IMG/VR virus record: IMGVR_UViG_3300010970_000048
Location: 1 to 32,624 of that record
DNA: 32,624 bases
Source of the DNA: a virus
Strand: one strand, 5' to 3'
Part shown: in pieces, positions 1 to 32,624 of the stretch
Layout of the letters: every line of letters begins with the position of its first letter
Numbering within the stretch: position 1 is the first letter of the stretch
Position numbers and translations under genes: made by a program
The notes under the pieces: generated by a model
Seen by the model: the letters and a program-made list of their open reading frames with translations, nothing else
Database searches by the model: none
Told to the model about the DNA's origin: nothing

Positions 1-347
1 CTAAGTCCCATGTTTGTACAGGTAACCAGGTCAGCTGCCTTTATATGCTCAATGATTGGATCTGCATCATATTGGCCATACAGGATGTGCCAGGGATCTA
101 GATGCCAATAGTCATCAATGTCCAGGATCAGTTTGAATCCGTATTTCTCCCTGTAGGCTTTCAGCTGATCAATGTGGCAGCTAGGGATGTACCTATTCAC
201 TACCACCAGGTCATACTGTTCTGACAGGATCTCATCATTGATGGTGTCTGTAAAGAATGCAAATGACTTTTTCATGTAGTAGATAGGCATCATCAGTCTG
301 TGATAGCCCACCCCACTGTTCTGTTGTGTGATGACTAATATTCTCAT
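1..347 (-). CDS. Glycosyltransferase-like protein, N-terminal part (cut by window edge)
   Basis: An open frame starts with ATG at 345-347 and runs off the left edge after 115 residues. It begins MRILVITQQNSGVGYHRL, a beta strand and glycine-rich loop as in GT-B fold glycosyltransferases. It then has 'YDLVVVNRYIP' and a 'LILDIDDYWHLDP' block (about residues 73-85) of the kind seen in phage and Bacteroidota glycosyltransferases of the GT4 type. The catalytic C-terminal domain is outside the window. The ATG overlaps the stop of the 33-residue gene before it (ATGA), so the two are translationally coupled. It is the last visible gene of the early leftward operon. A role in modifying host surface sugars or phage DNA would be a guess. 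The family call is moderately sure; the specificity is unknown. Confidence 0.6.
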   Translation of the reverse strand, partial: MRILVITQQNSGVGYHRLMMPIYYMKKSFAFFTDTINDEILSEQYDLVVVNRYIPSCHIDQLKAYREKYGFKLILDIDDYWHLDPWHILYGQYDADPIIEHIKAADLVTCTNMGL

Positions 348-445
348 TTCAGCTTTTTGATTTGCATGGCCATGTCATAGATTATTGCAAATGCAAGTGC
401 AGACACAACAGCACAGATGCAAATAAAATAGATCGTGTTAATCAT
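344..445 (-). CDS. Small single-pass membrane protein (33 aa)
   Basis: This 33-residue frame fills the gap between the 100-aa gene (stop at 458) and the glycosyltransferase. Residues 4-24 form one hydrophobic segment (IYFICICAVVSALAFAIIY), followed by a short charged tail ending KKLK. The start lies 12 bases after the upstream stop, and the stop shares bases with the next start (ATGA), which is the normal packing in this operon and the main reason to believe it is a gene. No function is recognised. Confidence 0.5.
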   Translation of the reverse strand: MINTIYFICICAVVSALAFAIIYDMAMQIKKLK

Positions 446-457
446 AGTAGGCAGGTT

Positions 458-760
458 TTATTTCTTTCGTGTTTTCTTTGCTTTAGGTTGCACATCAATT
501 TGTGCAGTTTCCTGAACAGGTTGAACAGCTGGCTGTGCATTCACAACATTTGTCTCATAGTAGTTCATCAGCCTTTTCATCATGTCAAACGCACATCCAC
601 CACACCAGTAGGTCAGCACATACTGTGGATCTAAATACAGGTGATAAATGTGTTCGTACATTTGCAGCACCTCCATAGGTATCTGCCTGGTATAGCCCAG
701 TTTAACTGTGTCAAAATTTATTTTGTGCTTTTCAATAAAATCAATGTGATCCTGATTCAT
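458..760 (-). CDS. Conserved phage protein of unknown function (100 aa)
   Basis: A small soluble protein with a hydrophobic and aromatic middle. It has 'YVLTYWCGGCAFDMMKRL' at about residues 47-64, with a CxxC pair, and then a low-complexity Pro/Gln/Val tail that ends in a basic run (KAKKTRKK). I recall similar short proteins with a 'YWC..C..DM...L' core in Bacteroidota phages, without a known role. The CxxC could bind zinc or form a disulfide, but there is only one pair. It overlaps the upstream membrane-protein gene by 20 bases. ATG start at 760. Confidence 0.6.
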   Translation of the reverse strand: MNQDHIDFIEKHKINFDTVKLGYTRQIPMEVLQMYEHIYHLYLDPQYVLTYWCGGCAFDMMKRLMNYYETNVVNAQPAVQPVQETAQIDVQPKAKKTRKK

Positions 761-995
761 ATGCTTTGTTCATTAATGTTTTAAATAATACTGCCAGGAT
801 TGCTGATCCAAACATCACAATGATGATCTCAGTGACCTCTATAGGCAGCAGATAAAGTGCCAGTGCAGTCCATGCAGGCAGACACACCAGGCAGTTGAAT
901 GGTTTGAAATTCAGTTTCCATTTCAATGGGAATCTGCCCATCTCAATAAAATAGTAGCTGAATAGTGCTGATGCTAAAATGTTTAAAAGGATCAT
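741..995 (-). CDS. Two-to-three-pass membrane protein with CxxC motif (84 aa)
   Basis: Hydrophobic segments lie at about residues 2-18, 38-52 and 55-72. Between the first two is 'FKPFNCLVCLPAWTAL', a Phe-x-Cys-x-x-Cys-Leu-x-x-Trp arrangement found in small phage membrane proteins of the DUF1360-like type. The function is unknown. The start ATG overlaps the stop of the sigma-like gene (ATGA), so translation is probably coupled. It lies far from the lysis cassette, so I do not call it a holin. Confidence 0.6.
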   Translation of the reverse strand: MILLNILASALFSYYFIEMGRFPLKWKLNFKPFNCLVCLPAWTALALYLLPIEVTEIIIVMFGSAILAVLFKTLMNKAYESGSH

Positions 996-1693
996 ATTAC
1001 TTGTTTAATTTTTAGGCCTCCAATCTTTTTGATGCACACATCATCTTTGATCCTGCCCTCAACCTTTTCCCTGATAAATTCATTCACCTCATCAATGATG
1101 TCAATCAATGTGTCCATGTCTGTGTCTTTATTGATGTCAATGGTGACCTCCAGGCCAGCATGAATAAAGTTCCCTATCAGTTTTTGCTGTGTCATATCCT
1201 CTTTTCTAAGTGCTTTTGAAAGTTTCTTTTTAACCTTCGTTACAGTTTTAAATAGGGATCTGTAGGGAATTTGTGTGTCTCTGCTTAGTTTTAAAATGTT
1301 TTTGCCATTCTCTGCATAGTTTTCAAAGATGTTTTTCTCATACCAGTGCAACTCACCCATTGACTTTTTCAGCTTACCATCCATCACCTCATGCACATCT
1401 GACTGGTCATCTGCCCTTTCATAGTTGTCACAATACTCACCAAATGATTTCCTGAACATGTTGAAAAATGTGGATCTGTCACTCTTTGCCATGTTTAGCA
1501 TTGTCCTGACTATGAAGTATTTTAAATATCCGCTTGTCCACATGCCACACAGTCTTTCAGAATCCATCTCACACAGCACCAGGAATATTTCCTGTCTCAA
1601 ATCATCCTGTAATTCTACAGGCTGCATTTTACTGATGGCCTGGTTGATGTCCTTATCCTGGTACATCTGTGTGATGATAGTATCTTTTTTCAT
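992..1693 (-). CDS. Sigma-70-like phage transcription regulator
   Basis: A 233-residue protein with a sigma-factor layout. A region-2-like helical block spans about residues 25-82 ('LQDDLRQEIFLVLCEMD', then 'LKYFIVRTMLNMAKSDRSTFF'). A region-4-like helix-turn-helix lies at about 115-162 ('LHWYEKNIFENYAENGKNIL' followed by a basic helix), and an acidic coiled-coil-like tail follows. Proteins of this pattern in Bacteroidota phages are annotated as sigma factors. The frame is open back to 1762, but I chose ATG at 1693 because it overlaps the nuclease stop as ATGA, whereas the longer form would overlap that gene by 73 bases. At the end of the early operon and heading toward the terminase, it is a good candidate for the late-gene switch; this is inference. 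Confidence 0.65.
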   Translation of the reverse strand: MKKDTIITQMYQDKDINQAISKMQPVELQDDLRQEIFLVLCEMDSERLCGMWTSGYLKYFIVRTMLNMAKSDRSTFFNMFRKSFGEYCDNYERADDQSDVHEVMDGKLKKSMGELHWYEKNIFENYAENGKNILKLSRDTQIPYRSLFKTVTKVKKKLSKALRKEDMTQQKLIGNFIHAGLEVTIDINKDTDMDTLIDIIDEVNEFIREKVEGRIKDDVCIKKIGGLKIKQVI

Positions 1694-2049
1694 AGGGTTG
1701 GGTTTGTCCATTCTTTGATGCACACCATTCCATTTTCCTCTGTTGCTATCAGGCATTGGCATCCTGATGTTTTTGCTCTATTCATGAAATTGATTTGATC
1801 CTGGCTCATCCTGTCATTGATTGTTTTGACCTCACAGTATACAGCCACACCAGTAAATTTGTGGAATCCTATGATGTCAGGTACACCTTTCAGGCCAGTG
1901 AATGTTCGGCCTCTCACAGCTAGGTTGTTTTGCCTCCATACAAAACACATCCTGGTTTCCAGGATCTTCATGGCAGTGTTTGTGATTTGTGATACTGTCA
2001 ATTCTTTCATAGGATGTTTCAAATATGTTTCTATGTTCTGATAGTACAA
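1690..2049 (-). CDS. VRR-NUC family nuclease
   Basis: A single-domain protein of 119 aa with the PD-(D/E)xK signature of VRR-NUC enzymes: G55-V-P57-D58 ('LKGVPDIIGF'), then E73-V-K75 ('VYCEVKT'), then Q85 in 'MSQDQINF'. Stand-alone VRR-NUC proteins are common in phage replication regions and are thought to be junction-resolving or structure-specific nucleases, filling the place of RusA. The frame starts with TTG at 2049, 9 bases after the upstream stop. The first ATG is at 2010 and would give 106 aa with all catalytic residues kept. The stop overlaps the sigma-like start. Confidence 0.75.
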   Translation of the reverse strand: MYYQNIETYLKHPMKELTVSQITNTAMKILETRMCFVWRQNNLAVRGRTFTGLKGVPDIIGFHKFTGVAVYCEVKTINDRMSQDQINFMNRAKTSGCQCLIATEENGMVCIKEWTNPTL

Positions 2050-2058
2050 AATATTTTA

Positions 2059-2682
2059 CTAACTTTTTTTAGCTGATTCCTGCATGTAGTTTTTCATGGC
2101 ATTTCTGAACTGATCTTTTTCACTGGTCACATCATCACTGGATCTGTTTTGATCACCACTGGATTTGAATTGTGCATTCTGTTCATCTTTAAATCTTACA
2201 TACTGCCTGTGCCTTTCATCCCTGTAATTTTCTAGCATCTCAAAAAATGTAGGTATGTCCATACGGTCATACACTTTGCCATACTTAGCTTTGACCATAC
2301 CATCTAGGAAAAGCATGACATCCTCAAATGCCAGCTGATCCTCATTGGCTGAATCAATCAGCTGCAATGACAGTTCCATCACCTGGTCTGCATTCATACC
2401 TACCCTCAGGTTGAAATTTGATAAAGCCTTATTGATGGCTTTGGCTAGGATGGCAGATACTTTATCCATGCCGTATGTATTCACCAGCCCAGGCAATCTG
2501 TCTTTGACTGGGATCTGTTGGATGACCATCATTGGCAATGGCTCTCCCTTTTCTTTCCACCTGCACATTTCATTGAATACCTGTCCTGTGCTACCTACTG
2601 CCAAAGCGTTTAGCAAATGCCTCGTGTAGTTGTTGGTCTGTGATATGGCTAGATCTTGCCTGGTTTGTTTTTGCAGTTCCAT
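2059..2682 (-). CDS. Replication-region protein of unknown function (207 aa)
   Basis: A helical, soluble protein following the replication initiator. It carries a conserved-looking stretch at about residues 98-165 ('MNADQVMELSLQLI', 'FEDVMLFLDGMVKAKYGKVY', 'LENYRDERHRQYVRFKDEQN') and a polar, probably disordered C-terminus. I recognise the pattern from Bacteroidota phages, where it follows the initiator gene; its place would suit a helicase loader, but no Walker motif is present. ATG at 2682 has the A-rich upstream sequence typical here but overlaps the initiator gene by 92 bases; the next ATG is at residue 39, after the overlap. Confidence 0.6.
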   Translation of the reverse strand: MELQKQTRQDLAISQTNNYTRHLLNALAVGSTGQVFNEMCRWKEKGEPLPMMVIQQIPVKDRLPGLVNTYGMDKVSAILAKAINKALSNFNLRVGMNADQVMELSLQLIDSANEDQLAFEDVMLFLDGMVKAKYGKVYDRMDIPTFFEMLENYRDERHRQYVRFKDEQNAQFKSSGDQNRSSDDVTSEKDQFRNAMKNYMQESAKKS

Positions 2683-3325
2683 TGTTTTCAGTTTTTAATT
2701 CAAAAAATCCTTTCCATCCTTTTGCCATTGATTGCATGATGATCTTGATGGCAACATCCTCATGTCCATCTGATAGTTTCACCAGTTCATTCAAACTGGC
2801 TTGCTCAGATCCAGCTGACTTGAATTTGAATTTGTGATCCTGGGATTTGTAGTCTTTCCAGGTTTCCCAATAGTCTATGAATTTTGCAGATGTCCAGGGT
2901 ATTGTGATTTCAATTTTTGGTTTTGCTTTTTTTCCATTTTTACTTTCATCTTTATTTTCATTTTCATTTTCATTTTCATTTTCATTTTCCATATGTGGTG
3001 ACATATGTTTTTCATATGTAGATGATATGATTGTTTTTTTACTAATTCTGTTAGCTTTTCGGCTATCAGTGAAGTTTCTCCGCTTGTTGATCTCATCTTC
3101 TACTCTTTGGTTGAAGTACAAACCATTGTCATCTTTTTTGAATTTTGCGAAAATGTCGGCATCATATGTTTTACATATGTGCAACATATGTTTCTCACTT
3201 AGCCTGCCATGTAGGTGCTGCATACATAACAGTCTGATATACTTTCCAACTTGCTCATCAGACATGAAAGCCACGCCTGTGATGAAGTCACTGGAATAAA
3301 ATAGGAATGCTGGATCTTTTGCCAT
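2591..3325 (-). CDS. Putative phage replication initiator (DUF1376-like N-terminus)
   Basis: This 244-aa protein has an N-terminal domain (about residues 1-95) of the 'MAKDPAFLFYSSDFITG', 'SDEQVGKYIRLLCMQHLHG' type found in phage replication proteins. A linker follows with an Asn-Glu repeat (about residues 113-124) and Lys-rich sequence, then a C-terminal helical domain (about 140-244). This initiator-linker-loader layout resembles phage O and DnaD-like proteins. The DNA for the linker and for residues 45-55 carries six CATATGT boxes (see the repeat entries), as expected if the origin lies inside the initiator gene. A terminator-like leader RNA sits directly before the ATG. The replication role is inferred from family resemblance and position. 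Confidence 0.7.
   Translation of the reverse strand: MAKDPAFLFYSSDFITGVAFMSDEQVGKYIRLLCMQHLHGRLSEKHMLHICKTYDADIFAKFKKDDNGLYFNQRVEDEINKRRNFTDSRKANRISKKTIISSTYEKHMSPHMENENENENENENKDESKNGKKAKPKIEITIPWTSAKFIDYWETWKDYKSQDHKFKFKSAGSEQASLNELVKLSDGHEDVAIKIIMQSMAKGWKGFFELKTENNGTAKTNQARSSHITDQQLHEAFAKRFGSR
2954..2989. repeat. Hexamer tandem repeat (ATTTTC x6)
   Basis: Six perfect copies of ATTTTC (GAAAAT on the coding strand) encode the alternating Glu-Asn stretch in the linker of the replication protein. The repeat directly abuts the first CATATGT box at 2990. A six-base unit keeps the reading frame, so copy number can vary without breaking the gene. It is A+T-rich with strand-asymmetric purines, as expected of an easily melted element next to an origin. 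Confidence 0.85.
2990..3191. repeat. Iteron-like CATATGT boxes, putative replication origin
   Basis: Six CATATGT boxes lie within 202 bases, in two triplets: 2990-2996, 3002-3008, 3013-3019 and 3163-3169, 3174-3180, 3185-3191. Start-to-start spacing within triplets is 12, 11, 11 and 11 bases, about one helical turn. Flanks are often A-rich, and the core CATATG is its own reverse complement. The spacing moves each box to a different codon phase in the replication gene (for example read as His-Met, His-Ile-Cys and Thr-Tyr), so DNA is conserved rather than protein. The array resembles origin iterons such as those in the lambda O gene. CATATG elsewhere in the window is sparse. Confidence 0.65.
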
Positions 3326-3330
3326 AGGTT

Positions 3331-3367
3331 AAAAAAAAAGCCCCAGTGTAGTGGATTACAAAGGGGC
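3331..3367 (-). terminator. Terminator or attenuator just before the replication gene
   Basis: A GCCCC/GGGGC stem (3340-3344 with 3363-3367) is followed on the minus strand by nine T (3331-3339), and the replication gene ATG lies 5 bases further on. Transcripts coming from the HTH gene at 3739-3473 or starting near 3421 would meet it before the gene, so readthrough must be allowed or regulated. Confidence 0.6.
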
Positions 3368-3416
3368 AGGTTAGATACTAACCAATAAACTCAGAATATC
3401 ATCCACTATATTCTGA
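3331..3416 (-). ncRNA. Structured leader RNA with complementary hairpin loops before the replication gene
   Basis: Read on the minus strand, three hairpins follow each other. H1 (3391-3416) is a perfect 9-base-pair stem TCAGAATAT/ATATTCTGA with loop AGTGGATG. H2 (3369-3383) is GGTTAG/CTAACC with a three-base loop. H3 (3340-3367) is GCCCC/GGGGC with a probable inner GTA/TAC stem and apical loop ATCCAC, followed by nine T. The H1 loop contains GTGGAT, exactly complementary to the H3 loop, so a loop-loop (kissing) contact is possible. A promoter-like sequence lies just upstream. It could be an attenuator of the replication gene or a small separate RNA. No known RNA family is recognised. Confidence 0.55.
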
Positions 3417-3427
3417 CCTTAACTTTG

Positions 3428-3459
3428 TAAATATGTTTTAAAGTTTTGAAACTACCAAA
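3428..3459 (-). promoter_or_regulatory. Possible promoter for the leader RNA and replication gene
   Basis: A TTTG box (3456-3459 on the minus strand, within TTTGGTAGT) is followed after 20 bases by CATATTTA, a partial match to TAnnTTTG. The TTTGGTAGT block is shared with the clearer promoters at 5900-5930 and 9171-9201. A start near 3421 would put the first leader hairpin at the very 5' end of the RNA. The -7 match is weak. Confidence 0.35.
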
Positions 3460-3472
3460 CAAAGTTTTGATG

Positions 3473-3739
3473 TCAGCCCAAAAAAATAGGCCTCCAAAAG
3501 TTTACAGTCCTGCCAGTCTCAAAGTCCTTTCCTCTGAATGCAAACTGAATCCTGCCAGCCTCAATCAGTTCACCTCTCCTGGGTGTTACTCTGTTGATCG
3601 GCCAGGCCAGGTGTTCTGCAATCTGATGGTCACAGCATGTGCCTAGTTCAGTGATGGCCTCCAGGACAGTCTGTTGCTTTTTGTTAATGTTTTTCTGTGC
3701 CTCCTGGAATGCAGGCAGGCTGGTTTGGTAGTCATACAT
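3473..3739 (-). CDS. Winged-helix DNA-binding protein (88 aa)
   Basis: Residues 20-80 read as a winged helix-turn-helix. The first two helices are in 'QQTVLEAITELGTCCDHQIA', then 'INRVTPRRGELIEAGRI' fits the recognition helix and the turn into the wing, with wing strands 'IQFAFRG' and 'TVNFWRP'. This matches small MarR-like proteins in Bacteroidota phage early regions. It may regulate the replication operon, since it is the gene directly before the leader RNA; that is inference. ATG start at 3739, with one base between it and the preceding gene's stop codon. Confidence 0.6.
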   Translation of the reverse strand: MYDYQTSLPAFQEAQKNINKKQQTVLEAITELGTCCDHQIAEHLAWPINRVTPRRGELIEAGRIQFAFRGKDFETGRTVNFWRPIFLG

Positions 3740-3740
3740 A

Positions 3741-3923
3741 TTACATGTCTAATAGGATGGTGATATAATAAAGATTTGGTTTTGAATGGTCACAGATTTC
3801 TTTAAACTGTTTCATGTATTGTTTCATTTCATATCTTTTAAAAAATTTCTGATCCCTTATCATCCTGTCATTTTTATACAGGCAAATGACACCCCTGACC
3901 TCTTTGTCTTTTAGTCTTTTCAT
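3741..3923 (-). CDS. Small basic protein of unknown function (60 aa)
   Basis: A very basic 60-residue protein (many Lys and Arg in the first 45 residues) with a hydrophobic end 'LYYITILLDM'. No family recognised. It lies between a hairpin at 3939-3962 and the winged-helix gene, with tight spacing at its 3' end, and starts with ATG at 3923. Confidence 0.45.
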   Translation of the reverse strand: MKRLKDKEVRGVICLYKNDRMIRDQKFFKRYEMKQYMKQFKEICDHSKPNLYYITILLDM

Positions 3924-3928
3924 AGTTT

Positions 3929-3962
3929 AAAAAGTAAAGCCCAGCACTGTAATATGCTGGGC
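3929..3962 (-). terminator. Hairpin with T-rich tail after ssb
   Basis: GCCCAGCA (3939-3946) pairs perfectly with TGCTGGGC (3955-3962) around an 8-base loop. On the minus strand it is followed by TTTACTTTTT. It lies 7 bases after the ssb stop and 15 before the next start, so it would end or reduce transcription after ssb. Confidence 0.65.
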
Positions 3963-3969
3963 TAATTGA

Positions 3970-4290
3970 TTAAAATGGCAGGTCATCATCTACAATCACT
4001 GCATCCTCAACAGGTGCAGCTGGTGCAGACTTTTTCACTGGTACATTTGCACTCTCTGTCTGTTGCTTTGCCTCAACAAATTTCAGGTTGCCCACATACG
4101 TTTTTTTCTCTTTGGCCTCTCTTTCCTCTTTGGTTTGTCCAACCTGGATGCTGCCATTGTTGTTGTACTGATCAGGCTCATCATTCAACCATACGTTGAT
4201 GTTTAGATACTTTTTACCTGATTTTGCCTCCCAAATTTTGTCCTTTGGGATGTCTGATAGGCAGATGCTGCCTGTTAGCAATTTGCTCAT
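3970..4290 (-). CDS. ssb: Single-stranded DNA-binding protein
   Basis: A 106-aa protein beginning MSKLLTGSICLSDIPKDKI, with OB-fold-like strands ('KKYLNINVWLND', 'TYVGNLKFV'), a Pro/Ala-rich linker and the acidic tail DDDLPF. That tail is the classic SSB C-terminal peptide used to recruit partner proteins. I know this compact form from Bacteroidota phages next to erf genes. The frame is open to 4383, but that would overlap the upstream gene; ATG at 4290 lies 7 bases after its stop and starts the conserved sequence. It should coat single strands during replication and Erf-driven annealing. Confidence 0.8.
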   Translation of the reverse strand: MSKLLTGSICLSDIPKDKIWEAKSGKKYLNINVWLNDEPDQYNNNGSIQVGQTKEEREAKEKKTYVGNLKFVEAKQQTESANVPVKKSAPAAPVEDAVIVDDDLPF

Positions 4291-4297
4291 GTTTGTT

Positions 4298-4735
4298 TTA
4301 TTTAGGGATTTGAATTTTGAATGTTGATGTGCTGGTCTTGATCGGCAAATCACCTTTGTGATATGTCCTTTCATGATCCTCAATGGCTTTCTGTTTTTCC
4401 TTTAGTTCAGCAATTTGCTGATCCAGTTCTGACCACCCAGGTAGATGGCTGTAGTCATATTTGATGCTGGTCATCTCTGACACCTGCACACCATTGATCT
4501 CAGCTTTCATCTTTGGATGTTTGCCCAGTTCATCCATCACATCACTGCTGATTTTCTCTTTGACCATCTTTGTCAATGTCTCCATTGCATTCAGTCTGAT
4601 CACAGCATCCAGTGGATTGATGTAGCCATCTTTCACCTGTTCTGCAATGGCCTCAGCCATCAGATCCAGGCCAAATTTGGTAGGGGCAATTTCCCCTACC
4701 TTAATGTCATCAAGATTAATTTTTTCTAATTGCAT
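4298..4735 (-). CDS. Recombination-region protein of unknown function (145 aa)
   Basis: A soluble protein lying between erf and ssb. The N-terminal half is helical ('LDLMAEAIAEQVKDGYINPL', 'RLNAMETLTKMVKEKI'). Residues 88-122 ('KYDYSHLPGWSELDQQIA' and the following Lys/Glu helix) look like a short coiled coil. Proteins with this 'YDYS...W..L' pattern are common in the same spot in Bacteroidota phages, and their function is not known to me. It overlaps erf by 20 bases, and its position suggests an accessory recombination role. Confidence 0.6.
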   Translation of the reverse strand: MQLEKINLDDIKVGEIAPTKFGLDLMAEAIAEQVKDGYINPLDAVIRLNAMETLTKMVKEKISSDVMDELGKHPKMKAEINGVQVSEMTSIKYDYSHLPGWSELDQQIAELKEKQKAIEDHERTYHKGDLPIKTSTSTFKIQIPK

Positions 4736-5366
4736 CTTTTTTAGTTGTAAAGTGTGATTTAAGTTTGTTATCCTCTACCAGCTTTGCATTGACATGATAC
4801 AATGTGTTCAGCTGTCCTATGCTCTCACAGCTGTCCAGTACCATCAACAGGTCATCAGGTGTGGTGTATGTTTTCCTGGCCAACAGATCAACCTCAGATG
4901 GCTGTGGCTCTGCCTTTGGTTTGACCTCATGTGTCTCATACTCTGTGTCCAGCTTTTCCTCTGTAGGGATCAGAAACATTTGCATCAATGCATATTTCAA
5001 TGCAGTGGACATGGCTTTGTTTGTAGACTTGTCACCGCTGTCCATAGCCTCACCCTCCAGGACAGATTCAATGAATGATCCATCAGTGGTGAAAAATTTA
5101 AACTGGCATTTGGCAATGGTGTAGATTAGCACACCACCTTTTGCTGTCTGCCTTTCCTCTCTCTTAGATTCCAGGACATTGCTGGTGATGAATACTGCAT
5201 TTTTTTTGAACAGTGGCTGCAAAGCATTGTACATGTCATCAATGCCTCTGAATGAATAGCCCTGTGCTTGATTCTTTTTGTTTTTACCAATGGCCTCAAT
5301 TTCCTGCATGATTGCATTGATGGCCATGTAAATGTTGTTTTGTGTCATTGCTTTAGTTGTTTTCAT
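4716..5366 (-). CDS. erf: ERF-family single-strand annealing protein
   Basis: This 216-aa protein carries the ERF family core. It has 'YMAINAIMQEIEAIGKNKKN' at the start, 'GYSFRGIDDMYNALQPLF' (about residues 36-53), and the diagnostic 'GDKSTNKAMSTALKYALMQM' (about 112-131) ending 'FLIPTEE'. ERF proteins anneal complementary single strands in phage recombination and genome circularisation. The C-terminal third is Pro/Glu-rich, then helical. It sits with ssb and the VRR-NUC nuclease in one early operon, a usual phage recombination set. Its end overlaps the next gene by 20 bases and its start overlaps the gene before by 14. Confidence 0.9.
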   Translation of the reverse strand: MKTTKAMTQNNIYMAINAIMQEIEAIGKNKKNQAQGYSFRGIDDMYNALQPLFKKNAVFITSNVLESKREERQTAKGGVLIYTIAKCQFKFFTTDGSFIESVLEGEAMDSGDKSTNKAMSTALKYALMQMFLIPTEEKLDTEYETHEVKPKAEPQPSEVDLLARKTYTTPDDLLMVLDSCESIGQLNTLYHVNAKLVEDNKLKSHFTTKKDAIRKN

Positions 5367-5553
5367 TTATGATTGTGTTTATTGGTAGTATTGTGCTTTT
5401 TACATATCCAGCTGTCTTAAAGCATTTGACCACATCCTGGATGGTCATCACAGCCACTGGGCTGTAGATCATGGCATCAATCAGTTCACCCAGCAGTTGA
5501 TGTCTTTCCTGTGGCACTAGGTCACACCAGGTAGGTAGTTTAGTTTCTAGCAT
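5353..5553 (-). CDS. Small early protein (66 aa), unknown function
   Basis: A 66-residue protein with a helical core, 'PQERHQLLGELIDAMIYSPV', and a C-terminal strand near 'STILPINTII'. I have a recollection of similar short proteins before phage erf genes, but no function is known to me. It overlaps its neighbours by 14 bases on both sides, which supports its being real. Confidence 0.5.
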   Translation of the reverse strand: MLETKLPTWCDLVPQERHQLLGELIDAMIYSPVAVMTIQDVVKCFKTAGYVKSTILPINTIINENN

Positions 5554-5875
5554 ACTCAGCTGTGATTTTGGTGATTGAATTTTTGATGTCTTTGAATGGA
5601 TCTACAAAGTGAATGAGAATGTAGGTGTAGATGTCATGGGCAATGTACTGCTGTGACATGTCCCAATACTGATCCAGTGTGTATGTGCCTGATTCCTGGC
5701 AATGTTCACCAGTGTGATCTGACCAGTCATGCACCCAGTTCAGTCTGTCTGTCCTTTCCAGCCAGGCCTCAAATTTGGACAATGGGATTTCACATGTGTT
5801 GTTTTCCAATTCTACAGTCAAAGAATTTATATTCCTGTCTGTAATAAAATCAATGATTTCAAAAAGTGTTTTCAT
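5540..5875 (-). CDS. First gene of the erf operon (111 aa), unknown function
   Basis: An acidic, Trp/His-rich soluble protein with 'LSKFEAWLERTDRLNWVHDW' near its middle and an amphipathic C-terminal half. It is not recognised. It is the first gene after the promoter at 5900-5930, leaving a short leader of about 20 bases, and it overlaps the next gene by 14 bases. As the first product of an early operon it could act on host functions, but nothing in the sequence shows it. Confidence 0.5.
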   Translation of the reverse strand: MKTLFEIIDFITDRNINSLTVELENNTCEIPLSKFEAWLERTDRLNWVHDWSDHTGEHCQESGTYTLDQYWDMSQQYIAHDIYTYILIHFVDPFKDIKNSITKITAEYARN

Positions 5876-5899
5876 AGTTGTGTCGGTTAAATGACACTG

Positions 5900-5930
5900 C
5901 TAAAATAGTAAAACATTTTATACTACCAAA
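5900..5930 (-). promoter_or_regulatory. Bacteroidota-type promoter with internal palindrome (early operon)
   Basis: On the minus strand, TTTG (5927-5930) is followed by 19 bases and TATTTTAG (one mismatch to TAnnTTTG). Between the boxes lies TAGTA-N10-TACTA (5906-5925). The whole element matches the promoter at 9171-9201 in 26 of 31 bases. A direct repeat CCAAAC (5926-5931 and 5937-5942, 11 bases apart) overlaps the -33 box and matches the half-site of the repressor-region palindrome. It probably drives the 5875-to-ssb operon under repressor control. Confidence 0.65.
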
Positions 5931-5959
5931 CTATTTCCAAACTTTTTTTTGAAATGTTT

Positions 5960-5987
5960 AAAAAAAGGGCAGACATCACATCTGCCC
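5960..5987 (-). terminator. Rho-independent terminator after the first early genes
   Basis: GGGCAGA (5967-5973) pairs with TCTGCCC (5981-5987) around a 7-base loop, followed on the minus strand by seven T (5960-5966). It separates the excisionase-like gene and its 26-aa partner from the next early operon, which has its own promoter directly downstream. Confidence 0.85.
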
Positions 5988-5999
5988 ATTGATGGTTTT

Positions 6000-6080
6000 T
6001 CAGTCATCTTTTCCTGCTGAAAGTAGTGCGGTCACAAAGAATCCAAACAGTACACCTGCCATAAAAATTAAGTACATCAT
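6000..6080 (-). CDS. Micro-membrane protein (26 aa)
   Basis: A 26-codon frame starts with ATG at 6080, overlapping the stop of the HTH gene as ATGA, and ends 13 bases before the terminator stem. The product is one hydrophobic helix (MYLIFMAGVLFGFFVTALLS) with a charged tail AGKDD. The coupling and exact fit before the terminator argue that it is translated. The function is unknown. Confidence 0.5.
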   Translation of the reverse strand: MMYLIFMAGVLFGFFVTALLSAGKDD

Positions 6081-6391
6081 ATATTGTCATATTTGTTGCC
6101 AATTGCTGTCAGCACCTCATTTTTCAATCTAAGGATGCTGTCCCTTTTAAACATCACTCTGTTGCCCTCCCTGATCCAGTCTACATCTCTGACCAGGTGA
6201 CTGTTTGCATCATGTCCAGGATCTAAGTCTTTGACCATCCTGACCTGAATCCATGTCCGCTGTCTGTTGATTAAACTCATGGCCTCTTTCATAGTGATCA
6301 GATCACTGGTCACTGGCACTGCCTGGCTGTTTTTCAGCCACTCAATGTTGTCATTGAATCTTTTGATTTCTTTTAGTTGCTCTGTAGTCAT
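6077..6391 (-). CDS. HTH / excisionase-like DNA-binding protein (104 aa)
   Basis: Residues 30-95 fit a MerR/excisionase-type helix-turn-helix: 'ITMKEAMSLINRQRTWIQ', then a short linker and 'DWIREGNRVMFKRDSILRL', which resembles the wing and dimer strand of HTH_17 proteins. It is the first gene of the leftward operon facing the repressor, where a Cro- or Xis-like protein is expected. Likely roles are directing excision or turning off the repressor. The promoter at 6456-6486 lies about 65 bases upstream and overlaps the presumed operator. Confidence 0.6.
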   Translation of the reverse strand: MTTEQLKEIKRFNDNIEWLKNSQAVPVTSDLITMKEAMSLINRQRTWIQVRMVKDLDPGHDANSHLVRDVDWIREGNRVMFKRDSILRLKNEVLTAIGNKYDNI

Positions 6392-6455
6392 AGAATAAAG
6401 TTGAAAAAAGCTAACAAAAACTAAATATTGTTAGTATATTGTGGCAAATCATGCT

Positions 6456-6486
6456 CAAATTTAAACTTTGTTTGGTTATTTCCAAA
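6456..6486 (-). promoter_or_regulatory. Leftward early promoter facing the repressor
   Basis: On the minus strand, TTTG (6483-6486) plus exactly 19 bases plus TAAATTTG (6456-6463) matches the Bacteroidota promoter consensus without mismatch. The palindrome GTTTGG-N6-CCAAAC (6470-6487) covers the -33 box and part of the spacer, so a bound protein would block RNA polymerase. It should drive the excisionase-like gene and start the early programme. Confidence 0.75.
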
Positions 6487-6512
6487 CATAGTATGCAAAA
6501 TTTAATACTATG
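6470..6512. promoter_or_regulatory. Two palindromic operators in the repressor / early intergenic region
   Basis: Palindrome 1 is TGTTTGG-N6-CCAAACA (6469-6488). Palindrome 2 is CATAGTAT-N10-ATACTATG (6487-6512), which includes the repressor's own ATG (6510-6512). They nearly abut. The first overlaps the leftward promoter; the second could block repressor expression, giving autoregulation. Half-sites of both (CCAAAC and TAGTA/TACTA) recur at 5906-5942, and TAGTA/TACTA recurs at 9177-9196. A rightward promoter for the repressor is less clear; TAAACTTTG at 6462-6470 is a one-base-too-long match to the -7 box. Confidence 0.6.
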
Positions 6513-6929
6513 CATCAGAATGAACTTTTGAATAAAGCTGTGCAGTATTTATACGGGAAAGGGATCATCACAAAGGACAAAGACATTGCAGATAAAATGG
6601 GCTACAATAAGGCCACTGTCAGCAGTTACCTTAGTGGAAATGCAAAAGCCTCATCAGAATTTGAAAAAAATTTTGAAAAGGCCTTTGCAATAAAGCTGAA
6701 AGACTTTGCAGCTGGGGGCATGCAGGAAACTATTGAAAAACCTGATGCCATGCAATTGATCACTGAGACAGTTCTGCAAATACAGGCTGAAATACAAACT
6801 AATCGGCAGTTGATGATTGAGACTTTGGCTGCTGTTTCAAACCGTTCTGTGACGGATGTTCAGCTGATGGCTGAGAAACTTTTGCAGCATAATCTAGCAA
6901 AGATCTTACACGAATTAAAACAGGGATAG
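6510..6929 (+). CDS. Phage repressor (XRE-type HTH with helical C-terminus)
   Basis: This is the only plus-strand gene and it faces the leftward early promoter. Residues 8-58 form a Cro/CI-like HTH ('KDKDIADKMGYNKATVSSYL', then 'SGNAKASSEFEKNFEKAF'). The C-terminal half (about 75-139) is helical with heptad-like spacing and should mediate oligomerisation. There is no S24 peptidase domain, so it would not be cleaved RecA-dependently as lambda CI is, and induction needs another trigger. It is likely autoregulated by the palindrome covering its ATG. Proteins of this form are typical in Bacteroidota temperate phages. Confidence 0.8.
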   Translation: MHQNELLNKAVQYLYGKGIITKDKDIADKMGYNKATVSSYLSGNAKASSEFEKNFEKAFAIKLKDFAAGGMQETIEKPDAMQLITETVLQIQAEIQTNRQLMIETLAAVSNRSVTDVQLMAEKLLQHNLAKILHELKQG

Positions 6930-7014
6930 TTTTTTTGGTTTTCCGTTTCTCACTTTTCATAGGGCAAAAAATTAATACTGCCCCAAACGCTTATTGTTCT
7001 AAATTATTTCATGT

Positions 7015-8094
7015 TTAAACATGCATCAAAGCTGATGCCTGGTGTTTAATTTTATCCCCTGTCAGATGGTAGTAAACTTTCACAGTATTGGCATTCACAC
7101 CCAGTAGTGCTGCTGTGGTGCTTTCAGGCAATCCATTGGCTGCACACATGTACCCAAATGAATGCCTGCCACTGTGTGTGCTGATCTCTTTGTCAATGCC
7201 AGCCATAGATGCCAGGCTTTTTAACATGACATTGCATTTCTGATTGCTCAGTGGTTTTAAATTATTCTCAATATGTTTAAGAATCTTTGAAAGTGTTTTG
7301 CCTATAGGCAGCACCACATGTGTTTTGTTTTTCAATGCTCTCAGCTTTACATGTCCATCCTCAACATTGCTCATGCTGAATCTGCCCCAGTCTGAATGCC
7401 TCAGTCCAGTGTAGCACCCTAGTAAAAAATAGGACAGTGTTGCATGCATTGATTTGCTCATAGGTTTGTCCAGCAGATCCACCATCAATTTCAATTCATG
7501 ATCTACCAGGTACAGCCTATCTGTCTGCTGGTACTTTGGTTTGATGTATTGATCAAATGGATCATCATGAATGATCTTTTCTTTCCTGGCCTGTGTGATG
7601 ATCCTGCTGACATATTTGATGGTTGTGTGTATTGTGTTTTGTGCCAGTGGCTTTTTTCTGCACCAGGTTTCAAACTTTCTCAGCCATTCAACTGTCACAT
7701 CACTGATCAATAATTGCTCACCTCCATAGTCTATGATCCTGTTCAATTTTGTCTGATCCCATTTGACCTCTTTTGCATATTGCTTGAATGACCTGGCCAC
7801 TGTCACCTGGCCTTTGATAATCCTCTTTGACAGCTGCACACCCTGGATGCTGTTGTTGATTAGATCCCTTTCAATTTCGGCAATCTTTCGCCTGATGGAC
7901 ACATTGATCAGCTTTGCATTTTCATGCTTGTAAACAGCTTTATTTTCCCCATCCCATTGATCCAGGTGAATCCTGTGTGATGTGTTTATGTATGTCACTT
8001 TCCTGTCTACTGTGACTGCAATCTTTATGGATGTGATCCCTTTACTGTTTGCTTTGTGTGATAGCACAACTGGCCTGATGGTGAACTTTTGCAT
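7015..8094 (-). CDS. int: Tyrosine recombinase (phage integrase)
   Basis: A 359-aa protein with the three-part layout of Bacteroidota integrases: an arm-binding N-terminal domain (about 1-90), a SAM-like core-binding domain (about 100-190) and the catalytic domain (about 195-350). Catalytic residues are R232 ('GCYTGLRHSDW'), a Lys near 255-257 ('ALKNKTHVVLP'), H307-x-x-R310 ('STHSGRHSFGYM') and the nucleophile Y341 ('KVYYHLT'). The second His, usually in 'LGH', is replaced: 'LLGVNANT' has V333. It integrates and, with the excisionase, excises the phage. The start lies 3 bases from the first GGGTAAAAC arm-site copy, so Int binding may repress its own gene. It converges with the repressor. Confidence 0.93.
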   Translation of the reverse strand: MQKFTIRPVVLSHKANSKGITSIKIAVTVDRKVTYINTSHRIHLDQWDGENKAVYKHENAKLINVSIRRKIAEIERDLINNSIQGVQLSKRIIKGQVTVARSFKQYAKEVKWDQTKLNRIIDYGGEQLLISDVTVEWLRKFETWCRKKPLAQNTIHTTIKYVSRIITQARKEKIIHDDPFDQYIKPKYQQTDRLYLVDHELKLMVDLLDKPMSKSMHATLSYFLLGCYTGLRHSDWGRFSMSNVEDGHVKLRALKNKTHVVLPIGKTLSKILKHIENNLKPLSNQKCNVMLKSLASMAGIDKEISTHSGRHSFGYMCAANGLPESTTAALLGVNANTVKVYYHLTGDKIKHQASALMHV

Positions 8095-8108
8095 AGTGGG
8101 TAAAACAA

Positions 8109-8328
8109 TGGGTAAAACAAAAGGACAAACAAATGAACTAATAAAGGATAAAAATAGATAAAAATAGCATACCCTGCAAATGCAGTCCAGTGGCTGGAAT
8201 GCAGGCTGGACATAAAAAAACCACTGAAATTCAGTGGCTTAGTTTTTGCTTTCTGTGGAGCTGGTGGGATTTGCTATGTCTTTGGCATTCAATATCTTAG
8301 ATGCATGGGTAAAACGTACAGACAAACA
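8109..8328. other. Phage attachment site attP (arm sites plus tRNA-like core)
   Basis: Two copies of a composite site, TGGGTAAAAC-N5-GACAAACA, lie in the same orientation at 8109-8131 and 8306-8328. An additional TGGGTAAAAC is at 8097-8106. Between them, GTGGAGCTGGTGGGATT (8255-8271), read on the minus strand, looks like the 3' end of a tRNA gene (end of the T loop, T stem, acceptor strand, discriminator base), the usual core for phage integration. A 10-base tandem repeat GATAAAAATA x2 (8147-8166) also lies in the left arm. Arms on both sides of the core mean this is attP, not attL or attR. The tRNA identity cannot be told from this stretch. Confidence 0.65.
8214..8247. terminator. Bidirectional terminator between accessory genes and attP core
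   Basis: CCACTGAA (8221-8228) and TTCAGTGG (8230-8237) form a perfect 8-base-pair stem. Seven A lie on the left (T-run on the minus strand, 8214-8220) and a five-T run on the right (8243-8247). It ends the operon at 9151-8334 before it enters the attachment site and integrase gene. Confidence 0.75.
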
Positions 8329-8333
8329 TCTGA

Positions 8334-8543
8334 TCAAAATTTGACATTTGCCAGGTCTTTGCCCAGCTTTGCTGCACACTTTTGCATTTGCTTTTTTTCC
8401 TGATCACTAAAATCAATGGGCTGTTTGTTTCCATCAAAGCCCCTCAGTTTGTGGTAATAGTTTGTGATCCCAGTGCAATACCTGGTGAAAAACTGCTTTG
8501 CAGGTACTATCTTAAAAAATTTATCTCTAGTCATATTGTGCAT
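8334..8543 (-). CDS. Small protein (69 aa), unknown function
   Basis: A basic, aromatic-rich 69-residue protein ('FFKIVPAKQFFTRYCTG', 'DFSDQEKKQMQKCAAKLGKDL'). No family recognised. It is the last gene of the operon before the attP terminator and overlaps the previous gene by 13 bases. The start at 8543 or the ATG three codons later are equally plausible. Small proteins next to integrases are sometimes recombination directionality factors, but no HTH is evident here. Confidence 0.5.
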   Translation of the reverse strand: MHNMTRDKFFKIVPAKQFFTRYCTGITNYYHKLRGFDGNKQPIDFSDQEKKQMQKCAAKLGKDLANVKF

Positions 8544-8797
8544 GTCTTATAGGAATCAACATCAAATGTCTCACTTTTTGGCAACTTTTTAGGCTTTGAT
8601 CTTACTTTTTTTGATGGCTCATATCCTTTCACCCTGCAATAGACATCAACATCTGTGTAGGTGATGCCCAGGATCTGTGACATCCTTTGCACTGGCTCAT
8701 ACTTATAGTTCTGATCAATGTATTCCTTTTCCGCTATGGATAGCGTTTTGCTGGTTTTGCCTTTAGGCATCTCTGCCAGCCTGATAAATTCGGCCAT
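8531..8797 (-). CDS. Small putative DNA-binding protein (88 aa)
   Basis: The middle ('KTLSIAEKEYIDQNYKYEPV' then 'QRMSQILGITYTDVDVYCRV') reads as a homeodomain-like helix-turn-helix, followed by a lysine-rich tail ('PSKKVRSKPKKLPKS'). It may bind DNA and regulate this region, but it is not a family I can name. ATG at 8797 follows the junction AACCAATAACCTATG that recurs in the small-gene cassette near 31 kb. Confidence 0.5.
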   Translation of the reverse strand: MAEFIRLAEMPKGKTSKTLSIAEKEYIDQNYKYEPVQRMSQILGITYTDVDVYCRVKGYEPSKKVRSKPKKLPKSETFDVDSYKTCTI

Positions 8798-8800
8798 AGG

Positions 8801-9058
8801 TTATTGGTTTTTGTTAAAGGTTTGTTTGTAGTAGTCAATCATGCTGGGCATCTTTGCTTTCTCCATAATCATTCTTAATACATTGGATTTGCAATCTTCA
8901 TATGTATTATAGATCATTAACTTTTCATTGTATAACTTTATTGTTGATCTTTCTATAATGTCATCTAAAGTTGCAACAGATTCATAAAGTCCAGCTTTAT
9001 TACATAATTCTCTAGTTTCTTTTAAATCCTCTATCATTTCCTGCATTGGTGTTTTCAT
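8801..9058 (-). CDS. MKTxMQ-family small protein (85 aa)
   Basis: Starts MKTPMQEMIEDLKETRELC and ends YYKQTFNKNQ. Both ends match the protein at 30858-31073 (MKTAMQELLENLQKQF ... YYNQTYNQNK), with different middles. I know this as a scattered family of short proteins in Flavobacterium-type phages and genomes, with a conserved start, a central acidic helix and a C-terminal YYN-x-T motif; the function is unknown. It is locally AT-richer than its neighbours. Confidence 0.6.
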   Translation of the reverse strand: MKTPMQEMIEDLKETRELCNKAGLYESVATLDDIIERSTIKLYNEKLMIYNTYEDCKSNVLRMIMEKAKMPSMIDYYKQTFNKNQ

Positions 9059-9064
9059 GGCTGA

Positions 9065-9151
9065 CTATTTGCAGAATGGATCTTGTAGTAAAGAAAGCAG
9101 ATAAAATGCAGCAGATACGGCAATGATTGCCTGGATGGTTTTGTTTTTCAT
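9065..9151 (-). CDS. Micro-membrane peptide (28 aa)
   Basis: A 28-codon frame beginning about 14 bases after the likely start site of the 9171-9201 promoter. It encodes MKNKTIQAIIAVSAAFYLLS plus a short tail: a positively charged start and one hydrophobic helix. The next gene begins 6 bases after its stop. Its place as first gene after a near-perfect promoter supports translation. The function is unknown. Confidence 0.5.
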   Translation of the reverse strand: MKNKTIQAIIAVSAAFYLLSLLQDPFCK

Positions 9152-9170
9152 AGTTTGTAGGTTTAGAACA

Positions 9171-9201
9171 CAAAGATAGTAAACTATGTTATACTACCAA
9201 A
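9171..9201 (-). promoter_or_regulatory. Consensus Bacteroidota promoter with internal palindrome
   Basis: Minus strand TTTG (9198-9201), 19 bases, TATCTTTG (9171-9178) matches the consensus exactly. The spacer holds TAGTA-N10-TACTA (9177-9196), and 26 of 31 bases match the early promoter at 5900-5930. It drives the small genes at 9151-8334 that lead up to attP, likely under the same repressor as the early operon. Confidence 0.78.
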
Positions 9202-9228
9202 TTTATTTTTAACTGTAACCAATACACG

Positions 9229-9257
9229 AAAAAAAGCCCACCATTAAAATGGCAGGC
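9229..9257 (-). terminator. Terminator at the end of the late/accessory operon
   Basis: GCCCACCAT (9236-9244) pairs with ATGGCAGGC (9249-9257) through seven Watson-Crick and two wobble-type positions around TAAA. On the minus strand it is followed by seven T (9229-9235). It ends transcription after the HExxH gene and insulates the promoter just downstream. Confidence 0.75.
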
Positions 9258-9284
9258 CGTATTTAACCGAATCTATGAAAACAA

Positions 9285-9869
9285 CTAAATTTTTTCCTCT
9301 CTGAATATCTGTTCTATATGACTAGGTAGCACAGTGTAGTCATTTTTAAAATGACTGGGCATCACCTCCATCAGTCTTTTGTTGTTGTATGGGCTGTTGT
9401 TTGACTTGCACCATTTTTTGCTGATCATCATCCAATTGTAGAAATATATGTATGTGTTTGCCTTTTTGATGTATTGCTTTTTGTCTATAGGCAGTTTGAA
9501 TTTGTTGATCAGTGATACTGATCTGATCTCATTGTCCAGTTCTAGATCCCTGCACAGTCCTAGATAGTGTGACAGGTTTCTGACCTTCTTACCCTCTAGC
9601 ATAGCATTGAATCTGTCATATGCCCCTGCATTCATGGCATTTGTCCAGGCAGGACATTGTTCAGCCCATTGTGTGAAATGGGCAAATTCATGCACCAGGA
9701 TCTCAAAGGAATCAGGTCTGTTCATAGCACATGCCAACACTGGCACAGATTCATCAAAGTACCCTGAACATCTGTTTGTTGCATCCAGTTTCAGATACTT
9801 TGTGTTCTTTAGTTTGCACTGGACATTGAATGTCTTGCAAGTGTTTTTCACATGTTCTACAAAGTCCAT
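9285..9869 (-). CDS. Phage metallopeptidase-like protein with HExxH motif
   Basis: This 194-aa protein has a zincin signature H60-E61-F-A-H64 within 'SFEILVHEFAHFTQWAEQCP', and about 46 residues later 'LELDNEIRSVSLINKF', where E110 or E114 could be the third zinc ligand. I recall this combination, including 'LPID..QYI.KAN.Y', in small phage proteins annotated as putative peptidases. There is no signal peptide, so it would act in the cytoplasm. The substrate is unknown; candidates would be the repressor, a host protein or a virion precursor. It is the last gene of its operon, just before a terminator. Confidence 0.6.
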   Translation of the reverse strand: MDFVEHVKNTCKTFNVQCKLKNTKYLKLDATNRCSGYFDESVPVLACAMNRPDSFEILVHEFAHFTQWAEQCPAWTNAMNAGAYDRFNAMLEGKKVRNLSHYLGLCRDLELDNEIRSVSLINKFKLPIDKKQYIKKANTYIYFYNWMMISKKWCKSNNSPYNNKRLMEVMPSHFKNDYTVLPSHIEQIFREEKI

Positions 9870-9871
9870 AG

Positions 9872-10066
9872 TTATTGCTCTTTTAAAATTGCCTCATCAG
9901 GTCTGTCAATCTCAGGGATGTTCACACGCTGGCCACCTCTGACAGCTGCCAGTAATTTTTTCAGCTGGGTTTCAACAGAATGCACATCCTGTAGTTTTTG
10001 CACCAGCCAGGATTCCTGATCCATTGCTGGCATTTTATTAAATCCTTTAGGCATTTTCATACTCAA
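9872..10066 (-). CDS. Small protein (64 aa), unknown function
   Basis: A 64-residue soluble protein; residues 15-42 ('DQESWLVQKLQDVHSVETQL' and on) look like a single amphipathic helix, with a Pro/Asp-rich tail. It overlaps the DUF3310 gene by 20 bases and ends two bases before the HExxH gene, so packing supports it. No family recognised. Confidence 0.5.
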   Translation of the reverse strand: MSMKMPKGFNKMPAMDQESWLVQKLQDVHSVETQLKKLLAAVRGGQRVNIPEIDRPDEAILKEQ

Positions 10067-10259
10067 ATTGTATTAGTAAATCAATGTAGTGTTTGGCTTT
10101 TTTCAGATCCTCAACTCCATTCTTTTCTTTATGTCTCATGACATACTTGATGATATTGCCTTCAATGAATGGCACTTTGTTTTTATGAATGAACTCAGTA
10201 GGCTGGATCTTATATTTTGTATAGTGTCCACCTCCCACCTGGATCTGTGATGCTTTCAT
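10047..10259 (-). CDS. DUF3310 family protein
   Basis: A 70-aa protein with the full DUF3310 pattern: 'QIQVGGGHYTKYKIQPTEFI', then 'NKVPFIEGNIIKYVMRHK' and 'NGVEDLKKAKHYIDLLI'. This small helical family is widespread in tailed phages, sometimes labelled nucleotide-kinase-like, but its biochemical role is unsettled. The frame is open to 10337; ATG at 10259 is chosen because it starts the conserved region and falls one base past the upstream gene's stop. Confidence 0.8.
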   Translation of the reverse strand: MKASQIQVGGGHYTKYKIQPTEFIHKNKVPFIEGNIIKYVMRHKEKNGVEDLKKAKHYIDLLIQFEYENA

Positions 10260-10260
10260 G

Positions 10261-11124
10261 TTAGTCAATTTTATTTCCGTTATATACCACCCCATTGTAC
10301 ATACACATCCCATCAACCACCTGGTGTGTCTGTGCAAAAAAGAAAATGTCTTTGTTTACTGTGTAGAAATGCACTGTGGCAAATCCATGCTGCCAGTCAG
10401 GAATCTTTCCTGTAGGGAAATATTCAACCTCAGTCCTTACCCTGCCACATCCAATTTCCATCCATGCATAGGGATTGTTCCTGTTTGTGATGGGTTTGTA
10501 GTTTAGTCTGTGGCTGTGGCCTGATGCACCACTGCCCATGTATTCATAGATGTTTTTCTCACCTGCATTCTTTGCCAGGCTCAATCCATGAACGCCTGTG
10601 AAGATGTCAAACCAGTTGATAAAATCCTTACCATCCCACTCAATGCCGTATTCAGCAAATGACAGGATGTTTTGCAGTTCTGTTGATTTGTATTCTTTGA
10701 ATAAAACAGCTAGTCTAGCCAATTGGCTTTTGCTGTTCATGTGTGGCTTTGTGATCCTCTCATCATGATTGCCTGGGATAAATCTGATCTTTGCATCAGT
10801 GGACAATCTTAAAGGTTTCAGGATCTGTTCTTTGGTGTATTCAACCTCTTTTATTTCGCTGTAGCCAGCCAGGATGCCATCATCAAATAGTTTCTTTTCG
10901 TGTCTTGAAACATAGGGCAGATCCATCAGATCACCCAGCATTGCCACCTCATCAAACTCATTTGACTGTAGCACTTTATTGATGCATCTCTGCACATTCA
11001 AGTCAGTCAGCCATCCATGCTCATCTGACTTTAGTAAAACTGAATAGATTTTTTTATCAGTAAGTTTCTTTAACTGCCACCAGTTATATTCCTTTTCTGA
11101 CAATCTCGGTCTGTTGTTTTTCAA
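10261..11124 (-). CDS. Calcineurin-like metallophosphoesterase
   Basis: A 287-aa protein with the metallophosphoesterase motifs in order: 'LKSDEHGWL' (D-x-H), 'AMLGDLMDLPY' (GD), 'FIPGNHDERI' (GNHD), 'TGVHGLSL' (H) and 'SGHSHRLNY' (GHSH). These bind two metals and cleave phosphoesters. Phage members act on nucleic acids or nucleotides, but the substrate cannot be told here. No ATG exists near the 5' end: an in-frame stop lies just upstream and the only early start codons are TTG (11124, or the seventh codon after it), so a TTG start is likely. The next gene is DUF3310. Confidence 0.8.
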   Translation of the reverse strand: MKNNRPRLSEKEYNWWQLKKLTDKKIYSVLLKSDEHGWLTDLNVQRCINKVLQSNEFDEVAMLGDLMDLPYVSRHEKKLFDDGILAGYSEIKEVEYTKEQILKPLRLSTDAKIRFIPGNHDERITKPHMNSKSQLARLAVLFKEYKSTELQNILSFAEYGIEWDGKDFINWFDIFTGVHGLSLAKNAGEKNIYEYMGSGASGHSHRLNYKPITNRNNPYAWMEIGCGRVRTEVEYFPTGKIPDWQHGFATVHFYTVNKDIFFFAQTHQVVDGMCMYNGVVYNGNKID

Positions 11125-11154
11125 TAGTTAGTCTGTGTGGTTTGCCCTCCGTTT

Positions 11155-11661
11155 TTAAATTAGTACAAAGCCATTTTTGTCTACTTTACCAGCAGCATGC
11201 AATGCTTTCAATTCATATATAGATTTCCCGAATGATTTTTGAAAATGTGGTGCATCAACAAATTTCCAGTCACCGCCCCACTCAAATCCGAATCTTTTAA
11301 ATATCTGCACCACCTCCATCCAGTCTGCTTTGCCATCACCATCAAAGTCTGTTTTCAGATCCCAGCTGGCAGTTTCAAAAGTTCCATTTTTGTCTTTGTC
11401 CAGGATCAGCACAATATCAATGGCCAGGCCATAGTTGTGATATGACTGGCCACCTTTCGCATTTGTGACCACTTTACCAGGCTTTGATCTGCCCTGGGCA
11501 AATAGTGCATCCTGTTCAGCAAAAGTCCTTAAAGTGTAGGCAAAACGGCAAATGGCACTACCTGTCAGTGATGCCACTATCTCATCATAAAGTTCAACAG
11601 CCTCATCCCTCAATTTTGGGTGCAGTAGCTGAATCCTCTCCAGTGTCTTTTGGTCTTTCAT
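11155..11661 (-). CDS. M15-family peptidase endolysin (L-Ala-D-Glu peptidase type)
   Basis: This 168-aa protein has the M15 zinc peptidase signature: S73-Y-H75 with D82 ('GQSYHNYGLAIDIV') and the third ligand H139 ('FVDAPHFQ'). The N-terminal 'LHPKLRDEAVELYDEI' and 'RTFAEQDALFAQGRSKPGKV' match phage L-alanyl-D-glutamate peptidases that cut the peptidoglycan stem peptide. An unusual insert (about 88-114) has two Asp/Gly-rich loops, 'DKDKNG' and 'DFDGDGKADW', that look like calcium-binding loops. No signal peptide, so release depends on the holin. ATG at 11661 is preferred over an upstream TTG; it overlaps the putative holin gene by 59 bases. Confidence 0.88.
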   Translation of the reverse strand: MKDQKTLERIQLLHPKLRDEAVELYDEIVASLTGSAICRFAYTLRTFAEQDALFAQGRSKPGKVVTNAKGGQSYHNYGLAIDIVLILDKDKNGTFETASWDLKTDFDGDGKADWMEVVQIFKRFGFEWGGDWKFVDAPHFQKSFGKSIYELKALHAAGKVDKNGFVLI

Positions 11662-11851
11662 CTTTTTTAAATTTTTCAAATGCAGTCACTCCAAATACAG
11701 CAGCTGAATACAATAGGAATCCCTCAAATACAAACTGCTTTGTGTTGGGTAGGTAACCCATCACAATTGCATTAATGAAAGCAGTGATGCCAGCAAACCG
11801 CTTGCTACTCACCAGCCCATCATCCGATAGTAAATTTTTTAAGAATTTCAT
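11603..11851 (-). CDS. Putative holin (82 aa, two membrane segments)
   Basis: A short basic start (MKFLKNLL), then two hydrophobic segments (about residues 20-34 and 43-56), and a charged hydrophilic tail ('FKKDERPKDTGEDSA'). Size, topology and position between a spanin-like gene and the endolysin fit a class II holin. No sequence family is recognised, so the call rests on context. It overlaps the spanin-like gene by 32 bases and the endolysin by 59. Confidence 0.6.
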   Translation of the reverse strand: MKFLKNLLSDDGLVSSKRFAGITAFINAIVMGYLPNTKQFVFEGFLLYSAAVFGVTAFEKFKKDERPKDTGEDSATAPKIEG

Positions 11852-12311
11852 ATATCCGTTTCCTGGATATATATAGCACCAGGCCAGCTATTATGACAAT
11901 AATCCAAAGCCAGCTGACTTTTTTCTTTTCTACAGTCTTTGTCACTTTCTTTTCAGATACTGTGACAGATTGCTTTTTGTCATTCAGGATGGCCACATCT
12001 TTGCTGATGTTGGTTGATTCCTGTTTGTCCTTTCGTTTATTTCGTTTATAGCGGATCTCTTTGATAGCCTGGGCAGGTATGTGGATGCTGTCCCCTTTTA
12101 AACTAAAATACCCAGTGGCAGTGTCTTTTAACACCACCACCAGGTCTGTAGTTTCTATTTCTTTTGTAGATGTGTTTGCTGTACTGTCTGACTTTACAAA
12201 CTGACTTGACTGATCCATCACCACAGCTGAACTGTCTTTGATTTGCTTATTGGTAGCTTTTTGCACCAATGAACATGATGTGAACAGCATTGCCAATATG
12301 ATCAACCTCAT
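11820..12311 (-). CDS. Putative unimolecular spanin (lipoprotein with C-terminal membrane helix)
   Basis: The 163-aa product starts with a short lipoprotein signal, MRLIILAMLFTSC, with lipobox Cys13. It has a Ser/Thr/Lys-rich middle with predicted strands and a region rich in basic residues. It ends in one membrane helix ('WLWIIVIIAGLVLYI', about 134-148) with a basic tail. An outer-membrane lipid anchor plus an inner-membrane C-terminal helix in one protein is the layout of u-spanins such as phage T1 gp11, which disrupt the outer membrane at lysis. Its place beside holin and endolysin supports this. The start overlaps the previous stop (ATGA). Confidence 0.6.
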   Translation of the reverse strand: MRLIILAMLFTSCSLVQKATNKQIKDSSAVVMDQSSQFVKSDSTANTSTKEIETTDLVVVLKDTATGYFSLKGDSIHIPAQAIKEIRYKRNKRKDKQESTNISKDVAILNDKKQSVTVSEKKVTKTVEKKKVSWLWIIVIIAGLVLYISRKRIYEILKKFTIG

Positions 12312-12526
12312 TCTCTGTCTTGTTTGTTTTGCATGGATATTGCCAGCTTGTTGATAGTCTCAATTATATTGTCCAGCTTTTTAGCAATGCTGTCCTCATT
12401 CTTTTCAACCATGCTCACCCTGACCTCTAGTTCTTTTAATTTCAAACTAACTTTTACATAGATGCCTATCAATCCAATGATGATGGCTATGGCCTGGCCT
12501 GCTAAAAAAACGGCAATACTTGTCAT
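12308..12526 (-). CDS. Small membrane protein with coiled coil, lysis cassette
   Basis: One N-terminal hydrophobic helix (about residues 4-28, 'IAVFLAGQAIAIIIGLIGIY') followed by a heptad-rich helix ('LKELEVRVSMVEKNEDSIAK' through 'IINKLAISM'-like sequence). The form resembles XhlA-type hemolysin or holin-associated proteins but with the membrane helix at the N-terminus. It is first in the lysis set and coupled to the spanin-like gene, so it may be an alternative holin or a regulator. The function is not certain. Confidence 0.5.
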   Translation of the reverse strand: MTSIAVFLAGQAIAIIIGLIGIYVKVSLKLKELEVRVSMVEKNEDSIAKKLDNIIETINKLAISMQNKQDRE

Positions 12527-12528
12527 GT

Positions 12529-12945
12529 TTACTTACTATCAATCAATTTTAAAAATACTGGATAGATCTCATCAGTCTCAATGCTGCCAATCGTGTCAAT
12601 GGTGATCTCACCTGACCACAAATTCACAACATCAATTTCCTTTTCAGCTGTCAATAAATCCTCTTTTTCCTTAACTAACTCAGGCCACTTTTCTTTTCCT
12701 ACAGTGATTTGACCGTCTTTTTCCTCACCGTACTTTTTGAATAGTTCCATCTCAGCCTCAGAATACAGTTTGAACTCATCACCTACAATGGCATTCAGCC
12801 TTTGTAAATACAGCTTTGTTTTCATGTTTGTCTTTTGTTTCAACAAACCATGACTGATGATCTCATTTGATCCGTCTGCTTTTTGCTTTGTGATTCCGTT
12901 CAATTCATAGTGAAGTGCAACCACTTCATGTAGTTTTAATTTCAT
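12529..12945 (-). CDS. Unknown protein between fibre and lysis genes (138 aa)
   Basis: A Lys/Glu-rich soluble protein beginning MKLKLHEVVALHYELNGI, with 'NMKTKLYLQRLNAIVGDEFK' and a mixed strand/helix C-terminus ending 'IYPVFLKLIDSK'. I recall similar proteins near tail and lysis genes in Bacteroidota phages, but no role. It is two bases from the lysis cassette's first gene. The leader before it contains TATATATA-rich sequence like other late starts. Confidence 0.5.
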   Translation of the reverse strand: MKLKLHEVVALHYELNGITKQKADGSNEIISHGLLKQKTNMKTKLYLQRLNAIVGDEFKLYSEAEMELFKKYGEEKDGQITVGKEKWPELVKEKEDLLTAEKEIDVVNLWSGEITIDTIGSIETDEIYPVFLKLIDSK

Positions 12946-13026
12946 GCTTTCGTGTTTTTTTATATATAGCTTTTAAGCCATTTTTTATCAGGTCAGTGTC
13001 AGTGCCAGTTCATCAGCTGCCCAGTT

Positions 13027-13239
13027 TCAGGTGTATGTGTTTCCTGTCCTGGATGTGTAGTCAGATCCTGACATTGTCAGATTGCCCTGGGCAACCTTCA
13101 CATCTGCTGATGTCCTTAGTTCATAGTAGTACATTGCCTCTGTGTCCAGGTCATCATCAATACATTTCAAAAACAGCTTTGTAGCTGTTGCAGCTGCACC
13201 ATTGATCCAGGTGCTGACTGCACTGATTGTCTTTGTCAT
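13027..13239 (-). CDS. Small virion-region protein with probable in-frame stop near its end
   Basis: The frame codes for 70 aa ('STWINGAAATATKLFLKCID', 'TEAMYYYELRTSADVKVAQG', 'NLTMSGSDYTSRTG') and stops at TGA 13027-13029. The same frame continues as NWAADELALTLT to a double stop (12988-12990 TGA, 12985-12987 TAA). I recall related small phage proteins that end in a 'W-x-A-x-x-L-x-L-T' block directly after 'YT', so the TGA looks like a TGG changed by one base, or a read-through stop. The extended product would be 83 residues. It lies after the fibre-assembly-like gene. The function is unknown, probably a minor virion protein. Confidence 0.55.
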   Translation of the reverse strand: MTKTISAVSTWINGAAATATKLFLKCIDDDLDTEAMYYYELRTSADVKVAQGNLTMSGSDYTSRTGNTYT

Positions 13240-13284
13240 TCCGTTTTATTTTTGGTGTGCATCATCACACACCTGGTGAAAGTT

Positions 13285-13632
13285 TTATTCTGTCACTGGC
13301 TCGCTAGGTGTAGGCTCTGCCCAGGGTAGTGGTAGATTCACTATTGGCGGATTCTTAATGTTTGCAATCTTACTTGCCACATTTGCTTTCTCAGCCTCAA
13401 CATCCAGGCCTGCCTCTAGCCAGCTGATCACCTGATCCTCTGTCAAGTCAGGATAGGCTGTGAAGTCTGTTTCTGATGGTGTAGCACATGCCATTGCACC
13501 GTATGTGTCAGCATAGATGTCACCATCTGTGCCTGCATATCTCCAGTGTACTGTTTTCACTACATCTAAAAGTTCCCCATCCTGTGGTGCAGTGTCCATT
13601 GCACTGATCACCCATTTGTATTGTATTGCCAT
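13285..13632 (-). CDS. Tail-fibre-assembly-like protein (DUF7936 type)
   Basis: A 115-aa protein with a pattern I know from phages: 'YKWVISAMDTAPQDGEL', 'DVVKTVHWRYAGTDGD', 'FTAYPDLTEDQVISWLEAGL' and 'NLPLPW' near the end. These DUF7936-like proteins sit directly after tail fibre genes and resemble fibre-assembly chaperones. Here too it follows the 1039-aa fibre gene with an 11-base gap, so a role in folding or capping that fibre is likely. The family label is from memory. Confidence 0.65.
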   Translation of the reverse strand: MAIQYKWVISAMDTAPQDGELLDVVKTVHWRYAGTDGDIYADTYGAMACATPSETDFTAYPDLTEDQVISWLEAGLDVEAEKANVASKIANIKNPPIVNLPLPWAEPTPSEPVTE

Positions 13633-13643
13633 GTTATTTGTTT

Positions 13644-16600
13644 TTATAAGTCACTTGATTTTACTGCAAGCAAATAGTAGATGCTGCCTGCTATTTCCAC
13701 TTTAATAGTTCTAGTTGCAGTATATAGTGTGCCAGTATCTTCACCTAGTTTCCAGCTCTGTGCAGTGCCTCCAGTTGGGGCTGCTGTTTTAAAATCTCCA
13801 TTAACATGAAGCGTTGCACTAGGACTTGTGGTGTATACGCCTACATTTCCACCATATCTATTTAATATTAGATTTTTACCTGAACTATTTGCAGCATTAG
13901 TGGCTTGTATTAATGCACCGTAAGATCCATCAGATACATCTAGTTGCAACCCTATATCATTACCTGAACTAAATATCCTTGTTGCATTTGTAGTTTCTAT
14001 TCCTCCAATAAATCTAGCATTACCATTCACATCAAGTCTAAATATCGGGTTTGTAGTATTGATCCCAACATTGCCATTTGAAGATATACGCATCATCTCG
14101 CTAGCAGATGTATTTCCAACAGCACTTGATGTACCAAATATCAAGTTTGATAAACCACTATTACCCGATCCAATAGCTTTTATATATGCTTGTGATGTGC
14201 CACTAAAGTCATTTGCGGTTTCAAACAAAATACCTACTGTTCCACCGTTAGCAAGTTTTCTTAATTTTATATCAAAATCAGTTGTATTAAATACATTTAA
14301 TCTTTGTCCAGCAGTTGGTGTCCCACCAATACCAACATCACCACCTGATGTGATTTTTACTTTTATAGTACCACCTGCTTGTAAATTTAAACTGCCATCA
14401 CTATTTTGTAAAACACCAGTTCCATAGTTTCCACCACCATTAAAAAATATACCTCCATTTGCATAAGTAAACATATCTGATCCAAAATATGATGTACTCG
14501 CTACTGATAAAGTACCACCAGCTGTTACAGATGAACTAAATGTGGCAGCACCATTGTCTGCTATAGTAAATGATTGGACATAACTACCATTCCCTCCACC
14601 TCTTGTAAAAACATTAAATCCTCTATTATAAATAGAGAAATAATTAGTGACACTTCTACTTGGGTTTAATACTTCTAAATATCCAGTTGTGCTATTTATT
14701 TGATCAAATTCAATTCTTATATCTGTTGTTTGTACATTTAATCTTGCTACATAGTTATTTGTACCTATTCCAACTTTTGTAGAAAAATAACCATTTGCCC
14801 CCTGTACATCACCACTAAATGTTGCACTCGTACCATTCAATGCACCAGTCAATGTCCCACCACTTAATGGTAAGTAAACACCTGCCACAGATGGGATGTC
14901 GCTGGTCAATGCAAGTGTACCATCAGCATTTGGCAAAGTGTATGATCTTACTACTGAATTATTCCAGGCAATCACACCACCATTTGATAAGCCTTTACCA
15001 AAGTAAATATTGTTTGAATTATTAAACCCAAAAATATTTGATCCTGCTGATCCGCTATGTATACTATTTGCATTTGCAAAAGAAGTAAGTTGATTTGATC
15101 CACCTGCTGATGCAAGTGAGAATCCTACTGAAAATGTCTTACTTGCAGTGATAGTTTGAAAACTGTCTAGTGTAACATAGCCAGTCAAATCAGGGATTGC
15201 CTGTGTAGACAAATTGCCTGCTGAATCAGCAACCACCATTCTAGATCCTGTGCCTGCAAGTGTACCCATCCTCACCAAACCAGCCACTAAATTCATTGCA
15301 TAGTGTGTCAGTCCAGTGGTAGCTGTCAATGTAGGATTGTAGTAGATCCCTGTAAAATTTGATGTGCCTGTTGTATAGTTTAATGTAGGCATCAAGTTGA
15401 TACCATAGCCATTGATGTTTGTTGCACCAATAGTGTTGCCCATTGCATCACCAGTGAATATTTTGATCAGTGATGAATCACCATGATATATTGTGCCATT
15501 GTTGCTGTATGATCCATTGAATGAAAACACTGCTTTTATGGCTGCACTAGGTGCAAACCTTAAATCACCAACAAATCCCAAAGCAAAAGCAGATGCAGCA
15601 TTGTATGCATTCTGTTTTGTCCATCCATCAGTTGTTGCAGTGATGTACATCTGATCTCTGAAAGAATGTGATCCTGTCAAAAGCTGTGTGCCATAAAATG
15701 CACCTGTTGATCTGATAGTGCCATTCACATCCAGCTTGTACCCTGCATCAGTTGCAGATCCTGGTGTTGCACCTATGTAGGTGTTTCCAGTAGTGGCAAA
15801 AGTCCTGATTTGTCCCAGTAAGTTTGACAAGCCTGCTGCACTCACAGATCCTACAGTGATGCTGTTGGCCGTTGTGTTGCCTCTGCCTGTAACACTGTCA
15901 AGTGTGTCAGTAGACAAAGTGCTAAATGCTTTATTTTTCCAAAGACTTGATGCTGTCTCATATACTAATACATCATTGTTTGCCACTGATGTGATCAATA
16001 CATTGTGCAGTTCATCAAGTTCATATCCGTTTTGTATCTTTACCTCAATAGTTCCCTGTGTATTGCTACTCCTGGTTACTATCCCAACATACACTGCATG
16101 ATTTGGTGCAACTGGCTTTGTGGTAGTGTAACCACCTGCCACTGTTGGTGAAAGCCATAGAATATCACCTGCATTGAATGCAGATGTGTCCAGTGCTGTC
16201 AAATTACCGATTACAACAACATATCCATTTGCATTGTTGGCAATGTTATCCTGCACCACTCCATATGTACCTGTTGATGTAGATTCAGCATTTGCCTGTG
16301 CCTTTGCAATTGTTGGCAATGTCCCACTAGATCCATTCAAATAAACAACAGTACCCTTTGTGATTGTTGCACCTGATGTATTTCTTACATTGGTCACCAA
16401 TCTGTCAGATGACAATAAAGTAGGGAAAGTTTGATATGCACCTGTCCCATCAATGTACTGTGCAACAGTCCCAGTGTACAGCTGTGTGTTCACCCAGTTT
16501 GATCCGTTGTATTTTAACACATCATTATTTGCAGCAGATGTGATGATCACATCACCCAATTGTGTCAATGTGTAGTCACCCTCCGCTGGATTCACTGTCC

Positions 16601-16763
16601 CAAATCTGCCATTGAAAGAAACCACACCTGCACCTGTCAAAGTCTTTAGGTCACTGATAGTAGTCTTATATAAATAACCAGTGCTAGGATCACCCACCGC
16701 CATCAGGTCACTGAGACTAAGGGATGCCCTGGATTCTAATTCTGATATTTTCTTATTTGCCAT
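13644..16763 (-). CDS. Tail fibre / tip adhesin
   Basis: A 1039-aa protein, Gly/Ser/Thr/Asn-rich. The start 'MANKKISELESRASLSLSDL' and 'GDPSTGYLYKTTISDLKTLT' is a common fibre attachment module. The middle holds many short beta repeats and several 'VGI.TT.P...LDVNG' units (for example 'VGINTTNPIFRLDVNG' and 'SATLHVNGDFKTA'), typical of Bacteroidota phage fibres. The end ('YLLAVKSSDL') has no S74 self-cleaving chaperone domain. Host binding is the expected role. The frame is open to 16814; ATG at 16763 is chosen because the longer form would overlap the upstream gene and it has the CTATTTATAAGC leader. About 13.85-14.8 kb is AT-richer than the rest, suggesting mosaic origin. Confidence 0.8.
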   Translation of the reverse strand: MANKKISELESRASLSLSDLMAVGDPSTGYLYKTTISDLKTLTGAGVVSFNGRFGTVNPAEGDYTLTQLGDVIITSAANNDVLKYNGSNWVNTQLYTGTVAQYIDGTGAYQTFPTLLSSDRLVTNVRNTSGATITKGTVVYLNGSSGTLPTIAKAQANAESTSTGTYGVVQDNIANNANGYVVVIGNLTALDTSAFNAGDILWLSPTVAGGYTTTKPVAPNHAVYVGIVTRSSNTQGTIEVKIQNGYELDELHNVLITSVANNDVLVYETASSLWKNKAFSTLSTDTLDSVTGRGNTTANSITVGSVSAAGLSNLLGQIRTFATTGNTYIGATPGSATDAGYKLDVNGTIRSTGAFYGTQLLTGSHSFRDQMYITATTDGWTKQNAYNAASAFALGFVGDLRFAPSAAIKAVFSFNGSYSNNGTIYHGDSSLIKIFTGDAMGNTIGATNINGYGINLMPTLNYTTGTSNFTGIYYNPTLTATTGLTHYAMNLVAGLVRMGTLAGTGSRMVVADSAGNLSTQAIPDLTGYVTLDSFQTITASKTFSVGFSLASAGGSNQLTSFANANSIHSGSAGSNIFGFNNSNNIYFGKGLSNGGVIAWNNSVVRSYTLPNADGTLALTSDIPSVAGVYLPLSGGTLTGALNGTSATFSGDVQGANGYFSTKVGIGTNNYVARLNVQTTDIRIEFDQINSTTGYLEVLNPSRSVTNYFSIYNRGFNVFTRGGGNGSYVQSFTIADNGAATFSSSVTAGGTLSVASTSYFGSDMFTYANGGIFFNGGGNYGTGVLQNSDGSLNLQAGGTIKVKITSGGDVGIGGTPTAGQRLNVFNTTDFDIKLRKLANGGTVGILFETANDFSGTSQAYIKAIGSGNSGLSNLIFGTSSAVGNTSASEMMRISSNGNVGINTTNPIFRLDVNGNARFIGGIETTNATRIFSSGNDIGLQLDVSDGSYGALIQATNAANSSGKNLILNRYGGNVGVYTTSPSATLHVNGDFKTAAPTGGTAQSWKLGEDTGTLYTATRTIKVEIAGSIYYLLAVKSSDL

Positions 16764-16777
16764 GCTTATAAATAGAA

Positions 16778-17239
16778 TTAAGTAGGATATTGGTACTGTG
16801 TCGGGATCACACATCTGTCAGCTGTGAAAGGTAATTGCAGACTGATGTCAGCCTTTACAGCCACTAAATTGTCAGGTGTGTCCTCTGTGATAAATGTCAA
16901 AGACACATTGTCCTGCATCTCAAATTCAAATTCCTCATACAGCAGCTGTGCCAGGATGTCCTGGGCAATACTTAGCTGATCACTCACAGCCTCTGTCTCA
17001 TTTGTCTTTTCAGGTAGCATCCTATCAAAAAAATACAGGCTGAAATTCAGCTGTAGTGTCCTGGTGCTGATACTAGCATTCGTTGAATCAAAGTACATGG
17101 CAGGATATACATTGTCTGCACTCTCACCTAGAAACTCATCAAAGTCACCATAATACACCGTATTAATTTGATCGTGTGCCTCTGCTATTGCTTTGATTTG
17201 TTGTACTACCTGATTTAGTGTCAATGTTCTTGCTGCCAT
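16778..17239 (-). CDS. Structural/neck-region protein (153 aa)
   Basis: It begins 'TLNQVVQQIKAIAEAHDQIN' and has 'YGDFDEFLGESADNVYPAMY' (about residues 30-49), then alternating strands and 'LSIAQDILAQLLYEEFEFEM'. I know this pattern from Bacteroidota phage structural clusters; size, fold impression and position after the connector gene suggest a tail-terminator or head-tail joining protein. This is inference. ATG start at 17239. Confidence 0.6.
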   Translation of the reverse strand: MAARTLTLNQVVQQIKAIAEAHDQINTVYYGDFDEFLGESADNVYPAMYFDSTNASISTRTLQLNFSLYFFDRMLPEKTNETEAVSDQLSIAQDILAQLLYEEFEFEMQDNVSLTFITEDTPDNLVAVKADISLQLPFTADRCVIPTQYQYPT

Positions 17240-17309
17240 TTTTTTGTTTTTTCTCCAGGTAGATTTTCAATTTCTCCTGATTCTTTTTTGAATATGTTTT
17301 ATTCGCCAT
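17163..17309 (-). CDS. Possible small overlapping gene (48 aa)
   Basis: An ATG at 17309 begins a frame (MANKTYSKKNQEKLKIYLEK and on) that overlaps the end of the connector gene and runs 77 bases into the next gene. The first 27 residues look like a basic amphipathic helix that fills the otherwise unused gap 17240-17298. The later part is Ser/Thr/Asn-rich and probably a shadow. It may be a truncated or non-functional frame. Confidence 0.25.
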   Translation of the reverse strand: MANKTYSKKNQEKLKIYLEKKQKNGSKNIDTKSGSTTNQSNSRGTRSN

Positions 17310-17892
17310 CACAGCATTGGTTTGTGTCTTTAAGCCAGTTGTCTAGATTCTTTGGATCTTTACAGCAGTAGTCATCACCTAACCAAATAGTGGTTGTGTA
17401 TGAATCTCTCTCAGGTTTGATGATGTCTACACCTATCCCTGGGCTGTTGTATAAAGGAAATTTGACAGTAGTTGCCACCTGTTTTAAATACTTCACCAGT
17501 CTTTGGCCGTAAAATTCAGCCCTGGATCTGTACCTGTTGGCCACATCAATCATGTCCTGTGCAGATGGCAGTTCAGTATTGTCACTGCTTTTTCTCACCA
17601 CACCTTTATTGTAGAACTGATATGACAGTCCCATTGGCAACTCACTCATCACATAGTACACCAGGCAGTTTGTGATGTAGGTGTCTAGTAGATCAGATTC
17701 ATCAGCTGTCAGGTTGTTGGCCTCAATGCCAGCCTGTAATCTGTTGTAAAGTCCAGTGCCTAGTGCTGGCAATATGTACATGTCCTGTGCAGTAAGTATC
17801 TCAGGCAGGATCAGTTTCTCATCCACATTCGCATGCAGGCCTGTTCTTTCTTTGATTGTCTTTACTGATATGAAAAGTGTATTCCTACTCAT
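17299..17892 (-). CDS. Head-tail connector-like protein (DUF6712 type)
   Basis: This 197-aa protein starts 'MSRNTLFISVKTIKERTGLH' and has 'LILPEILTAQDMYILPALGT' and 'GLYNRLQ', a pattern of Bacteroidota phage proteins located next to the portal and related in form to gp6-like head-tail connectors. The C-terminus ('PKNLDNWLKDTNQCCDGE') has two Cys pairs (CC at 'DDYCCKDP' and 'NQCCDG'), an odd feature that might bind metal. It directly follows the portal gene (3-base gap), which supports a connector role. Confidence 0.65.
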   Translation of the reverse strand: MSRNTLFISVKTIKERTGLHANVDEKLILPEILTAQDMYILPALGTGLYNRLQAGIEANNLTADESDLLDTYITNCLVYYVMSELPMGLSYQFYNKGVVRKSSDNTELPSAQDMIDVANRYRSRAEFYGQRLVKYLKQVATTVKFPLYNSPGIGVDIIKPERDSYTTTIWLGDDYCCKDPKNLDNWLKDTNQCCDGE

Positions 17893-17895
17893 TTT

Positions 17896-19926
17896 TTAGT
17901 CTTTTTTTATTACAATATTGCTCATCCATGTGTGTCTGCAACTAGGGCTGTGGTTGCCATCAGGCTGTGTCCACCATCCACCACCTCTGTCAAATACGCT
18001 GTAGCCTAGTCTAGCTGTGATCTGTTCAATGTCAGCCCTGCTGTACAGCTTATTCAAACTCATCAGCTTTTTGCAAAATGCCCTGGATGGATGATCCCTG
18101 GTATCTCTTTCACTTGTTGGCACTTCACTTTTCCACTCATAGCTGTATCTCACTAGGAATCCTGTGGTCTTTGCTTTTTCATTTGGTGCTAGTTTGCTCA
18201 ATGGTCTTGATGGTGATCTCTCAATCACACCGCCCACTGTTCTAGCTTTTAAAATACCATCTGCCTCCAGTCTGCCCAAAGTATCATTGATCACTTTGAT
18301 GTCAGTCTTTGTCACATTGGCCAGGATCTCAGCTGTGATCCTTTTATCTTTAGTAATTAGATCCACAACACTTTTTTCCAATTCATTTAGCACAACATCT
18401 TTGAACTCCATCATCAATGCCTCATTCTCACCCAAAAGTTCTACAGCCTTAAAGCCTACTTTCTTTTTTTTTAAAAATGCATAGCTGTTGGCATCTTCGC
18501 CAAACTGTGCAAATACGTTGATCACATCATCATCACTGAACATCTGTTTGCTGAATGATGCACTTTCCTCATCAGATCCTAACCAGGTATTGATCTCATC
18601 ATCAGATAAAGCATACCCACCTTTCAGCATTGCAATGGCCTGATCCCTGGTAATTTTGCCCTTTGTGAACTCTCTGATGATTCTCTGCATGTTCTGCCAT
18701 TCCCTGCCTTTAAGCCCCTTTAAATGCTCATTAACAGATGCAGCCTGTTCTGTTGTACCAGCTGGCACACCGTATTTTGTAGGATCAATTCCCATCTTTT
18801 CCAATATCCACTCTTTAGGTGCTACCTGGGCAATGATCTGTTCACTGAACTCAAAGCCTATTGGCTCAACTGGTTGGATGTACATGTCCTGTGTTGCACC
18901 TTTTAACCTGGCCAACATATTGAACACACTTTCCAAAAATTGTTGCTTGTCATTGCAGTATGTTGATTTGAAGATCTCATAGCCATCTCTCATCTCAGTT
19001 CTAGTTCCCATCTTTCCAGGCTCTGCAATACCAAACAATGATGGTGTAGTGATCTGATGACCTGCAAAGATGTTTTGCTGGATCATAGAATCTACTCTGC
19101 CAAAATCTTCTTTAGTCAGATCTGATGTGCCTAGATCCTCAACAATAGCCTTTCTGTCTGCACCAGTAACAAAGTTTAAAATGAACTTTTTGCCATCAGC
19201 ACCAGTGAAACGCTTTTCAAAACGCTTTTCAATGTTTCCTTTTTCCTCATTGCTAGGCTCACCATTTGGTAGTGTGATAAGTTTACTGGCAGAAAACCCT
19301 GTCTGAGCATTGCCCAAAACATGCTTTGAAACCTCAACATCACTCAGGATGTAATTCAATGCACCCATGTAGCCAGGTAGTGCATAGGTGTCCATCCCTG
19401 GTCTGTACTCTTTGATGTACAGGATCTGTTTGCCCTGTCTTACCTGGGTGTTAAATGCAGGGATCTCAGTTGATTTTTCTCTGCTATCTTTCCAGTCCTT
19501 TTTGTACCAAAAAGATGTATTGTCTTTGTTTGATCTGATCTTTGTGTAGTCAATATGATTCACCGTTGTAAGCATGCCACCCACCTCACTCCAAATCACC
19601 TCCAGGTATGCACCACCAAACACCTCAATGTCAATTGACACCTTTCTAGTCAAATCATTTAGATTCTCATAGTCATTTGCCTTTTTGATGAACATCTCAG
19701 CAGCAGGATCTGCCTCTTTGGTAGCCCAGCCATTGCCAGTGATATAGTTTACTTTGCCTCTCACAATAGCATTGTGCTTTGCACTCTTATTGTACATGTC
19801 TAAAAGGTAGCCAGGATAGTCATTGTTGCTGCCAAATTCTATGTAGCCAACCCCTCTCTTTTCCATGAACTCAGGCTGCTTTGCCTCGGCAAAGGTCAGC
19901 ATGAACATATTGTCTGTTAGTTTCAT
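17896..19926 (-). CDS. Portal protein with C-terminal winged-helix and CRHxW extension
   Basis: A 676-aa protein. Residues 1-400 have portal features: 'FGSNNDYPGYLLDMYNKSAK', 'VRGKVNYITGNGW', 'IDIEVFGGAYLEVIW', a helix-rich stem region and 'QNIFAGHQITTPSLFGI'. Unusually for a portal of about 400-500 aa, it continues with an acidic segment, a winged-helix-like part (about 545-590) and a terminal module with 'HPSRAFCKKLMSLNKLYSRA', 'DRGGGWWT' and C663-R-H665-T-W667. The last resembles the end of minor head proteins of the Mu F type. A portal-minor head fusion is likely. ATG overlaps the previous stop (ATGA). Confidence 0.75.
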   Translation of the reverse strand: MKLTDNMFMLTFAEAKQPEFMEKRGVGYIEFGSNNDYPGYLLDMYNKSAKHNAIVRGKVNYITGNGWATKEADPAAEMFIKKANDYENLNDLTRKVSIDIEVFGGAYLEVIWSEVGGMLTTVNHIDYTKIRSNKDNTSFWYKKDWKDSREKSTEIPAFNTQVRQGKQILYIKEYRPGMDTYALPGYMGALNYILSDVEVSKHVLGNAQTGFSASKLITLPNGEPSNEEKGNIEKRFEKRFTGADGKKFILNFVTGADRKAIVEDLGTSDLTKEDFGRVDSMIQQNIFAGHQITTPSLFGIAEPGKMGTRTEMRDGYEIFKSTYCNDKQQFLESVFNMLARLKGATQDMYIQPVEPIGFEFSEQIIAQVAPKEWILEKMGIDPTKYGVPAGTTEQAASVNEHLKGLKGREWQNMQRIIREFTKGKITRDQAIAMLKGGYALSDDEINTWLGSDEESASFSKQMFSDDDVINVFAQFGEDANSYAFLKKKKVGFKAVELLGENEALMMEFKDVVLNELEKSVVDLITKDKRITAEILANVTKTDIKVINDTLGRLEADGILKARTVGGVIERSPSRPLSKLAPNEKAKTTGFLVRYSYEWKSEVPTSERDTRDHPSRAFCKKLMSLNKLYSRADIEQITARLGYSVFDRGGGWWTQPDGNHSPSCRHTWMSNIVIKKD

Positions 19927-20303
19927 TCTCTTACTTTAAATGTGTTTGTGGTTTCGTATTCAGTAAACTCAAATGTGGTAGATTCATCCAGCCTCATGAT
20001 GCCTGTCTCCAATAGGCCTGTGGCCAGGGTAGGATTTAGGTTGCTAGTGCTGGTTTGTTGGTATACAGTATATTCCCACTCACCTGCCAACTTATTGGCA
20101 AAGTGTGTAGATGCATTGATGCTGAATTTATTGTATCTGTCTTTGTGTGCAGATAGGTCAGCATTGTTTAACAGCACAAAAGCCACCACATCATTGCTTG
20201 TTCTTTGCTTGAAATAGAACAAATAATTTGGTGCAGCTAGTGTCTGCTTTTCCTTTAATGTCAGGATCACTGTGCCTGTCTGTCCTTTTACTAGGTATAT
20301 CAT
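19923..20303 (-). CDS. Virion structural protein (126 aa), Bacteroidota phage family
   Basis: Begins 'MIYLVKGQTGTVILTLKEKQ' and has 'NYLFYFKQRTSNDVVAFVLL', 'DRYNKFSINASTHFANKLAG' and 'EWEYTVYQQ'. This all-beta family is very common next to portal and capsid genes in Bacteroidota phages. Its place in the particle is unknown to me; a head decoration or tail-tube-adjacent protein are options. It overlaps the portal start by four bases and lies after a terminator-like hairpin. Confidence 0.65.
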   Translation of the reverse strand: MIYLVKGQTGTVILTLKEKQTLAAPNYLFYFKQRTSNDVVAFVLLNNADLSAHKDRYNKFSINASTHFANKLAGEWEYTVYQQTSTSNLNPTLATGLLETGIMRLDESTTFEFTEYETTNTFKVRE

Positions 20304-20338
20304 TATAAGTAAATAGCTTTTATCCTGTGTTTTACCAC

Positions 20339-20370
20339 AAAAAAAAGCCAGCCCCTGAATAGAGACTGGC
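20339..20370 (-). terminator. Terminator between two structural genes
   Basis: GCCAG (20347-20351) pairs with CTGGC (20366-20370), followed on the minus strand by eight T (20339-20346). The stem is short with a 14-base loop, so it may only reduce readthrough, giving more of the upstream 170-aa protein and capsid protein than of portal. Confidence 0.6.
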
Positions 20371-20401
20371 CGACTACCTACTATTGAAAACCACGAAAGC
20401 C

Positions 20402-20914
20402 TTAAGCTGTCAATCCAGCAATGATCCCGCTAGTCACCTCAGGTGCTAGTTCTTTCTCACCACCACTGAATGTTAATGTGTAGCCATTACGGTCTGCCTG
20501 TGCAGTACCAGTTGCACTAGATCCAGCAGAAAGGTCTAAACCGTTTTGCTTTCCTAATAACCAGTATTTGCCGTTTGCATCCTCAGCCACAGCCATTAAG
20601 TTGTTTTGTGCTAACAATAGAATTTCGTTTCTAGTGTTTGCCTGCATTTTGTTTAAAACAATAGCCAATTCCTGAGCATAAAACACAGTACCGTTTTGTA
20701 CGTTTGCGTTTACGTTTTCAGTTAATGAACTGCTATTTTTTACCAATTGATATTTATAGAATACTTTACCAGCTGCTTTTGTGATAGCTGTCACTACACC
20801 TGACACCTCAGTCACTGCTGAGACATTGCCAGTAGCAATAAACCAAACGGCTTTGATACCGCCTATGCTATCCTTACAATCTAGTGTATATCCCTGTGTT
20901 AAAGCACATGGCAT
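20402..20914 (-). CDS. Major structural protein, tail-tube candidate (170 aa)
   Basis: Starts 'MPCALTQGYTLDCKDSIGGI', then 'NVSAVTEVSGVVTAI', 'ENVNANVQNGTVFYAQELAI', 'NEILLLAQNNLMAVAEDANG' and 'GYTLTFSGGEKELAPEV'. This is a widespread Bacteroidota phage family, often the gene next to the capsid gene, and looks like an all-beta tube or decoration protein. Unlike most of the window, its DNA is not CpG-poor (7 CpG in 20521-20760) and uses different codons, as expected for a very highly expressed gene. Hairpins on both sides suggest a separately abundant transcript. Confidence 0.65.
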   Translation of the reverse strand: MPCALTQGYTLDCKDSIGGIKAVWFIATGNVSAVTEVSGVVTAITKAAGKVFYKYQLVKNSSSLTENVNANVQNGTVFYAQELAIVLNKMQANTRNEILLLAQNNLMAVAEDANGKYWLLGKQNGLDLSAGSSATGTAQADRNGYTLTFSGGEKELAPEVTSGIIAGLTA

Positions 20915-20942
20915 ATTTTTAAAATTTAATTAGTTTTAAAAT

Positions 20943-20968
20943 AGGGCAGGAAACTTAATCCCTGCCCT
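20943..20968 (-). terminator. Strong hairpin after the capsid gene
   Basis: AGGGCAGG (20943-20950) pairs perfectly with CCTGCCCT (20961-20968) around a 10-base loop. The minus-strand sequence after it is ATTTTAAAA rather than a pure T-run, so it may act as an mRNA 3'-end stabiliser or partial terminator between capsid and the 170-aa gene. Confidence 0.5.
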
Positions 20969-20975
20969 GTAAAAT

Positions 20976-21923
20976 TTATACAGTGAACTTTACGATTTCC
21001 TCAGGGAAAGCGAATTGAACACCCATTTTGAATTTAGCTACAAATCTAATTTGATCAGCCTCCTCAGCATATTTGATGCTGAATTTAGTTTCCTCATCTA
21101 AAAGATCAGTACCTAAGAACATGTTTGAAAGTCTCATTGCATAGATCTTGTTTGTGCTATTCAAGCCTGCAACTGCAACAACTTTGATTGATGTACCAGG
21201 TAGAACAAACTCGCTGTCAGCCTTACCATCAAAACTGTAGTTGAACATGTTTGCATTCTTTAATGCAATTGTGTAAGTGCGGAAAACATCCTGACCACAG
21301 AAAATTGTCATGTCATCTTTAGCAACAACCTGTGCAGGGATTGCTTTGTAAACTGCATCAAATACAGCCACAACATTTGCAGCAGTGATTGCAGTTGCCT
21401 GTGTAGCAATGTATGCAGTTGTGTTTGCATCTACTACAGTGTTTGCAGCTGCTATCAATTTGATAAAGCCATCAAATTTGTTTAGGTTACCGTTGGCTGA
21501 TGCCGTATCGGCCTGCCAAATGCCAGTTTCTAATTGTGCAGCAATCTTTTCAGCTTTTCTGTTAGAATAAGCATCAGCGAAAGCCAATGAATCATACTGA
21601 CTGCCAGCTGGTAAAGCCTTTTGTAAGTAAGTTCTTTCTAAGTCAATAGGACATAAAGCCTCATTAACTTTGATTTTACCAACAGTCAATTGACGTTGTG
21701 TAAATGAAGTTGTACCACTTGCAGTGAATCCGCAAGATGATCCGTCTAAGAAAAATGCATCAGTGTCCATCACTGCGATTTTCTCGCTTGACTTAACTTC
21801 TACTAAAACATTTCCTTTTGATTTGATAAGGTCAGCAGTTTTGCTACCTAATACAGATGAAACTACTAAAAGATTCTCATTCTCTTTGGTGTAGTTTGCT
21901 AGGGTTGAAACATCAAATGCCAT
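20976..21923 (-). CDS. Major capsid protein
   Basis: This 315-aa protein has 'MAFDVSTLANYTKENENLLV', a central 'GFIKLIAAANTVVDANTTAY', 'VAVFDAVYKAIPAQVVAKDD', 'MTIFCGQDVFRTYTIAL' and a C-terminal 'DEETKFSIKYAEEADQIRFV' plus 'KFKMGVQFAFPEEIV', a layout I know from HK97-fold capsid proteins of Bacteroidota phages. It follows the protease and scaffold genes directly, the usual place. Codon use is less CpG-poor than in the early region. No obvious large N-terminal delta domain is present; the separate scaffold gene may replace it. Confidence 0.8.
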   Translation of the reverse strand: MAFDVSTLANYTKENENLLVVSSVLGSKTADLIKSKGNVLVEVKSSEKIAVMDTDAFFLDGSSCGFTASGTTSFTQRQLTVGKIKVNEALCPIDLERTYLQKALPAGSQYDSLAFADAYSNRKAEKIAAQLETGIWQADTASANGNLNKFDGFIKLIAAANTVVDANTTAYIATQATAITAANVVAVFDAVYKAIPAQVVAKDDMTIFCGQDVFRTYTIALKNANMFNYSFDGKADSEFVLPGTSIKVVAVAGLNSTNKIYAMRLSNMFLGTDLLDEETKFSIKYAEEADQIRFVAKFKMGVQFAFPEEIVKFTV

Positions 21924-21954
21924 GATATTTGTTTTTTATTTGTTTTAAAATTTG

Positions 21955-22578
21955 TTACTTGTTAATGTTCTTTGCTATCTCTAAGAATCTGTTGATTTTT
22001 TCAGCCTTAGATTCAGCATGTTGATTGAAAGAATTTTTTGATGATTGTGTTGGTGCAGCTGATGGTGTGTTGATTAAACCAACAATCACATCAGATAAGT
22101 CACTCACAGCCTTTGAAAACTTTGCATCTGTTTCAGCCATCTTAGTTTCAAATCCAGCATGTGATGCTTTCAATGTTGCTAGTTCAGCCTCTAGTGCAGC
22201 AATTTTCAATTCAGCCTCAGTTGGCTCTGCTGGTGCAGGCTCAACAACTGGCTCAGATGCTACAGTCACAGCAGTGATGATACCTAACTCATCAACAGTG
22301 ATCTTTGTGCCATCTACTAATTCATGATCTCCAGCAGGTGCAGGCATTTCTGTCTCAACTTCACTCTCAATGGTAACTTTGCCACCTACTTCAAGTTTGT
22401 CAATCATAACCTTTCCACCAGCTTTCAAATCATACTCTTTTGATCCCTCTGTAGGCTCAACCGCTGGGGCTGGCTCTGCCATAGGATCAGCAGCAGGTGC
22501 AGGAACAGGATCAGCGAAATTCGCCCCTGACTGTTCAAACATTGCTTTGATTTTTAATACAGCTTCTAATGGTGTCAT
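21955..22578 (-). CDS. Capsid scaffolding-like protein (207 aa)
   Basis: An acidic protein with Pro/Ala-rich linkers ('PVPAPAADPMAEPAPAVEPT'), a repeated beta module ('YDLKAGGKVMIDKLEVGGKV' and 'HELVDGTKITVDELGIITAV'), and a C-terminal coiled coil ('ELKIAALEAELATLKASHAG') ending 'INRFLEIAKNINK'. Low-complexity acidic sequence plus a terminal coiled coil between the protease and capsid genes is typical of scaffolds. The beta module with Val/Gly repeats is not usual in scaffolds and may interact with capsid subunits. Confidence 0.65.
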   Translation of the reverse strand: MTPLEAVLKIKAMFEQSGANFADPVPAPAADPMAEPAPAVEPTEGSKEYDLKAGGKVMIDKLEVGGKVTIESEVETEMPAPAGDHELVDGTKITVDELGIITAVTVASEPVVEPAPAEPTEAELKIAALEAELATLKASHAGFETKMAETDAKFSKAVSDLSDVIVGLINTPSAAPTQSSKNSFNQHAESKAEKINRFLEIAKNINK

Positions 22579-22626
22579 AAATACTTTTTACCTAAATAGC
22601 ATCCTTTGTGACTGGTTACCACATAG

Positions 22627-22656
22627 AAAAAGGGATGACTGTAAAGCCACCCCTTT
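22627..22656 (-). terminator. Hairpin between protease and scaffold genes
   Basis: AAAGGGATG (22629-22637) pairs with CACCCCTTT (22648-22656), one wobble pair in nine, followed on the minus strand by a five-T run (22627-22631) that partly overlaps the stem. It lies in the 103-base gap after the protease gene, which otherwise holds nothing I can support, and may lower expression downstream or mark a processed 3' end. Confidence 0.55.
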
Positions 22657-22681
22657 CATGCCACTTTTTAGTGTTTTTTAA

Positions 22682-23308
22682 TTATTTCACCTGGCTCAGA
22701 ATGTCCTGGATCTGTGACCACATATTCTCAGCCACCTGGTTGATGTCCTGCTTTTCTGTGGGTTTCATTTGGAAAAGTCCCTCAACTGAGAATCCTTTGA
22801 CTTTACCCTCTTTGACCATTTGCCACACATCAGGATTGTTCACTTTGAATGATCCAAACCAGCTGCCCTCAGGTACATCCTCAAATCCTTTCATGGCTTT
22901 CACCCCTCTTTTCTCATCTGTGATCCATGATTCAAACATGGTCAGGCCATCTAGCCTTTGACCACTGTCATGCATCAGATTCACATTTGACTGATACCCT
23001 TTAGTAAAAAACTTTTGTGCAATCTTTTTGATGGTGTCTTTCCCAAATACCACATAGTATTCACCATTCTCATCATTTCTATAGATAGGTTTGTCGGCCA
23101 GCATCAATGCCCCAGTGATGATCTGTTCATCCTCCTGGATAGCGAATGCCATTTTTTGCTCGTGTTCGTTGAAAGCCAGGAAATTCTTTTCAATGGCTGG
23201 TTTGTCTACTAGTGCCACATAGTCCACCTCCAGGTCACTGTTTTCATCTGAAACAATGTCCATTTTGTAAACTGGTAGCATACCCTCTGTCATAAATCTT
23301 TTGTCCAT
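22682..23308 (-). CDS. XkdF-like prohead protease
   Basis: A 208-aa protein of the XkdF type. It has 'DYVALVDKPAIEKNFLAF' (about residues 29-46), 'EQIITGALMLADKPIYR', then 'SNVNLMHDSGQRLDGLTMFE' with candidate His113, and 'GSWFGSFKVNNPDVWQMVKE' followed by 'GKVKGFSVEGLF' with candidate Ser174. These fit a herpes/phage-type serine protease that matures the prohead. Its place before scaffold and capsid agrees. ATG at 23308 is preceded by the leader CTATTTATAGAC shared with other late genes. Confidence 0.75.
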   Translation of the reverse strand: MDKRFMTEGMLPVYKMDIVSDENSDLEVDYVALVDKPAIEKNFLAFNEHEQKMAFAIQEDEQIITGALMLADKPIYRNDENGEYYVVFGKDTIKKIAQKFFTKGYQSNVNLMHDSGQRLDGLTMFESWITDEKRGVKAMKGFEDVPEGSWFGSFKVNNPDVWQMVKEGKVKGFSVEGLFQMKPTEKQDINQVAENMWSQIQDILSQVK

Positions 23309-23324
23309 GTCTATAAATAGTTTT

Positions 23325-25400
23325 TTATCCTAATCTTGCAGCCCTGTTTATTCGTGTGATTCTTTCCTGTTTATTGGTCACATCTGATTCTACCACATAG
23401 GCTCTGTTTGTTGCAGATCCCATCTGATTGATGGATTGCTGATCCAACTGTGTCACTGTGTTTTGAATTGGTGCTGTTGGTGCTACTGGTGCAGCTGCCC
23501 CACCACCTGACACTGGTGATGCCCCACCGCCACCACCTGGCTGTGCTGAATTGATCTGCTGTACAGCTTTTAAACCAGCTGCCACAGATGATGCAATACT
23601 CAGTCCTGCTGAAATGCTATTGATTGCCACAAATGGCTGACCTGCTGTCAATGGTGATGCTGCTACTGCTTTGGCATTTGCCACACCTGTATTTGATATG
23701 ATTCTGCCAATTGATGCTGCCTGTTCAACTACCACACCAGCAATGGCCAGTGCCTTATTTTTTCCAGCTATCTGTTGCAATACACCGCCAAACTGACCAG
23801 CTAGTTCCAGGTATCTGTTGTTTAAATCAATCTTTGCCTTTTGTGCAGCCTCCTCTGTAGCCACTTCCTGTCTTGTCACCTCTGCCCTGGCATCAGCATA
23901 TTTCTTTTTGATTTCTGTTTTCTGTGCCTCTGTCAGTTCAGTGTTTTCTAGTTCTAGCAATTCCTGATCATACAGGATCTGTCTCTTTTCTGCCAGCCTT
24001 TCCAGGTCTTGCTCAAAGTCCATTTCTATTGCTGCATTCTCTTTGTTGATAGTATCAATCTGATCCTGCAATCCTATTTGTCTGACCTTTCTGTCATCTT
24101 CCTGTTTTTTGAGCAATGCATCTTTATCCTCTTTATCTGTTTTTTCTTTTTCTGCCTTTGCTTTATCAGCTGCATCTTTATTGACAGCTGCAACCTCTGC
24201 ATTTGCTTTATTGGTCAATGCAACAATCAATGCTGTCTTTGTCTCTGCTTTGATCTTTTCATTGTCATTGACATCTTTGATCTCTTTGTCCAGCTGATTC
24301 TGAATGGCTTTCTTTTTAGCCTCATATTCATTCTCAATGCCTGCAACAGCTATCTCACCATTCAACTGGTTGATCCTTTCAGCTGCCTCTTTCTCAGCTG
24401 CTAATCTTTCAGCACTTTGTTGCTTTCTTTTCTCAGCTGCTGCCTTTCCCTGTTCTGCACCTTTTTGTGCTGCCTGTTTTGCATCATCATCCAGTCTTTT
24501 CTTTTCCTGGGCATCTAGTACCTGTTGGCCAACTTTGAGATCCCTGAATTTTTTTAATTCCTCATCTGACAATGTCTTTTTTTCTTTCAGCTTTTCTCTT
24601 AAGAATGTCAATTCATTTTCACCCTGTTGTTTGCTCAACTGGTAGATCTCTTTCTCTTTGCCACCCTGTGCAGTCAGTATCTTGATCCTGGCCTCAATGC
24701 CTTCATTGCCTTTCTTTGTTTGTTTCTCTAGTGATGCCAATGCTCTCTCAGCCTGTGATGTCACACCTACAAAGTCAGTCACACTCTGAATCAATCCACC
24801 AACAAATGATGAAAGTTTGCCCAGCCCTGGAAATAAATTCAGGACAGCTGCCTTAACCTTATCAAAGTTTGCTATCAGTAAACCTACACCAATGGCCAAT
24901 GCACCAATCCCTGTTGAAATAATTGCAGATCTTAATGATCCGAATGCACTGGTCACACCGCTTTTGATCACACTGCCTAGATTGACAAACGCATCTTTTG
25001 CTGCCATCACACTGTTCAATCCCTCTGACAATGCCAGGGCAGATTGCACCTTCAATAGTGTCTTTTGTACATTCTCACTCTCAGATCCTACCAGCCCCAA
25101 TGCACCCTGCACTGCTGCAAAGCCACCAGCTACACCCTGCACTGCCCCTGCCAATGCTTTGAACTTTGCATCAGGATTAAATGCTGCCACTAAATCTTTT
25201 GCATCACCCACAGCATCTTTAAGCTGTGCCACTCTTTTGGCTGCATCAGCTGCCTCCTTAGATGTAGCACCAAATTGCTCTGAGAATTTAAGTACATCAA
25301 ATTGTGCCTGTTTAAGTTCCTTTCGGATCTCACCCATTGATGACAAGACTTTTTCCTGGCCACCTACCTGTATTTTTATACCAACTATCTCTGTACTCAT
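23325..25400 (-). CDS. Tail tape measure protein
   Basis: This 691-aa protein starts with a short beta/helix head ('GIKIQVGGQEKVLSSMGEIR') and has hydrophobic glycine-rich segments (about 78-115 and 160-215, 'IISTGIGALAIGVGLLIANF'). Then comes a very long charged coiled coil (about 225-530, Lys/Glu/Ala/Asp-rich) and a hydrophobic Ala/Gly/Ser-rich end with 'GGGGGASPVSGGGAAAPVAP'. This is the standard tape measure layout; its length predicts a tail of roughly 100 nm by the usual 0.15 nm per residue rule. It shares one base with the stop of the tail-tip gene before it. Confidence 0.85.
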   Translation of the reverse strand: MSTEIVGIKIQVGGQEKVLSSMGEIRKELKQAQFDVLKFSEQFGATSKEAADAAKRVAQLKDAVGDAKDLVAAFNPDAKFKALAGAVQGVAGGFAAVQGALGLVGSESENVQKTLLKVQSALALSEGLNSVMAAKDAFVNLGSVIKSGVTSAFGSLRSAIISTGIGALAIGVGLLIANFDKVKAAVLNLFPGLGKLSSFVGGLIQSVTDFVGVTSQAERALASLEKQTKKGNEGIEARIKILTAQGGKEKEIYQLSKQQGENELTFLREKLKEKKTLSDEELKKFRDLKVGQQVLDAQEKKRLDDDAKQAAQKGAEQGKAAAEKRKQQSAERLAAEKEAAERINQLNGEIAVAGIENEYEAKKKAIQNQLDKEIKDVNDNEKIKAETKTALIVALTNKANAEVAAVNKDAADKAKAEKEKTDKEDKDALLKKQEDDRKVRQIGLQDQIDTINKENAAIEMDFEQDLERLAEKRQILYDQELLELENTELTEAQKTEIKKKYADARAEVTRQEVATEEAAQKAKIDLNNRYLELAGQFGGVLQQIAGKNKALAIAGVVVEQAASIGRIISNTGVANAKAVAASPLTAGQPFVAINSISAGLSIASSVAAGLKAVQQINSAQPGGGGGASPVSGGGAAAPVAPTAPIQNTVTQLDQQSINQMGSATNRAYVVESDVTNKQERITRINRAARLG

Positions 25401-27598
25401 TATTCGTATGTTGTTTCAATCACTTTTAAAAATTCTGCTTTCGTGATTCCAATGTCTTTAGGATTGTAGTCTTGTATGCTGTTCAGCCTCCACAATGCAC
25501 CGTCTATGTAGATCAGTTTTGCAAAGTCCAGGCTGTAGATGTCTCTCAATTTCAGGTAGACAAATGCAGACAATAGTTTGCTGTTTTTATCTGTGATCTC
25601 TGCTATGTACTCACTCCAATATGCATTGAACAGGTTTGCTGTTGGGTATGGTGTAACCAATTCAAAATACAGTTCACCAGGTGTACTGAAATTCAAATCA
25701 GCCTGTGGTGCATCAGGATCATCTAGATGGCCAGCATATCCATAAGTAGTTAAATTCGCTAGTGTTGTACCACCATTTTTAACTGCATAGCTGGTCACAC
25801 CTGTCACCTTCTTAGCCTGTAGGATTCTGATCACATGCTCTGTCACATCTTCTACATTGTTATTCAGTTTGAAAATGGTGCTGAAAACTTTATCCTCTCC
25901 ATTGTAGCCCACCAGTGGTGTAGGTGCAAAGATGACCTCCGCTGTTTGCTTTTCTTTAGCAAAGTCATAGCCACTATCCTCAATCCTAGTGCCATAGGCC
26001 TGGCTGTATTTCTTTTGATACTGTTCATTGTAGTAGTCAGCATCATTTTTGTATTTAAACTCAAAGTACCTGCCATTCAGTTCACTCATAGGTTTGATCC
26101 TGATAGGCTTTGATCTGTCCACCTTATATGTCCAATCAATGTATTTGATAGCCCCATCCTCTAGCAATAGATTGTCCAGGTCATTAACCTTTAGCAAACT
26201 ATTAAAGTCATCTACAGCTAGTAGTGACTGGCCATCAAAATCATAGAACTCAATGTATGGTTTGATGATCAAATGCTTTGATCTGATCGGATCTTCTACC
26301 ACATACATGTTGAACATCTTGATGATGGATGCAAAAAAGTCCTTTTGAAATATCCCTTTAGGGATGTTGTCATTGATGCTGATGGTATCACCATACTCAA
26401 TAGGCACTGTGACACTGGTTGAATTGTCAATCTTTAGGCTAGTGCCACCATATGATTCAACATTGCCAAATAAAAATTGCAGGCTGGGATCAAATGACAT
26501 TGTGTAATTGACCTCAATCCTTAACACATCACCTGGGTTGATCACTGCATTCAATTCATCATACCATAGGTATGGGATTGCCAGTGATGGTGCTGCACCT
26601 ACAGTATTGTTGAATGACTTTGTAGCCAGGACAGTTGATCCTTTGTACAGGTCAAATCTTAATGTTGTGTAAGCTGTGCCAAATCCTGAGAATCCTATAT
26701 TCAATGCACCATACAAATTCAGTTTTATGCTAGTGTTGGCCACCGCTGTACCTGTGTAGGTGAATGCTGAATTGTTTGTCTGTGTGAATTGTGCAAGTGA
26801 TATGCTGTCAAAACTTAAAGTCTCAGTGCTAGTGTTCTGCAAATTCATGATGATGTATGCAGCATTCCTGTCAGCTGACACTAGCTTTGTAGTGTTTTTG
26901 ATTAGGAATTTTCCATTCTGTGGGATGATCAACCTTCTAAACACAGCTGAATTGAAAAAACTAGCCTCATAGGTGTAGCCTGATCCATTGATAATCTTAT
27001 CCATGTACTCTTTCAAATACAGTGCAGGCCTGAAAGCCTGTACAGTCCAGTCATGTTTGTTGGCTCTGCTTATTGATACCTGGCCATAGTCAATCAATGG
27101 ATAGTAGTAACCTGATCCCTGAACTGTATTCCATGATCCTGTGATGTTGGTCATATTCCACACATGGTCATATGCTGAAAAGTCCAAATCCTCTAGCTTG
27201 TCATTTCCTAGTGCAGCCACAAAGCCACCTAGTTCACCGAACACAACACACTCATATTCTATTGTCCCATTGTCCAGGATGATCTCTAGCATCCTCAAAA
27301 TGCCTTTGAACACCTGCACTTTGTCTACAAACACAATACAGTTTGCAGCTTTAGATGCATTGAAATTGTAGCCCACATTTGCCAGGGCAGGATCAAATTC
27401 ATTTGCTGATCCAAACTCAAAGATGTGACCAAACACCTTATTGTTTACGGCATTCCCAGGCAGGACAATAGTCTTTGAAAAATTTGTATTCCTGGATGAA
27501 AAATCCTTAATGTCATCAATGTTATATGTGAACTCAGTTGATAGGTCTTTAGTAAGATCCAGTTTTTGATTCTCAACATATATCTCAGTATTTATCAT
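25400..27598 (-). CDS. Tail tip / distal tail protein (732 aa)
   Basis: It begins 'MINTEIYVENQKLDLTKDLS' and has 'FTYNIDDIKDFSSRNTNFSK', a pattern known from large Bacteroidota phage tail proteins. Later parts include 'FQKDFFASIIKMFNMYVVED' and 'DFDGQSLLAVDDFNSLLKVN'. Alternating beta-rich regions and a C-terminal block on 'LRDIYSLDFAKLIYIDGALW' suit a hub-type baseplate protein. It is not a recognised hydrolase. It overlaps the next upstream gene by four bases. The call is by size, place (before tape measure) and remembered family. Confidence 0.6.
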   Translation of the reverse strand: MINTEIYVENQKLDLTKDLSTEFTYNIDDIKDFSSRNTNFSKTIVLPGNAVNNKVFGHIFEFGSANEFDPALANVGYNFNASKAANCIVFVDKVQVFKGILRMLEIILDNGTIEYECVVFGELGGFVAALGNDKLEDLDFSAYDHVWNMTNITGSWNTVQGSGYYYPLIDYGQVSISRANKHDWTVQAFRPALYLKEYMDKIINGSGYTYEASFFNSAVFRRLIIPQNGKFLIKNTTKLVSADRNAAYIIMNLQNTSTETLSFDSISLAQFTQTNNSAFTYTGTAVANTSIKLNLYGALNIGFSGFGTAYTTLRFDLYKGSTVLATKSFNNTVGAAPSLAIPYLWYDELNAVINPGDVLRIEVNYTMSFDPSLQFLFGNVESYGGTSLKIDNSTSVTVPIEYGDTISINDNIPKGIFQKDFFASIIKMFNMYVVEDPIRSKHLIIKPYIEFYDFDGQSLLAVDDFNSLLKVNDLDNLLLEDGAIKYIDWTYKVDRSKPIRIKPMSELNGRYFEFKYKNDADYYNEQYQKKYSQAYGTRIEDSGYDFAKEKQTAEVIFAPTPLVGYNGEDKVFSTIFKLNNNVEDVTEHVIRILQAKKVTGVTSYAVKNGGTTLANLTTYGYAGHLDDPDAPQADLNFSTPGELYFELVTPYPTANLFNAYWSEYIAEITDKNSKLLSAFVYLKLRDIYSLDFAKLIYIDGALWRLNSIQDYNPKDIGITKAEFLKVIETTYE

Positions 27599-28809
27599 CT
27601 GTATTGACTATTTATTTTTTGGGCAAACTCAACACTCAAATCAAAGTTGAACATCTTGTCTGCTATTCGTTTTTTCTCTGCCCAGTTGGTTGTTTTGATA
27701 CTCACTGGATAGTAGTAGCCACCATCCTCATAGTACACCTCAGGGCTGGTGATCAGATCCTTTAGCCATAAATAGTCAGTTTCGTTTATGTAGTCACTTG
27801 TCAGTTTAAATTGCACAGTCTCATTCACAGCAAATGTGTTGTTGCCTGCATTGATTCTTTTGTTCACAGCAAATGTGTTGTTGCCTGCATTGATTCTTTT
27901 GAATGAATCATACCTGGTCATTGATCCTGCATTGTAGCCCCATCCTAATTGCTCATAGGCTTTTTTCTCAACAGTTCCCTCCCTTCTATTTACCATCCTG
28001 AATGCAAATGTGTCATATCCTCCCAGCTTATTTAAGAAATGCATTGACACTGGTGTCCATCTCGGATTGCATGCCAGTTTCACTCTGAACTCAGATGACT
28101 GATTGCCTCCATAGTTTACTTTGACACCATACTGGTATGTGGCAGCTGTGATAAATGATGCACTCAGATATGCATTGATGGCAGCAGGTGACAGATCAAA
28201 CAGCACAAATGCACTGCATGCCACACTATTTCCTGTTGATGATGATCCATCATTTGCACCACTCTCAGTGTATTTCTGTACTGTCAATGTCAGGTTGGTA
28301 GTGGTTGCAGCTGTGTTCATGAATCCTGCATACAGCCTCTCAGTCATGGTCACCTCACCTTTGGTCAGATCCCTGGTTGTTAGAAATGTATTGATCTTTG
28401 GCTGGTAGAATGATGTAGTCCAGTCCCTGAATATTGGATTGACAAAGTTGAATGCTCTGTAATTGCCTGATGTCAGGTTGGTGTATGTAGTGCCACCATA
28501 ATCCTCGCCAAAACGGATCTCATAGTTGATGTACAAATCATTGCCTGTGTAAGCAAATGCAGTAGTTGTGCTATTCGGTTTGAAATAGCCAGCCAGGTAA
28601 CTTCTTACCACACTGCCAGCATTAAAGATTCCTTTAGTAGTTGCTGGATCAGGGAATAGTTTGATCCTGGTCACCAGTGTGCTATTGATGTAAACATCAA
28701 AGACATATTTGAAACCTGCCTGCCCATAGTTATTTGATCCCACCACAAAGTACAGATCATCATGTGCTGATGGATATGCCTCAGGTGTGCTATTGATTGT
28801 TATTGCCAT
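27595..28809 (-). CDS. Tail tip-associated protein (404 aa) with internal tandem duplication
   Basis: A beta-rich protein starting 'MAITINSTPEAYPSAHDDLY', with 'PIFRDWTTSFYQPKINTFLT' and a C-terminal part 'VSIKTTNWAEKKRIADKMFN'. I recall similar proteins next to the tail-tip gene in Bacteroidota phages. Residues about 303-328 are two identical copies of a 13-residue unit (KRINAGNNTFAVN) from an exact 39-base tandem repeat, so the family length is probably nearer 391. The frame is kept. The function is inferred from position only. Confidence 0.55.
   Translation of the reverse strand: MAITINSTPEAYPSAHDDLYFVVGSNNYGQAGFKYVFDVYINSTLVTRIKLFPDPATTKGIFNAGSVVRSYLAGYFKPNSTTTAFAYTGNDLYINYEIRFGEDYGGTTYTNLTSGNYRAFNFVNPIFRDWTTSFYQPKINTFLTTRDLTKGEVTMTERLYAGFMNTAATTTNLTLTVQKYTESGANDGSSSTGNSVACSAFVLFDLSPAAINAYLSASFITAATYQYGVKVNYGGNQSSEFRVKLACNPRWTPVSMHFLNKLGGYDTFAFRMVNRREGTVEKKAYEQLGWGYNAGSMTRYDSFKRINAGNNTFAVNKRINAGNNTFAVNETVQFKLTSDYINETDYLWLKDLITSPEVYYEDGGYYYPVSIKTTNWAEKKRIADKMFNFDLSVEFAQKINSQYR
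27824..27901. repeat. Perfect 39-base tandem duplication
   Basis: The 39 bases at 27824-27862 are repeated without change at 27863-27901. Both copies are in frame in the 404-aa tail protein. Perfect identity points to a recent event or to selection for both copies; an assembly error is also possible. Confidence 0.95.
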
Positions 28810-28812
28810 TTT

Positions 28813-29022
28813 TTATCTATTGTTAGTTTCGTTAATCTGTTTGTTTATTTGTCTTAAATAGACTTTTATGTCTTGTCCTACAGTCCTAGCCACAGCATCA
28901 ACAAAGCCCTTTCCAAAACTGAACTCAACTGATCTGTCAAAAAACGCTGTCTTTGGCAAACCCTTTTTCTTTATGCTCACCGCTGTTGCATAGGCCAGTG
29001 ACTTTAAACTGTCTGCCTTCTT
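28813..29022 (-). pseudogene. C-terminal 69 codons of the tail completion gene, after the in-frame stop
   Basis: This stretch would otherwise be a 213-base gap in a tightly packed operon. It is fully open in the frame of the gene before it and codes for a typical 'AYATAVSIKKKGLPKTAFF' ending. Without an ATG near its beginning (only GTG at codon 15), it is most likely the detached end of the same gene, made only by read-through, bypass or reversion, unless the stop is a sequencing error. Confidence 0.5.
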
Positions 29023-29571
29023 TTATTGTCGGGGAATTTCATAAAGCTTGAAATTTTTAATAAAGTGCTCTTCTGTCTTTGCCAGGCTTTTATTCTTTCT
29101 CTGTGTCTGTGATAGTTTCTTTTTTTGATCCTCTTTCCTGGCAGCATTGCCTCTCTTTCTGTACCACAGTAGTAGGCTTTTAACCATGTCCCTAGATACC
29201 CTCAGGCTTTTGAATCCGTATTCACTGGCTGGTGTGCCTGATGAATAACCTGTCACCCCTTTATTGACAAAGTCATAGTATTTGGCAGCTGCATCCTCAG
29301 ACTTATATCCTAGATCAATCTCATAGCCATTCTGATCCTCAATCAGATCCCCACTGGTGATGCCATCCTCTAGATTGCCACTGCTTATCTTTCCCAGTCT
29401 TTGCAGTTCACTCTGTACCTTTTCAATAAAGTTTGCAGCACTCAGAATGATGATCTGCTTTGTCCCTGGCAGTTCATTCAATGATGCATAGTCTGTAGAT
29501 GAATTGCCCAACTCATCCAAAAACTTACTATTTACAATCTCATCCTGTAGTTGCTTGCTAGACTTTGCCAT
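29023..29571 (-). CDS. Tail completion-like protein, coding continues past an in-frame TAA
   Basis: The frame gives 182 aa ('LPGTKQIIILSAANFIEKVQ', 'YYDFVNKGVTGYSSGTPASE', 'FKSLRVSRDMVKSLLLWYRK') like phage tail-completion proteins of the HK97 gp10 kind. It stops at TAA 29023-29025, but the same frame goes on for 69 sense codons ('DSLKSLAYATAVSIKKKGLP', 'TAFFDRSVEFSFGKGFVDAV', 'QDIKVYLRQINKQIN') to TAA 28813-28815, three bases before the next gene. The tail looks like the proper end of this protein and has no good start of its own. The region 'TEEHFIKNFKLYEIPRQ' before the stop looks out of place and may be an insertion. Confidence 0.6.
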   Translation of the reverse strand: MAKSSKQLQDEIVNSKFLDELGNSSTDYASLNELPGTKQIIILSAANFIEKVQSELQRLGKISSGNLEDGITSGDLIEDQNGYEIDLGYKSEDAAAKYYDFVNKGVTGYSSGTPASEYGFKSLRVSRDMVKSLLLWYRKRGNAARKEDQKKKLSQTQRKNKSLAKTEEHFIKNFKLYEIPRQ

Positions 29572-30321
29572 ACACTTTTTTTAGTTGCTCTCTGTCATAT
29601 TCGTTTTTTGCTTTGATGTATGCCAGGTTGTTTAAGAACTGTAAAGTGTTGAGATCAAAAGCCTTTTCCAGTATGATGCCTTCGTGTTCAGCCACCAACT
29701 TGGCCTGATAAATCCAGCCATAATTTCGCATAAATGGATGTAGGCTTTCTCTGCCTGGTATTTGGTCATCCCCTTCATCATCATCTCCTTTATCAAATAA
29801 TCCTTTGAACTCTTTATCCAGTTGTTGAATACTTGATAAAAAAAAACAACCGATCCCAAAACAGCTGTGATAGGTGCAGCCAGCATATCCTCTGCATACT
29901 CTGAATGTTTGCCTGCATCATAGGTGTCATCCACCCACATGCCTAGCCAGTTTCTTTTTTGTGGGATAGTCATACATGCAGCTAGTTTGTGCAGGTTGCT
30001 GATCCTGTCCTGGTCAAAGTGTTTGCTTTCAATGTACCTGGCAGCTGGCATCTTTCTGATGTCATAGATGCATCTGTACCTTTTGCCATTCACCTGGATG
30101 TACTTTTGTGGCTGTGGCTTTATCTGTTCATGTACAAATGCCACCTGTTGCAGTAGTGGTTTCAGATGATCCATTGGCAGACTGTCAATCTGATTCTCTG
30201 TCAGATCCATCACAATTCCTGTGATCTTATAGGCTAGATCCAGTTCATTCATGTCTTTAGCAGTAGCATACAGATCCATGATCTGCTGGTACTGAAATAC
30301 GTTAATGTCTTTCCATGTCAT
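29558..30321 (-). CDS. Tail assembly chaperone, -1 frameshift product (254 aa)
   Basis: The first 161 codons (30321-29839) are shared with the unshifted product. At a run of nine T (29846-29838), read as GTT-TTT-TTT-TAT, a -1 slip after the second TTT (heptamer T-TTT-TTT) opens a 93-codon frame to TAG 29558-29560. That frame encodes an acidic linker ('LFDKGDDDEGDDQIPGRE') and a convincing domain ('NYGWIYQAKLVAEHEGIILE', 'LNTLQFLNNLAYIKAKNEYD'). The unshifted frame gives 229 aa ending at 29632. Two products by -1 slip, between terminase and tape measure, is the pattern of G/GT tail chaperones. A missing T in the run would also explain the data. Confidence 0.6.
29632..30321 (-). CDS. Tail assembly chaperone, unshifted product (229 aa)
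   Basis: The zero-frame product starts 'MTWKDINVFQYQQIMDLYAT' and has 'TENQIDSLPMDHLKPLLQQV', 'YIQVNGKRYRCIYDIRKMPA' and 'ISNLHKLAACMTIPQKRNWL', a pattern I know from the Bacteroidota phage gene placed before tail genes. It continues past the slippery T run for 68 codons ('NNWIKSSKDYLIKEMMMKGM' and on) before TAA. This protein would be the abundant short chaperone form. The leader CTATTTATAGGC precedes its ATG. Confidence 0.6.
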   Translation of the reverse strand: MTWKDINVFQYQQIMDLYATAKDMNELDLAYKITGIVMDLTENQIDSLPMDHLKPLLQQVAFVHEQIKPQPQKYIQVNGKRYRCIYDIRKMPAARYIESKHFDQDRISNLHKLAACMTIPQKRNWLGMWVDDTYDAGKHSEYAEDMLAAPITAVLGSVVFFYQVFNNWIKSSKDYLIKEMMMKGMTKYQAEKAYIHLCEIMAGFIRPSWWLNTKASYWKRLLISTLYSS

Positions 30322-30338
30322 GCCTATAAATAGAAAAT

Positions 30339-30360
30339 GCCACCTGATTGAACAGATGGC
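30339..30360 (-). promoter_or_regulatory. Hairpin in the leader of the tail chaperone gene
   Basis: GCCACCTG (30339-30346) pairs with CAGATGGC (30353-30360), one wobble pair, six-base loop, followed on the minus strand by ATTTTCTATTT. It ends 17 bases before the chaperone ATG. It may be an attenuator or a 5' stabiliser of the tail operon mRNA. Confidence 0.45.
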
Positions 30361-30408
30361 AGCTGCATGAATTTTTCCGAATATGTGTCACACTTTTTTA
30401 AATATCTG

Positions 30409-30457
30409 TGACATAAAGTAAAGGTAAAACTTGACTTAAATTGACATAAAGTAAAGG
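30409..30457. repeat. 16-base direct repeat upstream of the tail operon (TGACATAAAGTAAAGG x2)
   Basis: Exact copies lie at 30409-30424 and 30442-30457, 33 bases apart (three helical turns). Between them, TTGACTTAAA precedes TTGACATAAA. They sit in the 205-base gap (30322-30526) between the small-gene terminator and the tail operon, where a late promoter is expected, but no consensus Bacteroidota promoter is visible there. They are a good candidate for activator or phage sigma binding sites. Confidence 0.6.
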
Positions 30458-30473
30458 GATAGCTTTACGAATT

Positions 30474-30496
30474 AAAAACCCAGCTATTAGGCTGGG
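30474..30496 (-). terminator. Terminator after the small-gene cassette
   Basis: CCCAGC (30479-30484) pairs with GCTGGG (30491-30496) around a six-base loop, followed on the minus strand by five T (30474-30478) and AATT. It closes the terminase and small-gene transcript. Confidence 0.75.
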
Positions 30497-30526
30497 CTTT
30501 CAAATTGCTTGTTTAGTTACCTGGTT

Positions 30527-30745
30527 TCATATGTTATTTGTTTTGTATAGACTATTATATTCCTCCAATCCTTTATTCAAGCCAATAGATATTACTCCTG
30601 TAGATGTAACTCCCTTATTAAAAGCCTCTATAAAAAATGACCTTTCATTATCAAATAATTCATCAATTGCTCTTTCTAATTCTTTTTTTGTAATTGTTTC
30701 ATCATTCCTGAAATAGTGCTTTAGGTTTTGTAGTGGTGTTTCCAT
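30527..30745 (-). CDS. MKTxMQ-like small protein (72 aa)
   Basis: Starts METPLQNLKHYF, with a central 'KKELERAIDELFDNERSFFI' and 'EAFNKGVTSTG', and an end with 'EEYNSLYKTN'. This follows the same plan as the proteins at 8801-9058 and 30858-31073 (M-x-T-x-x-Q-x-L start, helix ending in EA/Q-x-x-N-x-G, YYN-like end). The function is unknown. It is the last gene of the cassette, with a terminator about 30 bases on. Confidence 0.55.
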   Translation of the reverse strand: METPLQNLKHYFRNDETITKKELERAIDELFDNERSFFIEAFNKGVTSTGVISIGLNKGLEEYNSLYKTNNI

Positions 30746-30746
30746 T

Positions 30747-30854
30747 TTATTTATTTGTTTTGGTTAAGTAAAGTATTACCCCAAGTATCATTGTTACTAA
30801 AATTAATAACCAAAAAGGTAATTTTGAACCATTTTTATACATTTGATTCCACAT
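30747..30854 (-). CDS. Micro-membrane protein (35 aa)
   Basis: A 35-codon frame fits with 3- and 1-base gaps between its neighbours. It has a short polar start (MWNQMYKNGSKLP), one hydrophobic helix ('FWLLILVTMILGVILYL') and a basic end TKTNK. Perfect packing and a clear membrane segment support it. The function is unknown. Confidence 0.6.
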   Translation of the reverse strand: MWNQMYKNGSKLPFWLLILVTMILGVILYLTKTNK

Positions 30855-30857
30855 ATA

Positions 30858-31073
30858 TTATTTATTTTGGTTATAAGTTTGGTTGTAGTATTCTTGTGCT
30901 TCTTCGTTTGAATACATAATTGGGCAATCATTACACCTGCCTTGTCTATTAGCTTCTATTATCTGCTCTTTTTCTTTTTCTAAAAAATAAGTTCCATTAA
31001 TCCTTATAGGATTCATTGGTTCGTCAAATTGTTTTTGTAAATTTTCTAATAATTCTTGCATTGCTGTTTTCAT
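30858..31073 (-). CDS. MKTxMQ-family small protein (71 aa)
   Basis: Starts MKTAMQELLENLQKQFDEPM, then 'FLEKEKEQIIEANRQGRCND' and ends 'YYNQTYNQNK'. It is the clearest member here of a small-protein family I recall from Flavobacterium phages. CNDCPIMYSNEE holds a CxxC pair specific to this copy. The start overlaps the previous stop (TATGA). The function is unknown. Confidence 0.6.
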   Translation of the reverse strand: MKTAMQELLENLQKQFDEPMNPIRINGTYFLEKEKEQIIEANRQGRCNDCPIMYSNEEAQEYYNQTYNQNK

Positions 31074-31297
31074 AGGTTATTTGTTTTGGTTATTACTAAT
31101 TCCCACTTTGTTGGGATTGCCACCTCAATTCCATCATCAGAATCTTGTTGAAATGAATCTCCTACATTATCATCTTGTCTCCATTCAAATATTCCAATAT
31201 ATCCGTTGTCATTCCAACATTTGTATTTTGCTCCATATACAAGTATGGTATTGTCTTTTGGGTTTATAGACTTTAAATAGTCTTGTAATTCACACAT
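31070..31297 (-). CDS. Small protein (75 aa), unknown function
   Basis: Begins MCELQDYLKSINPKDNTILV and is rich in Trp, Asp and Gln ('YKCWNDNGYIGIFEWRQDDN'). No family recognised. Codon use is AT-rich like the rest of the cassette. Its last codons (TKTNNL) come from the same conserved junction DNA that encodes NQNK ends in neighbouring genes, read in a different frame. Confidence 0.5.
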   Translation of the reverse strand: MCELQDYLKSINPKDNTILVYGAKYKCWNDNGYIGIFEWRQDDNVGDSFQQDSDDGIEVAIPTKWELVITKTNNL

Positions 31298-31300
31298 AGG

Positions 31301-31477
31301 TTATTTGGTTTGGTCTTTTATAGGAGAACGTGGTGATTGAAATGTTTTTATTTCTGCTTCATTATAAAAATCTATCCAACCTCTTACATCATCAGTTGAT
31401 ATATCATAAATTTGTTTAGCATCTTTTTCGTCTAACTTAATTCTTAAATAAGTTTCTAAATTAATTACTGTTTCCAT
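31301..31477 (-). CDS. Small protein (58 aa), unknown function
   Basis: ATG at 31477 starts a 58-codon frame (METVINLETYLRIKLDEKDA ... RSPIKDQTK) ending three bases before the next ATG. It is acidic and helical, with a Trp in 'VRGWIDFYNEAE'. The packing and AT-rich codon use match its neighbours. Not recognised. Confidence 0.55.
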   Translation of the reverse strand: METVINLETYLRIKLDEKDAKQIYDISTDDVRGWIDFYNEAEIKTFQSPRSPIKDQTK

Positions 31478-31490
31478 TTGTCTAGTTTTA

Positions 31491-31640
31491 TTAGTTATGT
31501 GTTAAGCGAGCAATTTTATGCTGCACACTTTGAATAATAGATGATAATCTTAATGGTAATCTAAATAATTTTTTACCACTTGGGGTATACATAGTACCAT
31601 CTTTATCTACTCCCATTAATCCAATCCATAGTTTTTTCAT
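31491..31640 (-). CDS. Small basic protein (49 aa), unknown function
   Basis: ATG at 31640 lies three bases after the terminase stop and opens a 49-codon frame (MKKLWIGLMGVDKDGTMYTP ... SVQHKIARLTHN). It contains 'GKKLFRLPLRLSSIIQ'. The neat fit to the terminase stop supports it. Not recognised. Confidence 0.5.
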   Translation of the reverse strand: MKKLWIGLMGVDKDGTMYTPSGKKLFRLPLRLSSIIQSVQHKIARLTHN

Positions 31641-31643
31641 AGG

Positions 31644-32624
31644 TTATTTGTTTTGATGAATCACAAATATAGTATAACTCCCTCTCTTTGTGTTGTAGTT
31701 ATTCCATGCAAGTGCCAGTGCCATCACACAGTCATCATGAAATCCTGTAGGTGCTGCATACTTCACACCAGTGTTTGTGAACTCATATTCAAAGATGTTT
31801 AGTTCAGCTGTGATTGCCCCATCAGGAAATGCAATCTTTCTTTGTTGGATGGCTGTCTGTAGTCCTGTCATCAGTTGTTGCTTAGATGTGCTGCTAAATC
31901 TAAACCCTTTCACATCTAGTCCCTCTGCCTGTAGATCCTCAAAGATAGGATCACCCACCCCTGTGCTATCCATCAGGATCGGTGTCCTGGGCAGTGCTGT
32001 GATCCTTTGCTTTGTTGTACGCCAGTCATCCTGAAACCTATCAAAGTGACACACTGTGCCATTCTCATCCAGGCCTATGATCACTGTGTAGTCATATGAC
32101 TTTGCCAGGTCAATGCCATAGCATACAGCTGGCTGATTGCTCATGGGATAGGTACACTGTTGGATGAACATTGCACCAAATGGATTTGCCACATTCTCAT
32201 TGAACTCTGCCATGTATTCCTGGCTGAATGCTAGTTCAGGCAGATCACCTCTAGCCTCATCAATCTCTGATGCATCAATGTATGGATTTGTGTAGGTAGA
32301 CATTTGCCAGCTTACCCATCCAGGATCACCTGATTTGCCTCTCTGCCACATTTTGTGAAAGTCATTTTTGCCTTTAGGTGTAGACAGAAAAAATGCATCA
32401 CCTTTAAAGTCAGTAAGTGTAGGCCTGATGGATTCAGTCCACCTATGCCACAACTGTTTGACAAAGGCAGCCTCATCCACTATTGTCCTGTGGTATTTCC
32501 TGGATCTACCTGCCAGTTCATTCTCTAAACTCCAAAACTCTATTTTGCCACCTGTGATCAGTTCAATGAATTGATGGTCATTCTTTCTCCTTATGATAGG
32601 CTCTAGGGCATGCAGGCACTCATT
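31644..32624 (-). CDS. terL: Terminase large subunit, C-terminal part (cut by window edge)
   Basis: The frame is open to the right edge; 326 residues are visible. The ATPase Walker B is 'RTIVDEAAF' (D50-E51 counted from the edge) with the coupling motif 'FLSTPKGKND' after it. The RNase H-like nuclease has Asp in 'CYGIDLAKSYDYTV', in 'ILMDSTGVGD' and in 'TGFHDDCVMAL', the three metal-binding positions. It packages DNA by ATP hydrolysis and cuts concatemers. The Walker A part is beyond the edge. A GTG at 32480 lies in the middle of the Walker B motif and is not the start. Its last residues (HQNK) come from the junction repeat of the small-gene cassette. Confidence 0.93.
   Translation of the reverse strand, partial: NECLHALEPIIRRKNDHQFIELITGGKIEFWSLENELAGRSRKYHRTIVDEAAFVKQLWHRWTESIRPTLTDFKGDAFFLSTPKGKNDFHKMWQRGKSGDPGWVSWQMSTYTNPYIDASEIDEARGDLPELAFSQEYMAEFNENVANPFGAMFIQQCTYPMSNQPAVCYGIDLAKSYDYTVIIGLDENGTVCHFDRFQDDWRTTKQRITALPRTPILMDSTGVGDPIFEDLQAEGLDVKGFRFSSTSKQQLMTGLQTAIQQRKIAFPDGAITAELNIFEYEFTNTGVKYAAPTGFHDDCVMALALAWNNYNTKRGSYTIFVIHQNK

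Follow-up and report, generated by a model that had tools for sequence, protein, structure and literature searches.

The segment 2954-3191 of the virus sequence analysed here very probably (at a probability of roughly 0.87) constitutes an origin of theta replication inside the gene of its own initiator, which would bind two clusters of short boxes, open a GAAAAT-repeat tract and load the helicase. The window, i.e., the complete IMG/VR virus record IMGVR_UViG_3300010970_000048 (32,624 bases), contains here six helically phased boxes, which are selected independently of the encoded protein, change together with the N-terminal domain of the initiator and adjoin an AT-rich tract. Initiator binding, melting of the tract, helicase loading and a joint action of both clusters are what these sequence patterns suggest.

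Organization of the initiator gene and its boxes

As the first-pass annotation had described, CATATGT occurs as two triplets beside a perfect sixfold ATTTTC tandem repeat, and the boxes fall in different codon phases; all three phases are used (HM, H-IC, and T-Y). The start-to-start steps are 12, 11, 150, 11, and 11 bases, and the boxes span 202 bases in total (2990-3191), all within one minus-strand open reading frame, in which they read ACATATG on the coding strand (Table 1). As the six-base core CATATG is a palindrome, the boxes are direct repeats only by virtue of the flanking A. In gene order, the start of the N-terminal domain is followed by boxes A, B, and C (set 1), about 144 bp, boxes D, E, and F (set 2), the GAAAAT repeats and the C-terminal domain. 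Set 1 (gene nucleotides 135-163) coincides with codons 46-54 (HMLHICKTY) inside the helix-turn-helix; set 2 (gene nucleotides 307-336) is kept in relatives.

The unusual part is the clustering, as CATATG is not enriched over the window (14 sites against 17 expected). Shuffling of the gene almost never placed more than two CATATGT boxes within 202 bp (four in 1 of 3000 shuffles), and shuffling of the whole window never placed more than three. No further word in the 32.6 kb exceeds three copies at 10-12 bp spacing, the ATTTTC microsatellite excepted. The 50 bp following set 2 are 82% AT, which ranks within the top 0.2% of such segments in the window. Cumulative GC skew, a check proposed in the first-pass annotation, drifts one way throughout the window and gives no support for an origin; it is uninformative here, as almost every gene is on the same strand.

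Table 1. Features of the replication region (coordinates in the 32,624-base window)
Feature	Coordinates	Strand	Remarks
Downstream gene overlapping the initiator gene, DUF6633-like, phrog_35728	2059-2682	minus	Profile matches
Replication initiator gene (P0001, 244 aa)	2591-3325	minus	DUF1376-like N-domain, disordered linker, helical C-domain
C-terminal domain, residues 138-205	2711-2914	minus	Joined to several other N-domain types elsewhere
Putative DNA unwinding element: sixfold GAAAAT (coding strand), sixfold ATTTTC (plus strand)	2954-2989	minus	Encodes (EN)6
Box set 2 (D, E, F)	2990-2996, 3002-3008, 3013-3019 (plus-strand positions)	minus (gene)	Linker codons TYEKHMSPHM
N-terminal domain, residues 1-95	3041-3325	minus	AlphaFold2 model
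Box set 1 (A, B, C)	3163-3169, 3174-3180, 3185-3191 (plus-strand positions)	minus (gene)	ACATATG three times in coding-strand reading
Terminator-like hairpin GCCCC..GGGGC, then U9	3331-3367	minus	Shortly before the start codon of the initiator gene
SSB-like gene (weak)	3970-4383	minus	Upstream of the initiator gene
ERF single-strand annealing protein gene	4716-5366	minus	Upstream of the initiator gene

The initiator P0001 matches PHROG 678 ('replication initiation O-like', E=4.7e-6, residues 82-231) as well as PHROG 9327 ('primosomal protein'). With Pfam DUF1376 (PF07120) it scores 17.4 bits (E=0.0059), below the curated cut-off of 30.1, and it is therefore named DUF1376-like. In the AlphaFold2 model (mean pLDDT 83.7), the linker is disordered at about residues 113-130 and the C-terminal domain is helical, while the N-terminal domain comprises helices 11-18, 23-39, 44-51, and 56-59, a hairpin at about 62-72 and a helix 73-95. 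The order of helices and strands in this confidently modelled domain points to a winged helix. The viral models most similar to this domain in structure are DUF1376, Lin1244-type and replication proteins; sequence and fold searches found no significant solved-structure relative for either domain of P0001, nor did sequence comparison relate the N-terminal domain to lambda O. The C-terminal domain likely interacts with the helicase or its loader.

The order ERF-SSB-initiator is shared with Lactobacillus phage LBR48, and a VRR-NUC nuclease gene is also among the neighbours of the initiator gene. The DUF6633-like/phrog_35728 family follows distant initiators as well (L305 and L117), and in relatives the next gene encodes a DnaC-like loader or a DnaB-like helicase; going by position only, the product of the overlapping gene is a possible candidate for a new helicase loader. 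The terminator-like hairpin (region 3326-3385) is conserved in the relative L008, with a z score of -4.2 in both, and may control either the expression of the initiator or transcription that passes through the origin.

Elsewhere in the window, a tyrosine integrase with Arm-DNA-bind_5 and SAM-like domains is encoded at 7015-8094, which suggests that the phage is temperate. A terminase large subunit frame (31644-32624) exits at the right end and another frame (3-347) at the left end, which makes the record either a fragment or an opened circle.

Conservation of the boxes and their association with the N-terminal domain

A first homolog scan of viral contigs provided 80 relatives; its pattern included the peptide HMENENEN and was thus biased for set 2. 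Later scans, which queried residues 1-85 only, are free of this bias. Further loci came from searches with the C-terminal or the N-terminal domain only and from prokaryote genome contigs (Clostridia, Bacteroidales, Flavobacterium, Chitinophagaceae, and others). Clustering of the N-terminal domains at 80% identity resulted in 112 representatives.

Conservation of the boxes irrespective of codon phase in homologous genes, the check that the first-pass annotation had named, proved strongly positive. The relatives keep the boxes at the same or at shifted offsets, and box positions and phasing are maintained down to about 40% protein identity. At least two CATATG sites are present in 82 of the 112 representatives, at a density of 3.92 per kb in the gene versus 0.16 per kb in the remainder of the loci (24-fold), and both sets occupy all three phases. 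Gaps between neighbours closer than 40 bp (n=169 in the 112 representatives) measure 11 bp (107), 12 bp (40), 22-24 bp (20) or 36-37 bp (2), with no other values. The distance between the two clusters, on the other hand, has no helical coherence across the relatives (R <= 0.28). The other 30 representatives have fewer than two CATATG sites, and only some of them have another word; roughly a quarter of the divergent homologs have no convincing boxes by the methods used, of which the exact 6-mer phasing is blind to degenerate boxes and the 1-mismatch search is overrun in several genes by linker repeats of GGATAA or AAAGTA. A word-independent two-region test was positive in 36% of 126 initiator genes, compared with 2.1% of synonymous shuffles and none of 273 control ORFs. 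The cultured Leeuwenhoekiella phage Arctus_1 has 3+3 boxes of the TTGCAA type at exact 11-bp steps, located at offsets 149-171 and 330-352 of its gene.

The tract following set 2 is likewise under constraint. Across the family, these 50 bp average 81% AT versus 64% for the loci (median within the top 1.7%), and the EN linker uses GAA in 221 of 221 and AAT in 192 of 192 codons, compared with 77% and 65% elsewhere. Microsatellite slippage may add to the uniformity of the GAAAAT repeats.

Some other genes show phased boxes in the linker. A gene from a Clostridia MAG (L267, 4989-5783) has seven AACCCA boxes at 11-12 bp steps (gene offsets 305-374), which form one linker cluster; set 1 was not seen there. 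The annotated initiator genes of Geobacillus virus E2 (ATCSATA x5; L311, 667-1515) and EF62phi (ATAGCAA x4; L306, 1183-2079) have linker boxes in 11-bp phase.

The identity of the box word goes with the type of N-terminal domain. Among genes with a P0001-type C-terminal domain, at least two CATATG sites occur in 29 of 33 that have a DUF1376-like N-terminal domain and in none of 57 that have another one (representatives only: 16 of 20 versus 0 of 14, Fisher p 2e-6). In L016, L024/L025, and L043, the C-terminal domain is 67-92% identical to that of P0001, the N-terminal domain is unrelated and CATATG is absent; AAGCCCC words lie around codons 19-25 and again in the linker, where GGATAA repeats come next. 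(An AlphaFold model of L016 was left out for its low confidence, 63.6.) Lin1244-type N-terminal domains (L105 and L159, the latter Pfam PF14297) occur with GCAATG-like words, and divergent DUF1376-like ones with ATACCA, GATAACC, AAGCTA, and AACCAA words; CCGTGGC is also found with a divergent N-terminal domain. Many genes with a P0001-type C-terminal domain and a different N-terminal domain thus have a word other than CATATG (AAGCCCC or GCAATG) in an unchanged layout, located both in the N-domain and in the linker. As a swap of the N-terminal domain is accompanied by a swap of the word, the boxes track the winged-helix domain.

Alternative readings and the proposed origin

The boxes could be a side effect of peptides that are conserved or repeated (HM..IC.TY and HMENEN): the nearest homologs retain these peptides, and synonymous shuffles of the P0001 gene already give a high expectation (about 2.9 of the six boxes). 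The use of three codon phases disagrees with such an origin of the boxes, and so does their number: the 112 representatives contain 315 CATATG sites, while protein-preserving codon shuffles give 173 +/- 6.7 (21 s.d.). Ile50 is encoded by ATA in 65 of 72 genes versus 45% for other Ile residues there (p ~1e-14), and the codons of Tyr54 and Cys51 are also biased toward the box, whereas those of neighbouring conserved residues used as controls (Ile30, Ile58, Tyr10, and Tyr29) are not. Furthermore, the same word occurs at different protein positions: in L301, L303, L305, L117, and L302, a box pair at about nucleotides 102 and 113 results in HMRNIC at residues 34-39, where P0001 has other residues, its HMLHIC corresponding to residues 46-51. 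Another word can also yield another peptide at the same position, as in L260, where CCGTGGC boxes are found in both places and AVALAVANP replaces HMLHICKTY. The claim that the protein does not explain the boxes thus holds, and the peptide reading, refuted by the codon bias and by the shifting positions of word and peptide in distant relatives, retains hardly any likelihood. It is the DNA word that dictates the peptide, not the reverse.

Restriction or methylation targets, or recombination joints at which the N-terminal module is exchanged, are very improbable explanations, even though CATATG is the NdeI site and the N- and C-terminal domains do recombine: from one subfamily to another the word changes wholly but its spacing and layout persist, set 1 lies within the N-terminal domain away from the exchange boundary, and restriction does not explain helical phasing. 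The boxes might also be operators through which the initiator or another repressor silences the replication operon from within the gene, with the origin located elsewhere. Iteron initiators often both replicate and regulate, a palindromic six-base core is typical of regulator sites, the terminator-like hairpin just upstream suggests regulation at the locus, and set 1 by itself could serve as a roadblock. Operators are usually found at promoters rather than in the middle of a gene, however, and no other phased cluster is present in the window. The adjoining AT-rich tract, constrained at the DNA level, points to an origin, and the anatomy matches that of the Tuc2009 Rep gene, which is annotated and reported as an origin. 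A purely regulatory role of the boxes is accordingly improbable.

In the intragenic origin that we favour, the initiator produced from the same gene would bind both ACATATG clusters through its N-terminal winged-helix domain, and the bound molecules would be aligned on one face of the DNA because the boxes are one turn apart. The resulting nucleoprotein complex would open the adjoining GAAAAT-repeat tract, and the C-terminal domain would recruit the replicative helicase together with either a host loader or the protein encoded by the overlapping downstream gene. Least certain is what set 1 does: it may reinforce the complex at the origin, loop to set 2 or impede transcription.

The family might stand for a class of two-part intragenic phage origins. 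One cluster would be written in the codons of the helix-turn-helix that reads it, the turnover of the two clusters would be joint, and new specificities would arise and spread as self-contained gene segments; this generalization is tentative, and we put it somewhat short of even odds. If it is true, a change of the origin sequence also alters the DNA-binding domain. The boxes described here are a clear case of overlapping codes, with a DNA signal that shapes the amino acids of a folded DNA-binding domain. The origin reading would place the start of replication in a large, mostly uncharacterised set of phages and prophages (Bacteroidota, Clostridia, and other contigs) and provide a rule for finding origins, namely one word that recurs in 11-12 bp phase both among the codons of the N-domain and in the linker, with AT-rich repeats behind it. 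Since N-terminal domain and box word occur in many natural pairs, the joint change of initiator and origin specificity is directly testable.

Comparison with known intragenic origins

The first-pass annotation likened the locus to the lambda O origin. The presence of iterons beside an AT-rich tract in an initiator gene agrees with this comparison, but a closer precedent exists in Tuc2009 and r1t, with their boxes at steps of exactly 11 bp. In lambda, four iterons of 18-19 bp and an AT-rich tract of 38 bp are located in the middle of gene O (PMC3349717, PMC3985674). Both systems share repeats in the middle of the initiator gene, an AT-rich tract that follows in the same order and a modular initiator; set 2 sits, as in lambda, in the linker between the DNA-binding and the C-terminal domains, a likeness in position only. 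Unlike the lambda iterons, which are about 20-24 bp apart in one cluster, the boxes described here are 7 bp long, recur every 11-12 bp and form two clusters, set 1 lying additionally inside N-domain codons. The match of P0001 to the O-like PHROG 678 is weak. The position of lambda gene P is taken here by the DUF6633-like gene and in L286, L269, and EF62phi by a gene for a DnaC-like loader.

The Tuc2009 Rep gene, noted in its record as containing the origin of replication, has four GCAACCA-like boxes (offsets 340, 351, 362, and 373), and r1t ORF11 has four TGGAACC-like boxes (offsets 314, 325, 336, and 347), in both cases followed by tandem repeats. TP901-1 ORF13 and Rep2009 are reported to bind direct repeats inside their own genes (PMC8965321). 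The locus resembles Tuc2009 and r1t in the location of the origin in the initiator gene, in linker boxes at 11-bp phase followed by short tandem repeats and in a similar gene order. It differs in the box words, which are unrelated, and in the second cluster within winged-helix codons; a scan of the DNA-binding-domain codons of Tuc2009 and r1t revealed no second set. The TP901-1 rep gene, although reported to contain an origin, has no 11-bp-phased word in our scan, so the phasing rule is not universal. For P1 oriL, located within repL, synonymous substitution demonstrated the need for an AT-rich element, according to the abstract (PMC9948254); it shares with the present locus the intragenic position and the AT-rich element, its initiator is different, and the abstract mentions no phased boxes.

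A literature search on DUF1376 origins returned nothing relevant, and the literature searched, which covered few subscription papers, contains no report of a second cluster in winged-helix codons. The general kind, an intragenic origin in the initiator gene, is known from lambda O and especially from Tuc2009 and r1t; what looks new is the second cluster, set in DNA-binding-domain codons, and the fact that both clusters turn over in concert.
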